Assembly: GCF_010500245.1 (NCBI RefSeq) | Contig: NZ_JAAGOX010000022.1 | Coordinates: 434,001-498,000 of the forward strand | DNA length: 64,000 nucleotides | Direction: 5' to 3' | Source: Ruegeria sp. PrR005 | GTDB lineage: Bacteria > Pseudomonadota > Alphaproteobacteria > Rhodobacterales > Rhodobacteraceae | In this document: in pieces, positions 1 through 64,000 of the stretch | Position numbering within the stretch: the stretch's first letter is position 1 | Layout: every line of letters begins with the position of its first letter | Notes under the pieces: model-generated | The model's database searches: none | Seen by the model: the letters and a program-made list of their open reading frames with translations, nothing else | What the model was told of the DNA's origin: nothing | Program-made: the position numbers and the translations under genes

Positions 1-665
1 GAGCGCGACGAGGGCACAACGTTGAACACACCAGCGGGGATGCCCGCCTGTTCGGCCAGCACCGCCAACACCAGCGCCGACAGCGGGGTTTCCGCCGCAG
101 GCCGGGCGACAAAGGCGCAGCCCGCCGCCAGCGCGGGGCCGGCCTTGCGGGTGATCATCGCGTTGGGGAAGTTCCACGGTGTGATCGAGGCGGCCACACC
201 GATGGGCTGTTTCAGCACCATGATCCGCTTGTCGCGCTGGTGGCCGGGAATGGTCTCGCCATAAATGCGCTTGGCCTCTTCGGCAAAGAACTCGATAAAG
301 GACGCGCCATAGGCGACCTCGCCCACTGCCTCGGCCAGGGGCTTGCCCTGTTCGGCGGTCAGAATGCGACCCAGATCCTCGGCGTTGGCCATCATCAGAT
401 CGTACCAGCGGCGCATGATCGCGGCGCGCTCCTTGCCGGTGTACTGCGCCCATTCCTTTTGCGCGGCCTCGGCCTGGGCGATGGCGCCCGCCACCTGAGC
501 GCGGCTCAGATCCGCTACCTCGGCGATCACGTCGCCGCGCGCGGGGTTGGTGACGGCAAAGGTGCCGTTGTCGCCGTCAACCCATTGGCCGCCGATATAG
601 GCCTTGGTCGCCAGCAGCTCCGGGTTCTTGAGGAGCGATTTCAGATCGGTCATTGCGTCCAGCAT
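1..665 (-). CDS. Aldehyde dehydrogenase, succinate-semialdehyde dehydrogenase-like (partial, C-terminal part lost)
   Basis: This is the N-terminal ~221 residues of an NAD(P)-dependent aldehyde dehydrogenase; the gene runs off the left edge, so the catalytic Cys and Glu are not visible. The PWNFPNA motif at about residues 163-169, followed by ITRKAGPALAAGC, is typical of the GabD (succinate-semialdehyde dehydrogenase) branch. The usual Lys-Pro-Ala cofactor motif reads ARPAAETP here, with Arg in place of Lys. I chose the ATG at 665 because GGAG sits about 8 bases upstream; an in-frame ATG at 653 is the alternative. It is divergent from the creatinase gene. The aldehyde dehydrogenase family is clear, but substrate is inferred from motif resemblance only. 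Confidence 0.85.
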   Translation of the reverse strand, partial: MLDAMTDLKSLLKNPELLATKAYIGGQWVDGDNGTFAVTNPARGDVIAEVADLSRAQVAGAIAQAEAAQKEWAQYTGKERAAIMRRWYDLMMANAEDLGRILTAEQGKPLAEAVGEVAYGASFIEFFAEEAKRIYGETIPGHQRDKRIMVLKQPIGVAASITPWNFPNAMITRKAGPALAAGCAFVARPAAETPLSALVLAVLAEQAGIPAGVFNVVPSSR

Positions 666-755
666 GGCTGAGTCTCCGCCTAGAATGTCTCGGGTGCACC
701 CAAACAGGTGTGTCGCCTCTTGTCTATGTCCACTCGTGGGTGGGAATCAATCCAG

Positions 756-767
756 ATTTGATCAAAT
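756..767. promoter_or_regulatory. 12-bp palindrome in divergent promoter region
   Basis: ATTTGATCAAAT is a perfect palindrome in the 257-bp gap between the divergent aldehyde dehydrogenase and creatinase genes. A partial copy (TTGATC) occurs about 40 bases downstream. The position would suit an operator for a regulator of one or both genes, but no regulator gene is adjacent. This is a candidate site only; the rest of the gap shows no other clear element. Confidence 0.3.
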
Positions 768-922
768 TATCGACCTGGGCCTCTGAAAACTACCACTTGA
801 TCGACTCAGGGGCTTGCGCCAATGTCCGCGCGGGCTCTGGCGATGGCGTCGCCTCATGCCGTGCTGCATGCGCCCACTCCCCGTCCTGAACGCCGGGACC
901 TTTCTGCAAAGGAGGGTCAACC

Positions 923-2140
923 ATGACCGCTGATTTGTCGCGTCCGGAATTCTATCGCTATCACAACGGAACCGAAGCCAGGCTGCCTTTCGAGGCCGCA
1001 GAATACGAGGCGCGTCTCGCCGGGTTGCGCACCCGGATGGAGGCGCTGGGCGCTGAGGCCGCCGTGTTCACCTCGATGCATAACATCGCCTATTACTCGG
1101 GCTTTCTTTATTGCGCCTTCGGGCGGCCCTATGCGCTGGTGGTCACCCCGACCGAAAGCGTGACGATCAGTGCCGGTATCGACGCGGGCCAGCCCTGGCG
1201 CCGCTGCCATGGAGACAACATCACCTATACCGACTGGCAGCGGGACAATTACTGGCGCGCGATCCGTTCGGTCACCGGCGAGGGGCGGGTGATCGGGTAC
1301 GAAAGCGATCATCTCAGCCTGTTGCAGAAGGGCAAGCTCGACAGCTTCCTTTCGCCGTCGAAAACCGTCGATCTGTTCGACACCACCATGCGCCAGCGGA
1401 TGATGAAATCTCCGGCCGAGATCGCATTGATCCGGCAGGGCGCGCAGGTGGCCGATGTGGGCGGCTATGCGATCCGCGAGGCGGTCAAGGCCGGGGTTCG
1501 CGAGATCGACGTGGCCATGGCCGGGCGCGACGCGATGGAACTGGAGATTGCCAAGCGGTTCCCCGATGCTGAATACCGCGACACCTGGGTCTGGTTCCAG
1601 TCGGGGCTCAACACCGATGGCGCGCATAACCCGGTGACGGGCCGGGTGCTGGAGCGGGGCGATATCCTGTCGCTCAACACCTTCCCGATGATCTCGGGCT
1701 ATTACACGGCGCTGGAACGCACCATGTTCGTGCAGGAGGTCGATGCGGCCAGCCTGAAGATCTGGGAGGCCAACGTCGCAGCCCATGAATACGGAATGTC
1801 GCTGCTGAAACCGGGGGCGAGCTGCGCCGAGGTCACCCACAAGATCAACGATTTCTTTGCCGCGCGTGACCTGCTGCAATATCGCACCTTTGGCTATGGT
1901 CATAGCTTTGGCGTGCTCAGCCATTACTATGGGCGCGAGGCGGGTCTGGAGCTGCGCGAGGATATCGACACCGTGCTGGAACCCGGCATGGTGATCTCGA
2001 TGGAACCGATGCTGACCATTGCCAACGATCAGCCCGGTGCGGGCGGATATCGTGAACACGATATCCTTGTGATCACCGAGGACGGTAACGAGAACATCAC
2101 CGGCTATCCCTACGGGCCGGAATTCAACGTCGTCGGCTGA
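923..2140 (+). CDS. Creatinase (creatine amidinohydrolase)
   Basis: It hydrolyses creatine to sarcosine and urea in the cytoplasm and adopts the pita-bread (M24 peptidase-like) fold without metal. The 405-residue length matches known creatinases (about 403). It shares long stretches with the Pseudomonas putida enzyme as I recall it, including FGRPYALVV, YTDWQRDNY, TDGAHNPVT and FGYGHSFG. His235 in GAHNPV aligns with the catalytic His232 of that enzyme. The ATG at 923 follows AAAGGAGGG, an excellent ribosome binding site. No creatininase or sarcosine oxidase gene lies beside it, so the downstream steps must be encoded elsewhere. Identification as a creatinase-family enzyme is secure; activity on creatine is inferred from overall similarity. 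Confidence 0.92.
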   Translation: MTADLSRPEFYRYHNGTEARLPFEAAEYEARLAGLRTRMEALGAEAAVFTSMHNIAYYSGFLYCAFGRPYALVVTPTESVTISAGIDAGQPWRRCHGDNITYTDWQRDNYWRAIRSVTGEGRVIGYESDHLSLLQKGKLDSFLSPSKTVDLFDTTMRQRMMKSPAEIALIRQGAQVADVGGYAIREAVKAGVREIDVAMAGRDAMELEIAKRFPDAEYRDTWVWFQSGLNTDGAHNPVTGRVLERGDILSLNTFPMISGYYTALERTMFVQEVDAASLKIWEANVAAHEYGMSLLKPGASCAEVTHKINDFFAARDLLQYRTFGYGHSFGVLSHYYGREAGLELREDIDTVLEPGMVISMEPMLTIANDQPGAGGYREHDILVITEDGNENITGYPYGPEFNVVG

Positions 2141-2171
2141 GACGGTTGCGATCCATTGCCGAAAAAGCTTT

Positions 2172-2189
2172 CGCCCCCTCAGGGGGGCG
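2172..2189 (-). terminator. Hairpin between convergent creatinase and cupin genes
   Basis: CGCCCCC (2172-2178) and GGGGGCG (2183-2189) form a 7-bp stem with loop TCAG. Read on the minus strand the stem is followed by AAAGC and five T, so it may terminate the cupin transcript; on the plus strand the preceding A-run could make it weakly bidirectional. Confidence 0.5.
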
Positions 2190-2201
2190 GAGCACCGTGC
2201 G

Positions 2202-2543
2202 TCACAACCGGATCACGTAGTCCTTGGTCGTGGTCTCGATCACTTCCCAAGTGCCGGAAAACCCCGGCCGCAGCATGAAACTGTCACCTGCGCGCAGCGT
2301 GATCTCGTTACCGTCTGCATCGGTCAGCACCGAATGGCCCGACAGGATGCGGCAGTATTCCCATTCGTCATAAGAGATGCGCCACTTGCCCGGCGTCGAC
2401 CGCCAGATGCCGCAATAAAGCCCATCGCGCTCCTCAAGGTTCCAGGTGGTAAAGACCGGATCACCCGATAGCACCTTGTCGGGTGCGGGGCGTTCCGTCT
2501 CGCCCGCTCCCTCGGGGGTCACCGGTTGGTAAAAGCTGCTCAT
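2202..2543 (-). CDS. Small cupin-domain protein (Cupin_3 / DUF861-like)
   Basis: A 113-residue single-domain cupin. Recognisable elements include FTTWNLEERDGLYCGIW near the start, the segment YDEWEYCRILSGHSVLTDADG forming the first cupin motif, and LRAGDSFMLRPGFSGTWEV forming the second. This pattern matches the Cupin_3 family, often annotated as ureidoglycine aminohydrolase-like. The typical metal-binding histidines are poorly conserved, so an enzymatic role cannot be claimed. I chose the ATG at 2543 (MSSFYQ) because GAGG lies 8 bases upstream; a longer reading to 2645 has an unconvincing N-terminus. It is convergent with creatinase and probably transcribed alone. Confidence 0.75.
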   Translation of the reverse strand: MSSFYQPVTPEGAGETERPAPDKVLSGDPVFTTWNLEERDGLYCGIWRSTPGKWRISYDEWEYCRILSGHSVLTDADGNEITLRAGDSFMLRPGFSGTWEVIETTTKDYVIRL

Positions 2544-2675
2544 CGCCTGCCTCGTTCTGAATGGTTCGGGGCGGAGCATCGCGATTGGTGCTGCGATCTG
2601 CAAGGCACATTCAACCGCCTTTCCTTTTGCGCCCGAGTTTGCCACAGTTTTTCCAGTCCCGGCGCCCTAGGGGGA

Positions 2676-2692
2676 TGTAAATCCTTGTTACA
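2676..2692. promoter_or_regulatory. Inverted repeat upstream of the AAA+ cluster
   Basis: TGTAA-N7-TTACA lies about 45 bases upstream of the first gene of the 2735-9799 cluster, in the only sizeable non-coding gap before it. It may be an operator or part of the promoter; there is no adjacent regulator gene. Confidence 0.3.
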
Positions 2693-2734
2693 TGCCATAT
2701 CTAGGGCATGCATTTGACCCAAAAGGATAAAGCC

Positions 2735-3814
2735 ATGTCTGATACAGCGTTCGAGGCAATGATCCTGGAAACGCAGCGCAAGGTGCGCGAGAGCCAGGCC
2801 CAGATCGAGGGCGTGACCAGCCGGATCGAGGCGGCGCGGGCCAAGATCGAAACCGGCGAGGCCGATATCGACATCGAGAACGCCACGTTGGAAGACGTGC
2901 ATGCCCATACCGAGGTGATGAACGCCAATATCGCCGAACTGATCATGGGGCTTGACGATGTGACATCGGCCTTTTCCAAGGATTTCGACGAGATGCGCTC
3001 GAAAACCGGATGGGAGAGCTTTGTCGGCATCTTCTCCAGCGGCAAGTCGGAATCGATGCGGCAGGAACGGATGCGCACCGCCAACATCGACGACAAGTTG
3101 CAGGATCTGATCGCCAAATCCGATGTGATCGTCAAGCTGCTCGAAGGGCAGTTGGCGGTGCTGGAAGAGCAGCGCACCAAGGTGGAAACCAACCTGACGG
3201 GCACATTGGACGACCGCGAGGCGACGGTTGCGGCATTGGAAGCGGTGCGGGCCGAGATCCTTGCCATGGATCCGCAGATCATTGCGCTGGAAAACAAGAT
3301 CAGCGTCGAACAGGACGCCGCCGCGCGCACCAAGCTGGAAACCGAACTGGCCGAGCTGAACAAGGCCTATAATGCCAAGGTGCGCGACGAGCAGGTGAAA
3401 CTGGCCAAGAGCCAGACGCTGGAGCGCTACATCGAAAAGGGCAAGACCTGGGTGGATTCGCTGCAAAACCAGGCAGCGACCCAGATGGTGCTGATCAACA
3501 AGTTGCAAACGGATACGCAGCAGCGCGTGGTGCTCTATGACGCGCTGACCAAGTCGCTGAAAACCGCGCAGCAGCAGGACGTTGCCCACCGCATCAACGA
3601 GATCGGCGTGCAGACCGACCAGGAAGCACAGACCGCCATGGCCGCCATCGGCACCGCGACCAACCAGAAAATGGCCGACATGCTTGAGGCGCACGAGGAT
3701 CACATGGTCTTTGCCCGCGACGTGCTGGAGAAGAAGGCCAAGGCCGATGAGCGCTTTGCCCGCCGCTTCGCCGCGATCGTCGAGAAGCACGACAAGAACC
3801 TGTATGGGGGCTGA
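2735..3814 (+). CDS. Predicted coiled-coil protein, first gene of an uncharacterised AAA+ cluster
   Basis: A soluble, highly charged 359-residue protein with no signal peptide or membrane helix. Long helical heptad-like stretches cover about residues 10-75, 130-250 and 290-355, rich in Glu, Lys, Gln and Ala; the only less helical part is around TGWESFVGIFSSGKSES. The overall look (long coiled coils, repeated Gln/Asn) loosely recalls TelA-type toxic-anion-resistance proteins, but I cannot confirm homology. I chose ATG 2735 because AAAAGGA lies 8 bases upstream; the ATG at 2708 has no binding site. The next gene begins 2 bases after this stop, so they are co-translated. A structural or scaffold partner of the ATPase two genes downstream is inferred from context. 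Confidence 0.7.
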   Translation: MSDTAFEAMILETQRKVRESQAQIEGVTSRIEAARAKIETGEADIDIENATLEDVHAHTEVMNANIAELIMGLDDVTSAFSKDFDEMRSKTGWESFVGIFSSGKSESMRQERMRTANIDDKLQDLIAKSDVIVKLLEGQLAVLEEQRTKVETNLTGTLDDREATVAALEAVRAEILAMDPQIIALENKISVEQDAAARTKLETELAELNKAYNAKVRDEQVKLAKSQTLERYIEKGKTWVDSLQNQAATQMVLINKLQTDTQQRVVLYDALTKSLKTAQQQDVAHRINEIGVQTDQEAQTAMAAIGTATNQKMADMLEAHEDHMVFARDVLEKKAKADERFARRFAAIVEKHDKNLYGG

Positions 3815-3816
3815 TC

Positions 3817-4935
3817 TTGGCCGACCCCGCCCACGACCATGTCGGCCTGACTGACACATTCGCCTCGCGCCGGTATTTCCGCAAGTTCGAGACGATCACC
3901 ACCCATCTGCTGCGGGTGGCCGCCAACATGGAGGCCGAGGGCGCGATCAGCCGCGATGAGGTGCGGATTATCTCGCGCTATATCTCGGGGCTGCTGTTCA
4001 CCTTTCGCGCGCTCAGCATGAAATACCTGCTGGTTGGGCGCGATACGGGTCGGTTTTTTGGCTCGCTCAGCATGGACAAGCGCGACAGCGGCTTTCCGGT
4101 GGCGGCCGAGCTGATGACCATGGCCAACGATGCCCAGCAGGCGGCCAGCCATCTGGCCAACATGCCCTCCGAGGCGGCGCTGAAGGACGAGATGGTCCAG
4201 ACTATCCTCGGCAGTCGCGAGATCCCGACCAAACTGCAATTCGCCCTGTCACAGCGGCTCTATTACGGGGAACTGGCCCGGGGGCAACTGTTTTGGGTGC
4301 GCAACGACCCCGAATGCCACTGGATTTCGACCGAGGGCGACCGGCGCCGGTTCCTGCTGCATTGGGCGGTTTATGACAGCCAGATTAACCTGCCAGTGAT
4401 CTATCTGATGCGGCTGGAGGATACCGGAAAACAGGCGCTGCCCAAGGACAGCCGCCGCTGGCCCGAGGTACAGGCGCATCTGATGGCGCAGTCGCTGGCA
4501 GGGCTGAAGCTGTTGACCATCGCCAAGGGGTTTGACGAGGATTTCGACGACCTGCACCCCAAGCATCTGCGCCGTATCCATGTCGGGCCGATGTATTCCT
4601 CGGCTTTTACCGAACAAACCGGCCCGCTGCGGGCGGTGCTGGAGGATGCGCAGGCGCCTGCCGGTCAGGACTGGGCGCTGGCCTGGACCAGCGAGGAACT
4701 GGAAAGCGAGGACGTGCGTGCGGAACGCTCGGGCTGGTTCGGCACGGTCGAGCGCGAAATCTTTGCCCTCGACCCGTTTGGCGGGCAGGGAGCCGAGACC
4801 GGGGCCACGCGCACCAGCCGGTCGATCATCCTGCCGCAGCGCCCGTTCCAGGTGCTGGCCGAACGCAATCCGCCGGGGTTTACGGATGTGCGCAAGTTCG
4901 TGGTGAGCGAGGGCGGGCAGGTGGTGCGATATTGA
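3817..4935 (+). CDS. Uncharacterised protein of the AAA+ cluster
   Basis: I do not recognise this 372-residue protein. It is soluble-looking, with no signal peptide or clear membrane segment, a mostly helical N-terminal half (ISRDEVRIISRYISGLLFTFRALSMKYL) and a mixed C-terminal half. It uses a TTG start at 3817, two bases after the upstream stop, with GGGGG 6 bases ahead of it. The start is decided by that spacing and by the absence of an upstream alternative outside the preceding gene. Its place between a coiled-coil protein and an AAA+ ATPase in the same operon suggests it works in the same complex; that is inference. A gap of about 67 bases with a terminator-like repeat separates it from the ATPase gene. 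Confidence 0.7.
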   Translation: MADPAHDHVGLTDTFASRRYFRKFETITTHLLRVAANMEAEGAISRDEVRIISRYISGLLFTFRALSMKYLLVGRDTGRFFGSLSMDKRDSGFPVAAELMTMANDAQQAASHLANMPSEAALKDEMVQTILGSREIPTKLQFALSQRLYYGELARGQLFWVRNDPECHWISTEGDRRRFLLHWAVYDSQINLPVIYLMRLEDTGKQALPKDSRRWPEVQAHLMAQSLAGLKLLTIAKGFDEDFDDLHPKHLRRIHVGPMYSSAFTEQTGPLRAVLEDAQAPAGQDWALAWTSEELESEDVRAERSGWFGTVEREIFALDPFGGQGAETGATRTSRSIILPQRPFQVLAERNPPGFTDVRKFVVSEGGQVVRY

Positions 4936-4953
4936 TTGGCCCTGCCGGGCCAA

Positions 4954-4987
4954 GCCTCCGGCGGGAGTATTTTGAGCGAAGTGAAGA
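4954..4987 (+). repeat. Intergenic repeat with mini-hairpin, copy 1
   Basis: GCCTCCGGCGGGAGTATTTT followed by GAGCGAAGTGAAGA. CTCC and GGAG form a short stem followed by TATTTT, so it resembles a weak intrinsic terminator. A near-identical copy lies at 28895-28927 and a diverged one at 24630-24662, all in the same orientation relative to the following gene. Here it sits inside the AAA+ cluster, just ahead of the ATPase gene. Confidence 0.6.
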
Positions 4988-5002
4988 CAGGGGCGTTGTG
5001 AC

Positions 5003-6940
5003 ATGAGCCTGACATCGGACCAGATGGAACTGCGTGAAGAGGCGATCCGCGCGCATTACCCGGCTGCGACCGCGCTGCTGGACGGGTTCGACCATGCGCC
5101 ACGGGTGGCGCAGGCGCGGACCCCCGCCAGGGCGGAGGAGCGCTCGCCCGGCATTCCAACGGCGCGGCGGTTCCGTTCGACCACGCCCGGTCTGGTGACG
5201 CGGCGCAGCACCCGGCCTGATGGGGTGCATCTGCGCGAACGGATCGAGGCGGCGGACGATGGCGACACGCTGGTCTCGCCGGTGCAGGCCACGGTGGCGC
5301 ATGCGATCCGCCGGGCGCTGGCCATCGCGCTGGCAATGGGCGAGGGTTATGGCGACCGCACGCCGCTGGGCGATCTGAAACGCGCCAATCTGGCGGGCGA
5401 CCTGCCGGCGGCGCGCAAGGGCGAGTTCTCCGAACTGCTGACCGCCGAGGCTTTGGTTGTCTCTCATGTGTTCGGCAATGCGCTGGCCTATCTCTTGTCG
5501 CCGCATCTGGGCGCAACCTCGGTCGAGGTGGGCGAGGTCGAGGAATTCCTGACCGACAACGCGCAACTGGCGCTGCATGGCGCGCTGTGGGATCTGGACC
5601 AGAAGCTGGAAAGCTTCGCGAGCGACGACGCGCAGCTGATCGCCACCACCGCCGGTTTTGCCGAACAATTGATGGCAAAGGCCGCCGCGCGCGCACAAGG
5701 CGCCGGGCATCTGGGGCCCTTTGCCGGGGCCGCTTGGCATGTCGAGGCCGATGACCTGACCCTGCGCGGCTTTACTCCGGCGGCCAAGGCGCGCTCGACC
5801 AAGCTGACCATGACGTTCAAGAAACCGAACGAGGTGGTCGGCAACCATATCGCCAAGTATCAGGCCATGAAGCTGGCCAAGATGCTGATGGCCTATGATT
5901 TCGAGCGCCGCCTGAACCCGTTCGCGGAACTCGGCGGCTTCATCTTCACCTTCATGGGTGACGGCAAACCGGGCACCGGCAAGACGACGCTGATCCAGAT
6001 GATGGCGGGGCTGATCGACGAATATTGCCGCAACGCCGGCTATCCTTTCCGCTATCAGAATTTCGGCATCGACAATATCGACAGCTATCAGGGCAAGTCG
6101 GGCCAGAACGCCAAGGCCTTTGTCCAGAACGTACTCGACCCCGGCGTGATCGGGTTTGGCACCATCGACGATATCGACCAGATCGCGGGCAAGCGTGGCG
6201 ACCGCCAGTCGAGCGCGGGCCAGCAGGAGGTGACGGCGGTATTCATGGAGGCTTTTGCCGGTGCCAATACGGTGGTGCGCGGCAATTGCACCTTTGGCAT
6301 GTTCTCGAACTATCCCGAGAATGTCGACGACGCCCTGCGCCAGCGGGCGGGCGCGCGGTTCCTGGTCGACGGGCCGCAGTCGCGCGAGGATTACATCGAC
6401 ATCCTGGCCCTGCTCTTGGGCAAGCGCCACGATATCCCGCTGGGCGACCATGACCTCTATGCCGCGCAAGAGATCAAGCGCGCGGTGGCCGCCAGTTTCG
6501 CCGCCCATGGCCGCCCGCAAGAGGCCGGGCTGGCGCAGGTGTGGGAGAGGGTGGGGGCGCAGGTCGGCCCGCTCGACACCATCGCCAAGCTGGGGACTTA
6601 TCTGAAGGGGATACAGGAGGCCGACGAACGCTTCACCGGTCGCGCGATCAAGAACATCACCGACGCGGTCAAGGTGCGGGCGATGGATTTCGAATTGCCC
6701 GATGAATGGATGGAAAAACCCGACCTGTTCCTGTTCCGCGACTATGATGAAAAGCTGGCGATGATCGAGGAGCTGCGCAAGCCCATCACGGTGGACATGG
6801 TGGTGCAAGAGATCAACCGCTATGCGGACAGCGAGTTCCGCTATGCCGACAAGTCGGACGAGGTGGCCATCGATGGCATGGTGCGCGAGATGGGGCGGAT
6901 GGAAGAGGCGAAGAAGCGGTATCTGGAGGGGAAGGGGTGA
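5003..6940 (+). CDS. AAA+ family ATPase of uncharacterised cluster
   Basis: A 645-residue protein with a long helical N-terminal region (about 1-300) of no recognised family and a C-terminal AAA+ module. The Walker A motif GKPGTGKTT is at residues 321-329. The likely Walker B is IGFGTIDDID at 383-392, ending in Asp-Asp-Ile-Asp instead of the usual Asp-Glu, so catalytic details may differ from canonical AAA+ proteins. A conserved-looking segment GQQEVTAVFMEAFAG (about 407-420) and NYPENVDDALRQRAGARF (arginine-finger-like) follow. The order is consistent with MoxR- or GvpN-like remodelling ATPases, but I cannot place it more precisely. Start ATG 5003 has only a weak binding site. The stop overlaps the GTG start of the next gene by 4 bases. 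ATPase activity is inferred. Confidence 0.85.
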   Translation: MSLTSDQMELREEAIRAHYPAATALLDGFDHAPRVAQARTPARAEERSPGIPTARRFRSTTPGLVTRRSTRPDGVHLRERIEAADDGDTLVSPVQATVAHAIRRALAIALAMGEGYGDRTPLGDLKRANLAGDLPAARKGEFSELLTAEALVVSHVFGNALAYLLSPHLGATSVEVGEVEEFLTDNAQLALHGALWDLDQKLESFASDDAQLIATTAGFAEQLMAKAAARAQGAGHLGPFAGAAWHVEADDLTLRGFTPAAKARSTKLTMTFKKPNEVVGNHIAKYQAMKLAKMLMAYDFERRLNPFAELGGFIFTFMGDGKPGTGKTTLIQMMAGLIDEYCRNAGYPFRYQNFGIDNIDSYQGKSGQNAKAFVQNVLDPGVIGFGTIDDIDQIAGKRGDRQSSAGQQEVTAVFMEAFAGANTVVRGNCTFGMFSNYPENVDDALRQRAGARFLVDGPQSREDYIDILALLLGKRHDIPLGDHDLYAAQEIKRAVAASFAAHGRPQEAGLAQVWERVGAQVGPLDTIAKLGTYLKGIQEADERFTGRAIKNITDAVKVRAMDFELPDEWMEKPDLFLFRDYDEKLAMIEELRKPITVDMVVQEINRYADSEFRYADKSDEVAIDGMVREMGRMEEAKKRYLEGKG

Positions 6941-7530
6941 TTTACATTGCTATAATTTTTTTGTTTTTTGCCATTCTTGCTATCACTCCTCCGCTTTTAG
7001 TGGTTCTCAGTGATTTTGAGGGAGGGTTTTTTGAAAAAATCGAAGAATTTATTTCGGTTTACGATGGCACCCTAATAGCACTAGGAACGCTTTTCTTAGT
7101 TTCGCTCCTTGCTATCCTCACCACGCATTTATCAAATGTTGCCGCCGATCGTAGAGAAAGAAGCAACCGGAGAATACAAGCCGAGTTAAAACTGTCGGAC
7201 TTTCGTCAACTATGGATTAATGAACTTCGAATCGACTTGGCCGTGTACATGGCAGAGGTAAGGTTTAGGAAAAATAGAGAGGATCTCTCTCGCTTAGAAG
7301 AAGTGTCGACAAGAATTTTTTTGCGTCTCAATCAAAATGAAGAGGATGCGTTCAAGCTGGGTGGAATGATTGCCAAACTCGTCAGGGTAGTTCGTGCTGA
7401 GAATTATGATGAAGAAGATGAAATCGTTAGTGAGATACTGAGATTGAGTAGAGTAGTATTGAAGAAAGAATGGGAGCGCTTGAAGAGTGACTTGAGAACG
7501 GCTCAAGTCGACAATAGCGAGCTGACATGA
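6937..7530 (+). CDS. AT-rich two-helix membrane protein inserted in the AAA+ cluster
   Basis: A 197-residue protein of unknown function with two predicted membrane helices (about residues 2-25 and 44-64) followed by a charged, helical cytoplasmic tail with the segment IFLRLNQNEEDAFKL, a pattern I have seen in small accessory membrane proteins. Its base composition is plainly AT-rich, with T/A-rich third positions and poly-T runs, unlike every neighbour. Yet it begins with a GTG overlapping the ATPase stop (GTGA) and ends with a TGA overlapping the next ATG (ATGA), so it is tightly coupled on both sides. This suggests horizontal acquisition as a block or a fast-evolving specificity component. 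Function is unknown; the coding call is strong. Confidence 0.8.
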   Translation: MIYIAIIFLFFAILAITPPLLVVLSDFEGGFFEKIEEFISVYDGTLIALGTLFLVSLLAILTTHLSNVAADRRERSNRRIQAELKLSDFRQLWINELRIDLAVYMAEVRFRKNREDLSRLEEVSTRIFLRLNQNEEDAFKLGGMIAKLVRVVRAENYDEEDEIVSEILRLSRVVLKKEWERLKSDLRTAQVDNSELT

Positions 7531-8876
7531 TCCGCCTCATCCAATCCGGCCTGATGTTCGGCAATCTTGTGCATATCTCCAGCCCGGCGCTGGTGGAGCG
7601 GTATAATCGCGCGCTCCAGCATCTGGCGGGCAAGACCACGGCGCTCACCGATTTCCATATCGACATCTCGGGTTATTCGCCCGAGATCGGGGACGAGCTG
7701 GGCGATCCGCTCTACCTCAACCCCAACGGGGTCAACCGGCAGTTCATCCTGCTGACGCCCGAGCAGAAGCGCGCGCCGCTCTTGAACGTGAAATTCTCGA
7801 CCTCGCGTCCGATCCTGCGCGAGTTCATCGAGGCGAACGAGGCGCAGCTGTTTGCGCTGACCGCCACCGACGCGGTGGCGGGCGAACTGGTGAACTCGGT
7901 CTTCAAGCTGCGCTCGCCCGCCGACCTTTTCACCCTGCGCAAAATCGAGATCGAGGCCGACACCGTCGGCGGCACGCTGAAAAACGCGGACAAGCTGGCG
8001 GCGATGATCGAGCGGTTCAAGACCGAAAACGACGCCTGGTTCGACGACGTGCTGATTGCCGAGATGATCGGCATCTCGAAGCAGACCGGCGATATCAGCC
8101 GCAACCCCGTGCATCTGAGCCACAAGGCGCACGAGCAGCGCAATTTCTGGACGGCGCATTTCGGCGGGCTCTACCTGTTCCCCGATGTGGAGCACCCGGC
8201 GATGATCTGCGTGGGCGAGAAACCTCGCGAAGAGATGCCGGTGAAATACGTTCTGGACCTCGGCGAGCGCAACCGGATTGCCAAGTTCCTCGATTTCAAC
8301 AAGTTGGCCGAACCCATTGTGCGGGCGCGCGGCATGGATGCGGCGGCGGTGCTGCGGCAAAAGATGGATTTCATTGTGATCGACACTGCCGCCGGTACCG
8401 GGCTGAACCCGGCGGGGCTGGACCAGGGCGACATCCGGCGGCTGGCGCGGATGCATGCCGACCGGCTGCCCGAGGAATATCACGGGCTGGCGCAACTGGC
8501 GCGCTGGGCCGAGAATGGCGGCGACTGGCCCCGCATCTCGGCCGATCATCCTGCCTATTTCTATGGTCTGCGGGCCGCCGACACGCCCGACCGCGACCTG
8601 GTCAACATGTTGCTGGCGGAACTGGCGCCGCTGGATGCCCGCCAGCTCTTCATTTGTCACAAGGAGCTGTTCTATCGCCTCTATGTGACCTGGCCCGAGG
8701 CCAAACGGGCCTTTGTTGCCGATTTCCTCGCGCGCGAGTATCAGGTGGACAAGGCGGGCGCGCGGACGGCATTGTTCGGGCACGAGCCGGACATGAGCGG
8801 AGCGCAAAGCCCCGCGCAGGCGGATGAACGCCTGATCGAACGGGTCGGCCCCTGGGGCGCAATACGGAGGCGATAG
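7527..8876 (+). CDS. Uncharacterised protein of the AAA+ cluster (possibly DUF6638)
   Basis: A soluble 449-residue protein without signal peptide or membrane helices. From memory it resembles a Rhodobacteraceae family catalogued as DUF6638, but I cannot verify that. It has normal high-GC codon use, unlike the gene just upstream whose stop overlaps its ATG. Visible features are mixed alpha/beta composition, a His-rich segment NPVHLSHKAHEQRNFWTAHFGG around residue 195-215, and a helical C-terminus. It is followed within two bases by the GTG of a small membrane protein gene, so all are probably one transcript. Role inferred only as a partner of the ATPase. Confidence 0.7.
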   Translation: MIRLIQSGLMFGNLVHISSPALVERYNRALQHLAGKTTALTDFHIDISGYSPEIGDELGDPLYLNPNGVNRQFILLTPEQKRAPLLNVKFSTSRPILREFIEANEAQLFALTATDAVAGELVNSVFKLRSPADLFTLRKIEIEADTVGGTLKNADKLAAMIERFKTENDAWFDDVLIAEMIGISKQTGDISRNPVHLSHKAHEQRNFWTAHFGGLYLFPDVEHPAMICVGEKPREEMPVKYVLDLGERNRIAKFLDFNKLAEPIVRARGMDAAAVLRQKMDFIVIDTAAGTGLNPAGLDQGDIRRLARMHADRLPEEYHGLAQLARWAENGGDWPRISADHPAYFYGLRAADTPDRDLVNMLLAELAPLDARQLFICHKELFYRLYVTWPEAKRAFVADFLAREYQVDKAGARTALFGHEPDMSGAQSPAQADERLIERVGPWGAIRRR

Positions 8877-8877
8877 G

Positions 8878-9144
8878 GTGTTCGGACTTCTCAGACTTGT
8901 CGTTGTCCTGCTGGTGGTGCAGACGGTGGCCTATATCGGGCTGTCGTTCTACTCCCGCGCGGTTCGGCGCGGCAAGCTGGAGCGCTGGTGGGAGGAGAAG
9001 GGCAAGACCGGCGACAAGGAGGCCTTTGTCGAACGCGGTCTCAGGGCCTATGACGGATCTTTCCGGCGCAAGCTGATCCTGGGGGTGTACTTTGTACCCT
9101 GGGTGCTGATCGCGGCGCTGATCTATATCGTGAATTTCAAGTGA
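8878..9144 (+). CDS. Small two-helix membrane protein
   Basis: An 88-residue protein with a hydrophobic segment at about residues 3-25 and another at about 66-84, separated by a basic and acidic loop (RRGKLERWWEEKGKTGDKEAF). It starts at GTG 8878, supported by GGAGG 8 bases upstream that lies within the end of the preceding gene. The next gene begins 10 bases after its stop. I do not recognise the family. It probably anchors or accompanies the cluster's soluble components at the inner membrane, which is inference from its position. Confidence 0.7.
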   Translation: MFGLLRLVVVLLVVQTVAYIGLSFYSRAVRRGKLERWWEEKGKTGDKEAFVERGLRAYDGSFRRKLILGVYFVPWVLIAALIYIVNFK

Positions 9145-9154
9145 GGACCTGGCC

Positions 9155-9799
9155 ATGCGCTATGTCAAATGGGTGATCATCGGGCTGTTCTGGCTCAGCG
9201 TCGCCGCCTTCCTGCACTATACCCTGCCGCAGCGCGACATCGTGCGCATCGTCAATACTTATGAGGAACGGCAGGAGTTGAACGACTGGACCCGCATCTT
9301 CTGGTCTCGGCCCGACGATCAGTCGGTGAACATCATCAACCGCGATGTGCAATTCATTCAGGGCGTGACGCCCGAAGGCCGCCCGCGTGTCTATCGCAAT
9401 GAGGATACCAGCTGGAGTTGGCCGCCCTACTTCAAGTTCGACACCGCCAATCTCTATACCGAGGCGAATGACGCGATCTCGTCCAAGGATAAACCCGAAT
9501 GGATGGCGGTGACCCATTATGGCTGGCGCAACGAGTTTCTGTCGATCTTTCCCAACGCGGTGGCGATCAAGCCGGTGGCGGGGCCGGACGTGCGCTTGAT
9601 CCCCTGGTTCAACATCATTGTTCTTACCCTGTTGGCGGCGCTGTTCTGGGCGATCTGGGTGCGCTGGCGCCGGTTCCGCGAGGCGCGCATCGACCCGGTG
9701 ATCGAGGATGTCGAAGACAGCCTCTATGCTGCCGGCGAGGCGATCGAGGAACGGCGCGGCCGGCTCCGGCGCTGGCTCGACAGCTGGAAGTCGAAATAG
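9155..9799 (+). CDS. DUF1523 family membrane protein
   Basis: A 214-residue protein with an N-terminal membrane anchor (about residues 5-23), a periplasmic domain of about 130 residues, a second membrane helix (about 150-170, IPWFNIIVLTLLAALFWAIW) and a basic cytoplasmic tail. The signature FLHYTLPQRDIVRIVNT, RVYRNEDTSWSWPPYFKFD and VTHYGWRNEFLSIFPNAVA matches DUF1523, a Rhodobacterales family of unknown function. It is the last gene of the 2735-9799 run, 10 bases after the small membrane protein. Its conserved periplasmic domain could sense or bind something on behalf of the ATPase system, but this is speculative. Confidence 0.85.
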   Translation: MRYVKWVIIGLFWLSVAAFLHYTLPQRDIVRIVNTYEERQELNDWTRIFWSRPDDQSVNIINRDVQFIQGVTPEGRPRVYRNEDTSWSWPPYFKFDTANLYTEANDAISSKDKPEWMAVTHYGWRNEFLSIFPNAVAIKPVAGPDVRLIPWFNIIVLTLLAALFWAIWVRWRRFREARIDPVIEDVEDSLYAAGEAIEERRGRLRRWLDSWKSK

Positions 9800-9809
9800 A
9801 TTTTCGTCC

Positions 9810-9840
9810 TTGACCTTACACCTGCTGGAACCTCCAGAAC
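9810..9840 (+). promoter_or_regulatory. Candidate MerR-family (copper-type) promoter
   Basis: TTGACC (9810-9815) and a weak -10 CAGAAC (9835-9840) are separated by 19 bases, the over-long spacing typical of MerR-family promoters. The spacer contains ACCTTAC-ACCTGCT-GGAACCT, close to the CueR/HmrR dyad ACCTTCC-N7-GGAAGGT. It lies directly ahead of the cytochrome c gene. No merR-type gene is in the window, so the regulator would act from elsewhere. Confidence 0.5.
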
Positions 9841-9869
9841 CGGGTACGATGTCAGCACAGGAGCGACTG

Positions 9870-10298
9870 GTGAAACGCGCAGCTCTTTTCTTTGTGGCGC
9901 TGGCCGTTCTGGCTGGCGCCTATGCGTTCTGGTTCCGCCCGCAGGGGCAGGATGATGCCGCCGCTCCGGCGGCTGGCGCTGCGTTGGCAGCCGTAAACCT
10001 GCCGGACAGCCTGTCTGAGAACGGCCGGATCGGAGAGCGCCTGTTCCAGGCCAAATGCGTCATCTGCCATGGCGAGAATGCCGCCGGCCGACAAGGGGTC
10101 GCGCCGCCCCTGATCCACAAGATCTATGAACCCTCGCACCATGCCGACGAGGCGTTTCATCGAGCAGTGACGCTTGGCGTGCAGGCGCATCACTGGCCCT
10201 TTGGCGACATGCCGCCGGTTGAGGGGCTCAGCCGCGGCGATGTGACCATGATCGTGGCCTATGTGCGGGAGATTCAGGCGGTCAACGGCATCCGCTGA
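9870..10298 (+). CDS. Membrane-anchored monohaem cytochrome c
   Basis: A c-type cytochrome of about 142 residues that carries electrons on the periplasmic side. It has an N-terminal hydrophobic anchor or uncleaved signal (KRAALFFVALAVLAGAYAF), one haem-binding motif CVICHG at about residues 61-66, and a methionine ligand candidate in FGDMPP near residue 115. I chose the GTG at 9870 because AGGAG lies 6 bases ahead of it; the upstream ATG at 9849 lacks a binding site. It follows a MerR-type promoter and may be expressed independently of the cluster before it. The similarity is to small class I cytochromes; partner oxidase or dehydrogenase is unknown. Confidence 0.88.
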   Translation: MKRAALFFVALAVLAGAYAFWFRPQGQDDAAAPAAGAALAAVNLPDSLSENGRIGERLFQAKCVICHGENAAGRQGVAPPLIHKIYEPSHHADEAFHRAVTLGVQAHHWPFGDMPPVEGLSRGDVTMIVAYVREIQAVNGIR

Positions 10299-10306
10299 AG
10301 GCCGGG

Positions 10307-11884
10307 TCAATCGGCGAACATGTGGTCGTTCTGCATGATGCGCAGCGCCTGATCCCAGGGGATCGACAGAAACTCGGACAGCTTGTCGGCGTTTTCCTCG
10401 GGGGTCGAGGTCTGATGGATGCGGCCATAGCGGGCAAACCCCGCGTCGCGGATCCGGTCTGCCTCGTAAGTCATCTCGTTGCGGATGGTGGGCAACAGCC
10501 GTTCCAGCGTCGCCTTTGGGGTGCGTTCCCCCGCCAGGCCCACGCGATAGGCGTGCCCGATCAGGTAGTCGTCGGTAAACTGGCATTCGATCTCCAGCAT
10601 CCGGGTAACCGACCTGTCGGAAAAGAAATCGTGCATCAGGTCCAGGTTCGACGGGTCCAGGCAGATCACCAGGCGATCTGTCTCGAAATACTCGAACAGC
10701 ATCCGCATCAGGGCGCGGCGGTGCCGGGTCCGCTTTTCCAGGGTTGCCTGGATACCGCCCAGGTCAGGCAGGGGCGTGCCTTCTTCGCTGAAGAGGTATT
10801 CGATGGTCGGCACGTTCATCACCTGCCGGATCTGTTCCATCAGCCGCTTGGCCACATGCCACTTCTTGCAGACCACGATCATCAGTTCACGTTCGCGGCC
10901 CAGCGAGCTTTCGGTTTCCCAGAACCGCATGGCGAATCGCCGCCCGATCCGGCCGCGCCCGGTCAGGAACTTGAACAGGTTCCTGCCCTCGTTCGAGATC
11001 TGGAAATCGACGTTATGGGTCGCGTAGAGACGGCCAAGACGGGCTTTGAGCTCCTTGGCTTCGGGGCTGATCTTGCGTGCGAACAGGAAATCCTGGCTCA
11101 GCAAAAGATCGTAATGGTCGTTGTAAAATGTCACCGGCATCCCGTAGTCCGAAAACATCAGGAAGGTCAGCGTGCGGGTCTCGATCTCATGTTCCGGGAT
11201 CAGGTGCCGGACCAGGGTCTGAAAGAACGTCTCGTCCGGAATCCAGGTGCTGGCGAAGAACCGCATCACGTCGCGCCGGGAGCGGGTGAAATCCAGGATC
11301 CATTCGATCGTGCGGCGGCGCAGGCACCACCATTGGCTACCGATCATGATCTGGATGTCCGACGGGATCTCGCGCGTCCAGCCTAGCCGTTTCTGGGTTT
11401 CGAACATCGCGTAGAAGCGTTTTTTCTGCGTGCGTTCGTTGAACCAGTGGCGGTAGATCAGCCGCTCTTCCTTCCAGCCGGTCTTGATCCAGTCGCTTTC
11501 GAAATAGTCGAAGCTTTCGATGAAATCCCGGTCGTGTTCGTCCAGGAACTTGTGCGCGTATTCGGCGGTCTTGATCGCCATGCAATCGCCCGACAGCATG
11601 TAAAAATGCGTGGCGCGCGGAAACTCGTCCACCGCTGCCTCGATGGCGTTCAGCGTGGCCTGCACCAGCGACCACTCGCCCCAGCCGCATTTGATGCGGC
11701 GGCGGGCAAAGGTGACATTGGGGTTATCCGCCAGGGCGCTGCGAATACGGTCATAATCGGCGCGCCTGGCGCGGGCGTCGAAATGGATCGACATGTAATC
11801 GCCGGCCGCGGTCAGGCGCTCGGCCTGCATGACAATGGCATCAGGGTCCTTGTGGCACAAAAGGATGTAGGCGATTTTGGCCAT
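10307..11884 (-). CDS. Core-2/I-branching-type beta-1,6-N-acetylglucosaminyltransferase homologue
   Basis: A cytoplasmic glycosyltransferase-like protein of about 525 residues. The N-terminal half shows the GT14 (Core-2/I-branching) pattern: AYILLCHKDP, MSIHFDARA, WGEWSLVQATLNAIEAA, HFYMLSGDCMAIK and a segment IGSQWWCLRR with a downstream WIPDETFFQTL. The C-terminal half (from about residue 330) corresponds to what I remember as DUF5928, often attached in Rhodobacteraceae. I chose ATG 11884 (MAKIAYILL) because the family core starts there; its binding site is poor. It is divergent from a sulfotransferase gene 146 bases away, so the pair may build or modify a sulfated surface glycan; this is inferred. 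Confidence 0.8.
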   Translation of the reverse strand: MAKIAYILLCHKDPDAIVMQAERLTAAGDYMSIHFDARARRADYDRIRSALADNPNVTFARRRIKCGWGEWSLVQATLNAIEAAVDEFPRATHFYMLSGDCMAIKTAEYAHKFLDEHDRDFIESFDYFESDWIKTGWKEERLIYRHWFNERTQKKRFYAMFETQKRLGWTREIPSDIQIMIGSQWWCLRRRTIEWILDFTRSRRDVMRFFASTWIPDETFFQTLVRHLIPEHEIETRTLTFLMFSDYGMPVTFYNDHYDLLLSQDFLFARKISPEAKELKARLGRLYATHNVDFQISNEGRNLFKFLTGRGRIGRRFAMRFWETESSLGRERELMIVVCKKWHVAKRLMEQIRQVMNVPTIEYLFSEEGTPLPDLGGIQATLEKRTRHRRALMRMLFEYFETDRLVICLDPSNLDLMHDFFSDRSVTRMLEIECQFTDDYLIGHAYRVGLAGERTPKATLERLLPTIRNEMTYEADRIRDAGFARYGRIHQTSTPEENADKLSEFLSIPWDQALRIMQNDHMFAD

Positions 11885-12030
11885 AACGGAAACGATCGAC
11901 CCCTGTTTCTGCTCGTTGTTTACCCTGATAAAGGTGAAGACCGATTGAATAAACAGAGTAAATTTGGTTCTTTGGAGCAAACACGCCCGTTCCCGGATTA
12001 TGGCGACACGCGGCACAGGAGGCAAGGCAG

Positions 12031-12849
12031 ATGGGTTTCCCCGGCACGTGGATGACGGAAAGTGAAAGTGTGGTCTATCGGGTGGTGCCGAAATGCGCCT
12101 GCTCGACCATCGGGCAGATCATGTATTACTCGGATCACGGCACGTTCTTCGATGGCGACATCCATGATGCCCAGCAAGGGCTGCACAAATGGGCGCTCGA
12201 GGCCAGCCAGGGTCCGATCAAGCGCAACGTGAAGGCCCATAAGTCCTATGCCTTCACCTGTGTGCGCAACCCGTACACGCGGATCCTCAGTTCATTCTTC
12301 GACAAGATCTGCGGCATTCAGCGCAATGGCAAACGCTATCGCGGCAATCTGGTTCCAACGCTGGTCTACAAATACGGGGTCGAGGTCGGCGGCGAGGACG
12401 GCAAGCAGGAGTTTGACCAGATCGCCAGCTTCCGCCGGTTCCTGCTGTTTGCGCGCGACACCATCCGCTGGCGGCGACCGATGGACCCGGACATTCACTG
12501 GTCAGCCATGTCGGGCCATATCTCGACCTTTATCTGCAACGGCGGGCGCTACGACAAGATCTTCTGGACCGAGGCGTTCAACGACGGCATGCAGGAGGTG
12601 CTCGACAATATCGAGACGCCGCACAAGGTCAGGCTCGACAAGATCCCGCGCTTCAACGAAAGCGAGGGGCACGGGCCGAAGCGGCTGCATCCGGTCGAGG
12701 ACTATTTCGACGACCTGTCGAAGCATCTTGTCTATGAAATCTACAAACGCGATTTCGACCTGTTCAAATACGATTTCGAAAACCCGGGCAACAAGATGCC
12801 AATCAACGAGATCGATCTGGACGAAGTGCACGCCAAACTGGGCGAATAA
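12031..12849 (+). CDS. Sulfotransferase family protein
   Basis: A 272-residue member of the carbohydrate/protein sulfotransferase family, which transfers sulfate from PAPS to hydroxyl groups, usually of glycans. The 5'-phosphosulfate loop is VPKCACSTI near residues 18-26, and the 3'-phosphate motif is FTCVRNPYTRILSSFFDK near 75-92. Both motifs are intact. Start ATG 12031 is supported by AGGAGG 8 bases upstream. There is no signal peptide, so it probably acts in the cytoplasm on precursors. It stands divergent from the branching glycosyltransferase, with which it may be co-regulated and act on the same polymer. Acceptor unknown. Confidence 0.85.
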   Translation: MGFPGTWMTESESVVYRVVPKCACSTIGQIMYYSDHGTFFDGDIHDAQQGLHKWALEASQGPIKRNVKAHKSYAFTCVRNPYTRILSSFFDKICGIQRNGKRYRGNLVPTLVYKYGVEVGGEDGKQEFDQIASFRRFLLFARDTIRWRRPMDPDIHWSAMSGHISTFICNGGRYDKIFWTEAFNDGMQEVLDNIETPHKVRLDKIPRFNESEGHGPKRLHPVEDYFDDLSKHLVYEIYKRDFDLFKYDFENPGNKMPINEIDLDEVHAKLGE

Positions 12850-12866
12850 TGCGAAACGGCCCGCCC

Positions 12867-13421
12867 CTAGACCTGGGGCGCGGGTCTTTCCGCCAGCATC
12901 AGAAGCTCGGTTACTACCCCGTCCAGCTCCGCCGCGTTCAGCCTGCGGCGCAGGCTGCTGCCCAGATAGCAATCATAGATCAGGTGCGCCTTGCGGCGGG
13001 CCACCGGGGATTTGTGGCCAATCGCGCCAAGAAGATCGGTCAGAAAACCGATGCGCCGGGCGTCAATCTCGTCGACCGCGTCGCGGGCCAGCACCTCACT
13101 CTGGGCCCAGAACCGCATCGGCCATTCCAGGCTTTCCGGCTGACCGAACGCGGTGCGAAACAGGGTTTCCAGCGCCGCGCGCGGATCGGTCGTGTTTTGC
13201 AGATCGGCGATGATCCGGTTGGTCGCCACATGCTTCCAGCGGGCGATCACGGCGGCATGGAAATCGGCCACGTTTTCGAAGTGATAGTAGAAACTGCCGC
13301 GTGTCATCCCCTGCGCCCGCGATAGCTGATCGGCCTTCAGTGCCACATAACCTTGCTGCGCCAGCGTCTCCAATCCGATCTCGACCCATCGTTCGGCGGA
13401 GAGTCTCGTACTGCGGGCCAT
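12867..13421 (-). CDS. TetR/AcrR family transcriptional regulator
   Basis: A 184-residue TetR-type repressor. The N-terminal helix-turn-helix is about residues 9-55, with the typical TRGSFYYHFENVADFHAAVI recognition helix and following residues. The remainder is the helical ligand-binding domain, whose ligand cannot be predicted. Start ATG 13421 is preceded by AGGAG at 7 bases. It is divergent from a pyridoxamine-phosphate-oxidase-like gene, and two ATACA-N4-TGTAT palindromes lie between them. These are the obvious binding sites and imply autoregulation plus control of the divergent gene. Confidence 0.9.
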   Translation of the reverse strand: MARSTRLSAERWVEIGLETLAQQGYVALKADQLSRAQGMTRGSFYYHFENVADFHAAVIARWKHVATNRIIADLQNTTDPRAALETLFRTAFGQPESLEWPMRFWAQSEVLARDAVDEIDARRIGFLTDLLGAIGHKSPVARRKAHLIYDCYLGSSLRRRLNAAELDGVVTELLMLAERPAPQV

Positions 13422-13439
13422 GGCACGCTCCTGGTTTAC

Positions 13440-13453
13440 ATACAGTTGTGTAT
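13440..13453. promoter_or_regulatory. TetR operator candidate, site 1
   Basis: ATACAGTTGTGTAT (ATACA-N4-TGTAT). It lies about 20 bases upstream of the TetR start codon. A second copy at 13485-13498 is in inverted orientation, and the flanks match as well (ACATACAGTTGTGTATTT against AAATACATAACTGTATGT). Confidence 0.6.
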
Positions 13454-13484
13454 TTACACTGCGGTATCGGTGTGACTAAGTAAA

Positions 13485-13498
13485 ATACATAACTGTAT
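13485..13498. promoter_or_regulatory. TetR operator candidate, site 2
   Basis: ATACATAACTGTAT (ATACA-N4-TGTAT), an inverted copy of the site at 13440-13453, 45 bases apart centre to centre. It lies about 56 bases before the divergent oxidase start, so the two sites flank the shared promoter region. Confidence 0.6.
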
Positions 13499-13553
13499 GT
13501 TGGCGAGTCGCCATACGGCCGGCATCTCGTCCCATGATCGAAGGAAGCCCCGA

Positions 13554-13973
13554 ATGACCGATATCCAGGAACGAATCCGCGCCTTGGCCCCCGGCCTGCA
13601 ACTTGTCTCGCTGGCCACAACGACCGAGACCGGCGCCCCCTGGGTGCGTTTTGTCGCGGGCCGGATGATGCCCGACCTGTCGATCTGGTTCAGCACCCAT
13701 CTGAGCTCGCGCAAGATCGCTCAATTGCGACGTGATCCGCAGGTACATGCCACTTTGGGTGCCACGGATTTCACCGCGCAGGAATGGCTTCAGCTCGCGG
13801 GGCGGGCCGAGATCTCGACCGCGCAGAGCGACCGCGAGGCCTTTTGGTTCGATGGGCTGCTGGCCTATGTCAGTGGCGTTGACGATCCCGAATATGCCGT
13901 GGTCAAGGTGATCCCCGACCGGATCGAGATTGGGGCGATGGGGCGGGCGCCGTTGGTCTGGCGGGCAGGCTAA
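13554..13973 (+). CDS. Pyridoxamine 5'-phosphate oxidase family protein (FMN-binding split barrel)
   Basis: A 139-residue split-barrel flavoprotein-type protein. LVSLATTTETGAPWVRFVAGRM and IWFSTHLSSRKIAQLRRDPQVHATL are characteristic of the pyridoxamine-phosphate-oxidase-like / general stress protein 26 family, which bind FMN or haem-like cofactors. The precise reaction cannot be predicted. Start ATG 13554 has AAGGAAG about 7 bases upstream; a longer reading to 13497 would run into the operator. It is divergent from the TetR gene and is the likely regulated target. Confidence 0.8.
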   Translation: MTDIQERIRALAPGLQLVSLATTTETGAPWVRFVAGRMMPDLSIWFSTHLSSRKIAQLRRDPQVHATLGATDFTAQEWLQLAGRAEISTAQSDREAFWFDGLLAYVSGVDDPEYAVVKVIPDRIEIGAMGRAPLVWRAG

Positions 13974-14046
13974 TTTACCTAGATTGCCGGGGCAATTGCT
14001 CTGCGCTTTTGCAGTTTTGCGAAGGCGCTGAGAGAGACCAGAGAGC

Positions 14047-14192
14047 GGGGCGCTCCCGCCCGTCGTCGACGTTTCTGGCGAAACATCTCCTCCCGTTGGG
14101 CCGGGCGCCGCGCCATAGGCGCGGCGCCCGGCCCAACCCCGCAAGGGGGTCCGGCGTCAGCTGGGGACATGCAGCGGGGGCGGGAGTGTCCC
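14047..14192. repeat. GC-rich nested inverted repeats in gene-free gap
   Basis: The 234-bp gap between the oxidase and ilvD stops contains a perfect 20-bp inverted repeat with a 3-base loop (14095-14114 / 14118-14137, loop ATA). It is enclosed by outer arms GGGGCGCTCCCGCCC (14047-14061) and GGGCGGGAGTGTCCC (14178-14192). It lacks a T-tract. The 18-base word TTGGGCCGGGCGCCGCGC recurs at 56600-56617, so this is a dispersed element as well as a possible bidirectional stop for the two converging transcripts. Confidence 0.6.
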
Positions 14193-14207
14193 GCCCCATG
14201 CAACGGT

Positions 14208-16040
14208 TCAAAGTTGACGCACAGCACCTTTGGCCGCGCTGGTGGCCAGCTTGGCATAGGCCTTGAGCGCCGTGGACACCTTGCGCTTGCGCGGCTGCGC
14301 CGGGTGCCAGCCCAGCTTGTCCTGTTCCGCGCGGCGGGCGGCCAGATCCTCGTCGGACACCGCCAGGTGGATGGTGCGGTTAGGGATGTCGATCTCGATC
14401 CGGTCGCCCTGGCGCACCAGCCCGATGGTTCCGCCTTCGGCCGCTTCGGGCGAGACATGGCCAATCGACAGGCCCGAGGTGCCGCCCGAGAACCGGCCAT
14501 CGGTCAGAAGGGCGCAGGCCTTGCCCAGCCCCTTCGACTTCAGATAACTCGTCGGATACAGCATCTCCTGCATGCCCGGCCCGCCGCGCGGGCCCTCGTA
14601 GCGGATCACCACCACGTCGCCTTCCTTGACCTTGCCGGTCAGGATGTCATTGACGGCGGCGTCCTGGCTTTCGCAGACATGTGCGGTGCCGGTGAATTTC
14701 AAAATGCTCGCATCCACCCCGGCGGTTTTCACGATGCAACCGTCCAGTGCGATATTGCCGAAGAGTACCGCCAGACCACCGTCCTGGCTGAACGCGTGCT
14801 CCTTGCTGCGGATCACACCCTTTTCACGGTCGGTGTCCAATTCCTTGAACCGGTTCGCCTGGCTGAACGCCTGCGTCGTCCGCACCCCGCCTGGTGCGGC
14901 CTTGAAAAGCTCCTCGGCCTCGGGGTTGTTGGCAACCGTGATGTCCCATTTGGCGATCGCCTCGGCCATCGAGTTGGTGTGCACCGTCGGCACGTCGCCA
15001 TGCAGCAGGCCAGCGCGGCTGAGCTCGCCCAGGATCGAGAAGATGCCACCGGCGCGGTGCACATCCTCCATATGGACGTTGTGGATGTTGGGCGCGACCT
15101 TGCACAGGCACGGCACCTTGCGGCTCAGCCGGTCGATATCGTCCATGGTGAAGTTCACCTCGCCCTCATAGGCGATCGCCAGCAGGTGCAGCACCGTGTT
15201 GGTCGATCCGCCCATGGCGATGTCGAGGCTCATGGCATTCTCGAACGCTTCGAAGGTCGCGACCTCGCGCGGCAGCAAGCCCTTTTCCTCGCCGACATAA
15301 TGCCGCTTGGTGATGTCGACGATCTTGCGCCCGGCCTCCAGGAACAGCTTCTTGCGGTCGGCATGAGTGGCCAGCGTCGAGCCGTTGCCCGGCAGCGCCA
15401 GACCCAGCGCTTCGGCGAGGCAGTTCATCGAGTTGGCGGTGAACATGCCCGAACAGGACCCGCAGGTCGGGCAGGCGTTTTCCTCGATCTGCTTGACCTG
15501 CTCATCGGTGAACTTGTCGTCGGCGGCCGCAACCATCGCATCCACGAGGTCGATCTTCTTCATGTCCAGATCGGCGATGTCGATCTTGCCGGCCTCCATC
15601 GGCCCGCCGGACACAAAAATCGCCGGGATGTTCAGCCGCATCGCGGCCATCAGCATGCCGGGGGTGATCTTGTCGCAGTTCGAGATGCAGACCATCGCGT
15701 CGGCGCAATGGGCGTTGACCATGTACTCGACGCTGTCGGCGATCACCTCGCGCGAGGGCAGGGAATAGAGCATGCCGTCATGCCCCATCGCGATGCCGTC
15801 ATCCACCGCGATGGTGTTGAATTCCTTGGCTACCCCGCCTGCGGCCTCGACCTCGCGCGCGACCATCTGGCCCAGATCCTTCAGATGCACATGCCCCGGC
15901 ACGAACTGGGTGAACGAGTTCACGATGGCGATGATCGGCTTGCCGAAATCGTCGTCGGTCATGCCGGTCGCGCGCCACAGGCCGCGCGCGCCAGCCATGT
16001 TACGGCCATGGGTCGAGGTTCTGGATCGGTACATTGGCAT
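14208..16040 (-). CDS. ilvD: Dihydroxy-acid dehydratase
   Basis: It dehydrates 2,3-dihydroxy-isovalerate and 2,3-dihydroxy-3-methylvalerate, the third step of valine, leucine and isoleucine synthesis, in the cytoplasm. The 610-residue length matches the E. coli-type [4Fe-4S] enzyme. Visible cluster-binding motifs are [10 protein letters not shown] (about residue 120) and [17 protein letters not shown] (about 190), with LATHADR and [21 protein letters not shown] near the end. The ATG at 16040 ([17 protein letters not shown]) gives the canonical N-terminus. It is divergent from an XRE-cupin regulator, with a near-perfect inverted repeat between them. The Fe-S form is oxygen sensitive. Confidence 0.95.
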
Positions 16041-16080
16041 GGTGCTGTTTCCCTTTTGCCGGTCCCTGAAATTCGGGTGC

Positions 16081-16122
16081 GTATGTTATAGCGCACGCTA
16101 TCCGATGTGCGTTATAACGTAC
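16081..16122. promoter_or_regulatory. Large inverted repeat between ilvD and XRE-cupin regulator
   Basis: GTATGTTATAGCGCAC (16081-16096) and GTGCGTTATAACGTAC (16107-16122) are 16-base arms with two mismatches, separated by 10 bases; the right arm includes the palindrome CGTTATAACG. The repeat sits in the 105-bp divergent gap, so it is the natural operator of the XRE-cupin protein, possibly controlling ilvD as well. The regulator-site link is inferred. Confidence 0.6.
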
Positions 16123-16145
16123 AAGTGGAATCGAAGGGCGGATAC

Positions 16146-16715
16146 ATGGACTCGGCTGTGGAATCGGGTGAGGTCACCCTCAAACTGCGCGAGGTTCGCG
16201 CGGCAACCGGCCTCAGCCTGTCAAAGGCGGCCGAGCTGACCGGGGTCAGCAAGGCGATGCTGGGTCAGATCGAGCGCGGCGAATCAAGCCCGACCATCGC
16301 GACGCTGTGGAAGATCGCCAAAGGGTTCCAGCTGCCGCTCAGCGCACTGATCGGCCCGGCCTCGTTGCGCGATCCGGCTGACGAGCGGCTGTTTCGTACC
16401 GTGACCTTTCCCGGCAGCATCAAGGTCAAGATCGTCTTTCCCTTTGACCCGATGCTTGGCGCCGAAACCTTTCACGTGACGCTGGCTCCCGGCCAAAGCT
16501 ACGAGTCCGCCGCCCATGCCAGCGGTGTCACCGAAGAGGTGTTCGTGCTACATGGCGCGCTGGAGATTTTGCGGGACGGGGACTGGGTACCACTCAGGAC
16601 AGGGCAGGGCCTGCGCTTTGCCGCCGACCTGCCACATGGCTATCGCAGCGGTGCCGAAGGTGCCGCCTTTCTCAACATGCACCACTATCCGCAACAGACC
16701 GGTTTACCGGTCTAG
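16146..16715 (+). CDS. XRE family transcriptional regulator with C-terminal cupin domain
   Basis: A 189-residue regulator. Residues about 10-65 form a helix-turn-helix of the XRE type (LREVRAATGLSLSKAAELTGVSKAMLGQIERG), and about 110-185 form a cupin fold (LAPGQSYESAAHASGVTEEVFVLHGALEI). Proteins of this layout sense small metabolites through the cupin domain and often regulate amino acid, polyamine or sulfur genes. I chose ATG 16146 because AAGGGCGG lies just upstream and the longer start at 16107 would overlap the inverted repeat. It is divergent from ilvD. Its stop shares a CTAG tetranucleotide with that of the convergent next gene. Confidence 0.88.
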   Translation: MDSAVESGEVTLKLREVRAATGLSLSKAAELTGVSKAMLGQIERGESSPTIATLWKIAKGFQLPLSALIGPASLRDPADERLFRTVTFPGSIKVKIVFPFDPMLGAETFHVTLAPGQSYESAAHASGVTEEVFVLHGALEILRDGDWVPLRTGQGLRFAADLPHGYRSGAEGAAFLNMHHYPQQTGLPV

Positions 16716-17485
16716 CCGTCATTCGCCAGTGCCGCCTTCGCCGCCTCTGTGACGCCGTCCATGGCGGTGATCCAGGGCATTGGGCCGTGGCTGATGCGCG
16801 CGACGCTCAGGCCCGCCAGGGTCACGTTGTCCGGCGCCTTGCCGGTCTGCATGATGTTCACCGGCAGCAGGGTCTCGGCGCATAGCGTTCCGATCAACTC
16901 GGGCGTCACCAGCCCCGGTACGAACAGCCCGTTCGCCCCGGCGCTGGCATAGATCCGCGCCCGGTCCAGCGCCTCGCCCATCAGCGCGGGATGATCCAAG
17001 GGCTTGCTGCCCTGGAAGAACACATCGGTGCGGGCATTGATGAACAGCGGCACGCCTGTCGCCTCGGCCGCGTGGCGCAGGGTGGCGATGCGATCGGCCT
17101 GTTCCTCGGCAGGCAACAGGCCGGTCCCGCCGATCCGCCGGTCTTCGAAATTGACACCGACGGCGCCCGCCGCGATCACCCGTTCCGTATTCGTGGCCAA
17201 GTTTACCTTGGTTTCCGCATATCCGGTCTCGAAGTCAAAGGTGACGGGCAGGTCGACGCTGGCCGCGATCCGGGCCAGAATCTGCAAGGCGAACTCAAGC
17301 GGGATTTCCTGCCCGTCCGCATAACCCTGTGCCGCCGCCAGCGACCAGCTGCCCGTGGCGATGGCCCGCGCCCCGGCCTTTGCAATCGCGCGGGCGCTGC
17401 CGGCATCCCAGGCATTGTACAGGATCAGCGGCGCACCGGGCCGGTGCAGCGCGGCAAAGCGCTCGGCGATTGAAACCTGACTCAT
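16712..17485 (-). CDS. Isocitrate lyase / PEP mutase family protein
   Basis: A 257-residue single-domain TIM-barrel protein of the isocitrate lyase/PEP mutase superfamily, which cleaves or rearranges C-C or C-P bonds of small acids. Recognisable segments are YNAWDAGSARAIAKAGARAIATGSWSLAAAQG, TFDFETGY and VGVNFEDRRIGG, with NARTDVF downstream. The classic catalytic KKCGH-type loop of isocitrate lyase is not present; instead it belongs to the PEP_mutase group of poorly defined function. Start ATG 17485 overlaps the alkyltransferase stop by 4 bases, so the two are co-transcribed. Its stop overlaps that of the convergent regulator by 4 bases. Confidence 0.82.
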   Translation of the reverse strand: MSQVSIAERFAALHRPGAPLILYNAWDAGSARAIAKAGARAIATGSWSLAAAQGYADGQEIPLEFALQILARIAASVDLPVTFDFETGYAETKVNLATNTERVIAAGAVGVNFEDRRIGGTGLLPAEEQADRIATLRHAAEATGVPLFINARTDVFFQGSKPLDHPALMGEALDRARIYASAGANGLFVPGLVTPELIGTLCAETLLPVNIMQTGKAPDNVTLAGLSVARISHGPMPWITAMDGVTEAAKAALANDG

Positions 17486-18135
17486 GCATGCGCTCCTTGG
17501 ATGGGAAAGAATTTAGCCTCGTGATCGATCAGCCAGCGTTTTCGCCACAGGCCGCCGCCATACCCGGTCAGCGCGCCATCGGCGGCCGTAACCCGATGGC
17601 ATGGGATCACAATGGAGATCTGGTTGGCGCCATTTGCCCGCGCCATGGCGCGTACCGCCGGACCGCGCCCGATCCCGCTTGCAAGTTCGCCGTAGGAGGT
17701 CGTTCTACCGGCTGGCAGAGCGATCAGCGCCGCCCAGACCTCGCGCATGAAAGCGGTACCGTGCAGCGCAAGTGGCAGGTCGAAATGATCTCTGCGGCCG
17801 TCAAAATACTCTGACAATTGCCGTTCCAGCTGGTCCGTCAACGGGTGCCGACCAAAGCCCAGATCACCATCGCAGGCCTGATAGAGCCTGCGAACCTGCT
17901 CTGGCAAGATCCGGCGGTCGGCGAATTCCAGCAGGTGCAGGCGGCTGTCATCGCAGCCTGCCACCATGGTCCCCAGCGGCGTATCGAGACGTGCCAACCG
18001 GAGCCCCGTCTGACTGGGAAAGGCGTCGGTCGCCAGCGACAGCATCGCCGCCACACTGTCACGCAACGCTTGCGGCGTGGCGCAGGTGTCCAAGCCGCTG
18101 GCGTGCCGGTCCTCTGTGCAGGAAAAGAATGTCAT
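17482..18135 (-). CDS. ogt: Methylated-DNA--protein-cysteine S-methyltransferase
   Basis: It repairs O6-alkylguanine by suicidal transfer of the alkyl group to its own cysteine. The active-site motif is IVIPCHRV near residue 180, followed by a GYGGGLWRKRWLIDHE segment, and the upstream helix-turn-helix (TSYGELASGIGRGPAVRAMARANGANQ) is intact. At 217 residues it is of the Ogt or Ada C-terminal type, with an N-terminal extension of about 40 residues. Start ATG 18135 has only a short AGG nearby. The gene overlaps the PEP-mutase-like gene by 4 bases. Confidence 0.9.
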   Translation of the reverse strand: MTFFSCTEDRHASGLDTCATPQALRDSVAAMLSLATDAFPSQTGLRLARLDTPLGTMVAGCDDSRLHLLEFADRRILPEQVRRLYQACDGDLGFGRHPLTDQLERQLSEYFDGRRDHFDLPLALHGTAFMREVWAALIALPAGRTTSYGELASGIGRGPAVRAMARANGANQISIVIPCHRVTAADGALTGYGGGLWRKRWLIDHEAKFFPIQGAHA

Positions 18136-18198
18136 GCGCCTATACTAGCGCGATGACGGCCAACCCGCAGTCGGTTTTTCGAACATGTGAAGTAACAG

Positions 18199-18846
18199 TC
18201 AGATCCGCAGGAAAGGCTGTACCAACCGGGGGATCCAGCTGTTGAACCGCAACGGTGCGTCGGTGACGGCCAGGCAGATGCAATCCTCGCCCGGATCGGC
18301 CACCGGCATATGTTCCAGTTCTTCGTCAGCGACCTCGACATCTCCGCGCGCGAACCGGTCCACCTCGTCCGAAAACGCCCCTTGCAGCACCATCGTCAAT
18401 TCGATGCCGCGATGCCCGTGGTCGGGCACGGCGGCCCCGGCGGGGATGAACAGCAGCCGGGCCGAGGCCGCACTGCTGGTCGGCAGGATCGCCTGCCGTA
18501 CGCCCATGCCGACGGGTTTCCAGCGGATCGTTGAAACATCGCCCCCCACATAGTCGCGCAAAGGCTGCGGCAGCACCGAGCAGCTATCGCGGCGCCTTGC
18601 GGGTACGGCAGTGCCGGTGCTGATGCGGGCAAATGTGGCCTCCAGCGCATCGGCGGCCATCGCCTCAGTGCCGCACTCGGCCAGCAGGCAGCCGCCCACG
18701 GCCTCCAGCGCTTCGGCCTGGGCGCGGCAGCTGTCGCAGAGCGACAGATGCGTTGCGACCATCAGGTTGAACGCCTCGGGTAAACTACCGGCGGCATAGG
18801 CCGTCAACAGCGTATCGGTCAGGTGGTGTTTGATCAGTTCTGTCAT
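18199..18846 (-). CDS. chrR: ChrR-type zinc anti-sigma factor with cupin domain
   Basis: It holds the ECF sigma factor inactive until singlet oxygen or organic peroxide is sensed. The N-terminal zinc-binding anti-sigma domain has KHHLTD and HLSLCDSC (the HX3CX2C motif), and the C-terminal cupin carries VPDHGHRGIELTMVLQGAFSDE and FNSWIPRLVQPFLRI. The protein reads nearly the same as Rhodobacter sphaeroides ChrR as I recall it. I chose ATG 18846 because it aligns with the known N-terminus; a GTG at 18855 overlapping the sigma stop (GTGA) is an alternative. It is co-transcribed with rpoE. Confidence 0.92.
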   Translation of the reverse strand: MTELIKHHLTDTLLTAYAAGSLPEAFNLMVATHLSLCDSCRAQAEALEAVGGCLLAECGTEAMAADALEATFARISTGTAVPARRRDSCSVLPQPLRDYVGGDVSTIRWKPVGMGVRQAILPTSSAASARLLFIPAGAAVPDHGHRGIELTMVLQGAFSDEVDRFARGDVEVADEELEHMPVADPGEDCICLAVTDAPLRFNSWIPRLVQPFLRI

Positions 18847-18851
18847 GGTCG

Positions 18852-19439
18852 TCACTTCATCGCGTGGCGCAATCGGTCTAGCGCCAGTCTGATTCTGGAT
18901 TTGATGGTCCCCAGCGGAAGGCCGGTGCGGGCGGCAATCTCGCGGTGGCTGAGATCGCCGAAATAGGCTTGTTCGATCAGTTCGCGTTGCGCGTCGGGCA
19001 GGGCCCGGATCGCAACGCGCAACATCTCTGTTTCCTGCTGCATCGCCATCACATCGGCGGCCGCCGGTTCAGGTTCCGGCCCCCAGGGCAGGTCTTCGGG
19101 TTCCGGCCTGCGATCCTTGCGCAGGGCGTCGATCCGCCGGTTGCGTGCAATGGTGAAAATCCAGGTCGAAACGGTTGCCCGTGTGGGATCGTACAGGTGC
19201 GACTTGTTCCACACCGTCGCCATGACCTCTTGCGCGCAATCCTCGGCCAGAGTCGGCGTGGCGCCGGACCGCATCAGAAAAGACTTAACGCGCGGCGCGA
19301 AATGCGCAAACAACTCGGCAAAGGCGGCCCTGTCCTGCGCCTCGGCGATACGGGCGAGGTGGCCGCTCCAATCGTTTTCTGCCCGCGCCCCGTCCTGTTT
19401 CCGGTCCAAGTGCTTTCCTTCGCTCGCGTCCTTGCACAT
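18852..19439 (-). CDS. rpoE: ECF sigma factor RpoE (ECF11 type), singlet-oxygen response
   Basis: An extracytoplasmic-function sigma factor of about 195 residues. Region 2 is FAELFAHFAPRVKSFLMRSGATP to VWNKSHLYDP, and region 4 is LSHREIAARTGLPLGTIKSRIRLALDRLR. The start is uncertain: ATG 19439 is my choice, TTG 19409 has the better binding site (AAGGAAAG), and a longer reading to 19559 would include the promoter. Directly upstream is a TGATCC-N18-TATCGT sequence that matches the RpoE consensus, so autoregulation is likely. Paired with chrR, as in R. sphaeroides. Confidence 0.93.
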   Translation of the reverse strand: MCKDASEGKHLDRKQDGARAENDWSGHLARIAEAQDRAAFAELFAHFAPRVKSFLMRSGATPTLAEDCAQEVMATVWNKSHLYDPTRATVSTWIFTIARNRRIDALRKDRRPEPEDLPWGPEPEPAAADVMAMQQETEMLRVAIRALPDAQRELIEQAYFGDLSHREIAARTGLPLGTIKSRIRLALDRLRHAMK

Positions 19440-19518
19440 GTGGCCATACCGCCCGACAGGGCTTTTCCCGTCAAGGCTGGCGTCGGGCCGGTCTGTGTTC
19501 GTTGCGATCAACATAACC

Positions 19519-19548
19519 ACGATACGCGGCTCGGGCCAAAGCGGATCA
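19519..19548 (-). promoter_or_regulatory. ECF (RpoE-type) promoter of rpoE-chrR
   Basis: On the minus strand, TGATCC (-35, 19543-19548) and TATCGT (-10, 19519-19524) are separated by 18 bases. This matches the TGATCC-N18 architecture reported for RpoE targets in Rhodobacter. Transcription would begin near 19512, after the longest possible start codons, which supports the downstream start for rpoE. Confidence 0.55.
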
Positions 19549-19571
19549 GTCGCGGTCAAAGGATTTTCTTT

Positions 19572-19601
19572 TCATCCACTTCCGCATGCGGGCCGTACAT
19601 C
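19572..19601 (+). promoter_or_regulatory. ECF (RpoE-type) promoter of the flavin/DUF1365 operon
   Basis: TCATCC (19572-19577) and TACATC (19596-19601) are separated by 18 bases, mirroring the divergent promoter of rpoE. It lies 28 bases ahead of the start of the first operon gene. The -35 differs from TGATCC at one base. Confidence 0.5.
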
Positions 19602-19628
19602 TGAGACAAGGACAAGGCGGAGCAAGAC

Positions 19629-20927
19629 ATGCCATTTGAACTGAATGGGGGCGTGCCCCGACGGATCGCTGTGATAGGGGGCGGCATCTCGGGCATGGGG
19701 GCCGCCAACCTGTTGGCGGACACCCACAACGTGACACTGTTCGAGGCCGAACCCCGGCTGGGCGGGCACGCGCGGACCATCGTGGCCGGGAAGCGGGGCG
19801 ATCAGCCGGTCGATACCGGCTTCATCGTGTTCAACAATGCAACCTATCCCAACCTGATCGCTCTCTTCGACCGCCTCGGTGTGCCAATCGCCAAAAGCGA
19901 CATGAGCTTTGCCGTTTCGGCCCAGGGCGGTGCGGTGGAATATGCGTTGCATGGGGCCGATGCGCTGTTCGCACAGCGGCGCAACCTGGCGCGTCCGGGC
20001 TTTCTGCGCATGGTGCGCGACCTCTTTCACTTCAACGCGCATGCGGCCGAGGCCGCGCGCGACCGCTCGATCACGGTGCGCCAGCTTCTCGACCGTCTCG
20101 GAACCGGCGACTGGTTCCGGCGCTATTACCTTGAACCCTTTTCGGGTGCGATCTGGTCCACGCCCAAGGAACACATCCTCGACTTTCCCGCCCATGCGAT
20201 GATCCGCTTCTTCGAGAACCACGCGCTGCTGAACTACTCTGGCCAGCATCAGTGGTACACGGTCGAAGGCGGCTCGGTCGAATATGTCAGCCGGCTGGAA
20301 CAGGCGATGCGCCGCAAGGGCGTGTTGTTGGCACTGGGTGTGCCTATCGCCGGGGTGCGGCGCACCGAGCTTGGGGTCGAGATCCGGGTGCGGGGCGGCG
20401 AGTGGCAGGTGTTCGACGAGGTCGTGTTTGCCACCCATTCCGACACCACCCTGGCGCTGCTATCCGATGCCACCCGGCGAGAAAGCGCGGCCCTGGGCGC
20501 GGTGCGCTACCAGCCGAACGAGGCAGTCCTGCATTCCGATCCCGCGCTGATGCCGAAACGGCGCAAGTGCTGGGCCAGCTGGAACCACACCGAGGAAAAA
20601 GGCGCCAATGGCGGCCCCATCGGCCTGACCTACTGGATGAATTCCTTGCAGCCGATCCCGCAGGATGACCCGTTGTTCGTGACACTGAATGCCAGCCATC
20701 GCATCCACGAAGAGCATATTCACGACGTGACCACCTTTGCCCATCCAGTGTTCGACGCCGGTGCGCTTGCCGCGCAAGAAGATCTGGCACGGATGAACGG
20801 AACCAACTCGACCTGGTTCTGCGGCGCCTGGATGAAAAACGGGTTTCACGAGGACGGGTTGGCCAGCGCCATCGACGTGGTTGCAGGCATCAACCGCACC
20901 GCCGCCTTGCCGGTCGCCGCGGAATGA
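19629..20927 (+). CDS. FAD-dependent oxidoreductase (RpoE-regulated, furan/fatty-acid cluster type)
   Basis: A 432-residue flavoprotein of the amine-oxidase/phytoene-desaturase-like class. The dinucleotide-binding motif IAVIGGGISGMGAANLLAD is at residues 15-33, followed by FEAEPRLGGHARTI, the usual FAD signature. It is the first gene of a five-gene operon divergent from rpoE. In Rhodobacter sphaeroides an equivalent gene (RSP_1091, from memory) is in the RpoE regulon and linked to modified membrane fatty acids under singlet oxygen. Start ATG 19629 has GGAG at about 7 bases. The role here is inferred from family and context. Confidence 0.85.
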   Translation: MPFELNGGVPRRIAVIGGGISGMGAANLLADTHNVTLFEAEPRLGGHARTIVAGKRGDQPVDTGFIVFNNATYPNLIALFDRLGVPIAKSDMSFAVSAQGGAVEYALHGADALFAQRRNLARPGFLRMVRDLFHFNAHAAEAARDRSITVRQLLDRLGTGDWFRRYYLEPFSGAIWSTPKEHILDFPAHAMIRFFENHALLNYSGQHQWYTVEGGSVEYVSRLEQAMRRKGVLLALGVPIAGVRRTELGVEIRVRGGEWQVFDEVVFATHSDTTLALLSDATRRESAALGAVRYQPNEAVLHSDPALMPKRRKCWASWNHTEEKGANGGPIGLTYWMNSLQPIPQDDPLFVTLNASHRIHEEHIHDVTTFAHPVFDAGALAAQEDLARMNGTNSTWFCGAWMKNGFHEDGLASAIDVVAGINRTAALPVAAE

Positions 20928-21685
20928 GCGCAATGGTCGAACATATCCCGGCCCATACCTTCCATGGGCGCAAGGGCGCGGTGCGGAACGCGTTCCGCTA
21001 TTCGGTGGATTTCGTGCTTCTCGACCCCGAGACGCCCGTGTCCGGGCCGCGCCTGTTTTCGCGCAACCGCGCGAACCTGTCGGGTGTGTTCGACCGCGAT
21101 CACGGTGGCAGTCCGGGGCAGGGGCGCGGAGCGTCCTGGCTGCGCGAGCAGTTCGACCTGTTTCAACTGCCCCAGCCTGCCCGGATCGCGCTGCTGACCC
21201 AGCCGCGCCTGTTGGGGCACGTGTTCAACCCGGTCAGTTTCTGGTTCTGTTTCGATCCGCGGGATGCGCTCTTTGCCGTGGTGGCCGAGGTGACCAACAC
21301 TTTCGGCACCCGCCACAGCTATCTGTGCCACAAACCCGATCTGTCGCCGATCGGGCCGCAGGACCGGTTGGGCGCGACCAAGCTCTTGCATGTCTCGCCC
21401 TTTCAGCCGCGCGAGGGGTCTTACACCTTCCGCTTTGACCTGCGCGCGGACCGGGTCGGTATCTGGATAGACTATGGTCGCGAAGGGGGCGGGCTGGTGG
21501 CCACGCTGACCGGCCACAGGCGGCCATTGACCAACCGGGCGATCCTGTGGTCGGCGCTGCGCCGTCCCTTTGGGGCGCGCCGCGTGCTGGCGCTGATCCA
21601 CTGGCAGGCGCTGAAGCTCTGGTGGAAAGGTGCGCGCTTTCGCCCCGAACCCGCAGCAAATCGCCCGGATGTGAGCCGGGGATGA
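20924..21685 (+). CDS. DUF1365 family protein
   Basis: A 253-residue cytoplasmic protein of the DUF1365 family, recognised by HTFHGRKGAVRNAFRYSVDFVLLD, GHVFNPVSFWFCFD and VTNTFGTRHSYL. The biochemical activity is unknown; in bacteria it commonly follows an FAD oxidoreductase gene and is associated with cyclopropane or other modified fatty acids. It begins with an ATG overlapping the previous stop (ATGA), so both are translated together and probably act together. The Rhodobacter equivalent (RSP_1090, from memory) belongs to the RpoE regulon. Confidence 0.85.
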   Translation: MSAMVEHIPAHTFHGRKGAVRNAFRYSVDFVLLDPETPVSGPRLFSRNRANLSGVFDRDHGGSPGQGRGASWLREQFDLFQLPQPARIALLTQPRLLGHVFNPVSFWFCFDPRDALFAVVAEVTNTFGTRHSYLCHKPDLSPIGPQDRLGATKLLHVSPFQPREGSYTFRFDLRADRVGIWIDYGREGGGLVATLTGHRRPLTNRAILWSALRRPFGARRVLALIHWQALKLWWKGARFRPEPAANRPDVSRG

Positions 21686-22908
21686 CCATGTCCGTTCCCC
21701 TGCCGCGCGCAGCACCCCTGACCGGCTATGCGCTCTTTGCCGCCATGCTGGCGGCGGCGGGCCTGCCGATCTATCTGCATGCGCCGAAGTTCTATGCAGA
21801 TACCTATGGGGTCAGCCTGACCGCGCTGGGCGCGGTGCTGTTCGGATTGCGGCTCATTGACGTGGTACAGGATCCGGGACTTGGCTGGTTGGCCGCGCGC
21901 TTGCGCCGTCATCTGCGGGTCGCTGTACCGGTGGCGGCGGCGGTCATGGCGGGTGGGATGCTCGGTCTCTTTTCCTTGGCTCCGCCAATTGCGCCACTGG
22001 CCTGGTTCGCGCTGATGCTGATGCTGGTGTTCTCGGCCTTCAGCTTTCTGACCATCTGCTTCTATGCCCAGGGCGTGACAAATGCCGGGGCGCTGGGCGG
22101 CCATGTCCGGCTGGCGCGCTGGCGCGAGGCGGGCGCACTCTTGGGCATCTGCGGCGCTGCAGCCGCGCCGGTCCTGTTGCCGGGCGGCTATGCCGCCTTT
22201 GCCCTGGCTTTTGTTGGTCTCGCCCTTGCCGCGACGGTGGCGCAGCGCACGGAATGGCGCGCAAGCCCGGTGCCGAATACCGGCTTTGCGCCCGTTCTGC
22301 GCGATCCGGTTGCACGGCGCCTGCTGCTGATCGCGGGGCTGAACGCTGCACCGGTGGCGGTCTCCTCGACCCTGTTCCTGTTCTTCGTGGCAGACCGGCT
22401 GGAGGCGCCCGGCGCCGAAGGGTCGCTGCTGATCCTGTTCTTTCTCAGCGCCGCCGCTGGCGCGCCGCTCTGGGGCACGCTGGCCGAGCGGCGGGGCGCC
22501 CGACCGACCCTGATGGTCGGCATGGCGCTGTCGATCGCGGCTTTCGCGCTGGTGCCATTACTGGGCCCGGGCGACGTGGCGGGCTTTGCCCTGATCTGCG
22601 CCGTGTCCGGTATCGCCCTGGGCGCCGACATGACCCTGCTGCCCGCGCTCTTTGCCGCCCGCATGGAGCGCGTCGCCCCTGGTGCCGCGCCGGGCTGGGG
22701 CCTCTGGGCTTTTGTCACCAAGTTCACCCTGGCGCTGGCCGCGTTGCTGCTGCTGCCGATACTCGATGCCGCCGGTTACATACCCGGCACAGACAACCCG
22801 GCAAGCGCCCTGACCTTGCTTTCAATTCTCTATGCCGCGCTGCCCTGTCTGCTCAAGGCGGCGGCGCTGGGCCTCTTGGCCCTGACCGATCCGGAGGACA
22901 TGTCATGA
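21682..22908 (+). CDS. MFS transporter (GPH/MFS_2-like)
   Basis: A 408-residue inner-membrane protein with about 12 hydrophobic helices. LFGLRLIDVVQDPGLGWLAARLRRHLR resembles the conserved loop (Asp-rich with Arg after helix 2) of the glycoside-pentoside-hexuronide/MFS_2 branch. Substrate unknown; in this operon a lipid or fatty-acid-related cargo is plausible. The ATG at 21682 overlaps the previous stop. A second ATG lies two codons later. It is translationally coupled to the genes on both sides. Confidence 0.82.
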   Translation: MTMSVPLPRAAPLTGYALFAAMLAAAGLPIYLHAPKFYADTYGVSLTALGAVLFGLRLIDVVQDPGLGWLAARLRRHLRVAVPVAAAVMAGGMLGLFSLAPPIAPLAWFALMLMLVFSAFSFLTICFYAQGVTNAGALGGHVRLARWREAGALLGICGAAAAPVLLPGGYAAFALAFVGLALAATVAQRTEWRASPVPNTGFAPVLRDPVARRLLLIAGLNAAPVAVSSTLFLFFVADRLEAPGAEGSLLILFFLSAAAGAPLWGTLAERRGARPTLMVGMALSIAAFALVPLLGPGDVAGFALICAVSGIALGADMTLLPALFAARMERVAPGAAPGWGLWAFVTKFTLALAALLLLPILDAAGYIPGTDNPASALTLLSILYAALPCLLKAAALGLLALTDPEDMS

Positions 22909-23483
22909 CAGATCCGATCCTTTTCACCTTGCTGGGCGTCGCGCTGACAGTGGCCGCACTGCTGCTGTTGCGCCGCTATGCGGGCTTCTCGGCGCAAGCG
23001 CCCGGCGACTATGCCGGGGCCGAACCGCAGTTCGACCTGCGCCGCCATCTGAACGGACCGATCGCCTGCGAAGGCGTCATATATGGTCCGACCGGCCGCG
23101 TCGCCTCGCGCTTTACCGGCGCGTTCGAGGCGACATGGGAGGGCAATCGCGGCACCATGCGCGAGCGCTTTCTCTATGACAGCGGCACCGTGCAGGATCG
23201 CGAATGGCAACTCAGCATCGGCAACGATGGCCGGATCCAGGCCAGTGCACCGGACGTGATCGGCACCGGCCAGGGCGATCAGAGCGGCCCGTCGGTGCGG
23301 CTGCTCTATCGTCTGCGCCTGCCCGAAGGTGCCGGTGGCCATGTGGTCGATGTGACCGACTGGATGTATCTCACCCCGGGCGGCGCCATCGTCAACCGCT
23401 CGGAGTTTCGCAAGTTCGGGATAAAGGTCGCTGAACTGGTCGCGACCATGCACCCCGCCAATGCGGAACGCACCGCAGCATGA
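22905..23483 (+). CDS. DUF3833 family protein
   Basis: A 192-residue protein with one N-terminal membrane helix (about residues 4-22). The following domain (YAGAEPQFDLRRHLNGPIACEGVIYGPTGRVASRF, ending MYLTPGGAIVNRSEFRKFGIKV) matches DUF3833, of unknown function, usually lipocalin-like and periplasmic. Its ATG overlaps the MFS stop by ATGA, and its own stop overlaps the next start in the same way. The recurring linkage of DUF3833 with DUF1365 and flavin oxidoreductase suggests one lipid-modifying pathway. Confidence 0.8.
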   Translation: MTDPILFTLLGVALTVAALLLLRRYAGFSAQAPGDYAGAEPQFDLRRHLNGPIACEGVIYGPTGRVASRFTGAFEATWEGNRGTMRERFLYDSGTVQDREWQLSIGNDGRIQASAPDVIGTGQGDQSGPSVRLLYRLRLPEGAGGHVVDVTDWMYLTPGGAIVNRSEFRKFGIKVAELVATMHPANAERTAA

Positions 23484-24211
23484 AGGACTGGACCGGCAAA
23501 CGATACTGGCTGGTCGGCGCCTCTGAAGGGCTGGGTGCGGCGCTGGCCCAGCAGATGAGCGCCGCCGGCGCCCATCTGGTTCTGTCCGCGCGAGGCCGCG
23601 ACCGGCTGGAGCGCCTTGCCGCCCGGTTGCCGGGCCCGGCCGAGGTGTTGCCGGTAGATATCGCCGATGATGGCAGCGTCGCGGCCGCCGCGCGCGCGCT
23701 GGGCGAGATCGACGGTGTGGTTCTGCTGGCGGGTGTCTACTGGCCGATGCGGGCACAGGATTGGGACAGCGCCCGCGGGGTGACCATGGCGGATGTGAAC
23801 TTCACCGGGTACCTGCGGGTGCTCGGGGCCGTGGTGCCGGGTATGGTGGACCGCGACCGGGGCCATATCGTGATCACCGGCTCGCTCGCCGGGTTTGGCG
23901 GGCTGCCGGGCGCTATCGGCTATGCGGCGTCCAAGGCGGGCACGATGGCGCTGGCCGAATGCCTGCATGCCGACCTGCACCGCACCGGCGTCGAGGTGCA
24001 ACTGGTCAATCCCGGTTTCATCCGCACGCGGCTGACCGATCTCAACACATTCGCCATGCCGATGCTGATGGAGCCGGAAGAGGCCGCCCGCGCAATGTTC
24101 CGGCACATGAACAGCCGCCGTTTTGCCACCAGTTTCCCTGCACCGTTTGCCTGGCTGTTCCGGTTCGGACGTTTCCTGCCGCAATGGCTCTATGTCCGCC
24201 TGTTTGCGTGA
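23480..24211 (+). CDS. Short-chain dehydrogenase/reductase (SDR)
   Basis: A 243-residue NAD(P)-dependent SDR. The cofactor-binding motif is VGASEGLGAALAQQ near residues 12-25, the active-site region has a YAASK motif (Tyr-x3-Lys) near residue 153, and LSARGRDRLERLA follows the first strand. Substrate unknown. It is the last gene of the operon, with an ATG overlapping the DUF3833 stop. It ends at 24211, and the gap downstream includes no clear terminator. Confidence 0.88.
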   Translation: MKDWTGKRYWLVGASEGLGAALAQQMSAAGAHLVLSARGRDRLERLAARLPGPAEVLPVDIADDGSVAAAARALGEIDGVVLLAGVYWPMRAQDWDSARGVTMADVNFTGYLRVLGAVVPGMVDRDRGHIVITGSLAGFGGLPGAIGYAASKAGTMALAECLHADLHRTGVEVQLVNPGFIRTRLTDLNTFAMPMLMEPEEAARAMFRHMNSRRFATSFPAPFAWLFRFGRFLPQWLYVRLFA

Positions 24212-24280
24212 GATCAAAGACGGCATGTGCCATGCCTGTTTGATGGATCACAGGATACGCGAACAGGAGACGAGGGAATC

Positions 24281-24595
24281 ATGGAAATTTCGGCACGCAA
24301 GGTGGCGCAAGTGGCGCTGATGGCGCGCGAGCTGGGACGCGCCGAGGGCGAGTTGCGCGCCTTCATCGACCGGATGAGCGAGGACGAACAGGCCGAGCTG
24401 GTGGCGATCATGTGGATCGGGCGCGGCAGTTTCGAGGCGGAGGAGTTCGAAGAGGCCATTGCCACCGCGCGGGCCGAGGCGACAACGCCTTGCGCCGATT
24501 ACCTGCTGGGCTCGCCGCATCTGCCGGACCACCTGGAAAACGGGCTCGACGCGCTGGGGATCTCGGCCGAGGATGTCGAAAACGATCTGATGTGA
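24281..24595 (+). CDS. DUF3775 family protein
   Basis: A 104-residue acidic helical protein matching the DUF3775 pattern (MEISARKVAQVALMARELGRAEGELRAF, then ELVAIMWIGRGSFEAEEFEEAI and YLLGSPHLPDHLENGLDALG). Function unknown. Start ATG 24281 has GAGGG about 6 bases upstream. It is not part of the ATGA-coupled operon, lying 69 bases after its last gene, but may be read through from it. Confidence 0.8.
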   Translation: MEISARKVAQVALMARELGRAEGELRAFIDRMSEDEQAELVAIMWIGRGSFEAEEFEEAIATARAEATTPCADYLLGSPHLPDHLENGLDALGISAEDVENDLM

Positions 24596-24629
24596 TACCC
24601 GGTGGAGGGGGCGAGGGGCGCTGCCGCTC

Positions 24630-24662
24630 GCGCTCCCCGGAGTATTTCCGGCGAAATGAAGA
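24630..24662 (+). repeat. Intergenic repeat with mini-hairpin, diverged copy
   Basis: GCGCTCCCCGGAGTATTTCC then GGCGAAATGAAGA. It keeps the CTCC/GGAG stem, the TATTT tract and the GGCGAAATGAAG tail of the copies at 4954-4987 and 28895-28927, but differs in the stem-proximal bases. Confidence 0.5.
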
Positions 24663-24714
24663 TATCCGGTTGTTCTTGACAGGAAACGCCAGCCACGCGG
24701 AAGCTGGCCGGGCG

Positions 24715-25257
24715 ATGTCAGAGGCGTTCGAACAACAGGATGTTTCCAGGGAAACGCGCATCGGGCGCGACTGGCCGAAATCCGTCGCTCTGCCGATTGT
24801 CTGTCTGCTCCTTGTGGCCGCTGCGGCCCATGGAATAGGCATCGAGCCCGACAGTCTCCCCAACCGCCGGTTTCACACAGGATCGTTTGTGATCCTGCCC
24901 GTGTTCTCGGTTCTGGGGCTTGTGTCCTTGTACCGCCTGGTTTTCCCTTGGGGAGCCCCGGTCAGGTTCGATCCGCAGGGATTTGTCGATCTGAGGGCAG
25001 GCCGCGAGACCATTCCCTGGACCCAGATCACCAACGCCGTTGCACGCGGCGATTTCGTGATCCCGACCCTGCGCCGGGGATATGCCCGCAGCTATCGGAT
25101 TTCGGTCAGCCAGAAACTGTTGAAGTCGATGCGCAAATCGGTTGGGCCGGGGCATCTGATGATCGCCAGCTGGTGTTTGCCGCAAGTGCCAGCCGAGATG
25201 GTGCGGATGATCGACGCCTACCGAGTCGCATATGGTGAGGACCCACCGAAAGACTGA
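24715..25257 (+). CDS. Hypothetical membrane protein with two helices
   Basis: A 180-residue protein with two predicted membrane helices at about residues 24-42 and 55-76, followed by a soluble domain (PVRFDPQGFVDLRAGRETIPWTQITNAV) that resembles a bacterial PH-like fold of the YdbT/DUF type. No signal peptide. Family not recognised with certainty. ATG 24715 has no strong binding site, but the gap before it carries a TTGACA at 24676-24681, suggesting its own promoter and possibly a short leader. Confidence 0.6.
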   Translation: MSEAFEQQDVSRETRIGRDWPKSVALPIVCLLLVAAAAHGIGIEPDSLPNRRFHTGSFVILPVFSVLGLVSLYRLVFPWGAPVRFDPQGFVDLRAGRETIPWTQITNAVARGDFVIPTLRRGYARSYRISVSQKLLKSMRKSVGPGHLMIASWCLPQVPAEMVRMIDAYRVAYGEDPPKD

Positions 25258-25290
25258 CAGGGGCGCGGGCGGGCACCGCGCCCCGATTGT

Positions 25291-26433
25291 TCAGGCTGTA
25301 TGGTCCACGATTTGCAAGTGCTGCGCCAGTTTTCCGACCTCGTCCATCCAGCGGGCCAGCAGTTTCGGATCGCTGGAGGCGGCGTGTACACCTGCGGGGA
25401 TTTCGCGGTTCATCACCGCCTCGACTGCCAGCGAGACTGGGATCGACACCAGCCGGGCCATGGCGGTGCCGCGCGCGTCGCCCCAGGCATCCATCACATA
25501 GGACTTGTGCCAGACCGCGCGCCCATCCTTCTCCGCCTTCAGCCCCACGCAGAGGACCACGCGGTCCGGTTCACCTTCGTCATAGGCGTTTTCGGTCCAG
25601 AACTGGTCGGACATCTCCTTGAGCCGTGCGTCGCCCTCGGGGCCTTGCAGCGTCTCGATCTCACGGAACACATCGCCCCAGGCGTCGGCCCAGCCGTTGA
25701 GCCGCAGTGTGCCGCGCACGAATTCCTTCACCGGCCAATGCTCCTCAAAATGGTACTGGCCCATAAACGGCAGCGAGTCGCGGTTGGGGTAGACCTCGAA
25801 GCTTTCCGGCGTGGGCAGCGGCGCGATGTAGCTGCTGATCGCGTCCCATGGCCGCGCCACATCCAGCGGGGCATAGTCGCGGATCGAGCGCGAAGGCGAG
25901 CGCAGCGCCTTCAGCACGCCCAGCGGCGACCAGCTGAACTTGTAGCGGAAGGGGTTGGGATGTTTCGGGATGCCGCCGCAATAGGAAATGAAACTCAGAT
26001 GGTTCTGGGCGTCGAACGCGTCCGAGGCGCGGTAAGCTGCCACCAGCTCATGCGCCATCAGGTGATCAATGCCGGGATCGAGGCCGATCTCGTTCACCAG
26101 GCTCACGCCAGCGGCGCGGGCGCGGTCATCGAGCGCGCGCATCTCGGGCGCGATGTAGGAGGACGAAACGAAATGCGCGCCCTTGGAGATTGCCAGCTCC
26201 GCCAGCGGCACGTGCCAGTCACCCGGCAGCATCGAGACCACCACGTCGCCCTTGGCCAGCACCGCGCCAAGCGCGTCGATGTCAAAGGCGCGGATGTCGT
26301 CGGTCAGGTCGCCCAGTTCGGCGCGGGCCTTTTCGACCGTGCGGTTCCAGACGGTGACGGGATGGCCCGCCTCGATCAGGCGGCGCAGGCCAGGAATGGC
26401 CGACAGGCCGGTGCCACACCAATGGATGGTCAT
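25291..26433 (-). CDS. Saccharopine dehydrogenase (L-glutamate-forming type)
   Basis: A 380-residue NAD(P)-dependent dehydrogenase of the LYS9-like branch. It would oxidise saccharopine to 2-aminoadipate semialdehyde and glutamate, a step of lysine breakdown. The N-terminal nucleotide-binding segment reads IHWCGTGLSAIPGLRRLI, and VVVSMLPGDWHVPLAELAI, NEIGLDPGIDHLMAHELV and SYCGGIPKHPNPFRYKFSWSP are characteristic. It is adjacent to and co-directional with a LYS1-like gene (gap of 3 bases), so the pair performs both saccharopine-dependent steps. Whether flux runs to lysine or away from it cannot be told from sequence. Confidence 0.9.
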   Translation of the reverse strand: MTIHWCGTGLSAIPGLRRLIEAGHPVTVWNRTVEKARAELGDLTDDIRAFDIDALGAVLAKGDVVVSMLPGDWHVPLAELAISKGAHFVSSSYIAPEMRALDDRARAAGVSLVNEIGLDPGIDHLMAHELVAAYRASDAFDAQNHLSFISYCGGIPKHPNPFRYKFSWSPLGVLKALRSPSRSIRDYAPLDVARPWDAISSYIAPLPTPESFEVYPNRDSLPFMGQYHFEEHWPVKEFVRGTLRLNGWADAWGDVFREIETLQGPEGDARLKEMSDQFWTENAYDEGEPDRVVLCVGLKAEKDGRAVWHKSYVMDAWGDARGTAMARLVSIPVSLAVEAVMNREIPAGVHAASSDPKLLARWMDEVGKLAQHLQIVDHTA

Positions 26434-26436
26434 CGC

Positions 26437-27492
26437 TCAGATCCCTTTCATATGGGTTTTGAATTCGGCCTCGGCCCGGCCCCAGACGCCTGCATCAAGC
26501 GCAGTCAGGGTCAGCAGCGAGGGCAGCAACTGGGCCGCGTAATCCTGTGAACTTTCCACTGGCAGCATCGAGGGCAGGTTGTCGATCGCCATCACGTCCA
26601 GCACCGGGTCCTCGGCCACGCGCAGCACCGGCGCGTCCCAGCTGGTGGCGCGGTCATAGACCGGCACCGGGTTGTAATCGCTGTCGGGGTCACAGGCCAC
26701 GTCGCCGATGGCAGTTAGCGTGCGGGGCGCATTCAGCGCCGAACGCGGCACAAAGACCGGCGTACCGGGACGGGCAAAGATGCAGTTGAGAAAGATGTCA
26801 TGGGCGAGGATCTCGGGGAAGGGGCCGCCGCTGGCGGTCTCGGCCATGTCCCATTTGGTGACCTCGACCTCCATCGCGGTGCAGAGATCGGCCGCACCGG
26901 TGCCGACCCGGCCCAAGGCGCCGATCACGATGGCGCGGGGGCGCGGCGCGCCGGTGGCGTCGAGTTCTGCGGCAAGCGCCGCGTTCAGTGCGTCCTTGCT
27001 GGGATAGACGTCGACAGGGGCGCAAATGCTGCCCTGCTGCTGCGCGGCCCAGGCCTTGAGCGTGACAGCCGCGCCTGCATACCCGGCCCAATAACCAAAG
27101 GCCGCGACCCGGCGGCCGGCCTCGTCCACCAGATACTCCAGATCGTAAAGCGTGCCGCCCCCGGCCTTGAACCGCTCCAGCAACCGGCGGCCCGAATGCT
27201 GCCCCTTGAAGGCATGGCCGAACATGATGTGGCGGTGCGGCAGGGGCGTGCCGTCCTCGGGCAGTTCCTTGAGCCCAAAGATGATGGCGTCGCGCGGGGC
27301 ATCCGGCCAGCTGTTCTCGGGCGCGATCTCGCATCCAGCGTCGCGGTATCCGTCCAGCCCAATGGCGCGGACCGAGCTTTCCTCGACCGTGACCCGGATA
27401 CCGGCGGCGATCAGGGCGGCGGCGCCCTCGGGGGTCAGGCCGACCCGTTCCTCGTTCGGGCGCTGTTCGGCCCGGACCCAGAGATGCGTCAT
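26437..27492 (-). CDS. Saccharopine dehydrogenase (L-lysine-forming type)
   Basis: A 351-residue protein of the alanine dehydrogenase/pyridine-nucleotide-transhydrogenase-like family, LYS1 branch (NAD-dependent, lysine and 2-oxoglutarate to saccharopine). HLWVRAEQRPNEERVGLTPEGAAALIAAG at the N-terminus, FGHAFKGQHSGRRLLERF, and IVIGALGRVGTGAADLC (nucleotide binding) are typical. Start ATG 27492 has AAAGGAC 5 bases upstream; a longer reading to 27645 has a low-complexity N-terminus. It sits between its partner dehydrogenase (3 bases) and a GST (15 bases). Confidence 0.88.
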   Translation of the reverse strand: MTHLWVRAEQRPNEERVGLTPEGAAALIAAGIRVTVEESSVRAIGLDGYRDAGCEIAPENSWPDAPRDAIIFGLKELPEDGTPLPHRHIMFGHAFKGQHSGRRLLERFKAGGGTLYDLEYLVDEAGRRVAAFGYWAGYAGAAVTLKAWAAQQQGSICAPVDVYPSKDALNAALAAELDATGAPRPRAIVIGALGRVGTGAADLCTAMEVEVTKWDMAETASGGPFPEILAHDIFLNCIFARPGTPVFVPRSALNAPRTLTAIGDVACDPDSDYNPVPVYDRATSWDAPVLRVAEDPVLDVMAIDNLPSMLPVESSQDYAAQLLPSLLTLTALDAGVWGRAEAEFKTHMKGI

Positions 27493-27506
27493 GTCTTGTC
27501 CTTTGT

Positions 27507-28121
27507 TCAAAGCAGACCAGCGGCCTTGACGGCCTGAATCGAGGCGCGCGCCTCCATCGCGGCGCGGAAGGCGCGGATTTTCGGGAACGGGTCCAGGTCG
27601 ACGCCGTCGCCCTCGAGCCAGCCGGTGACCACGTAGAGATAGCAATCGGCGATGCTGACCGCCTCACCCAGTACGAAGGGCCCGCGCAGCCCGTTCGTCT
27701 CGACATAGGCGGCAGATGCGGTCATCGTCTGGGGCACCTTGGCGCGCATGTCGGCCCAGCTGCTGTCCTGATCGGCCCATCGGGCGCCGCGCATCTTGTG
27801 GGCGTGGTTCACATGCATGGTGGAGGCAAGGTAATACATCACCTCGCGCATGCGGGCGCTGAGCAGCGGATCGGCGGGGACCAGCCCCTTGTCGGGCGCG
27901 CTGTCGGCGATGAATTCCAACAGCGCACCGGTTTCGGTCAGGATGCCGCCCGGCACCGCCAGCGCGGGCACCCGGCCCTTGGGGTTGATCTGGTGGTAGG
28001 CGGGTTTGGTCTGTTCGGCGGCGCCAAAGTCCAGCTGTACTTTCTCATGCTCGATTCCCGCCTCGTGAAGCGCGATGGCGACGGCCACGGAAATGGTGCC
28101 GGGTGCACAATAAAGCTGCAT
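27507..28121 (-). CDS. Glutathione S-transferase family protein
   Basis: A 204-residue GST with an N-terminal thioredoxin-like domain (QLYCAPGTISVAVAIALHEAGIEHEKVQLDF, PKGRVPALAV) and a helical C-terminal domain (AVSIADCYLYVVTGWL). The first residues (YCAPGTIS) resemble the beta-class pattern, with a Cys near the active site. It is co-directional with the saccharopine genes (15-base gap to the LYS1-like gene), so it is probably in their transcript; a direct role in lysine catabolism is not established. Confidence 0.9.
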   Translation of the reverse strand: MQLYCAPGTISVAVAIALHEAGIEHEKVQLDFGAAEQTKPAYHQINPKGRVPALAVPGGILTETGALLEFIADSAPDKGLVPADPLLSARMREVMYYLASTMHVNHAHKMRGARWADQDSSWADMRAKVPQTMTASAAYVETNGLRGPFVLGEAVSIADCYLYVVTGWLEGDGVDLDPFPKIRAFRAAMEARASIQAVKAAGLL

Positions 28122-28130
28122 CGGATCCCC

Positions 28131-28781
28131 CTAGAGATGCGTCTGGGCAAACTGCCGCTCTGGGGCCTCCAGATGCGGGACGGCATTGAACAGCACCGGG
28201 CTGAGATGCGTGCCGATCGGGTAGAGACGATGCATCGACGTGTTCATGATGGCAAGGGCCACCCGCGCCATGGCCGGTATGTCCAGCCCCATCGCCTGAC
28301 GCATCACCATCGAGATGAGCCCGCCCGAGGTGACCACGATGGCCGGCCCCGCCCCCTGGGCGATTTCGGCCAATGCCGACGAGACCCGGGTTTCGAACTG
28401 GTCGAAGCTTTCGGGTGCGTCCTGGATGCGGCCTTCGGCCCAGGCGGTGAAGGTCATCGGCAGGTGCTCGACAAAGCCTTCGCGATCCTCGGGAATGGTG
28501 ACACCGTACTGCGCCTCGAAAAGCTGGGCGAGGGTGAAATACTCGATCTCGTTCAGGCGCGGGTCCTGTACCACATCGGCCAGACCCATGCTGGCGGCGG
28601 TTTCCAGGTGGCGGGTCAGGGTGCCACAATAGACGCGCGGATGATGGGCGCGGGTGTCGGCCAGATGCGACCCCAGCCAGCGCGCCTGCTGGTGACCCAG
28701 ATCGCTCAACCGATCATAACTCGCCTCGTCACGGGCATGGGTATTGGCTTGGCCGTGACGGATCAGGGTGATGTGAGACAT
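28131..28781 (-). CDS. Histidine phosphatase family protein
   Basis: A 216-residue cytoplasmic phosphatase of the histidine phosphatase (phosphoglycerate mutase-like) superfamily. The catalytic motif is LIRHGQANTHAR at about residues 6-17 (Arg-His-Gly), with the second conserved His expected in VVTSGGLISMV (replaced by Ser-Gly-Gly here) and Arg in CGTLTRHLETA. The apparent absence of the second catalytic His in the usual T-S-G-H-G position means activity should be treated with caution. Start ATG 28781 has GGAGG 6 bases upstream. It is the first gene of the saccharopine/GST transcript. Confidence 0.82.
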   Translation of the reverse strand: MSHITLIRHGQANTHARDEASYDRLSDLGHQQARWLGSHLADTRAHHPRVYCGTLTRHLETAASMGLADVVQDPRLNEIEYFTLAQLFEAQYGVTIPEDREGFVEHLPMTFTAWAEGRIQDAPESFDQFETRVSSALAEIAQGAGPAIVVTSGGLISMVMRQAMGLDIPAMARVALAIMNTSMHRLYPIGTHLSPVLFNAVPHLEAPERQFAQTHL

Positions 28782-28894
28782 GTCATCCTCCACTTCGGGC
28801 AGACTCTTAGGCAAGGATCGGGCCGGGGGCCAGAGGGGTTTGGCGCCGGGCGCGTGAATTTACCAGGTGTTGGTGCCTGTGGCTGGTTGCGGAT

Positions 28895-28927
28895 GCCTCC
28901 GGCGGGAGTATTTTTGGCGAAATGAAG
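28895..28927 (+). repeat. Intergenic repeat with mini-hairpin, copy 2
   Basis: GCCTCCGGCGGGAGTATTTT then TGGCGAAATGAAG, nearly identical to 4954-4987. It lies 18 bases ahead of the next start codon and overlaps the place expected for its promoter or leader. Confidence 0.6.
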
Positions 28928-28944
28928 GGATGGGAGGACAGGCC

Positions 28945-30141
28945 ATGACGGTGAACGCGGAGCGGTTTCTGGAGGATCTGCACAAGCTGCGCAGCTTTGG
29001 CGCTGCAGGGGTGGGCAAGGGCGTGGTGCGACCGGCCTATTCCGAGGCGGATATCGCGGCGCGCCGCTGGCTGGCGGGCCGGATGGAGGAGGCGGGGTTG
29101 CAGGTGCGCTTTGACCCGGTCGGCAATCTCTTTGGCCTGGCAGAGGGGCCGTCGCTGCTGATGGGATCGCATTCCGACAGCCAACCCGAGGGCGGCTGGC
29201 TGGACGGCGCGCTGGGGGTGATCGCGGCGTTGGAGATTGCGCGCAGCAGCGCCCGCCCGGTCTCGGTCGTCAGTTTCCAGGACGAAGAGGGGCGGTTCGG
29301 CGTCACCACCGGGTCGGCGATCTGGTCCGGGCACCTGCCGCTGGCCGAGGCGGATGGGCTGAGCGATCACGCAGGCGTGTCCTTTGCTATGGCGCGCGCG
29401 GCAGTGGCGGATCTGGCGGGGGATTTTGTCGACCCGTCGCAGTTCACCGGTTTTGTCGAGATGCATATCGAACAGGGTCCGACGCTGGATACCGAGGGCG
29501 AGCAGATCGGGGTGGTCAGCGATATCGTCGGTATCCGCGACATGAAGGTGACATTCGAGGGCCAGCAGAACCATGCCGGCACCACGCCCATGCATCTGCG
29601 CCGCGACGCGTTCCAGGCGTTGTCCGATTTCAACGCGCGGCTGGGCGAGCGATTCCGCAATGTGGTCACACCGCGCACCGTCTGGACCATCGGCCATGTC
29701 AGCCTGCACCCGAACGCGTCGTCCATCGTGCCGGGGCGGGCGCGGTTCTCGATGCAGTGGCGCGATGGTGACACGGCCCGGCTGGCGCGGATGGAGGAGA
29801 TCATTCGTGCCACCGCACAGGAGGTGGCCGACGCGCGCGGCATGAAGCTGAGCTTTGGTCCGCTCCTGGGACTGGAACCGGTGGCGATGGATTCACAATT
29901 GCGCGCCGCTCTGGAAAAGGGGGCCCAGGCGGTCGCGCCGGGGCGCTGGCGGTCCATGCCCTCGGGCGCGTTGCACGATGCCACCAACGTGTCGCGCCTG
30001 ATGCCGGTGGCGATGCTCTTCGTGCCGTCGATCGGCGGGATCAGCCACGATTTCGCCGAGGATACTGACGAGGCAGACCTTGTTGCCGGGTTGAGGGTTC
30101 TGGACCAAGCCGTTGCCGCGCTGGACCAGGGCAAGGAATAA
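28945..30141 (+). CDS. N-carbamoyl-L-amino-acid hydrolase-type M20 amidohydrolase
   Basis: A 398-residue Zn-dependent amidohydrolase of the M20/hydantoinase-carbamoylase family (also ureidoglycolate or allantoate amidohydrolase relatives). Metal-binding and catalytic positions are visible: [19 protein letters not shown] with the H and D ligands, [10 protein letters not shown] with the Glu pair, [10 protein letters not shown] and the C-terminal SGALHDATN with His. Residue [18 protein letters not shown] and [15 protein letters not shown] form the lid contact. Start ATG 28945 has GGGAGG about 7 bases upstream. Substrate among carbamoyl amino acids or ureides is not determined. Confidence 0.87.
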
Positions 30142-30225
30142 CCGGTGTCCTGCCATTTTTCGGCCGCGTTCCTTTGTCAATCTTTGTGTGTCGACAATTG
30201 AGAGATTTGCGAGGGCCAGTCGTCT

Positions 30226-30921
30226 ATGTTTCGGAAAATCATTGTTCTGTTGGGCCTGAGCGGCCTGCTTTTCGCCTGTCAGGACAGCGTCCGGCACAAT
30301 CAGGATGCCCGCATCCTGGCGATCGGCGATTCGCTTCTGTCGTGGAACTCCGCCTTTGGCAGCTCGGTCCCCGATGTGATATCCAAGGAGCTGGGTCAGC
30401 CGGTTGTCGACCGCTCGGTCAGCGGCGCATGGATGCTGACACGGGACGGTGACGAGGAAGGCCGGGGCGTGAACGTGCCGTACCAGTACGAGCAGGGCGC
30501 CTGGGACTGGGTTGTCGTCAATGGCGGCGGCAATGACCTGCTGTTCGGGTGTGGTTGCGGCCGCTGCGACGCCGTGTTGGACCGGCTGATCTCGGTCGAT
30601 GGGTCGGTGGGGCAGATCCCCGATCTTGTCCGCCGTATCCGTGCTGACGGGGCAAGGGTGCTCTACACCGGATATCTGCGCAGCCCCGACCTGCTCACCC
30701 CGATCGAGCATTGCAAGAACGACGGAGACGAACTTGAGGCGCGGATCGCCCGACTGGCTGCGGCCGAAGACGGGGTGTATTACGTCTCGATGCAGGATGT
30801 CGTGCCGCCGGGTGGGCTGACCTATTTTGCTCCCGACCTCATCCATCCCGCGCGCAAGACCAGCCGCAAGGTGGGTGAGCGGCTGGCGTCGGCGATCCGT
30901 CAGTTGAACGGGCGGCCCTGA
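30226..30921 (+). CDS. SGNH/GDSL hydrolase lipoprotein
   Basis: A 231-residue secreted lipoprotein: signal peptide with lipobox LLFAC (Cys18) and acidic residues after it. The GDSLLSWN block near residue 36 holds the nucleophile Ser, VVVNGGGNDLLFGC holds the conserved Gly/Asn block, and DLIHP near residue 205 holds the Asp and His of the catalytic set. Two extra Cys pairs (FGCGCGRC) may be stabilising. Likely an esterase or lipase acting at the cell envelope; substrate unknown. GAGG lies 10 bases ahead of ATG 30226. Confidence 0.87.
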   Translation: MFRKIIVLLGLSGLLFACQDSVRHNQDARILAIGDSLLSWNSAFGSSVPDVISKELGQPVVDRSVSGAWMLTRDGDEEGRGVNVPYQYEQGAWDWVVVNGGGNDLLFGCGCGRCDAVLDRLISVDGSVGQIPDLVRRIRADGARVLYTGYLRSPDLLTPIEHCKNDGDELEARIARLAAAEDGVYYVSMQDVVPPGGLTYFAPDLIHPARKTSRKVGERLASAIRQLNGRP

Positions 30922-31148
30922 CCCAACAGCCGGATTTCGCCGGCCCCGGCGCAGGTCGGCCAGGTCCGGTTCGTTGATACAGGCGCGCGGCCCCGGTATC
31001 GGGAAAACTCAGGACGGCGGCAACACCTGGCACTGGCCGCGGGCGTGGCCTGTTGGACCTTGCCGCCATGCCGCGCACCTTTCGCGAGGTCTTGATACCC
31101 TGGTTCCGGTCCTGCCAGGCGGATTTCGTGGCGTGAACCCGAACCGCC
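30922..31148. other. Gene-free gap, no clear element
   Basis: A 227-bp GC-rich stretch between the GDSL lipoprotein stop and the MAPEG stop, which converge. I see no T-tract terminator or palindrome of note, and no ORF with a convincing binding site. Confidence 0.4.
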
Positions 31149-31547
31149 CTAGATCGTTCCCAGCAGCCGCAAGGCCAGGGCCACCGAAGACAGCGCCGCC
31201 AGGGCAAAGGCCAGCGTCCTGAGCACCGGGATACCCAGGCAATAGATGATGTAATGGGCGAAAATGCCCACAAAAAACGTCATCGCCAGCGTTCCGGGAT
31301 AGGCATCTTCGGGCATCCTGATCATCGCCATCACGGCCAGCGGCGCAAAGGCGGCAAAGGCCTGGATCGCCACGTTATGCGCCCGCATCGCCCGCTGTGC
31401 CCAGGCGCTTTGCGGAACGGCGTTCGGATCATAGTTCGCCATGGCGCCCATCAGGCCACGGACCATGATCCGGTCAAGGATATAGGGCAGCCAGGCGATA
31501 GCCACCCAAAGGGCGGTCAAGGCGGTATAGAATTCGAGTGTTGTCAT
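31149..31547 (-). CDS. MAPEG family membrane protein
   Basis: A 132-residue inner-membrane protein with four hydrophobic segments and a loop MANYDPNAVPQSAWAQRAMRAHNVAIQAFAAFAP, the conserved motif of the MAPEG (membrane-associated eicosanoid/glutathione) family. Members are often glutathione-dependent but bacterial roles are mostly unknown. Start ATG 31547 has GGGAGGG about 10 bases upstream. A longer reading to 31574 is possible but has a weaker context. Confidence 0.8.
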   Translation of the reverse strand: MTTLEFYTALTALWVAIAWLPYILDRIMVRGLMGAMANYDPNAVPQSAWAQRAMRAHNVAIQAFAAFAPLAVMAMIRMPEDAYPGTLAMTFFVGIFAHYIIYCLGIPVLRTLAFALAALSSVALALRLLGTI

Positions 31548-31614
31548 GATATGCGTCCCTCCCACAGGAAACATACCATATTTTGTGTCACTTTGCGCGT
31601 GAGAATTACAGCGG

Positions 31615-31902
31615 TCAGCCGCGCGCGATCAACAATATGCGCCGGTCCACCCGGACCCTGCCGCGCGCCTCGTGCAGCTTGGCCCGTGCCGCCGTCAACC
31701 GCTGCAAAGCCCGGTCGCGCTCGTCATAGAGTCGGCGGACCCGCGATCCCGGATTGCCGATCATCAGGTATCCCCGGCCGATCGCGCCGGGCACCAGCAG
31801 TGCCGCCTGCTCCAACCCTTGCCGCCATGCAATGTCGGCCAGGACATAGCGGCGCATGGCCTTGTCCAGCATGCGTCTGCGAATCTCCAGATATGGGTGC
31901 AT
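31615..31902 (-). CDS. Small hypothetical protein
   Basis: A 95-residue basic, mostly helical protein with no membrane segment, rich in Arg and Ala (DERDRALQRLTAARAKLHEARGRVRVD, coiled-coil-like). Family not recognised. The coding call rests on GGGAGG 5-6 bases ahead of the ATG at 31902 and on the position between a MAPEG gene and a response regulator on the same strand. Function unknown. Confidence 0.6.
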   Translation of the reverse strand: MHPYLEIRRRMLDKAMRRYVLADIAWRQGLEQAALLVPGAIGRGYLMIGNPGSRVRRLYDERDRALQRLTAARAKLHEARGRVRVDRRILLIARG

Positions 31903-32006
31903 TGCAGCCTCCCTCTCAAAAGGAACCGCGGCGGGCGCTGGCCCGCCTGTGCTTCGGTCCGCGCATGTTCATGCTACCGTCGCTGGCCGGTCCCGGTCAA
32001 CCGAGC

Positions 32007-32711
32007 CTAGCGCCAGCTGACATCGCCCAGAAAGATGTACCCCGCCCCATAGATCGTCTTGATCAGGCGCGGGTTCTTGGGGTCTTCGCGCAGCTTGGTG
32101 CGCAGGCGCGAGATGCGCACATCCATCGCCCGGTCAAAGCTTTCGCCCGCCGCACCCCCCAGCGCCTCCTGCATCTGCGCCCGGCTGATCAGCCGCTTGG
32201 GGCTTTCCAGGAACAGTCGCAGCACCTCGCCCTCGGCATGGGAAAACGGGGTTTCCATGCCGCTTTCATCCTCCAGCGCATAACGGTCGAAATGCGCCGT
32301 CCAGCCGTTGAAGCTGGCGATATCGCCGCCCTGCACCTCGCTGCGCATCCCGTCGCGCAGCCGCGCGCGGATACGCGCCACCACCTCGGCCGGGTCAAAC
32401 GGCTTGGTGATGTAATCGTCAGCCCCCAGTTCCAGCCCGGTCACCCGGTCCTGCACCTGCGCCCGGCCCGAGATGATGATCACCGTCGCCCCCTGTTCCA
32501 GCGCCAGGCGATGCACCAGCGCCAGACCATCGGTATCGGGCAGCGACAGGTCCACCAGGCAGACATCCGGCGTCACCCGTTTCAGCGAGGCCTCGAATTC
32601 GCGGGCACGGGAAAAACTCTGGGTGCGGAACCCGGCCTCGGCCAGCGCTTCGGTCAGGATCAGCCGGATTTCCGGTTCGTCGTCCAGGATGGTCACGAGA
32701 GGGGCGGTCAT
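32007..32711 (-). CDS. OmpR-family response regulator
   Basis: A 234-residue two-component regulator. The receiver domain has the acidic pair DDEP near residues 10-13, phosphorylation Asp54 in CLVDLSLPD, and the switch KPFD. The C-terminal winged helix is of OmpR/PhoB type (SFDRAMDVRISRLRTKLREDPKNPRLIKTIYGAGYIF). The start ATG overlaps the histidine-kinase stop by 4 bases. It is divergent from the CoA ligase/ABC transporter operon, and a direct repeat in that gap is a plausible binding site. Confidence 0.93.
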   Translation of the reverse strand: MTAPLVTILDDEPEIRLILTEALAEAGFRTQSFSRAREFEASLKRVTPDVCLVDLSLPDTDGLALVHRLALEQGATVIIISGRAQVQDRVTGLELGADDYITKPFDPAEVVARIRARLRDGMRSEVQGGDIASFNGWTAHFDRYALEDESGMETPFSHAEGEVLRLFLESPKRLISRAQMQEALGGAAGESFDRAMDVRISRLRTKLREDPKNPRLIKTIYGAGYIFLGDVSWR

Positions 32712-34606
32712 GTCGTCTCCTCAGAGCGGATCAGCGCGGCCAGTTGCGCGCGGGTAAAGGGCTTGCGCAGCACCGGGCCGCGGGTCAAGGCCTCGCGGTG
32801 CAGCGGATCGGACAGCGGCAGCGAGGTCATCAGGATACAGGGCAGCGCGCGCGGCAGGCGTTTCAGCAGGTCGATGCCGGTTGCGGCCCCCTCCAGTTTG
32901 ATGTCCGACAGGACCAGCGCGATATCCTCGATGTCGGCGGTCAGCGCGCTGGCCTCGTCGACCGAGGTCGCCTCGATCACCGTATGCCCCAGATCGACCA
33001 GCATGTCGCGGAAGGTCGCGCGCAGATCCTCGTTATCCTCGACCAGCAACGCCAGCCCGCCCTGCGTGGGCGGCGCGGCACGATAGGGCAGGCGCAACGT
33101 GACAACCGCGCCCGTGGGCGTGTTGCCCAGCCGCATGTCTCCACCCGCCAGCTTGACCATGTCATAGACCATCGGCAGGCCCAGCCCCGACCCCTCGCTG
33201 CCCTTGGTGGTAAAGAACGGGTTCAGCCCGCGCTCCAGCGCCTCCTTGGAAAATCCCGGGCCTGTGTCGGTTACCGCGATCTCGATCCAGATACGGCCGA
33301 TGGCATGTGCGCTGACCGCGATCAGCCCGTTGGCGCCGCAGGCGTCGCGCGCGTTCAGCACCAGGTTCAGCAGCGCATCCTGCAACATGCCCGCGTCCAG
33401 CATCAGCGCCTCGTCCGGCGTGTGGTCCAGCACGCTCAACCCGATGCCGCGTGGCAGGGTGGGAGTGGCCAGCAGCTTGAGGTCATCGAGCAGCCCATGC
33501 ATGTCGGTGGCCCGTGGCCGTAATGTGCGGTTGCCGGTCATGTCGGCGATCCGGTTGAGCAGCCGCCCGCCCCTCTGCGCGGTGGCCTGGGTTGCGGCCA
33601 CCAGTTCGGCGGCCTCTTCGGGCAGGTCCATCTTCTCCATCTTCGACATCATGCCCAGGATGATGGTCAATAGGTTCGAGAAATCATGCGCCAGCCCGCT
33701 GGTCATCTGCGCCGCCATCGCCCGGCGGCGGGATTGTTGCAGCGCAACCCGGGTCTGGGTTTCGGTGGTCACATCCATCGACAGGATATAGACCCCGCCG
33801 GTACCATCGGGGGTAAACGCCACCCGGATGCGCCGCCCGTCATGCGCCTCGTTGAACTCGAAAACCGGGCTGTCCCCGCCATAGGCGGCCTGAAGATGTG
33901 GCTCGATCTTGGCAAAGGCCTCGGGCCCCAGTGCCTCCGAGATATGCATTCCCAGGATGTCCGAGGGCCGCCCCGGCATCACCGCGCTCAGCCGCCGGTT
34001 GGAATAGGTGTAATGCCCGTCCCGATCCACATGGGCGATGTGGGCCGGCATCATCTCGGTGGTCAGGCGGGTGCGTGCCTCGATCTCGGTCAACTGCCGC
34101 TGCGCCTCTTCCAGTGCGCTGATGGTGGCGGCCAGCTTGCGGTTGGTCGTGCTCAGCTCCTCGGCATGGGCCAGGAGCTGGCCCGACAGTTCCTCGGACC
34201 GGGCGCGCAGCAGCTCTTCTACCCGCTTGGTCCGGGTGATGTCGGTATAGACGGTCACCCATCCACCCTGCGGCAGGGGCGCGCCCTCGATCGAGATGAC
34301 CTGCCCGTTGACGCGCGTCCGTTCGAAATAATGCGGCACAAAGGCGCGCGCCTGCTGCACCCGGTGCCGGACCAGCGCGTCGATGTCGGCGACCTCGCCA
34401 TAATCGCCGCGCTGGGCGAGATAACGGATCGTGTCGTCGAACCGCGCGCCCGGACGGATCAGCCGGTCGGGCAGATGAAACATTTCCTGGAAACGGCGGT
34501 TGCAGACCGCCAGCCGCAGGTCATTGTCATAGATGGACAGGGCCTGGGCGATCAGGTTCAGCCCGGCCGAGGTCATCGTCTTGATCCACTGTTCGCTTCT
34601 GTCCAC
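32708..34606 (-). CDS. Hybrid PAS sensor histidine kinase with C-terminal receiver
   Basis: A 632-residue cytoplasmic kinase with no membrane helix. An N-terminal PAS region is followed by a coiled coil (about 150-190) and a second PAS (HIAHVDRDGHYTYSNRRLSAVM). The HisKA motif GLAHDFSNLLTIIL holds the phospho-acceptor His307, and the HATPase domain has NARDAC and DTGPGFS with GSGLGLPMVYDM. A receiver domain near the C-terminus (LVEDNEDLRATF, SDIKLEGAATG) makes it a hybrid. It overlaps the response regulator by 4 bases; together they likely control the divergent ligase/transporter operon in response to an intracellular signal. Confidence 0.92.
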   Translation of the reverse strand: MDRSEQWIKTMTSAGLNLIAQALSIYDNDLRLAVCNRRFQEMFHLPDRLIRPGARFDDTIRYLAQRGDYGEVADIDALVRHRVQQARAFVPHYFERTRVNGQVISIEGAPLPQGGWVTVYTDITRTKRVEELLRARSEELSGQLLAHAEELSTTNRKLAATISALEEAQRQLTEIEARTRLTTEMMPAHIAHVDRDGHYTYSNRRLSAVMPGRPSDILGMHISEALGPEAFAKIEPHLQAAYGGDSPVFEFNEAHDGRRIRVAFTPDGTGGVYILSMDVTTETQTRVALQQSRRRAMAAQMTSGLAHDFSNLLTIILGMMSKMEKMDLPEEAAELVAATQATAQRGGRLLNRIADMTGNRTLRPRATDMHGLLDDLKLLATPTLPRGIGLSVLDHTPDEALMLDAGMLQDALLNLVLNARDACGANGLIAVSAHAIGRIWIEIAVTDTGPGFSKEALERGLNPFFTTKGSEGSGLGLPMVYDMVKLAGGDMRLGNTPTGAVVTLRLPYRAAPPTQGGLALLVEDNEDLRATFRDMLVDLGHTVIEATSVDEASALTADIEDIALVLSDIKLEGAATGIDLLKRLPRALPCILMTSLPLSDPLHREALTRGPVLRKPFTRAQLAALIRSEETT

Positions 34607-34644
34607 GGCGTCTGGCCTCCTTCACTCTCTGCCTAGCACCACAA

Positions 34645-34656
34645 AATTCGTCAGAA
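34645..34656. promoter_or_regulatory. Direct repeat AATTCGTCAGAA, copy 1
   Basis: AATTCGTCAGAA. It is repeated with one change at 34714-34725 (AATTCGTAAGAA), same orientation, 69 bases apart. Both lie in the gap between the divergent histidine kinase and CoA ligase genes and could bind the adjacent response regulator. Confidence 0.4.
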
Positions 34657-34712
34657 CAAGGGGCGGCGGTCCCGGGGGATACCGTGTCGCGGATACCGAA
34701 TGCGCGCTGTTA

Positions 34713-34728
34713 CAATTCGTAAGAATTG
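34713..34728. promoter_or_regulatory. Palindrome CAATTC-GTAA-GAATTG containing repeat copy 2
   Basis: CAATTC (34713-34718) and GAATTG (34723-34728) are perfect inverted arms around GTAA, and the core is the second copy of the AATTCGTnAGAA repeat. The site lies about 120 bases ahead of the ligase start, a plausible activator position. Confidence 0.45.
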
Positions 34729-34844
34729 GGAAAACATCACGAAAACTTTCCCCGCGACCAATGGCGCTGTTCCTGATCTGGGGCAGAATCGCAACGGTCC
34801 GTCAGGGTCACGCGGTCACGTCCGGCCCGAAGGAGCGGGTCGGA

Positions 34845-36836
34845 ATGGGGAGGAGAGAGACATTGGTCCAGTCGCAGTCGGGCGCTGGGGGGCTTCAGTC
34901 CCTTCCGGCGCTGCTTCACCGCAACGCAACCCAGTTTGGGAATGCCCCGGCTTACCGGGAAAAGGAATTCGGCATCTGGCAATGCTGGACCTGGGCCGAA
35001 GCCGCGGCCGAGATTCGCGCCATGGCGCTGGGTTTTCTGGAGATCGGCGTCGAAAAGGGCGACCACATCGCCGTCATCGGCCGCAACCGTCCGGCGCATT
35101 ACTGGTCGATGGTCGCCGCCCAGATGGTCGGCGCCGTGCCGGTGCCATTCTACCAGGACGCGGTGGCCGAAGAGATGACCTATGTCATGGAGCATTGCGG
35201 CGCCAAATACATCGTCTGCGGTGACCAGGAGCAGGTCGACAAGGTCATCGAGATCCAGGAGAAAGTGCACCAGGTCAAGCACATCCTCTATACCGACAAG
35301 CGCGGGATGCGGAAATACGACCACTCCCAGATGAACGCGCTGCATGACATCATGGCCGAGGGTCGCGCCGGGCATCACCGGCTGGACGCCGAACTCGACC
35401 GCCGCATCGCCGCGATCACCTATGACGACACCTGCGTGATGCTCTACACTTCGGGTACCACGGGCAAACCCAAGGGCGTGGTTCTGTCCAACCGCAACGT
35501 CATCGAAAGCGCCAAGAATTCGGCGGACTTCGATCACCTGACCCGCGGCGAGGATATCCTCTCCTACCTGCCGATGGCCTGGGTGGGCGACTTCATCTTC
35601 TCGATCGGACAGGCCTATTGGTGCGGTTTCTGCGTGAACTGCCCCGAAAGCCCCGACACGATGATGACCGACCTGCGCGAGATCGGCCCGACCTATTTCT
35701 TCGCCCCGCCACGGGTGTTCGAGATGCAGCTGACCAACGTGATGATCCGGATGGAGGACGCAAGCCCCCTGAAACGCCGGATGTTCCACCACTTCATGGC
35801 CCATGCCAAGAAGGTCGGCGGCCGCATTCTGGACGGCAAGCCGGTCAGCTTCGGCGACCGCCTGAAATACGCGCTTGGCAACTTTCTGGTCTACGGTCCG
35901 CTCAAGGATACGCTGGGCTACAGCCGGTTCCGCGTGGGCTACACCGCGGGCGAGGCGATCGGGCCGGAAATCTTCGATTTCTACCGCTCGCTCGGCATCA
36001 ACCTGAAACAGCTCTACGGCCAGACCGAGGCGACCGTGTTCATCACCGTCCAGCCCGATGGCGAGGTGCGTGCCGATACCGTCGGCGTGCCCGCGCCGGA
36101 CGTCGAGATCAAGATCGACGAAAAGGGCGAGATCCACTACCGCTCGCCCGGCGTCTTCGTCGAGTATTACAAGAACCCCGAAAGCACCGCCTCGACCAAG
36201 GATGCCGAAGGCTGGGTCGCCACCGGCGACGCGGGCTTCATCGAGGAAGGCACGGGTCACCTGCGCATCATCGACCGCGCCAAGGACGTGGGCAAGATGG
36301 CCGACGGCAGCATGTTCGCGCCGAAATATGTCGAGAACAAGCTCAAGTTCTATCCCGACATTCTCGAGGCCGTGCTGTTCGGCAATGGCCGCGACCGTTG
36401 CGTCGCCTTCATCAACATCGACCTGACGGCGATCGGCAACTGGGCGGAGCGCAACAACATCGCCTACGCCTCGTACCAGGAACTGGCAGGACACCCCCGC
36501 GTGCTGGAAACCATCACCAACCACGTGGAAGAGGTGAACAAATCCGTTGCCGCCGACGCCATGCTGTCGGGCTGCCAGGTGCATCGCTTCGTCGTCCTGC
36601 ACAAGGAGCTTGATGCCGACGATGGCGAGATCACCCGGACCCGCAAGGTGCGCCGCGGCTTTGTCGAGGACAAGTATGCCGACATCATCGCCGCGCTTTA
36701 TGACGGCTCCGACAAGGTCTCGACCGTGACCGAGGTGACCTATGAGGATGGCCGCAAGGGCGCGATCAAGGCGACGCTGACCATCTGCGACGCCAAGGTC
36801 CAGCCCGTGGCACAGCACAAGGTGGCCGCTGAATAA
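34845..36836 (+). CDS. AMP-binding long-chain acyl-CoA synthetase-like protein
   Basis: A 663-residue adenylate-forming ligase that would activate a carboxylic acid as its CoA thioester. The AMP-binding core YTSGTTGKPKGVVLSNRNV is near residue 205, and GQTEATVF, the GDAGFIEEGTGHLRIIDRAKDVGKMADGSMFAPKYVEN block and the C-terminal Lys-rich RTRKVRRGF complete the family. The ATG at 34845 has AGGAG 10 bases ahead; a TTG at 34863 has GGAGGAG at 7 bases and is an equally plausible start. It heads a branched-chain-type ABC transporter operon and is paired at the far end with a second ligase. Substrate is inferred as an imported organic acid. Confidence 0.88.
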   Translation: MGRRETLVQSQSGAGGLQSLPALLHRNATQFGNAPAYREKEFGIWQCWTWAEAAAEIRAMALGFLEIGVEKGDHIAVIGRNRPAHYWSMVAAQMVGAVPVPFYQDAVAEEMTYVMEHCGAKYIVCGDQEQVDKVIEIQEKVHQVKHILYTDKRGMRKYDHSQMNALHDIMAEGRAGHHRLDAELDRRIAAITYDDTCVMLYTSGTTGKPKGVVLSNRNVIESAKNSADFDHLTRGEDILSYLPMAWVGDFIFSIGQAYWCGFCVNCPESPDTMMTDLREIGPTYFFAPPRVFEMQLTNVMIRMEDASPLKRRMFHHFMAHAKKVGGRILDGKPVSFGDRLKYALGNFLVYGPLKDTLGYSRFRVGYTAGEAIGPEIFDFYRSLGINLKQLYGQTEATVFITVQPDGEVRADTVGVPAPDVEIKIDEKGEIHYRSPGVFVEYYKNPESTASTKDAEGWVATGDAGFIEEGTGHLRIIDRAKDVGKMADGSMFAPKYVENKLKFYPDILEAVLFGNGRDRCVAFINIDLTAIGNWAERNNIAYASYQELAGHPRVLETITNHVEEVNKSVAADAMLSGCQVHRFVVLHKELDADDGEITRTRKVRRGFVEDKYADIIAALYDGSDKVSTVTEVTYEDGRKGAIKATLTICDAKVQPVAQHKVAAE

Positions 36837-36845
36837 GCGCCGGCA

Positions 36846-36864
36846 GGGCGCGCGGCCCGCGCCC
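36846..36864 (+). other. Hairpin before livG
   Basis: GGGCGCG (36846-36852), loop CGGCC, CGCGCCC (36858-36864), a 7-bp stem in the gap between the ligase and livG. A second short stem GGACC/GGTCC lies a few bases further on. No T-tract follows, so RNA processing or stability is more likely than termination. Confidence 0.45.
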
Positions 36865-36904
36865 ACCGCACTGGACCCCGGTCCGACAGACAAGGGAGAC
36901 ACCG

Positions 36905-37723
36905 ATGCTCGACGCATCTGAGGGATACATCACCGAGGACGGCCGCAAGATCGGCGGCGTGGTGATGGAAATGAAGAACATCACCCTGCGGTTTGGCGGC
37001 GTGGTGGCGATCAAGGACATCAGCTTTGACATCCGCGAGGGCGAGATCCGCGCGATCATCGGCCCGAACGGTGCCGGCAAGTCCTCGATGCTGAACGTGA
37101 TCTCGGGCTTTTATGTGCCGCAAGAGGGCGAGGTCTGGTTCCACGGCAAGAAGCGCCCTGCGATGCGCCCCTATGAGGTGGCCCGCCAGGGCATCGCGCG
37201 CACCTTCCAGAACATCGCCCTGTTCGAGGGGATGAGCGTTCTGGACAACGTGATGACCGGGCGGCTCAACTTCATGAGCGCGGGCCTGCTGAGCCAGTCG
37301 ATCTGGCGCGGCAAGGCCGAGCGCGAAGAGGTCGAGAACCGAGAGGCCGTGGAAAAGATCATCGACTTCCTCGAAATCCAGCACATCCGCAAGACGCCGG
37401 TGTCGCGCCTGCCCTACGGCCTGAAAAAGCGGGTCGAACTGGCCCGCGCGCTGGCTGCCGAGCCGAAACTGCTGCTGCTGGACGAACCGATGGCGGGCAT
37501 GAACGTCGAAGAGAAAGAGGACATGAGCCGCTTCATCCTCGACGTGAACGACGAGTTCGGCACCACCATCGCACTGATCGAACACGACATGGGCGTGGTC
37601 ATGGACCTGAGCGACCGTGTGGTGGTGATGGATTACGGCAAGAAGATCGGCGACGGCACACCCGAAGAAGTGCGCAACAACCAAGAGGTCATCGACGCCT
37701 ATCTGGGGGTGGCACATGACTGA
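36905..37723 (+). CDS. livG: Branched-chain amino acid-type ABC transporter ATP-binding protein LivG
   Basis: A 272-residue ATPase of the LivG type. Walker A GPNGAGKSS near residue 55, a Q-loop ARTFQNIALFEG, signature RLPYGLKKRVELARAL and Walker B LLLLDEPMAGMN are visible; it ends with the switch His in LIEHDMGVVMD. ATG 36905 follows GGGAG at 7 bases. The family also carries urea, amides and aromatic acids, so the name does not fix the substrate. It is the second gene of the operon. Confidence 0.92.
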   Translation: MLDASEGYITEDGRKIGGVVMEMKNITLRFGGVVAIKDISFDIREGEIRAIIGPNGAGKSSMLNVISGFYVPQEGEVWFHGKKRPAMRPYEVARQGIARTFQNIALFEGMSVLDNVMTGRLNFMSAGLLSQSIWRGKAEREEVENREAVEKIIDFLEIQHIRKTPVSRLPYGLKKRVELARALAAEPKLLLLDEPMAGMNVEEKEDMSRFILDVNDEFGTTIALIEHDMGVVMDLSDRVVVMDYGKKIGDGTPEEVRNNQEVIDAYLGVAHD

Positions 37724-37772
37724 TCTTCACCTGAACGACACGATGAAAACCGGGGGCGCGGGACATGTCTGA
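37716..37772 (+). CDS. Possible 18-codon coupling ORF between livG and livH
   Basis: An ATG at 37716 starts inside the last codons of livG and reads 18 residues (MTDLHLNDTMKTGGAGHV) to a TGA at 37770-37772, which lies inside the livH start region. Nothing resembles a folded product. If translated, ribosomes could cross from livG to livH without a separate binding site, as livH has none at the right distance. Alternatively it is a chance ORF. Confidence 0.3.
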   Translation: MTDLHLNDTMKTGGAGHV

Positions 37773-38751
37773 TCAACTGATTTATGCCACCGAGGTGATC
37801 CTCAACGGCCTGATGGCGGGCGTGCTCTATGCGCTGGTGGCGCTGGGCTTTGTGCTGATCTACAAGGCGTCCGGCATCTTCAACTATGCCCAGGGCGTGA
37901 TGGCGCTGTTTGCCGCCATGACCCTGGTGGGGATCATGAACGGCCAGGTGCCCTTTGCGCATCTGATCAACGCGACCTTCGGGGTTCATGTCACCCATTT
38001 CGGCTGGACCATCCCAGCGCTGCTGGCCATCCTGCTGACGATGGGCGTGATGATCCTTCTGGCCTGGGCGGTGCAGCAATTCGTGATGCGCCACCTGGTC
38101 GGGCAGGAGCCGATCATCCTGTTCATGGCTACCATCGGGCTTGCCTATTTCCTCGAAGGCGTGGCGGACCTGATGTGGGGCTCCGAGATCAAGACGCTGG
38201 ATGTCGGCCTGCCGCAGGGCCTGAACGTCTGGATCGACGACACCACCTACGGCATCTTCGGCTACGGCTTCTTCATCGACAATCTCGATATCGTGGCGAC
38301 CGTGATCGCGGCGCTTCTGGTGGCGGCGCTGGTGGCCTTCAGCCAGTACACCAAGCAGGGCCGGGCGATGCGCGCGGTGGCCGACGATCACCAGGCGGCG
38401 CTGAGCGTCGGTATCTCGCTGAACTTCATCTGGGTGCTGGTCTGGTCGGTCGCGGGCTTTGTCGCGCTGGTCGCGGGCATCATGTGGGGCACCAAGTCGG
38501 GCGTGCAGTTCTCGCTGTCGCTGATCGCGCTCAAGGCCCTTCCGGTGCTGATGCTGGGCGGCTTCACCTCGATCCCCGGCGCCATTGTCGGCGGGCTGAT
38601 CATCGGGGTGGGCGAGAAACTGTTCGAATTCGCGGTTGGCCCGCTGGTGGGCGGCGCGACCGAGAACTGGTTCGCCTATGTTCTGGCGCTGATCTTCCTC
38701 GTGTTCCGGCCGCAGGGCCTGTTCGGCGAGAAGATCATCGAAAGGGTCTGA
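37765..38751 (+). CDS. livH: Branched-chain-type ABC permease LivH
   Basis: A 328-residue inner-membrane permease with about 8 hydrophobic helices. The family signature GLMAGVLYALVALGFVLIYKASGIFNYAQGVMALFAAM is at residues 13-50, and the cytoplasmic EAA-like loop AVADDHQAALSVGISLNFI and GAIVGGLIIGVGEKLFEF near the end are conserved. It partners LivM. It has no good binding site of its own and sits in the shadow of the 37716 mini-ORF. Confidence 0.92.
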   Translation: MSDQLIYATEVILNGLMAGVLYALVALGFVLIYKASGIFNYAQGVMALFAAMTLVGIMNGQVPFAHLINATFGVHVTHFGWTIPALLAILLTMGVMILLAWAVQQFVMRHLVGQEPIILFMATIGLAYFLEGVADLMWGSEIKTLDVGLPQGLNVWIDDTTYGIFGYGFFIDNLDIVATVIAALLVAALVAFSQYTKQGRAMRAVADDHQAALSVGISLNFIWVLVWSVAGFVALVAGIMWGTKSGVQFSLSLIALKALPVLMLGGFTSIPGAIVGGLIIGVGEKLFEFAVGPLVGGATENWFAYVLALIFLVFRPQGLFGEKIIERV

Positions 38752-38769
38752 GGCTCCGGTGGGCGACCC

Positions 38770-38790
38770 CGTTGCGCGTGCCGCGCAACG
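38770..38790 (+). other. Hairpin between livH and small membrane protein
   Basis: CGTTGCGC (38770-38777), loop GTGCC, GCGCAACG (38783-38790), a perfect 8-bp stem with no T-tract. It is one of a set of hairpins in each non-overlapping gap of this operon. Confidence 0.5.
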
Positions 38791-38833
38791 AAACCCGCCC
38801 GCCCGGAACCTTCGCAAGGAAGGGAGGAGACGG

Positions 38834-39091
38834 ATGAACAAGCTGATCGCCATCGTCAATGTCGTCGCCTGGTCGGGCTTTTGGGCCTTTGGCTATATCG
38901 CCCTGACCGCGCAGGATCTGAGCGACCATCAGCTGATCACCGCCAGCCTCCTGGCCTTTGCCGGGTTCATCATGGGGATCGTCGCATATCTGCGGCTGGT
39001 CCGGGCCGCCGAAGCGAGCGGCTATGCGAAAAAGACAAATCAACTCGACACCGCGGCCCGCAACCGCGCGCAGTCCGAAGGGGGCATGTAA
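38834..39091 (+). CDS. Small membrane protein of the liv operon
   Basis: An 85-residue protein with two membrane helices (about residues 4-25 and 35-55) and a charged tail. It lies between livH and livM, where most liv operons have no gene. GGAGGAG is about 5 bases ahead of ATG 38834, so translation is strong. I do not recognise the family. A role as an accessory subunit of the permease is inferred from position. Confidence 0.65.
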   Translation: MNKLIAIVNVVAWSGFWAFGYIALTAQDLSDHQLITASLLAFAGFIMGIVAYLRLVRAAEASGYAKKTNQLDTAARNRAQSEGGM

Positions 39092-39094
39092 GCG

Positions 39095-40171
39095 ATGTTC
39101 TACCGTGAAGCCGGAGATTTCAAAACCTCCTACCAGTCCGACAGCCAGACCTTTCCGATCAAGTTCGACCGGTACCGGTATTATGTGGTCCTGGTGGTGG
39201 CCTTCGGGATCATCCCGTTCATCATCAACGACTATTGGGCGAATTCGCTGCTGCTGCCGTTTCTGATCTATGCCATCGCCGCGATCGGGCTGAACATCCT
39301 GGTGGGCTATTGCGGCCAGGTCAGCCTGGGCACCGGCGGGTTCATGGCAGTAGGCGCTTATGCCGTCTACAAGCTGATGACCGCCTTTCCCGAGGTAAGC
39401 ATGTTCATCCATGTGATCCTGGCCGGTGGCATCACCGCTGCCGTGGGGGTGCTGTTCGGCCTGCCCAGCCTGCGGATCAAGGGGTTCTACCTTGCGGTGG
39501 CAACTTTGGCGGCGCAGTTCTTTCTGGTCTGGCTCTTCAACCGGGTGCCATGGTTTTACAACTATTCCGCCTCGGGCCAGATCAACGCGCCCGAACGCGA
39601 GGTGTTCGGTGTCATCATCACCGGCGCCAATGCGCCGGCCTGGGCCACCTACCTGTTCTGCCTGGTCTTCCTGACCCTCTGCGCCCTGATCGCCCGGAAC
39701 CTGACCCGCGGCACAATGGGCCGCACCTGGATGGCGATCCGCGACATGGATATCGCGGCCGAGATCATCGGGGTGAACCCGCTCAAGGCCAAGATGACCG
39801 CCTTCGCCGTCAGTTCCTTCTTCATCGGCATCTCGGGCGCGCTGTTCTTCGCGCTCTACCTCGGAGCCGTCGAAGTGGGCGAGGCCTTTGGCATCCAGAA
39901 ATCGTTTCTGGTGCTGTTCATGGTGATCATCGGCGGTCTCGGCTCGATCTTCGGTTCGTTCGCGGGTGCGGCCTTCCTGGTGCTGCTGCCGGTGGTGCTC
40001 AAGGTCGTCGGCGCGGACATGCTGGGCTGGCCCACGGATATCGTGGCGCATCTGCAACTTGTGATCGTCGGTGCGCTGATCATCGTGTTCCTGATCATGG
40101 AACCTCATGGGCTGGCGCAGCTGTGGCGCGTGGCCAAGGAAAAACTCAGACTCTGGCCCTTCCCGCACTGA
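39095..40171 (+). CDS. livM: Branched-chain-type ABC permease LivM
   Basis: A 358-residue permease with about 9 hydrophobic helices. GYCGQVSLGTGGFMAVGAYAVYKL, the family's conserved region, is at about residues 72-95, and ARNLTRGTMGRTWMAIRDMDIAAEIIGVNPLKAKMTAFAVSSF holds the EAA-type loop. It partners LivH. The start follows the small membrane protein by 3 bases. Confidence 0.92.
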   Translation: MFYREAGDFKTSYQSDSQTFPIKFDRYRYYVVLVVAFGIIPFIINDYWANSLLLPFLIYAIAAIGLNILVGYCGQVSLGTGGFMAVGAYAVYKLMTAFPEVSMFIHVILAGGITAAVGVLFGLPSLRIKGFYLAVATLAAQFFLVWLFNRVPWFYNYSASGQINAPEREVFGVIITGANAPAWATYLFCLVFLTLCALIARNLTRGTMGRTWMAIRDMDIAAEIIGVNPLKAKMTAFAVSSFFIGISGALFFALYLGAVEVGEAFGIQKSFLVLFMVIIGGLGSIFGSFAGAAFLVLLPVVLKVVGADMLGWPTDIVAHLQLVIVGALIIVFLIMEPHGLAQLWRVAKEKLRLWPFPH

Positions 40172-40191
40172 CGCGGACAGGTCCAACCCGA

Positions 40192-40214
40192 TACGGGGGG
40201 CGGTTCCCCCCGTA
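40192..40214 (+). other. Hairpin before livK
   Basis: TACGGGGGG (40192-40200), loop CGGTT, CCCCCCGTA (40206-40214), a perfect 9-bp stem in the livM-livK gap with no T-tract. Such structures often stabilise the binding-protein transcript, which is needed in excess. Confidence 0.5.
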
Positions 40215-40250
40215 CACCAACATCGGTCTAACCAAGGGAGGAGACACCCG

Positions 40251-41534
40251 ATGAAGATGAAACTGGCAACCGCGGCGCTGAGCGCCCTGATCGCCGCCGG
40301 CCCGGCACTGGCTGACCTGACATTCCCGTCGCTCAGCTATCGTACCGGTGCCTATGCCGCGGGCGGCATTCCGTTCGCAGACGGCTATGCCGACTATTTC
40401 ACCCTGCTCAACGAGCGGGATGGTGGTATCGGCGGCGTCAAGGCCAACGTTCTGGAATGCGAAACCGGCTACAACACCGAGAAAGGCGTTGAATGCTACG
40501 AGTCGACCAAGGGCGCGGGTGCCCTGGTGTACCAGCCGCTGTCGACCGGTATTACCTATCAGCTGATCCCCAAAGCCACCGCTGACGGTATTCCGATCCA
40601 CTCGATGGGCTATGGCCGTACCTCGGCCAAGAACGGCAAGGTGTTCTCGAACGTCTTCAACTATCCCGCCAACTACTGGGATGGTGCCTCGGGCGCGGTG
40701 AACTACCTGCTGGAAATCAACGGCGGCGACATCAAGGGCAAGAAGATCGCCCTGGTCTATCACAACTCCGCCTATGGCAAGGAACCGATCCGCACCCTGG
40801 AAGAGCTGAGCAAGAAGCATGGCTTTGAACTCAGCACCCTGCCGGTCGACCATCCGGGCCAGGAGCAGAAGTCGCAGTGGCTGCAAATCCGTCGCGACAA
40901 GCCCGACTATGTCCTGATGTGGGGCTGGGGCGTGATGAACCAGGTCGCCGTTCAGGAAGCCGCCAACATTCGCTTCCCGATGGAAAACTTCATCGGCATC
41001 TGGTGGTCGGGTTCCGAGAACGACGTGTTGCCCGCCGGTGACGCGGCCAACGGCTACAAGGCACTGACTTTCCACAACGTCGGCACCGATTTCCCGCTGT
41101 TTGACGATCTGAAGAAATACGTGATCGACGCGGGCAAGGCCGCCGGTGCCGGTGATCAGGTCGGTACCGTGCTCTATAACCGCGGTCTCTATGCCGCCAT
41201 GCTGGCAGCCGAAGCCGCCAAGAAGGCACAGGAGATTTCGGGCAAGGCCGACATCACCGCCGCCGACATGCGTGACGGTATGGAAGCACTGGAGATCACC
41301 GAAGCGAAGATGGCCGAACTGGGCCTGCCGAACTTCGGTCCGACCTTCTCGGTCAGCTGCGAAAACCACGGTGGCGACGCGCTGGTGGGTGTGACCCAGT
41401 GGGATGCGACCTCCAAGACATGGTCGCTGATCTCGGACTTCAAACCGACCGACGGCGATGTCATCGGCGCGCTGATCGAGGAAGACTCGAGCGCTTACGC
41501 GACTGAGAACAACATCTCGCCGCGCTGCAACTAA
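40251..41534 (+). CDS. livK: Branched-chain-type periplasmic substrate-binding protein LivK
   Basis: A 427-residue secreted protein: signal peptide (KMKLATAALSALIAAGPALA, cleavage near residue 22) and a Peripla_BP_6-type two-domain binding fold. Recognisable segments are FPSLSYRTGAYAAGGIPFADGYADYFTLLNERDGGIGG and ALVYHNSAYGKEPIRTLEELSKKHGF. Ligand unknown; the family binds amino acids, amides, urea or aromatic acids. GGAGGAG lies 8 bases ahead of ATG 40251. Confidence 0.92.
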   Translation: MKMKLATAALSALIAAGPALADLTFPSLSYRTGAYAAGGIPFADGYADYFTLLNERDGGIGGVKANVLECETGYNTEKGVECYESTKGAGALVYQPLSTGITYQLIPKATADGIPIHSMGYGRTSAKNGKVFSNVFNYPANYWDGASGAVNYLLEINGGDIKGKKIALVYHNSAYGKEPIRTLEELSKKHGFELSTLPVDHPGQEQKSQWLQIRRDKPDYVLMWGWGVMNQVAVQEAANIRFPMENFIGIWWSGSENDVLPAGDAANGYKALTFHNVGTDFPLFDDLKKYVIDAGKAAGAGDQVGTVLYNRGLYAAMLAAEAAKKAQEISGKADITAADMRDGMEALEITEAKMAELGLPNFGPTFSVSCENHGGDALVGVTQWDATSKTWSLISDFKPTDGDVIGALIEEDSSAYATENNISPRCN

Positions 41535-41543
41535 GCGCGTGAC

Positions 41544-41598
41544 CGGGCCCGGGATCCGGGCCCGCATCGAACCCGGGACGGCGGTCCGCCGCCGTCCC
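41544..41598 (+). other. Two tandem hairpins between livK and livF
   Basis: A 9-bp stem CGGGCCCGG-GAT-CCGGGCCCG (41544-41564) and a 10-bp stem GGGACGGCGG-TCCG-CCGCCGTCCC (41575-41598). Both are perfect and lack T-tracts. They lie after livK and may reduce transcription of the downstream genes or protect the livK message. Confidence 0.5.
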
Positions 41599-41644
41599 AC
41601 CCCGATCATCCCCGGCAAACCGGGGCCAATGAGGACAAGCGCGG

Positions 41645-42481
41645 ATGCTGGATGCGGCAAAAACCACGGATACGCAGGTGGAAACCCTGCTGGAGGTCAA
41701 CAATATCGAGGTGATCTACAATCACGTGATCCTCGTGCTCAAGGGTGTCAGCCTCACCGTGCCCAAGGGCGGGATAACCGCGCTGCTGGGTGGCAACGGC
41801 GCTGGCAAGACGACCACGCTCAAGGCGGTGTCGAACCTGCTGCATTCCGAACGCGGAGAGGTGACCAAAGGGTCGGTCAAGTATCGCGGCGAGACCATTC
41901 ACGAACTGGACCCGGCCGCCCTGGTGACCAAGGGCGTCATCCAGGTGATGGAAGGCCGCCATTGTTTCGAACACCTGACCGTCGAGGAAAACCTGCTGAC
42001 CGGCGCCTATACCCGCAAGGATGGCGGCGCCAATATCCAGCGTGACCTCGAGATGGTTTATAACTACTTCCCCCGCCTCAAGGAGCGCCGCCGCAGTCAG
42101 GCAGGCTATACGTCGGGCGGTGAACAGCAGATGGTGGCGATGGGGCGGGCGCTGATGTCGCGGCCCGAGACCATCCTGCTCGACGAGCCCTCGATGGGTC
42201 TGGCGCCGCAGCTGGTCGAAGAGATCTTCGAGATCGTCCGCGACCTGAACCAGAAAGAAGGCGTGTCCTTCCTGCTGGCCGAACAGAACACCAACGTGGC
42301 GCTGCGCTATGCCCATTACGGCTATATCCTGGAATCCGGTCGCGTGGTGATGGATGGCCCGGCCAAGGAGCTGCGCGAGAACCCGGACGTCAAGGAATTC
42401 TATCTCGGCATGTCCGACGAGGGCCGCAAGAGCTTCCGCGATGTGCGCTCCTATCGCCGCCGCAAGCGGTGGCTGAGCTGA
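41645..42481 (+). CDS. livF: Branched-chain-type ABC transporter ATP-binding protein LivF
   Basis: A 278-residue ATPase of the LivF type. Walker A LLGGNGAGKTTT near residue 50, signature TSGGEQQMVAMGRALMSRP and Walker B ILLDEPSMGLAPQLVEEIF are intact, with the switch His region VSFLLAEQNTNVALRYA. It forms the heterodimeric motor with LivG. Start ATG 41645 follows AGGAC. It ends next to the second ligase gene. Confidence 0.92.
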   Translation: MLDAAKTTDTQVETLLEVNNIEVIYNHVILVLKGVSLTVPKGGITALLGGNGAGKTTTLKAVSNLLHSERGEVTKGSVKYRGETIHELDPAALVTKGVIQVMEGRHCFEHLTVEENLLTGAYTRKDGGANIQRDLEMVYNYFPRLKERRRSQAGYTSGGEQQMVAMGRALMSRPETILLDEPSMGLAPQLVEEIFEIVRDLNQKEGVSFLLAEQNTNVALRYAHYGYILESGRVVMDGPAKELRENPDVKEFYLGMSDEGRKSFRDVRSYRRRKRWLS

Positions 42482-42495
42482 TGAGGGATCATGCC

Positions 42496-43713
42496 ATGAC
42501 CCATTTTGATGCACTCGAAACCCGCTCGGCCGATCAGCGCGCCGCCGATCTGGCCACGGCCTTGCCAGAGCAGATTGCCCGCGCGAAAACCGCGCCCGGA
42601 TTTGCCCGTTTGCTGGCCGATATCGACCCGGCCGCGATCACCGATGCTCAGGCACTGGCGACGCTGCCGGTGCTGCGCAAGTCGGAACTCAGCCGGTCGC
42701 AGGGCGAACACCCGCCCTTTGGCGGCTTTACCGTCAAGCCCGCGCACGGGTTCGCCCATGTGTTCCAGTCTCCCGGTCCGATCTATGAACCGGGCGGCAC
42801 CGATCACGACTGGTGGCGCATGGGTCGCTTCCTGCATGCCGCCGGGATCGGGCAGGGCGATATCGTCCAGAACTGTTTCGGCTATCACCTGACGCCCGCC
42901 GGAATGATCTTTGAAAACGGCGCCCGGGCGGTCGGGGCGGCGGTGCTGCCCGCCGGAACCGGCCAGACCGAATTGCAGGTGACCGCCGCGCGTGACATCG
43001 GCTGCACCGCCTATGCCGGTACGCCCGATTACCTCAAGGTGATCCTGGACAAGGCCGAAGAGATGGGCGTCACGCTCAGCTTCACCAAGGCCGCCGTGGG
43101 CGGCGGCGCGCTGTTCCCGTCGCTGCGCAAGGAATATGCCGACCGTGGCATCTCGTGCCTGCAATGCTATGCCACCGCCGATCTGGGCAATATCGCCTAT
43201 GAAAGCGCGGCGATGGAGGGGATGATCGTCGACGAACATGTGATCGTCGAGATCGTCACTCCCGGCACCGGCACGCCGGTGGCGCCGGGCGAGGTGGGCG
43301 AGGTCGTGGTGACCTCCCTCAATCCCGACTACCCGCTCATCCGCTTCGCCACCGGCGACATGTCGGCGGTGATGGCGGGCGCCTCGCCCTGCGGCCGCAC
43401 CAACACGCGGATCAAGGGCTGGATGGGCCGCGCCGACCAGACCACCAAGATCAAGGGCATGTTCGTGCGCCCCGAGCAGGTGGCGGCCCTTGTCGACAAG
43501 CATTCCGAAATCGTCAAGGCGCGGGTGATCGCCACCCGCGTGGGCGAGATGGACGCGATGACGGTTCAGATCGAAAGCCCCGGCGGCGACAGCACCGCCT
43601 ATGCCCGCTCGGTCGTCGAAGTGCTCAAGCTGAAAGGCGCGATCGAGGTCGTGGCTCCCGGCAGCCTGCCCAAGGACGGGTTGGTGATCGAGGATCAGCG
43701 CCGCTACGACTAA
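42496..43713 (+). CDS. Phenylacetate-CoA ligase-like protein (PaaK family)
   Basis: A 405-residue adenylate-forming ligase of the PaaK family. FQSPGPIYEPGGTDHDWWRMGRFLHAAGIGQGDIVQNCFGYHLTPAG is the AMP-binding region, and RIKGWMGRADQTTKIKGMFVRPEQV is the C-terminal signature. Start ATG 42496 has GAGGG 8 bases ahead; ATG 42481, overlapping the LivF stop, is an alternative. With the first ligase at the head of the operon it would activate the imported acid. PaaK family assignment is strong, phenylacetate as substrate is inferred. Confidence 0.88.
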   Translation: MTHFDALETRSADQRAADLATALPEQIARAKTAPGFARLLADIDPAAITDAQALATLPVLRKSELSRSQGEHPPFGGFTVKPAHGFAHVFQSPGPIYEPGGTDHDWWRMGRFLHAAGIGQGDIVQNCFGYHLTPAGMIFENGARAVGAAVLPAGTGQTELQVTAARDIGCTAYAGTPDYLKVILDKAEEMGVTLSFTKAAVGGGALFPSLRKEYADRGISCLQCYATADLGNIAYESAAMEGMIVDEHVIVEIVTPGTGTPVAPGEVGEVVVTSLNPDYPLIRFATGDMSAVMAGASPCGRTNTRIKGWMGRADQTTKIKGMFVRPEQVAALVDKHSEIVKARVIATRVGEMDAMTVQIESPGGDSTAYARSVVEVLKLKGAIEVVAPGSLPKDGLVIEDQRRYD

Positions 43714-43740
43714 GGCGCGCGACCGCCAGATACAGCAGGA

Positions 43741-43764
43741 CCCCGCGCCCTTGCGCGGGGTTTT
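43741..43764 (+). terminator. Intrinsic terminator of the liv/ligase operon
   Basis: CCCCGCGC (43741-43748), loop CCTT, GCGCGGGG (43753-43760), followed by TTTTC. It is placed 28 bases after the PaaK-like stop. Confidence 0.85.
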
Positions 43765-43768
43765 CTAT

Positions 43769-44920
43769 TCAGACCTCGGGCGCAAAGACCGCAACCGGAT
43801 CGGCCACGCCCTTGACCCGGTGCCGCCCCTTGTCCCGGTACGTCCGACGCGACAACCGCGCGACATCGCCCGTGACCAGAACCGGCTCTCTCAGCTCGGC
43901 GCACAGCCCCTCGACCCGCGCAACCAGATTGACGGCCGCGCCGATCACGGTGAAATCCAGCCGTTCGCGCCCGCCGATATTGCCATAAAACACCTCGCCC
44001 AGATGCAGCGCCACACCGATCCGCATCGCCTCGGGCCAGTCCGGCGCCGCCATCGCCGCCCGCAGGTCATCCACCGCCGCCTCGGCGCGGGCAACCGCGC
44101 CTTCGGCATCCTGTTCAACCGGAAAAATCCCCAAGACCGCGTCGCCGATGAACTTCAGCACCTCGCCGCCCCGGTCCAGAATGGCCCGGGTGACACCTTC
44201 GAAAGCCTGGTTCAACAGGCCGATCACCTGCTCGGGCGGATGGTCTGACGCAATCCGGGTGAACCCCCGGATATCGCTCATCCAGATCACAGCCCGGAGC
44301 GTGTCGCCGTCGCCGCGATGGATCTGCCCTTCCAGCACCCGCCGCCCCGCGCGCTGCCCCACAAATGTGTCCATCAGTGTCTCCGCCAGCCGCCGCTGCA
44401 CATGGTGCTCAACAGCCACGGCAAGCGGCGGCACCAGGTCACGCAAAAGCGCGCGTTCGTCCGCGGAAAACCCGCCCGCCCGTTTGGTCTGGATCGTCAG
44501 CCCCTTGAAACTGCCATCGGCAAAGGGCAGCGCCAGTCCCAGGTAATGGGTGAAGCCATCCGCCCGCAATTCTGCCCCGATCCTGTATTCGCCGGGCTCG
44601 GCCACCGCGTCCAGCCGCCAGTCGACATCCTCGCCCCGGGCATAGATCGGATACATCGGGCTGTTGTGCAGCCGCTCCAGTCCGACCTCGTCCCAGATCA
44701 GCTCATTCTCCTTTGCGCCCGTGCCCGGCACCCAGATCGAGAAACTCGACCGCGCGATCGGATGCATCAGCGGCGCGCCGATGGTGGCCCGGTCGATGCG
44801 CAACCCCGCCGCCATCAGCCGCTCGACCAACCCGTCCAGCACCGCCGCCAAACCGGTCTCGGCCCGCGCCCCGGTCAGCAGCCATCGGGTGATCTCGGCA
44901 GAGGTCCGGGTCGTCGTCAT
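43769..44920 (-). CDS. Class III adenylate/guanylate cyclase with N-terminal sensory region
   Basis: A 383-residue cytoplasmic protein. The N-terminal ~190 residues look like a GAF-type domain (EYRIGAELRADGFTHYLGLALPFADGS). The catalytic core is AVIWMSDIRGFTRIASDHPPEQVIGLLNQAF, with the metal-binding Asp in SDIRGFT, and GGEVLKFIGDAVLGIFP with the second Asp. RIGVALHLGEVFYGNIGGRERLDFTVIGAAVNLVARVE matches the family. Product (cAMP or cGMP) cannot be read confidently. It is the first of two cyclases flanking the iron permease gene. Confidence 0.88.
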   Translation of the reverse strand: MTTTRTSAEITRWLLTGARAETGLAAVLDGLVERLMAAGLRIDRATIGAPLMHPIARSSFSIWVPGTGAKENELIWDEVGLERLHNSPMYPIYARGEDVDWRLDAVAEPGEYRIGAELRADGFTHYLGLALPFADGSFKGLTIQTKRAGGFSADERALLRDLVPPLAVAVEHHVQRRLAETLMDTFVGQRAGRRVLEGQIHRGDGDTLRAVIWMSDIRGFTRIASDHPPEQVIGLLNQAFEGVTRAILDRGGEVLKFIGDAVLGIFPVEQDAEGAVARAEAAVDDLRAAMAAPDWPEAMRIGVALHLGEVFYGNIGGRERLDFTVIGAAVNLVARVEGLCAELREPVLVTGDVARLSRRTYRDKGRHRVKGVADPVAVFAPEV

Positions 44921-44973
44921 CGCGGCATTCCGTGGCAGAGGCGCAAAATCGCGCGGTAGGCACTGGTGTTTCC

Positions 44974-44991
44974 GACTAATCTGGTCGATTA
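44974..44991. promoter_or_regulatory. Iron-box-like site upstream of iron ABC permease
   Basis: GACTAATCTGGTCGATTA, 34 bases ahead of the permease start. It matches GACTGATTTAGTCAATTA upstream of the iron-binding protein gene (48748-48765) in 14 of 18 positions. Both resemble the Rhodobacterales Iron-Rhodo-box bound by IscR in related species. Confidence 0.55.
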
Positions 44992-45024
44992 AGGGACAAA
45001 AGCAACCCCCGTACCAGACCCACC

Positions 45025-46692
45025 ATGGCCGAGATCCAGTATTCAGAACACGGTTCGCGCCGCCGCAATGCGCTGGGAACCCGCGTTCTGGGCGGGCTTG
45101 CCTATGCCATTGCCGCAGCCTGCCTGTTGCCGATGGTCGCCGTCGCGCTGGCGGCGCTGACCGGTGGGACCGATACGCTGGGCCACCTGATGTCCACGGT
45201 GCTGCCCGGATACGCGGCGACCACGCTATTGCTGGTGCTGCTGGTGGCGGCCGGAACCTTCTGCCTTGGCGTCGGCGCGGCCTGGCTGGTGACGATGACC
45301 CGCTTTCCCGGCGTCCGCCTGATGGAGATCGCGCTGGTCCTGCCGCTGGCCTTCCCGGCCTATGTGCTGGCCTATGCCTATACCTTCGTGCTCGATCATC
45401 CTGGCGTGGTGCAGACCACCCTGCGCCAACTCACCGGCTGGGGCCCCCGCGACTACTGGTTCCCCGAGATCCGCTCTACCGAGGGCGCGGCGGTGATGCT
45501 GATCCTCGTGCTCTACCCCTACGTCTACCTGCTGGCGCGCGCCGCCTTCCTGCAACAAAGCGCCACCGCTTATCTTGCCGCCCGTGCGCTGGGGTCCAGC
45601 CCCTGGGCGGCGTTCTGGCGGGTGTCGCTGCCGATGGCCCGGCCCGCCATCGCCGGTGGCGTGCTGCTCGCGGTGATGGAGACCATCGCCGATTTCGGCA
45701 CCGTGGCCTATTTCGGCGTGCGCACCTTTGCCACCGGTATATATACCAGCTGGTTCTCGATGGCCGACCGCGCAGCGGCGGCACAGCTTGCACTGTGCCT
45801 TCTGGGCTTTGCCCTGTTGCTGGCAGTGGCCGAACGCACCCAGCGCGGCAAGGCGCGCTATTACCAGTCGGGCCGCCGCCACGCTGCCATGCCCGCGGGC
45901 GAGCTGAAAGGCTGGCGCGCCGCGGCTGCGCTGACGCTCTGCGCCATTCCCGTCCTGCTGGGCTTTGTCTTGCCGGTGGTGATCCTGGTCCTGATGGGGC
46001 TGGAATCGGAACAGGACCTGCTGTCGCGGCGCTATATCGGCTTTATCCGCAATTCGCTGATCCTGGCGGGCACGGCGGCCGTTGTGACGGTGACGGCCGC
46101 GATCTGCGTCGGTTTTTTCCAGCGGCTCCGCCCCGGGCGCTCGGCCCAGATTTCGGCCTATCTCGCACGGCTTGGCTATGCGGTGCCGGGGGGCGTGATC
46201 GCTGTGGGCCTGATGGTGCCCTTCGCCTCGTTCGACAACGCGCTCGACGCCTGGATGCGGGCCACCTTCGGCGTCTCCACCGGCCTTTTGGTCACCGGCT
46301 CGATCTGGCTTCTGGTGGCGGCATATATGGTGCGCTTCCTGGCCGCCGCGCTCAGCGCCTATGAGGGCGGCCAGAGCACCGTGCATGCCAACATGGATGC
46401 CGCCGCCCGCTCGCTGGGGCAGACGCCCTTTGGCACGCTGCGGCGTATCCATCTGCCGATCCTGACGCCTTCGCTTATGACCGCGCTGCTCATCGTCTTT
46501 GTCGACGTGATGAAGGAACTGCCCGCGACTCTGATCATGCGGCCCTTCAATTTCGACACGCTGGCGGTGCAGGCCTATCGCCTGGCCAGCGACGAACGGC
46601 TCGAAGGTGCCGCCGTGCCCTCGCTGGTGATCCTCGCTGTGGGCCTCTTGCCGGTGATCCTGATCTGCCGCCAGGTCGGCCGCGGAAAGTAA
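45025..46692 (+). CDS. fbpB: Iron(III) ABC transporter permease (fused two-domain, FbpB type)
   Basis: A 555-residue inner-membrane permease with about 12 helices, made of two copies of the binding-protein-dependent permease domain. Each half carries an EAA-type loop: AARALGSSPWAAFWRVSLPMARPAI and AARSLGQTPFGTLRRIHLPILTPSL. This layout is typical of FbpB/SfuB iron(III) permeases. The partner binding-protein gene is at 47710-48717, on the other strand. No ATPase gene is present in this window. The start has only a weak binding site. Confidence 0.88.
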   Translation: MAEIQYSEHGSRRRNALGTRVLGGLAYAIAAACLLPMVAVALAALTGGTDTLGHLMSTVLPGYAATTLLLVLLVAAGTFCLGVGAAWLVTMTRFPGVRLMEIALVLPLAFPAYVLAYAYTFVLDHPGVVQTTLRQLTGWGPRDYWFPEIRSTEGAAVMLILVLYPYVYLLARAAFLQQSATAYLAARALGSSPWAAFWRVSLPMARPAIAGGVLLAVMETIADFGTVAYFGVRTFATGIYTSWFSMADRAAAAQLALCLLGFALLLAVAERTQRGKARYYQSGRRHAAMPAGELKGWRAAAALTLCAIPVLLGFVLPVVILVLMGLESEQDLLSRRYIGFIRNSLILAGTAAVVTVTAAICVGFFQRLRPGRSAQISAYLARLGYAVPGGVIAVGLMVPFASFDNALDAWMRATFGVSTGLLVTGSIWLLVAAYMVRFLAAALSAYEGGQSTVHANMDAAARSLGQTPFGTLRRIHLPILTPSLMTALLIVFVDVMKELPATLIMRPFNFDTLAVQAYRLASDERLEGAAVPSLVILAVGLLPVILICRQVGRGK

Positions 46693-46702
46693 CCGCGCCG
46701 CC

Positions 46703-47578
46703 TCACTCGGGGATCAGGTCGTTGGTGGCATAGCTCAGCCGCGCCCCCGCCGCGCTCTGGTCGCCGGTGCCGAACAGCAGCACGCCGGTGCCCATCAAGG
46801 GCACCGCCCGCCGATGCACATCCACTGCGGGTCCGTCCTCGGGCAGCACCGCGCTGCCGGCGCTGGAATGGTCAGCATATTCCAGCACCGCACCGCGCAG
46901 CTCCAGCCGGCCATGCTGACGCGACACCCAGGGTTCGCTCAGCCTTATGTCACAGTCCTCGGCGCGCCCCACCGTCAGGCTCTGCCCCTCGGTCAGGTGC
47001 CAGACACCATCATCGCTGCGGAACTCGGCGCTCTCGGTGCGCGCCCGTGTCAGCGCCGCGAAGCCCCCGGCGATGGTCGTGCGCCCGTCGCTGGCGCCCT
47101 GGGTGATCGAATAAACGCGGGTCGCCTCGGCCTTGCCCTTCAGCCGGATCCGACCGATCGGCAGGAATGCCTCGCGCGCTGTGTCGTCCAGCGCCTCGAC
47201 CGCCGCGTTCCCGGCCAGGATCTCGCCCGCTTTGGCCAGGGTTGCCAGCCGCGCCGCCACGTTCACCGCGTCGCCGAACATGTCGCCCGGGGTTTCCTCG
47301 GCCTCGCCCCAGTAGAGACCCGCATGCAGGTTCAGCCCATGCGGCCAGGGTTCCGACAGCATCTGTCGCGCCGCGGCATAGCCCGCGCCGGGGGCGTCGA
47401 ACCGGCAGAGCGCATCGTCGCCCTGCGTCTTGATACAACGCCCGCCATTGCCCTCGGCAATCTCGCGCAACCGTGCCAGCATCGTGCTGACGCGTTCCAT
47501 CGCAACGTGCTGTCCCAATCTGTCATACAACGCAGTGCTGCCGGTTATGTCGGCAAGCAACACGGATGTCATCGGCAT
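46703..47578 (-). CDS. Class III cyclase with C-terminal FHA domain
   Basis: A 291-residue soluble protein. Residues about 5-150 form the cyclase core (VLLADITGSTALYDRLGQHVA, KTQGDDALCRF, MFGDAVNVAARLATLA), and about 205-285 form an FHA domain (LTVGRAEDCDIRLSEPWVSRQHGRLELRG), which binds phosphothreonine. The pairing suggests that nucleotide synthesis answers to Ser/Thr phosphorylation. It sits between fbpB (convergent, 10-base gap) and fbpA (same strand). Catalytic Asp residues are visible; product is not. Confidence 0.87.
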   Translation of the reverse strand: MPMTSVLLADITGSTALYDRLGQHVAMERVSTMLARLREIAEGNGGRCIKTQGDDALCRFDAPGAGYAAARQMLSEPWPHGLNLHAGLYWGEAEETPGDMFGDAVNVAARLATLAKAGEILAGNAAVEALDDTAREAFLPIGRIRLKGKAEATRVYSITQGASDGRTTIAGGFAALTRARTESAEFRSDDGVWHLTEGQSLTVGRAEDCDIRLSEPWVSRQHGRLELRGAVLEYADHSSAGSAVLPEDGPAVDVHRRAVPLMGTGVLLFGTGDQSAAGARLSYATNDLIPE

Positions 47579-47660
47579 GATCGCCCCTCAACGGACTTTA
47601 AATCGAAACGTCAGAAAATGGTGGTCGCAGGGTACGCGGGCACCGGCGCCAGCGCAAATG

Positions 47661-47687
47661 AAAAGGCGCGGGGCAGGGCCCCGCGCC
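47661..47687 (-). terminator. Intrinsic terminator after iron-binding protein gene
   Basis: GGCGCGGGGC (47665-47674), loop AGG, GCCCCGCGCC (47678-47687). On the minus strand a TTTTC tract (47661-47664) follows the stem, 22 bases after the iron-binding protein stop. Confidence 0.8.
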
Positions 47688-47709
47688 TCAAAGCTCCGCC
47701 CCGAAATGT

Positions 47710-48717
47710 TTACTTCCAACCGACCTCGTTAAAGATCTTCTGCGCTTCGGGGATATTGGCAGCAACTTCCGACAGGTTGACCGTATCGGCCTTGAACTCT
47801 CCCAGCTCTGCGACGTTTGCGGCCAGTTCGACCCCGGAAACGGCCGGATACTCGTCATTGCCTTCCGAGAAATAGACCTGTGCCTGATCGCTGGCCAGAT
47901 ATTCGAGGAACTTGATCGCGTTGTCGCGGTTGGGCGCATGGGCGGCGACACCGGCGCCCGACAGATTCATATGCGCGCCATTGCCGCCCTGGTCGGGGAA
48001 CACCCAACCGATCATGTCGCGGCTGTCGGACAGGCCTTTGACATCGGTCCGGATCGAGCGGGAAAAGTAATAGGTGTTCGACACCGCGATCTCGCACTCG
48101 CCCGACACGATGCCGCGCAATTGGTCGGTATCGCCGCCCTGCGGATCACGCGCCATGTTGGCAACCACGCCCTCGGCCCAGGCCTTCGCCGCGTCGCGCC
48201 CTTCGTGGGTGACGATGGCGGCCAGCAAGGTCTGGTTGTATTCGTTGGTCGACGAGCGGATACAGACCTGCCCCTTGTACTTCGGGTCGGCCAGGTCGGC
48301 ATAGGTCATCGGCGGTTCGCTCACGTCGGCCTTGTCGAAAAAGATGATCCGCCCGCGCTGGGAAAAGCCGAACCACTGGTTGTCGCTGTCCTGAAGGTTG
48401 GCCGGAATACGCTCTTCCAGGATCGGGCTGTCGATGGCTTGCAGAATGCCCGCCTCCTTGGCGCGCGATAGGCGCGAGGTGTCGACGGTGAGCAGGATGT
48501 CAGCGGGCGAGTTCGCGCCCTCGGCCTGCATCCGCGCGACCAGCTCGTCGGCCTTGCCCTCGATCCGGTTGATGCGGATACCGGTGGCGGCCTCGAAATC
48601 CGAATAAAGGCGCTCGTCGGTGTCGTAGTGGCGCGACGAGTAGAGGTTCAGCTCGCCCTCGGCGACAGCCGATGTGGCGATCAGGGCGGCGGCGATTGCA
48701 GTGGTGGTCTTCATCAT
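47710..48717 (-). CDS. fbpA: Iron(III) ABC transporter periplasmic binding protein (FbpA type)
   Basis: A 335-residue secreted binding protein: signal peptide (TTTAIAAALIATSAVA, cleavage near residue 20) and a type-II binding fold starting GELNLYSSRHYDTDERLYSDFEAATGIRINRIEGKADEL. A Tyr pair in CEIAVSNTYYFSRSI is the expected iron ligand. Start ATG 48717 is followed by a second ATG (48714); both lack a strong binding site. An iron-box-like palindrome lies about 30 bases upstream. It serves the permease at 45025. Confidence 0.92.
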   Translation of the reverse strand: MMKTTTAIAAALIATSAVAEGELNLYSSRHYDTDERLYSDFEAATGIRINRIEGKADELVARMQAEGANSPADILLTVDTSRLSRAKEAGILQAIDSPILEERIPANLQDSDNQWFGFSQRGRIIFFDKADVSEPPMTYADLADPKYKGQVCIRSSTNEYNQTLLAAIVTHEGRDAAKAWAEGVVANMARDPQGGDTDQLRGIVSGECEIAVSNTYYFSRSIRTDVKGLSDSRDMIGWVFPDQGGNGAHMNLSGAGVAAHAPNRDNAIKFLEYLASDQAQVYFSEGNDEYPAVSGVELAANVAELGEFKADTVNLSEVAANIPEAQKIFNEVGWK

Positions 48718-48746
48718 GGCAGAGGTCTCTCGCGATTCCGGTTATC

Positions 48747-48765
48747 TGACTGATTTAGTCAATTA
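48747..48765. promoter_or_regulatory. Iron-box-like site upstream of fbpA
   Basis: TGACTGATTTAGTCA (48747-48761) is a TGACT-N5-AGTCA palindrome followed by ATTA, 30 bases ahead of the fbpA start. It is the better of the two iron-box-like sites and fits the Iron-Rhodo-box pattern of Rhodobacterales. Confidence 0.6.
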
Positions 48766-48826
48766 CCTGATTTTCGCGCGGACGCAAGACAAAACCGATA
48801 ATTTCAGTCGGGTAATTCGGCCGCAG

Positions 48827-50434
48827 TCACCCCTCGGCATTGTCCATTTGCCAGGCGGCCAGCAGCCGGGGCAGGGCAATGGACCAGTCCAGCACGCCGG
48901 TCTTGTCGGCCCAGTCCTGGTACTGGGCCACCAGCGCCTTTGCCCGGTCGGGCTCGCCCCGGATCAGGTCGTGCAGCTCGGTCCTGTCGGCCTCGACGTC
49001 GTAAAGCTCCCAGTCGTGCCCGTGCAGCCGTACCAGCTTGAACTGGCCCAGCCGAATGGCGCTGTTGCCCTCGTGCTCGAAAAAGATGGGCTGCGCGCGT
49101 TCCCAGTCCTTGCCGCGCAGCAGGCCCAGTAGGCTCTCGCCTTGCAGCGGCTGCATTCCATGCCCGTCCAGCTCCGCAACAGGCTGCGCGCCCGCGACTT
49201 CCAGGATCGTCGGCAGGATATCGACCACATGACACGCGGCATGCAGCGGCACGGGTGCCGCGATCCTGCCGGGCCAATGGGCGATCAACGGGGTCGAGAT
49301 GCCGCCTTCGTGCACGTAATGCTTGAACTTGCGGAACGGCGCGTTCGACACATTGGCCCAAGGCTTGTCATAGCTCTGATAGGTCAGCGCGCCGCCGGGC
49401 ATGATCTCGGGCCGGTTGCCCATCTCGATATGCCGCCCGTCATGGGTTGTATCGGGAAAGAACTTGGCCCAGCCATCCTCGGCCATGAACTCGGCACAGC
49501 CGCCGTTGTCGCTGAGAAACAGGATCAGCGTGTTGTCGAACTGGCCCATCCGTTTCAGCGCCGCCAGCAGCGTGCCGATGGACTGGTCCATCCGGTCCAC
49601 CATGGCGGCATAGGTGGCCATCTTGCGCGCTTCCCAATCCTTGTGCGGTGCGGCCTCCCAGGGGCAGACGTCTTCGTCCCGCGGGCTGATCTGCCAGTTG
49701 GTCTGAAACAGGCCCATCGCGTTCATCGTCTCGTGGCGGCTGCCGCGCAGCGCGTCCCAGCCGCGCCCATAGACCCCGTCATAGCGCGCGATATCCTCGG
49801 GATGCGCATGCAGCGGCCAATGCGGCGCGGTATGGGCGAGGTAGAGGAAAAAGGGCTGCTCCATCTCCACCGCCTCCGCGACCATGCCGATGGCCCTGTC
49901 GGTGATAGCGTCGGTGAAATAGAAATCATCCGGAAAGGTTTCGACGCGGGTATCGTCCTCCAGCATGTAATGCGGCGAGAAGAAATGCGTGACCCCGTCG
50001 ACGATGCCATAGAACCGGTCGAATCCGCGCTGGCGCGGGGTGGGGTGGTCGATATCACCCACCCGCCAGCTGTCCACCTCGCGCGCCATGAAATCCCCGC
50101 CCACATGCCACTTGCCCGACATGCAGGTGCGATAGCCCGCCGCCCGCAGATGCTCGGCAATGGTGGCGCAGTCGTTGCGCAGAAAGCCGCGATAGGCGGG
50201 CGTGCCCAGATCGGCCCCCATATGGCCGATCCCGGCATTATGCGGGTAAAGCCCGGTCAACAGCGACGCCCGCGTCGGGCAGCATCGCGCGCAATTGTAC
50301 ATCGCCGTCAGCAGCGCCCCGTCGCGCGCCAGACCGTCGATGTTCGGTGTGCGGATCTCGGATCCGGTACAGCCCAGATCGGCAAATCCCAGATCGTCGG
50401 CGAGAATGAGAATGATGTTGGGCTTGTCGGACAT
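48827..50434 (-). CDS. Sulfatase (arylsulfatase family)
   Basis: A 535-residue sulfatase with no signal peptide. The formylglycine motif is CCPTRASLLTG with the modified Cys at residue 51 (Cys51-Cys-Pro-Thr-Arg). Metal ligands are visible in NIILILADDLGFADLGCTG and SDNGGCAEFMAEDG. A Cys-type motif requires formylglycine-generating enzyme, whose gene is not in the window. The ATG at 50434 has GGAGGAGG about 6 bases upstream. Substrate, e.g. a sulfate ester of an aryl compound or glycan, is unknown. Confidence 0.9.
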   Translation of the reverse strand: MSDKPNIILILADDLGFADLGCTGSEIRTPNIDGLARDGALLTAMYNCARCCPTRASLLTGLYPHNAGIGHMGADLGTPAYRGFLRNDCATIAEHLRAAGYRTCMSGKWHVGGDFMAREVDSWRVGDIDHPTPRQRGFDRFYGIVDGVTHFFSPHYMLEDDTRVETFPDDFYFTDAITDRAIGMVAEAVEMEQPFFLYLAHTAPHWPLHAHPEDIARYDGVYGRGWDALRGSRHETMNAMGLFQTNWQISPRDEDVCPWEAAPHKDWEARKMATYAAMVDRMDQSIGTLLAALKRMGQFDNTLILFLSDNGGCAEFMAEDGWAKFFPDTTHDGRHIEMGNRPEIMPGGALTYQSYDKPWANVSNAPFRKFKHYVHEGGISTPLIAHWPGRIAAPVPLHAACHVVDILPTILEVAGAQPVAELDGHGMQPLQGESLLGLLRGKDWERAQPIFFEHEGNSAIRLGQFKLVRLHGHDWELYDVEADRTELHDLIRGEPDRAKALVAQYQDWADKTGVLDWSIALPRLLAAWQMDNAEG

Positions 50435-50514
50435 GGCGGCCTCCTCCTGCACAAGAGAAGGCTATCGCGCCCCGGCCGGTTGCGGGAACCAGGAAACTGC
50501 CACCCCGCAACAAC

Positions 50515-50540
50515 AAAACCGCGCCCAAAGGCGCGGTTTT
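50515..50540. terminator. Bidirectional intrinsic terminator after rpmJ
   Basis: AAAACCGCGCC (50515-50525), loop CAAA, GGCGCGGTTTT (50530-50540), an 11-bp stem with A- and T-tracts on either side. It lies 28 bases after the rpmJ stop on the minus strand. Confidence 0.85.
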
Positions 50541-50568
50541 GATTGAAGCTCGAATGTCTTGCGACGGT

Positions 50569-50694
50569 TCAGCCCTGGCGGGCTTTGAACTTGCGCTGCG
50601 TCTTGTTGATCACATAGACGCGGCCTTTGCGACGCACGACGCGGCAGTCCCGGTGGCGGGACTTGAGCGAGCGGAGCGAGTTCCTGACCTTCAT
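50569..50694 (-). CDS. rpmJ: 50S ribosomal protein L36
   Basis: A 41-residue ribosomal protein ([20 protein letters not shown] then [21 protein letters not shown]). The sequence matches the alphaproteobacterial L36 of the type with few of the four zinc-ligand Cys (only one Cys here), i.e. the zinc-independent form. ATG 50694 follows GGAG at 7 bases. It is directly downstream of tRNA-Val on the same strand, with no evident terminator between, so they may be co-transcribed. Confidence 0.95.
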
Positions 50695-50771
50695 GGTCGT
50701 CTCCAATTCCTGCGGCGCGGGCCAGCGCCTGGGTTACGCGGGTCCCCTGTGTGAACAGAGGCGTGAAATCA

Positions 50772-50846
<75 letters not shown>

Positions 50847-50912
50847 ATGATTGCCGTCGCGTGCCTGCCCCAGAACGTAATGGGGCGCGGTAGCCCGCGC
50901 CGGTAAGCGGGG

Positions 50913-50941
50913 TCTATAAAAGGAGTCGGCGGGGGGATCAA
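50913..50941 (-). promoter_or_regulatory. Promoter of tRNA-Val
   Basis: On the minus strand TTGATC (50936-50941) and TATAGA (50913-50918) are 17 bases apart, placing initiation about 60 bases ahead of the tRNA. The same transcript could continue to rpmJ. Confidence 0.5.
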
Positions 50942-50996
50942 GGGCTTTTGACCGAACTATTTTCCGGTCTATGATTTTGTTCAACAAGGAGCGTCC

Positions 50997-51857
50997 ATGG
51001 TCCAAGCCGCCTACAATCTGTCCCTGCCCGGAAACCGCACCTCTTGCGTGGTATTTGCCTCGCCGCATAGCGGCTCGCACTACCCGCCGGCCTTCCTGAC
51101 GCAGACCATACTGGACAATCATTCGATTCGCTCCTCCGAGGACGCCTTTGTAAACACGCTGTTCGACGCCGCCCCCGATTTTGGCGCGCCGTTTCTGACC
51201 GCCGTCGCGCCCCGCGCCTATCTCGATCTCAACCGCAGTGCCGACGAGCTGGACCCGGCCCTGATCGAGGGCGTGCGCAAGGGCGGTCACAATCCGCGCG
51301 TCGCCTCGGGCCTGGGGGTGATTCCCCGCGTCGTGGCCGGGGGCAGGGCGATTTATCGCGGCAAGCTGCCCCTGGCCGAGGCGACCGCGCGCGTGAACCA
51401 GGTGTGGCGGCCCTATCACAACCGGCTTCAGCGGCTTCTTGACGAATCGCATGCGCGGTTTGGCCAGGCGATTCTGATTGACTGCCACTCGATGCCGCGC
51501 GAGGCGCTGGATGGCACCAGCCGTTCCCATTCCAAACGACCCGAAGTGGTCCTGGGCGACCGGTTCGGCGCCTCGGCCTCGTCCGAGGTGGTCGACCGGG
51601 TAGAGGCCGCCTTTGCCGCCGCGGGCCTGCATGTGGTGCGCAATTCGCCCTTTGCAGGCGCTTATGTGACCCAGGCCTATGGCCGCCCTTCGCGCCGCCA
51701 GCACGCGATCCAGATCGAGATCGACCGAGCCCTTTACATGGACGAGGCGACGATCAGCCCGAACGCCAATTTCGACGCGATGCGCGCGCTCCTGCGCGCC
51801 GTGGTCGCCGATATCGCGACCATCGGGCAAGAGCGCATGCCGCTGGCGGCCGAATAG
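50997..51857 (+). CDS. N-formylglutamate amidohydrolase family protein
   Basis: A 286-residue enzyme of the N-formylglutamate amidohydrolase (FGase) family, which releases glutamate and formate in histidine breakdown. VVFASPHSGSHYPPAF and LIDCHSMP hold the expected His residues, and AYLDLNRSADELDPAL is typical. The window contains no other histidine-catabolism genes, so a hut role is uncertain. AAGGAG lies 6 bases ahead of ATG 50997. Confidence 0.85.
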   Translation: MVQAAYNLSLPGNRTSCVVFASPHSGSHYPPAFLTQTILDNHSIRSSEDAFVNTLFDAAPDFGAPFLTAVAPRAYLDLNRSADELDPALIEGVRKGGHNPRVASGLGVIPRVVAGGRAIYRGKLPLAEATARVNQVWRPYHNRLQRLLDESHARFGQAILIDCHSMPREALDGTSRSHSKRPEVVLGDRFGASASSEVVDRVEAAFAAAGLHVVRNSPFAGAYVTQAYGRPSRRQHAIQIEIDRALYMDEATISPNANFDAMRALLRAVVADIATIGQERMPLAAE

Positions 51858-51968
51858 GGGGCCCAACCGCCGCACCAGGCCAGCCGGGCCGCTTTCCAGG
51901 AAAGCGGTTCCTAAACCCCGACCCGAGTGCAAAACTCGCCCCGATGCCTGTTTGAAGGAGCCTTTGCC

Positions 51969-53567
51969 ATGCGCGCCGCCCTCGTTTTTGCGTTCTGCCT
52001 GACCTCTCCCGCACTGGCCGAAACGTTTGTTCTGCGCGGCAGCCCGCAGGCGGTCACCGTCTATCCCGGGGTTGCCCGGATCACGCGCCACATGTCGCTG
52101 GATCTGCCCGCTGGCACGCATCAGATCATTCTGCCCGACCTGCCGCCGGGCGCCGCCCACCAGACCCCGCGAATCGCGGTCTCGGGCGCGGTTCTGGGCG
52201 CGGTTTCGCTGCGCGACAGCGCGCTCGACCCGCTGGCGGACGACGATTCCCCCGCGATCGAGGCGGCGCGCGATGCGCTCAAGGGGGCGCAGGCGGCGCT
52301 GGATGCGCATGCCGATGCCGAGACGGCCGTCACCAACCGCTTTGATGCCGCCGCCGCCCAGATCGCCTTTCTCGAACGGCTGGGCGGGGGCGATGTGCCG
52401 CTGGCGGATGCCACGGCGCTGGACAATCTGGTGTCGGTGGTCGGCGCCCGGGTGCTGCAAGCCCGTCGCGACATGCTGGCCGCCCGGCAGGAGTTGCGCG
52501 GCATGGCCGAAGCCCGCGAAGATCTCGAAGAAGCCCTGACGGATGCCGAACAGGCGCTTGCCGCCCTGCTCACGGCGGGTGAGGATCGGGTGCAGGTCGC
52601 CGCCGCCCTCAGTACCGATACCGCCACCACCGCGCAGATCGAGCTGTCGTATTTTGTCGAGGCGGATTGGCGCCCGACCTATGATTTCTCGCTGGCGCAG
52701 AGCGAACCGGCGCGGCTGTCGATCAAGCGGGGCGCCGAAGTCACGCAATACAGCGGCGAGGATTGGCGCGATGTGACACTGACGCTGTCCACCCTGCGGA
52801 TCAGCGACACCATCGCCCCCCATGATCTCTCCCCGCACTGGCTGCGGATCGAGAAACCCGCCCCGCCGCAGCCCGCCCCGAAATTGCTGTCACGGACAGA
52901 GAGCCTGGCCGAACCCTTGGCCGAGGCGCCGATGATTTTCGACGAGGCAGCAGGCGCCTATGCCAGCTTCAACGACGTTGAGGCCAGCTATGCCTTTCCA
53001 AACCCTGTCACCGTGGCCAACGATGTCGATCAGGTACGCCTGTCACTCGATACCCTGGCGTTCGAGGCCCGGATCTTTGCCCGTGCCGTTCCCCTCCATG
53101 ACGAAACAGCCTTCCTGATGGCGACGTTCACCAATACCACGCCCGAGCCGATTTTCGAGAGCTATGAGAACAGCTTTTCGCTCGACAACACCCTCATCGG
53201 GCGCGGTCACACAGACCAGATCCCCGCCGGGGCCGAGACGACGCTGGCCTTTGGCCCGATCGAGGATCTGCGGTTGGATCGCGTCCGTCTGGACAAGAAC
53301 GAGGGCGACAGCGGCATCATCAACCGTACCAATACCAGCAGTGAAGAGGTGCGGATCACCGTCGAGAACCTCGGCGCGCGGAACTGGCCCGTCCGGCTGC
53401 TTGATCGTGTCCCGGTCTCCACGCAAGAGGATCTGGTGATCACCCATTCCGCCACCCCACGCCCCGACATCGAAGACCCGGAGGACAAACAGGGCCTGCT
53501 GGAATGGCGGTTCGACCTGGCGCCGGGTGCGGAAAAGTCGATCCTGCTCAAGCACGACATGCAATAG
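51969..53567 (+). CDS. DUF4139 domain-containing secreted protein
   Basis: A 532-residue exported protein with a signal peptide (RAALVFAFCLTSPALA, cleavage near residue 17) and a DUF4139/DUF4140 layout: an N-terminal beta domain (VTVYPGVARITRHMSLDLPAGTHQIILPDLP), a central coiled coil (about 85-200) and C-terminal beta-rich repeats ending LEWRFDLAPGAEKSILLKHDMQ. Function unknown; homologues are sometimes annotated as mucoidy inhibitor A-like. ATG 51969 follows AAGGAG. Confidence 0.85.
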   Translation: MRAALVFAFCLTSPALAETFVLRGSPQAVTVYPGVARITRHMSLDLPAGTHQIILPDLPPGAAHQTPRIAVSGAVLGAVSLRDSALDPLADDDSPAIEAARDALKGAQAALDAHADAETAVTNRFDAAAAQIAFLERLGGGDVPLADATALDNLVSVVGARVLQARRDMLAARQELRGMAEAREDLEEALTDAEQALAALLTAGEDRVQVAAALSTDTATTAQIELSYFVEADWRPTYDFSLAQSEPARLSIKRGAEVTQYSGEDWRDVTLTLSTLRISDTIAPHDLSPHWLRIEKPAPPQPAPKLLSRTESLAEPLAEAPMIFDEAAGAYASFNDVEASYAFPNPVTVANDVDQVRLSLDTLAFEARIFARAVPLHDETAFLMATFTNTTPEPIFESYENSFSLDNTLIGRGHTDQIPAGAETTLAFGPIEDLRLDRVRLDKNEGDSGIINRTNTSSEEVRITVENLGARNWPVRLLDRVPVSTQEDLVITHSATPRPDIEDPEDKQGLLEWRFDLAPGAEKSILLKHDMQ

Positions 53568-53606
53568 CCGCTGGACATGATCCTTCGCTGACCCCCGGCA
53601 CCGGGC

Positions 53607-54869
53607 TCAGCGCATCCCGCGCCCCTTGATGATCGCGTCCGACCCGAACCGCCGACGGATCTCGTCGGTGGCCCGCTCGGCGCGCGCCCGCTGCGCCGCC
53701 TGCGGGTCGAGCAGGTCGCCCGAGACATCCGCTTCGGCCTCGGGGCACAGATGCGACAACCCGCAGCCCAAGAGCCGGTAAGGTCCCTGATCCCCCAACT
53801 GGTCGAACAACGCGCGCGCGGTGCGATAGATCCGGTCGGCCATCTGCGTCGGGTCGCGCAGCGCCTGCTGCCGCGACAGGATGCGGTGATTGGCGCGTTT
53901 CAGCTTCAGCGTCACCACCCGCCCCGCCAGCCCGCGCGCCTTGGCCCGATCCGCCACCTTCTCCGCCATCCGCCAGATATGGCCATCCAACACATCTATA
54001 CTGGCTGTATCCTCGAAAAACGTGGTCTCGTTGCTGATCGACTTGATCGGATCATGCGCCGAAACGCGCCGGTGATCCTCGCCGCGCGCCAGATGCCACA
54101 GCCGCTGGCCCATCGCACCGAACCGGGCAACCAGCGCCTCCTGATCCCAGCGCAACAGGTCGGTAAAGCTGCGGATGCCCGCGCGCTCCAGGCTCTCTTG
54201 CGCCGCAGGCCCGATGCCCCAGATCAGCCGCACCGGCTTGTCGCGCAGGAATTCCGCCGTCTCGGCCCGCCCGATCACCGAGAACCCGCGCGGCTTGTCC
54301 AGGTCCGAGGCCACCTTGGCCAGGAACTTGTTGTGGCTGAGCCCGATCGAGCCCGTCACGCCCAGCTCCTCCTTCATCCGCTTGACCAGCCGCGCCAGCA
54401 TGACCGCCGGGGGATGCCCATGCAGCCGCTGGGTGCCCGACAGGTCCATAAAGGCCTCGTCCAGCGACAAGGGTTCCACCACCGGGGTCAGCTCGTCCAT
54501 CATCGCGCGGATCTGTTTCGACACCTCGGCATAGACCGACATGCGCGGCTTGATCACCACTGCATCCGGGCAGAGCTTCAACGCCTGAAACATCGGCATG
54601 GCCGAGCGCACGCCGCGAATGCGCGCCACATAACACGCGGTCGAGACCACGCCGCGCTTGCCGCCCCCGATGATCACCGGCTTGTCGGCCAGGTCCGGAT
54701 TGTCACGCTTTTCCACGCTGGCATAAAAGGCGTCGCAATCCATATGCGCGATGGTCAATACGTCCAGTTCGGGATGGCGCAGCACCCGCGGGCTGCCACA
54801 GACCGGACAGCGCCGGGCCTCCCCGGTCCGGGCCAGGCATTCGCGGCAAAGTCCGGGTGCAGAGGTCAT
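53607..54869 (-). CDS. dinB: DNA polymerase IV (Y-family), N-terminal zinc-ribbon form
   Basis: A 420-residue error-prone polymerase. The catalytic motifs are HMDCDAFYASVE (about residue 42) and SLDEAFMDLSGT (about 136), with the little-finger domain near SISNETTFFEDT. It has an N-terminal extension with CRECLARTGEARRCPVCG, two CxxC pairs, common in alphaproteobacterial DinB proteins. It is likely induced by DNA damage, but no LexA site was identified. Confidence 0.95.
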   Translation of the reverse strand: MTSAPGLCRECLARTGEARRCPVCGSPRVLRHPELDVLTIAHMDCDAFYASVEKRDNPDLADKPVIIGGGKRGVVSTACYVARIRGVRSAMPMFQALKLCPDAVVIKPRMSVYAEVSKQIRAMMDELTPVVEPLSLDEAFMDLSGTQRLHGHPPAVMLARLVKRMKEELGVTGSIGLSHNKFLAKVASDLDKPRGFSVIGRAETAEFLRDKPVRLIWGIGPAAQESLERAGIRSFTDLLRWDQEALVARFGAMGQRLWHLARGEDHRRVSAHDPIKSISNETTFFEDTASIDVLDGHIWRMAEKVADRAKARGLAGRVVTLKLKRANHRILSRQQALRDPTQMADRIYRTARALFDQLGDQGPYRLLGCGLSHLCPEAEADVSGDLLDPQAAQRARAERATDEIRRRFGSDAIIKGRGMR

Positions 54870-54937
54870 CGGGTGTATCCGACCGGAGAACGGGCTATAT
54901 CACCCCTATCTAGACCGACTCGCAGCGGAGAGAAAAG

Positions 54938-55372
54938 GTGACACAGGACCAGACGGAGTTTTCCGGCGCCAAGCTGGCCCTGTTCCTCGGGCAATCACTG
55001 CTGGTGATCCGGCGCGATGACAGGGCCGATATCCCCTGGCCTGATCATTGGGACTTGCCCGGCGGCGGGCGCGACGGCGACGAAACTCCGCTGGATTGCG
55101 CCCTGCGCGAAACCCACGAAGAGGTCGGGCTGGTGGTACCCGCCGATCAGGTGATCTGGCGCGCCAGTTACCTCAGACCGCGCGGCCGCGTCTGGTTTTT
55201 CGCGGCGCATCTGCCCGCGAGCTGGAGCACGCATGTGGTGCTGGGCGACGAAGGTCAGGAATGGCGGCTGATGCCGCCGCGCGACTATATCCGCCACCCC
55301 AAGGCGGTGCCGCATTTCGCCGAACAGCTGGACATATATCTGGGCAGTCCCGAGTTCGGGCGCCAGATTTGA
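54938..55372 (+). CDS. Nudix hydrolase
   Basis: A 144-residue Nudix protein. The Nudix box is GGGRDGDETPLDCALRETHEEVGL at about residues 42-65 (GX5EX7REVXEEXGXD pattern with REx2EE visible). Substrate unknown; members hydrolyse nucleoside diphosphates linked to other moieties. It starts with GTG 54938, supported by GGAGAG, and diverges from dinB. Confidence 0.9.
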   Translation: MTQDQTEFSGAKLALFLGQSLLVIRRDDRADIPWPDHWDLPGGGRDGDETPLDCALRETHEEVGLVVPADQVIWRASYLRPRGRVWFFAAHLPASWSTHVVLGDEGQEWRLMPPRDYIRHPKAVPHFAEQLDIYLGSPEFGRQI

Positions 55373-55734
55373 ACATGACTTTTGGACAAGACGCCTGAAC
55401 CGGGATTTCTTTGAGAAAGGCCCCCCGCACGCTGGGCGGGGGGAGGTAACGAACCTCAGGAAGACATGGTTCGTTGGGGAGTGTCTCAAGGGTAAGGGTC
55501 GCCGAAAATCTGGTGGCGGAGTAGGTCGGAGTCCGACAGGGCCGAAACTCGCCTTTTTAATGTGTTTTTGGGGGCACAGCGGCAAAATGGCGCGGAATCG
55601 GCGGAAAGTCCGGTTTTTCAGGCCGTTAGGCAAGAAATCAGGGTGACGTTAGGTCATTTGGCGCCGCAGGCGCTGCACAAGGCAAGAATTTTTTGCCACG
55701 CCGCCGCACCCGGTGCGGCGGTGTCTGCCGGGCC
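55373..55734. other. 362-bp structured gap between converging genes; candidate small RNA
   Basis: No ORF is convincing here. Three perfect hairpins are visible. CCCCCCGC/GCGGGGGG (55421-55428/55436-55443) reads as a terminator on the minus strand (CCTTTCTC follows). AACGAACC/GGTTCGTT (55448-55455/55468-55475) has a 12-base loop. GTCGG-AGT-CCGAC (55525-55537) lies inside a larger stem ending ACTCGCC-TTTTT (55547-55558), a terminator on the plus strand. The middle hairpin is not needed for termination, so a small RNA on the minus strand is possible. Confidence 0.45.
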
Positions 55735-56469
55735 TCAGGCGCGGTTGGGCGCGATGGCTTGCGGCGAGGTCATTTCCCGCAGGATCGCCGCGACCGCGGC
55801 GCGCGGGTCGGCGGCGCGGACCACCGGACGGCCGACCACGATGTGATCGGCACCGTCGGCGATGGCGTTGGCGGGCGTCGCCACCCGTTTCTGGTCGCCC
55901 AGGTCCGCGCCCGCAGGGCGCACGCCCGGGGTCACGATCAGCCGTCCGGCCGCTTCGGGCAGGGCGTGGATGGCGGCGGCCTCCTGCGGGCTGGCGATGA
56001 TCCCGTCGGCGCCCGCCGCAAAGGCGCGCGCGGCGCGTTCGATCACCAGCTCGCTGACCGTGCCCGGCAGCATCAGCCCGGCATCCAGGTCGGCGCGTTC
56101 CAGCGAGGTCAGGATGGTCACGGCAAGGATCTTCAGGTCCTTGCCGGCGGCGCCTTCCTTGGCGGCGCGCACCACATGCGGATCGCCATGCACGGTCAGG
56201 AAATCCAGATCGTACTGTGCCAGCCCGCGCACTGCCGCCTCGACCGTGTTGCCGATGTCGAAGAGTTTCATGTCCAGGAAGATGCGCTTGCCATGTTCCT
56301 GTTTCAGCTCGTTGGCCAGCGCCAGCCCGCCGCCCGTCAACATGCCCAGCCCGATCTTGTAGAACGACACCATGTCGCCCAGCCGTCCGGCCATGTTCAG
56401 CCCGTCCAGCGCGTTGGGTACGTCAAGGGCGACGATCAGGCGATCGTCTGCAAGGGGGGTATCGGTCAT
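55735..56469 (-). CDS. pyrF: Orotidine 5'-phosphate decarboxylase
   Basis: It catalyses the last step of UMP synthesis. The 244-residue protein has LIVALDVPN near the N-terminus, the catalytic FLDMKLFDIGNTV (Lys and Asp pattern DxKxxD, about residues 65-77) and VTPGVRPAGADLGDQKRV with a phosphate-binding region. ATG 56469 has GGAGG 9 bases upstream; a longer reading has a poor N-terminus. It is followed by the small 56647 gene on the same strand further right. Confidence 0.95.
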   Translation of the reverse strand: MTDTPLADDRLIVALDVPNALDGLNMAGRLGDMVSFYKIGLGMLTGGGLALANELKQEHGKRIFLDMKLFDIGNTVEAAVRGLAQYDLDFLTVHGDPHVVRAAKEGAAGKDLKILAVTILTSLERADLDAGLMLPGTVSELVIERAARAFAAGADGIIASPQEAAAIHALPEAAGRLIVTPGVRPAGADLGDQKRVATPANAIADGADHIVVGRPVVRAADPRAAVAAILREMTSPQAIAPNRA

Positions 56470-56550
56470 CTGGGGATCCTCCGGCAGGGGTCGCCCGTAC
56501 ATAATCGGGCTATTCTGCCGAGGCAAGCGCGGATCGGAAAGCACCCGCAG

Positions 56551-56636
56551 GGTGCGCTCCCGCGCCTGAACGCCCCCCTTTCAGGGGGCCATTACAGCCT
56601 TGGGCCGGGCGCCGCGCATCCGCGCGGCGCAACTGT
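56551..56636. repeat. GC-rich hairpin cluster between pyrF and small gene
   Basis: Three hairpins lie in a 177-bp gap: GCACCC-GCA-GGGTGC, a GCCCCC/GGGGGC stem around TTTCA, and GCCGCGC-ATC-CGCGCGGC. The 18-base word TTGGGCCGGGCGCCGCGC (56600-56617) is identical to part of the inverted repeat at 14095-14137, and both are near GCGCTCCCGC. A dispersed repeat family is likely. Confidence 0.55.
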
Positions 56637-56646
56637 GCCTTGGGGA

Positions 56647-56907
56647 TCAGGCGACGCCCAGGGACAGGTGCTCATCGACCACAAGTTCCTGCTTGCCCGC
56701 CCGGAACTCGGGCATCCGCCGCATCTGCCGCAACGCGTCGCCGACAAAGGCCTGGGCGCGCGCCACCGGGTTCGCCTCTCCGGGCAGATCCAGCGAGCAG
56801 AACAGGGTCACGATCCGGTCGGCAAGGGTCAGGCACACGCTCGCCGAATGGCGCGAGGTATCCGAGCAATAGCTGTACCGCGAGATTTCGATATTGGTGA
56901 TCAACAT
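56647..56907 (-). CDS. Small conserved-looking hypothetical protein
   Basis: An 86-residue soluble protein with a Cys-containing N-terminus (ISRYSYCSDTSRHSASVCLTLADRIVTLFC) and a charged C-terminus. No family recognised. The coding call rests on GGAGG 7 bases ahead of ATG 56907. It is divergent from clpB, and a role in stress response is only suggested by that. Confidence 0.65.
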   Translation of the reverse strand: MLITNIEISRYSYCSDTSRHSASVCLTLADRIVTLFCSLDLPGEANPVARAQAFVGDALRQMRRMPEFRAGKQELVVDEHLSLGVA

Positions 56908-57020
56908 GACGAGCCTCCACATTACGGCCTCATATGACACGGCAAATCTTTCCAAAACGCGTCGACAATGGGGCAAAGTAAGGACAATTGGATCGGATTC
57001 GCGCTTCTTGCCGGCAGGCT

Positions 57021-57048
57021 CTTGAAGAGGGCCGATTAGTCCCCAGAT
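57021..57048 (+). promoter_or_regulatory. Heat-shock (sigma-32 type) promoter of clpB
   Basis: CTTGAA (57021-57026), 14-base spacer, CCCCAGAT (57041-57048), close to the sigma-32 consensus CTTGAA-N13-15-CCCCATNT. It lies 77 bases ahead of the clpB start. Confidence 0.65.
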
Positions 57049-57124
57049 TGGATGCGAGGCCCGAACCGCCGCGTGCTGCCAGGCAGGCGCAGGCAAGACA
57101 GGGCGCTTGGAAAAGGAGAGAAAG

Positions 57125-59743
57125 ATGGACTTGTCGAAGTTCACCGAGCGTGCACGCGGATTCGTGCAGGCAGCGCAGACAATTGCGCTGCGCGAGGGGC
57201 ACCAGCGCTTGGCGCCCGAACACCTTCTCAAGGCATTGATGGATGACGATCAGGGGCTGGCAAGCAACCTGATCACCCGCGCCGGTGGCGCGCCGTCCCG
57301 CGTGGTCGAGGCGCTGGATGTGGCGATGTCGAAACTGCCCAAGGTCAGTGGCGACGGGGCCCAGGTCTATCTTGACGGCCAGACCGCCAAGGTGCTGGAC
57401 GAGGCCGAGCAGATCGCCAAGAAGGCGGGCGACAGCTTTGTTCCGGTCGAGCGCGTCCTGATGGCGCTCTGCATGGTCAAATCCAAGGCCAAGGAGGCGC
57501 TGGATGCCGGTGCCGTCACCGCGCAAAAGCTCAACGAGGCGATCAACGACATCCGCAAGGGCCGCACCGCCGACACGGCGAGCGCGGAAGAGGGCTATGA
57601 CGCGCTCAAGAAATACGCCCGCGACCTGACCGAGGCCGCCGCCGAGGGCAAGATCGACCCGATCATCGGGCGCGACGAGGAAATCCGCCGCTCGATGCAG
57701 GTGCTCAGCCGCCGGACAAAGAACAACCCCGTCCTGATCGGTGAGCCGGGCGTTGGCAAGACCGCCATCGCCGAGGGCCTGGCGCTGCGCATCGTCAACG
57801 GTGATGTGCCCGAGAGCCTGCGTGAAAAGAAGCTCTTGGCGCTCGACATGGGCGCGCTGATTGCCGGTGCGAAGTATCGCGGCGAGTTCGAGGAGCGGCT
57901 CAAGGCCGTGTTGAACGAAGTAACCGCTGCTGCGGGCGAAATCATCCTCTTCATCGACGAGATGCACACTCTGGTGGGTGCCGGTAAATCCGACGGCGCG
58001 ATGGACGCGGCCAACCTTATCAAACCGGCGCTGGCGCGCGGTGAATTGCACTGCATCGGTGCCACCACGCTGGATGAATACCGCAAATATGTGGAAAAAG
58101 ACGCGGCCCTGGCCCGCCGGTTCCAGCCGGTGATGGTCGAGGAACCGACCGTCGAGGACACGATCAGCATCCTGCGCGGCATCAAGGAGAAATACGAGCT
58201 GCACCACGGCGTGCGCATCTCCGACTCGGCGCTGGTTTCGGCGGCAACGCTCAGCCACCGTTACATCACCGACCGGTTCCTGCCTGACAAGGCGATCGAC
58301 CTGATGGACGAGGCGGCCAGCCGCCTGCGGATGGAGGTCGACAGCAAGCCCGAGGAGCTTGACCAGCTCGACCGCCAGATCCTGCAATTGCAGATCGAGG
58401 AAGAGGCGCTGAAGCGCGAGGACGATGCCGCATCGAAAGACCGGCTTGCCACGCTGCAAAAGGACCTTGCCGATTTGCAGGAGCGCAGTGCCGAGATGAC
58501 CGCCCAATGGCAGGCGGCACGGGACAAGCTGGCTTCGGGACGCGACCTCAAGGAACAGCTCGACCGGGCCCGCGCCGAACTGGAAATCGCCAAGCGCGAA
58601 GGCAACCTGGCCCGTGCCGGCGAGCTTAGCTATGGCATCATCCCGGGGCTCGAAAAGCAGCTGACCGAGGCGGAAACCCGCGAGGACACCGGCCTGATGG
58701 CCGAGGAAACCGTGCGCCCCGAACAGATCGCGGCAGTGGTCGAACGCTGGACCGGCATCCCGACGTCGAAGATGCTCGAAGGCGAGCGGGAGAAGCTTCT
58801 GCGCATGGAAGACGAGCTGCACAAGCGCGTCATCGGCCAGAACGCGGCCGTCACCGCCGTGGCCAACGCGGTGCGCCGGGCCCGCGCTGGGCTCAACGAC
58901 GAGAACCGCCCTCTGGGCTCGTTCCTGTTCCTCGGGCCCACCGGTGTGGGCAAGACCGAACTGACCAAGGCCGTGGCCGAATACCTCTTTGACGACGACG
59001 CCGCGATGGTGCGCATCGACATGTCCGAGTTCATGGAGAAACACTCGGTCGCCCGCCTGATCGGCGCGCCTCCGGGCTATGTCGGCTATGACGAGGGCGG
59101 CGTGCTGACCGAGGCGGTCCGCCGCAGGCCCTATCAGGTGGTGCTGTTCGACGAGGTGGAAAAGGCCCACCCGGACGTGTTCAACGTGCTCTTGCAGGTG
59201 CTCGACGACGGCATGCTGACCGACGGTCAGGGCCACCATGTCGACTTCAAGCAGACGCTGATCGTGCTGACCTCGAACCTCGGTAGTCAGGCGCTCAGCC
59301 AGCTGCCCGAAGGTTCCGACGCCAGCGCCGCCCGGCGTGACGTGATGGATGCGGTGCGGGCGCATTTCCGGCCCGAGTTCCTGAACCGGCTCGACGAGAC
59401 GATCATCTTCGACCGGCTCAAGCGCGCCGATATGGACGGGATCGTGTCGATCCAGCTGGGCCGCCTGACCAAGCGTCTGGCCAATCGCAAGATCGGGCTG
59501 GAGTTGGACGACGCGGCGCGGACCTGGCTGGCGGATGCGGGTTATGACCCGGTCTATGGCGCCCGCCCGCTCAAGCGCGTAATCCAGCGCGACCTGCAAA
59601 ATCCGCTGGCCGAGAAGCTGCTGGCCGGCGAGATCAAGGACGGCGAGACCATCGCCATCACCGCCGGGGACGAGGGGCTGATCATTGGCGACCGGGTGGT
59701 CAGCTCGAACCGCCCGCGGCCGGATGACGCCGTGGTCCACTGA
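57125..59743 (+). CDS. clpB: ATP-dependent disaggregase ClpB
   Basis: The 872-residue Hsp100 chaperone that dissolves protein aggregates with DnaK. It has an N-terminal domain (about 1-150), a first AAA module (Walker A GEPGVGKT at 206-213), a coiled middle domain (about 400-520) and a second AAA module (GPTGVGKTE at 604-612, with Walker [16 protein letters not shown]). Length and order match typical ClpB. ATG 57125 has AGGAG 7 bases upstream. A heat-shock promoter and a strong terminator bracket it. Confidence 0.97.
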
Positions 59744-59761
59744 TCCGCGACACTGCAACAG

Positions 59762-59789
59762 AAAGGCCCGCCAGTTCTGGCGGGCCTTT
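59762..59789 (+). terminator. Intrinsic terminator of clpB
   Basis: AAAGGCCCGCCAG-TT-CTGGCGGGCCTTT, a 13-bp perfect stem followed by a T-tract, 18 bases after the clpB stop. Confidence 0.92.
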
Positions 59790-59901
59790 TCTTATCCGGC
59801 ATTGTCGGTTGAGCATCCCTGCCAACGAAAGGAGCCGCCCGGACAACCGGGCGTTTGCCCCTCCCGCTCATGTCGCCTAAGCTTGCGCCACGGAGGTCCC
59901 C

Positions 59902-60597
59902 ATGTGCTTTTCCGCCACCGCAAGCTTTGTCGCCGGCACCGTCCTGATCGCGGGCGGGGCGGTCTCGTTGCGCAGGGCGCGCGACCTGCGGTCGCGGTTC
60001 CTCGGCTTTGGGGCATTTCCCCTGCTCTTCGGCATCCAGCAGATGTCCGAGGGCGTCCTGTGGCTGTCGCTTGACAGCCCGGACGTGGCACAGCCCGGCG
60101 GCGCGGCGCTGGTGTTTCTGTTCTTCGCCTATTGGTTCTGGCCCTTCTGGGTGCCACTCTCTGCGGCCCTGGTCGAGCCTGACCGCACCCGCCAACGCCT
60201 GTTTGCGGGACTGTCCGCCTTTGGCTTCTGCCTTGGTGCGGCGCTGTACCTGCCGGTGCTGGTCGATCCGGACACGCTCGACATCTATCTGGTGCGGCAT
60301 TCAATCCAGTACGAGAACCCGGTCATGTTCCCGGGCGAGGCCGCCAAGACAGTCGTACGGCTCGTTTACGCCCTGGTGATCTGCCTGCCGTTGCTGGGAT
60401 CCTCCCATCGGCAGGTGCGCATCTTTGGCGCGCTGATCGTGGCCTCGGTCGCGGCGGGCTTTGTCTTTGCCGCTTATGCCTTCACCTCGATCTGGTGTTT
60501 CCTGGCCGCGCTGATCTCGGGTTACATCGTCTACATGATGTTCGCCCTGGCGCGCGACGAACGCGCGGGCGACCCGGCGCGGCGCACCCTGTCCTGA
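59902..60597 (+). CDS. DUF6629-like integral membrane protein
   Basis: A 231-residue membrane protein with about seven hydrophobic helices. The N-terminus MCFSATASFVAGTVLIAGG is distinctive; from memory it belongs to DUF6629, of unknown function. Cys2 and Cys-containing helix ends are conserved in what I recall of the family. ATG 59902 has GGAGG about 9 bases upstream. Gene lies after the clpB terminator and is likely independent. Confidence 0.7.
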   Translation: MCFSATASFVAGTVLIAGGAVSLRRARDLRSRFLGFGAFPLLFGIQQMSEGVLWLSLDSPDVAQPGGAALVFLFFAYWFWPFWVPLSAALVEPDRTRQRLFAGLSAFGFCLGAALYLPVLVDPDTLDIYLVRHSIQYENPVMFPGEAAKTVVRLVYALVICLPLLGSSHRQVRIFGALIVASVAAGFVFAAYAFTSIWCFLAALISGYIVYMMFALARDERAGDPARRTLS

Positions 60598-60600
60598 GCC

Positions 60601-60996
60601 TTATCCGCTGGCGGTCCGCTCGTCACAGGTCTTCTTGGCCTGGCTGACCGTCAGCGTGTTGCCGATGATCCCGACGTCATTGGTCAGGGCAGGGGCGCGT
60701 CCTTGAGGCGGCGGCGCAAAGCCAAAGGTCACCGCCCGCTCACCCGGCCGGGCAAGGCTGGGCGACGGCCCCTGCCAGACATAGATCCGCTGGCTGCCGG
60801 GCATGCCCAGCCGGGTCAGCGCATGGTCGCCCACCCCGCACCAATAGATCGCGTTTTCGGAGAACGCGGCCACCACCTCGATCAACCCGCCCGCCACCGG
60901 ATAGGCGGCCGAACGGGATTCGTTTCCAGCCATCACCGCGGTCGCGGTCAAAACGGTTGCCAGACTTGCAACGCGATACAGGCCAACTCTCGGCAT
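60601..60996 (-). CDS. Hypothetical exported protein
   Basis: A 131-residue protein with a likely signal peptide (RVGLYRVASLATVLTATAVMA, cleavage near residue 23). The mature part has two Cys (YWCGVGDHAL, KKTCDERTAS) that could form a disulfide. Family not recognised. The start is ATG 60996, with a TTG just before it; a longer reading to 61116 runs through a direct repeat. It is convergent with the 59902 gene, 3 bases from its stop. Confidence 0.6.
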   Translation of the reverse strand: MPRVGLYRVASLATVLTATAVMAGNESRSAAYPVAGGLIEVVAAFSENAIYWCGVGDHALTRLGMPGSQRIYVWQGPSPSLARPGERAVTFGFAPPPQGRAPALTNDVGIIGNTLTVSQAKKTCDERTASG

Positions 60997-61069
60997 CAAG
61001 GCACTCCATTCCTCTGAAAGGAATACGCCCGGATGCCCGGGGCGGATCGAAATTGGCCGTTCTTTCTTG

Positions 61070-61124
61070 GTACAAAACGGTAAATCCCGCCCCGGGACGG
61101 CGTACAAAACGGTCAATTCCGCCC
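61070..61124. promoter_or_regulatory. Direct repeat in the promoter region of the hypothetical exported protein
   Basis: GTACAAAACGGTAAATCCCG (61070-61089) is repeated as GTACAAAACGGTCAATTCCG (61102-61121), 32 bases apart, with the following CCC shared. They lie 74-126 bases upstream of the 60996 start, in a 132-bp gap with no gene. Regulator binding sites are the simplest reading; the regulator is unknown. Confidence 0.45.
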
Positions 61125-61128
61125 GGAT

Positions 61129-61566
61129 CTACTGGTCGACGGCCTCGCGCACGATTCCGTCCAACAGCCCTTGAACCTCCTGCATCGGCCCCTCGGGATA
61201 GCCTCGGAACCCGACCATAACCTCTTCTGATCCGGCCTTCTGAGCGACGAAGATCCCATAAGGGCAGAACACAATGTTCATCGGGTCCGCCTCCATCACC
61301 CGGCGCGACACGGTGGCCGAGCAGAACGTGTAAACTTCTGCCTTGTCGAACAGAACCACGTCCGATCCTACGTCGGCCCGGGTCCGTTCCAGCATGTCGC
61401 CGACGTGGCTGACATGGTCTATGACCAACCCGCGACCGACGATGGCGCTTTCCACGGCAAAGGCCACATCGGAAAAACTCTCGTTAGTTGAATAGGTTAC
61501 CATCTCCTGCGCGGATACGGCCGTCGCGGTCGCCGCAAGTGTCAGTGCCAGCATTAACTGTTTCAT
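61129..61566 (-). CDS. DUF302 family exported protein
   Basis: A 145-residue protein: signal peptide (KQLMLALTLAATATAVSA, cleavage near residue 19) and a DUF302 domain, recognised by VESAIVGRGLVIDHVSHVGDMLERT and LFDKAEVYTFCSATVSRRVMEADPMNIVFCPYGIFVA. Function unknown. GGGAG lies 7 bases ahead of ATG 61566. It is divergent from the glutamate-synthase-like gene. Confidence 0.85.
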   Translation of the reverse strand: MKQLMLALTLAATATAVSAQEMVTYSTNESFSDVAFAVESAIVGRGLVIDHVSHVGDMLERTRADVGSDVVLFDKAEVYTFCSATVSRRVMEADPMNIVFCPYGIFVAQKAGSEEVMVGFRGYPEGPMQEVQGLLDGIVREAVDQ

Positions 61567-61679
61567 AGCGCTTCTCCCTTTGTGATGTGACGCGGCTTGC
61601 ACGATGCGCCAATCGGTTACAGTCTTGAACCACAGATCACATCCGTCCTTGAGACATATCAATATATCGGAGTTCCGGC

Positions 61680-63233
61680 ATGGGTTTCGCGTATAATTCC
61701 ATCGAGGTCATGGCGATCATCTTCATCGGCGTCCTTGGCCTGGCCGCGCTGCTGCTGGTGATCTTTTTTGTCATAGACAGGTTCCAGACCCAGGATGCGA
61801 TCCGTCGAAACTATCCGGTAATTGGAAGATTTCGCAATATTTTCACAGAGTTAGGAGAGTTCTTCCGGCAGTATTTCTTTGCCATGGACCGCGAGGAGAT
61901 GCCGTTCAACCGGGCGCAGCGCAACTGGGTCTACAACGCCAGCGAGGCCAAGGGGAACACGGTGGCCTTCGGCTCCACGCGCAACCTGAACATCCCCGGC
62001 ACCCCGATTTTCATGAACGCACCCTTTCCGCCGCTCGACGACCAATATGCCACGACCGCGCCGATGCTGATCGGCCCGACTTGCCGCCAACCCTATCTGG
62101 CGCCGTCCTTTTTCAACATTTCCGGCATGTCCTATGGCGCGATTTCCAAGCCCGCGGTCCGGGCCCTGTCGCGCGGCGCAAAGGTGGCCGGGGTCTGGCT
62201 GAACACCGGAGAAGGGGGTTTGTCTCCCTACCACCTCGAAGGCGGCTGCGACATCGTTTTCCAGATCGGCACGGCCAAGTTCGGAGTGCGGGACGCCGAC
62301 GGCAACCTCAGCGACGAGAAACTGCGCGAAGTGGCGGCGCTGCCGCAGGTCAAGATGTTCGAAATCAAGCTGAGCCAGGGCGCCAAGCCGGGCAAGGGAG
62401 GCATCCTGCCCGCCGCCAAGATCGACGAGGAAGTTTCGAAAATCCGTGGTGTTCCAATGGGTAAGGACGCGATCTCGCCCAACCGCCACCGCGAGGTCGA
62501 CGATTTCGACGGGTTGCTCGACCTGATCAATCACGTGCGCGAGGTCACCGGCAAGCCGGTTGGGATCAAGACCTGCATGGGTTCGGCCGACCCCTGGTTC
62601 GAGTTCTTTCGCAAAATCCGCGAACGCGGCGACGACAGCGCGCCGGACTTCATCGCGGTCGATGGCGGCGAGGGCGGGACCGGCGCGGCCCCGATGCCCC
62701 TGATCGACCTGGTGGGCCTGCCGCTGCGCGAGGCGCTGATCCGCATGGTCGACCTGCGCGACCTCGCTGGCCTGCACGATCGTATCCGCATCATCGCCGC
62801 CGGCAAGCTGGTCGCGCCAGGGGACGTCGCCTGGGCGATTTGCCTGGGCGCTGATTTCATCGCTTCGGCGCGTGGGTTCATGTTCTCTTTGGGATGCATC
62901 CAGGCGCTCAAGTGCAACAAGAACACCTGTCCGACCGGAATCACCACCCATATCCCCTCGTTGCAGAAGGGGCTTGTGGTGCCGGAAAAGGAAAAACGCG
63001 TGGCCGCCTATGCGCGTTCGGTGATTGGCGAGGTCGAGACCATCGCCCATTCGGTCGGCGTGGCCGAGCCCCGGCAGATGCGCCGGCGGCATGTCCGGAT
63101 CGTCTGCGACGATGGAACCTCGGTGCAGATGAATGACCTCTACCCTTCGGTATTGCTCGGCGCCGAGGGCACCGCTCGGGCGCGCGGCAACAAGCAGTTC
63201 GAGGAGGGGTTGAAGCGTCTCGGCGTTGTTTGA
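61680..63233 (+). CDS. FMN-binding glutamate synthase family protein (membrane-anchored)
   Basis: A 517-residue protein with one N-terminal membrane helix (about residues 10-32) and a domain like the FMN/[3Fe-4S] part of glutamate synthase. Cluster-binding CIQALKCNKNTCPTG (Cx5Cx4C) is intact, as are FIAVDGGEGGTGAAPMPLIDLVGLP and GADFIASARGFMFSLG. It lacks the glutaminase domain. The donor and product are unknown; an oxidoreductase at the membrane is likely. ATG 61680 has GGAG at 7 bases. Confidence 0.87.
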   Translation: MGFAYNSIEVMAIIFIGVLGLAALLLVIFFVIDRFQTQDAIRRNYPVIGRFRNIFTELGEFFRQYFFAMDREEMPFNRAQRNWVYNASEAKGNTVAFGSTRNLNIPGTPIFMNAPFPPLDDQYATTAPMLIGPTCRQPYLAPSFFNISGMSYGAISKPAVRALSRGAKVAGVWLNTGEGGLSPYHLEGGCDIVFQIGTAKFGVRDADGNLSDEKLREVAALPQVKMFEIKLSQGAKPGKGGILPAAKIDEEVSKIRGVPMGKDAISPNRHREVDDFDGLLDLINHVREVTGKPVGIKTCMGSADPWFEFFRKIRERGDDSAPDFIAVDGGEGGTGAAPMPLIDLVGLPLREALIRMVDLRDLAGLHDRIRIIAAGKLVAPGDVAWAICLGADFIASARGFMFSLGCIQALKCNKNTCPTGITTHIPSLQKGLVVPEKEKRVAAYARSVIGEVETIAHSVGVAEPRQMRRRHVRIVCDDGTSVQMNDLYPSVLLGAEGTARARGNKQFEEGLKRLGVV

Positions 63234-63338
63234 CGCGTCAATTGTTTCAGGCTGGCAACGCAGCTGTGAAGCGAGTTGCGTTGGCGGTTCGGTCCGTCGG
63301 CTCTAAACTCTTTGAATGTGGAAGTAACGGAGTGCCCG

Positions 63339-64000
63339 ATGGCTCATCGCTGGAACAATGACCTTAGCCGTGCTGATATCACGCCCGAGGCCGCTTTCTT
63401 GAACCGCCGCCATGTGCTGGCTGGTCTGGCCGCAAGCGGCCTGAGCGCGGTTGCCGGACGGGCAAGGGCAGAAACGCTGGAGCCGAACAGTTGGGAAGAG
63501 ATCACCGGTTACAACAACTTCTACGAGTTTGGTACCGGCAAGGGCGATCCGGCGGAATACGCCCATCTGCTGACCACCAAACCCTGGTCGGTCAAGATCG
63601 ACGGCATGGTCGACCGGCCCGGCGACTATGATTTTCAGGATATCCTATCCGAAATGACGGTCGAGGAGCGAATCTATCGGTTTCGCTGTGTCGAAGCCTG
63701 GTCGATGGTGATCCCTTGGAACGGGTTCGAGCTGGCCGATCTGCTGGCCATGGCCGGGGTGAAGGAGGGGGCGAAATACGTCGCCTTTGAAACGCTCTAC
63801 CGGCCCGAGGAAATGCCCGGCACCCGCTATCCGGTGTTGGAGTGGCCCTATCGCGAGGGTCTTCGCCTCGACGAGGCGATGCACCCGCTGACCCTGATGG
63901 CGACCGGCATCTACGGCAAGCCGCTGCCCAATCAGAATGGCGCGCCGCTGCGGCTGGTGGTGCCATGGAAATACGGGTTCAAGTCGATCAAGTCGATCGT
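63339..64000 (+). CDS. msrP: Protein-methionine-sulfoxide reductase catalytic subunit MsrP (partial)
   Basis: A periplasmic molybdoenzyme that repairs oxidised methionine. About 220 residues are in the window; the C-terminus is cut off at 64000. A Tat signal with twin Arg ([20 protein letters not shown]) is at residues 21-40. The Mo-ligand Cys is in [10 protein letters not shown] (about residue 116), and [32 protein letters not shown] is typical. Its usual membrane partner MsrQ would lie beyond the edge. CGGAG is 8 bases ahead of ATG 63339. Confidence 0.93.

Follow-up and report, generated by a model that had tools for sequence, protein, structure and literature searches.

In a conserved operon of the Rhodobacteraceae, the junction where an AAA ATPase gene meets the DUF6638 gene is, with near certainty, an exchangeable slot, a result obtained by comparison across species and without pairs of strains from the same species. 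In the window, the stretch of 64,000 nucleotides from Ruegeria sp. PrR005 that was analysed, this junction (slot C) holds one AT-rich gene, while in about 100 other genomes it holds unrelated genes, stacked genes or nothing. The footprints left at the junction make it highly probable, by inference, that contents are exchanged through recombination in the flanking genes. A joint reading, in which a cassette slot in the operon is reloaded by recombination in its flanks, provides a built-in start for its guests and carries guests with a putative defence role, is held with moderate confidence.

The conserved operon

The slot lies within a conserved cluster encoding a coiled-coil-like protein (g368), a second core protein (g372), the ATPase, DUF6638 and DUF1523 (Table 1).

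Table 1. Features of the conserved operon and its slots in the window.
Feature	Position	Strand	Basis
g368, core protein of 368 aa, conserved and coiled-coil-like; borders slot A upstream	2708..3814	+	
Slot A (g368/g372 junction), empty in the window	3815..3816	+	
g372, conserved core protein, 372 aa	3817..4935	+	
Slot B (g372/ATPase junction), without a cassette in the window	4936..5002	+	
AAA ATPase of 645 aa; borders slot C upstream	5003..6940	+	Pfam AAA, E 3.1e-11
Docking end: ATPase codons YLEGKG and stop, then the overlapping GTG start and TGA	6920..6940	+	
Slot C cassette of the window genome, 197 aa, AT-rich	6937..7530	+	ORF, composition, structure model, family alignment A1
DUF6638 protein of 449 aa; borders slot C downstream	7527..8876	+	Pfam PF20343, E 1.3e-231
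Small gene, about 88 aa	8878..9144	+	By-eye reading of the DNA, five loci
DUF1523 protein of 214 aa; last gene of the conserved cluster as examined	9155..9799	+	Pfam PF07509, E 1.7e-72

The core proteins gave few leads to a function. The score of g368 against EAD9 was 24.6 bits, just under the 25-bit cut-off, and g372 belonged to no Pfam or NCBIfam family and had no sequence match in the PDB at E ≤ 1. Matches of the ATPase were weak, to AAA-protease-like and fidgetin-like proteins in the PDB and to TRIP13 in PADLOC (E 8.3e-5). A structure model of DUF6638 (mean pLDDT 81.7) matched no solved fold at E ≤ 0.001, and a profile of the protein found only two PDB sequences, both at E about 0.4, so the attempt to derive the function of the core from structure was dropped. 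DUF6638 was present in 38 of 121 near relatives (window genome counted); of 289 genomes from the class, 5 scored above the cut-off (controls, 0/14). A literature search by name returned nothing for DUF6638 and nothing for putAbiC, a domain found among the slot C guests (see below).

An AT-rich gene fitted into slot C

The gene in slot C of the window differs sharply in composition from its surroundings, as the initial annotation had it when it placed an AT-rich gene between high-GC neighbours (GC 0.414 and GC3 0.409, compared to GC3 of 0.82–0.84 for five core genes). Crude gene calling over 464 kb of the same genome gave 382 genes (mean GC 0.634, SD 0.033); of these, the slot C gene was alone in having a GC content <0.47, was one of two at or below its own GC3 value, and had the lowest codon-adaptation-like score (0.384 vs 0.672 ± 0.087; 1/380, itself). 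It was also the only call overlapping same-strand neighbours at both ends. These calls came from a crude longest-ORF caller that short AT-rich genes may escape. The two overlaps lie exactly where they had been placed, with the GTG start of the 197-codon ORF overlapping the ATPase stop in GTGA (6937–6940) and its TGA overlapping the ATG of the DUF6638 gene in ATGA (7527–7530). The alignment to the nearest relative is broken at 6935 and restored at 7527. In most of 77 aligned loci the DUF6638 start codon is followed by A, such that the ATGA comes mostly from the downstream gene; because that gene largely supplies it, a cassette has no need for a stop codon of its own.

The encoded protein was modelled as all-helical (mean pLDDT 83.5) and has two hydrophobic N-terminal stretches, as judged by eye. 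It had no Pfam, NCBIfam or PADLOC match at the limits used, and no profile match to putAbiC or AbiP, and neither solved nor viral structures matched its fold at E ≤ 0.001. Profile comparison gave probabilities of 0.7% for kinship with the putAbiC-linked family and about 0.7% for kinship with that of locus L012, and both relations were rejected. An origin as a recent phage gene was likewise discarded, as the protein was unmatched in 50,697 phage records and the viral fold models gave nothing at that limit; a search of 72,556 plasmid records returned two weak matches. The family has 11 members in slot C among the sampled loci that were clustered, and occurs in six other genomes among 295 drawn from the taxonomic family, three times in slot C itself and three times without the ATPase or DUF6638 within ~1.5 kb.

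Slot content across relatives

A search baited with DUF6638 confirmed 347 genome stretches, from which the best 80 were retained, and 76 of these 80 also carried the ATPase; adding further relatives of the window genome gave 106 rows of junction distances. Four duplicate records (L081, L097, L098 and L111) are still contained in the junction-distance counts and were excluded from the clustering onwards. Loci without an ATPase in the stretch (L045, L047, L055, L057, L103 and L104) were left out, L050 is absent from the ATPase tree (no full ATPase) and L148 from the DUF6638 alignment (wrong ORF frame).

The length of slot C ranged from −4 to 2,177 bp (median, 666.5 bp; 106 rows), the lower end being direct overlap of the ATPase and DUF6638 genes (e.g., the empty slot of L071, −4 bp). 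The distance between the DUF6638 and DUF1523 genes was steady (273–452 bp in 81/81 rows); this junction is not a slot, and the operon as a whole is thus not loose. The g368/g372 junction (slot A) is a second slot with a repertoire of its own: its length varied from −4 to 1,165 bp (104 rows), with g368 duplicated in tandem in the two longest cases (L084 and L002). In many relatives it is filled by small cassettes that apparently encode membrane proteins. The g372/ATPase junction (slot B) is an occasional third, with a lipoprotein-like or other small ORF in a minority of relatives.

Plus-strand ORFs of at least 55 aa in the slots (n = 209) formed 112 clusters, with 53 clusters from 93 loci in slot C, 50 from 73 in slot A and 9 from 12 in slot B. 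Singletons are counted here and, given the crude ORF caller, include some spurious GC-rich ORFs. Among the sampled loci, none of the 27 multi-member clusters was common to two of the slots A, B and C, and a single mobile element as the source of all slot contents was rejected on this ground. One of these 27 clusters is the duplicated core gene g368 and no cassette. Slot C ORFs of at least 90 aa lay predominantly on the plus strand (107 plus, 12 minus), and 96 of the 107 plus-strand cassettes had a lower GC content than the ATPase gene of their host.

Variation was evident even at close range. Within the genus group of the window, made up of five genomes including that of the window (DUF6638 identity ≥93%), slot C holds the window family, putAbiC-linked genes (L001 and L003) or 124 bp without a cassette (L002), and in L082 it holds two stacked small genes. 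This excludes a conserved core gene in slot C. The initial annotation had proposed aligning the same locus in related strains and had named as its refutation a conserved AT-rich homologue in all relatives; across the relatives aligned here the position was taken up by different genes, several genes or none, and its suggestion of a rapidly exchanged component is supported, with a role of that component in specificity remaining conjecture. One mark of a hotspot, conserved flanks with contents that differ between genomes, is therefore met.

Turnover relative to the flanking genes

Slot C content is nearly, not wholly, independent of the ancestry of its flanks. When mapped onto a tree built from the ATPases of 101 loci, labels seen at least twice (68 loci, 11 states, with 'empty' as one) required 41 changes, compared to a mean of 44.6 (range, 40–48) when labels were shuffled; 6 of 200 shuffles fell at or below 41, so a slight phylogenetic signal remains. 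Pairs of loci at a distance <0.05 shared a label in 23 of 164 cases ('empty' counted as a label), and a second mark of a hotspot, content turning over faster than the flanks diverge, is met as well.

Over the 64 kb, the window and its nearest relative were 93.1% identical with three breaks >150 bp, among which slot C alone has several hundred differing bases on both sides (42% GC on the window side). Identity in the ATPase flank stayed high to the last codons in L002 and was somewhat lower over the last 200 bp of the gene in L001, L003 and L082 (83–91% per 100 bp). As a control, a more distant relative (86.3%) showed 13 breaks >150 bp over the same 64 kb, and at several of these the content had been replaced. 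The sequence around position 12,848 was changed in two of the four relatives compared. Slot C is not the sole changeable place in the region.

These observations bear on whether the slot has any functional tie to the operon. It could instead be a permissive landing site that tolerates any short co-directional gene, where ready-made translation and conserved flanks ease the settling of foreign genes, an explanation considered unlikely. It would account for the many unrelated kinds of cassette, most of those scanned being without a known family, and for changes at other nearby junctions in the more distant relative; the orientation bias, moreover, could reflect mere selection against blocking DUF6638. 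The constancy of the adjoining DUF6638–DUF1523 junction speaks against it, as does an apparent bias of the cassettes to membrane proteins (by eye). The slot-specific families count against it too, although exchange bound to the flanks could alone produce them.

Evidence for recombination in the flanks

Pieces of the flanking genes were found inside some slots. In a scan of 100 C slots and 84 A slots >30 bp, flank remnants occurred in five of the C slots, as a second ATPase tail before a later cassette (L029, L039, L041 and L082, in the last of which it separates the two stacked genes) or as a DUF6638 head (L079). Slot A contained pieces of the g372 head (L014 and L024) and a weak piece of the g368 tail (L014). 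Mid-gene peptides of the flanking genes, of which three served as controls, had no match inside the slots. The expectation of the initial annotation that ordinary insertion leaves a scar thus holds, as far as remnants are visible, for this minority of C slots.

Cassettes were in places more alike than the genes beside them. Of 25 near pairs, listed only where cassette identity reached 78% or more, 9 had cassettes more alike than their ATPases and the other 16 did not. L021 and L023 have three slot C genes in common at 96–98% (ATPase, 89.4%), and L021 and L022 a slot A gene at 99.1% (ATPase, 91.0%); the slots of L021 are thus shared with different relatives, since slot C matches L023 and slot A matches L022. 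Taken together, the remnants and the cassettes exceeding their flanks in identity support recombination in the flanks, and with it the replacement by recombination in conserved flanking sequence that the annotation had offered as an explanation.

Delivery of cassettes by a gene transfer agent is a tentative inference. The window genome has two above-cut-off matches to TIGR02218, which we take to be a gene-transfer-agent-like family. All measured slots are shorter than the pieces of about 4.5 kb that the gene transfer agent of the order carries for allelic replacement, as described (PMC9690577).

A probable start signal within the ATPase gene

The tail of the ATPase gene may also serve its neighbour. 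In the window, GGAGGGG lies at 6925–6931 inside this tail, with GGAGG 7 nt before the GTG, and across 77 aligned loci the ATPase ends mostly in YLEGKG or a variant of it. A Shine-Dalgarno (SD)-like motif was present in the last 24 nt of the ATPase gene in 86 of 102 loci, compared to 588 of 7,919 control 24-mers from the same genes. Because its last codons carry this motif, a guest would find a ready start site; the motif is seen in the sequence, and its effect on translation is inferred. In 67 of 86 loci the first cassette of at least 90 aa begins at most 2 nt past the ATPase stop, the last such cassette ends at exactly −4 in 54 of 86, and slots with a single cassette are seamless at both ends in 35 of 68 cases. 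The window is a clean example of an arrangement that is frequent and not universal.

Identity of the guests

A Pfam and PADLOC census was made of 100 cassettes chosen from the 209 that were clustered, leaving out 9 of 59 representatives from slots A and B. The largest slot C cluster (22 loci) had 19 full-length members scanned, of which four carried a putAbiC domain (E ≤ 0.01; best E 1.3e-19); an AbiP match was also found. Calling the whole cluster AbiC would be too strong, as the tie is the N-terminal half: by BLAST, N-terminal halves were linked in 171 of 171 pairs and C-terminal halves in 15 of 171. In L001 and L003, approximately the first 80 residues are 70–100% identical, and past about residue 100 identity is at most 25% per block of 20 columns. 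This family consists of a constant N-terminal and an exchangeable C-terminal half, with remote similarity between the C-terminal halves remaining possible.

Other guests with recognisable domains include one cluster of Mrr-type restriction enzymes (L027, L036 and L039; matches in L027 and L039, with Mrr_cat at 1.7e-32 in L027), a slot C guest in L085 with AbiJ_NTD4, the N-terminal domain of AbiJ, and, in slot A, a DUF4279 protein and a Phd/YefM antitoxin. Most other scanned guests were small, apparently membrane-bound (by eye) and without a family. Recognisable defence domains thus make up a minority of the scanned cassettes, with no background rate for comparison. Defence as the main function of the cargo, inferred from this minority and without data on protection, remains a serious possibility that falls somewhat short of an even chance. 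By the same inference the guests, the membrane-anchored-looking one of the window included, are most likely defence effectors, though that one has no family match itself.

The apparent abundance of membrane proteins is compatible with another role, in which the AAA ATPase works with the cassettes as swappable adaptors, or acts on them as substrates, and the core is a machine for remodelling membrane proteins, with targets that are not necessarily phage. The coupling of the cassette genes to the ATPase gene fits such a role, as do the weak AAA-protease-like and fidgetin-like matches of the ATPase and the constant N-terminal and variable C-terminal halves of the commonest family. Still, an adaptor function is not obvious for the Mrr nuclease, AbiJ and putAbiC guests, and the occurrence of empty slots (L071) means that no adaptor is essential; this role is considered improbable.

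The stacked cassettes with flank remnants between them and the constant-N, variable-C proteins also resemble the layout of contact-dependent inhibition (CDI) and Rhs loci (PMC4927057), and slot A contributes the DUF4279 protein and the antitoxin. The operon could accordingly be read as a polymorphic locus where kin swap toxins or immunity proteins in the manner of orphan CDI or Rhs tips. Such loci would be expected to have constant N-terminal and exchangeable C-terminal parts, which is met in the largest slot C family only, and a secreted carrier with a paired immunity gene, which is not: the nine genes scanned included neither a large carrier nor a module for secretion or delivery, and just one slot C cassette of at least 90 aa, rather than a pair, is present in 68 of 86 loci. 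A toxin and immunity locus is regarded as highly improbable.

Discussion

The reading preferred here, an exchangeable cassette slot with defence guests, would operate as follows. DNA from a relative would recombine in the conserved 3′ end of the ATPase gene and the 5′ end of the DUF6638 gene, replacing the content between them. The SD-like stretch in the last codons of the ATPase would then serve the guest, which would need no start signals of its own; the ATPase stop would supply or abut its start codon, and the ATGA of DUF6638 would supply its stop and couple translation onwards. Sometimes a new cassette may stack beside the old one with a flank piece left between them, as seen in a few loci. 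The g368/g372 slot may be reloaded similarly, given the same variability and remnants and its own repertoire, both of which were observed. A plausible vehicle would be the gene transfer agent of the order, with its allelic replacement of about 4.5 kb, and the guests would most likely be defence effectors.

A more far-reaching proposal, which is doubtful, is a modular immune machine in which the core of coiled-coil protein, g372, ATPase and DUF6638 uses membrane-anchored effectors from slots A, B and C. Each slot would have its own repertoire of families and a start site in its upstream gene, and would be reloaded independently by allelic replacement of the size carried by gene transfer agents, including swaps of C-terminal halves. 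That the core works together with the guests is an inference.

Integron gene cassettes are promoterless and co-directional, sit at a fixed site and are expressed from outside. Slot guests are like them in being co-directional at a fixed site and, presumably, promoterless and expressed from outside; unlike integron cassettes, the flank remnants at the slots point to homologous recombination. Some slot C guests match Pfam or PADLOC models of the putAbiC, AbiP and AbiJ abortive-infection families, whereas the cassette of the window is itself unmatched.

The closest known systems are defence hotspots at core genes and CDI or Rhs loci. Pseudomonas aeruginosa has the core defence hotspots cDHS1 and cDHS2, with median contents of 26 kb and 6 kb (PMC10250203), and defence islands between core genes have been described in E. 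coli (PMC10121019). The slots share with such hotspots conserved flanks, highly variable content and recognisable anti-phage genes among many unknown ones. They differ in measuring 0–2.2 kb and lying inside one operon, mostly on one strand; in addition, start and stop codons of guests and flanks often overlap, and the gene upstream contains an SD-like sequence. With CDI and Rhs (PMC4927057) they have in common the exchange of variable modules beside a constant one, the retention of a homologous piece of flank by displaced modules, and constant-N, variable-C proteins. Unlike CDI and Rhs, they show no large secreted carrier among the genes scanned and have mostly single guests, not toxin–immunity pairs; what is repeated as flank is the 3′ end of the AAA ATPase gene, which itself stays intact.

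What is distinctive is an arrangement that is in-operon, often codon-tight and mostly co-directional, with multiple slots holding separate repertoires and guest start signals inside a conserved gene. No description of operon gene ends that act at once as coding sequence, recombination arm and guest start signal was found in the titles and beginnings of abstracts covered, a search that did not extend to full texts.

The slot looks like a cartridge holder reloaded by recombination in marine Roseobacter-type bacteria, an expression-ready cassette slot, perhaps for defence effectors, with the defence function being inferred. If this is true, the slots would be an address book for undiscovered defence genes, and one fixed junction in the Rhodobacteraceae would yield dozens of new, mostly single-gene candidates for testing. 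The slots would also be a natural read-out of allelic replacement (e.g., by gene transfer agents) in wild marine bacteria, because each swap puts a new cassette between conserved arms.

Additional variable sites in and near the operon

The junction between the core genes g368 and g372 (slot A) is a second variable slot, without a guest gene in the window; in the same operon of relatives (loci with L numbers), the slot A genes were small, mostly AT-rich, and apparently membrane-bound. In L049, the 156-aa ORF that overlaps a Phd/YefM antitoxin gene in this slot had no Pfam match, and the two possibly form a toxin-antitoxin pair. A third slot, between g372 and the ATPase gene (slot B), was seldom occupied and held lipoprotein-like ORFs, with those of L031, L051, L052, and L105 falling in one cluster. 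The g368 core gene had a second tandem copy in L002 and L084, and the content of L002 and L003 differed from the window at another changeable place.

Coordinates of sites and ORFs
Feature	Locus	Position	Strand	Remark
Slot A	window	3814-3817		
Phd/YefM antitoxin gene overlapped by 156-aa ORF	L049	4379-5033	+	slot A
424-aa ORF, opposite strand, in longest slot	L079	8522-9796	-	next to DUF6638 head remnant
Changeable place	window	~12848-14050		

Slot C between the ATPase and DUF6638 genes

Among close relatives (L001, L003, L010, L024, and L034), the slot C proteins shared largely identical N-terminal halves, with C-terminal halves that appeared unrelated. GC-rich palindrome-like repeats, which look like dispersed intergenic repeats, occurred in slot C of L002, L044, L058, and L082, either filling empty or near-empty slots or placed after the last guest gene.
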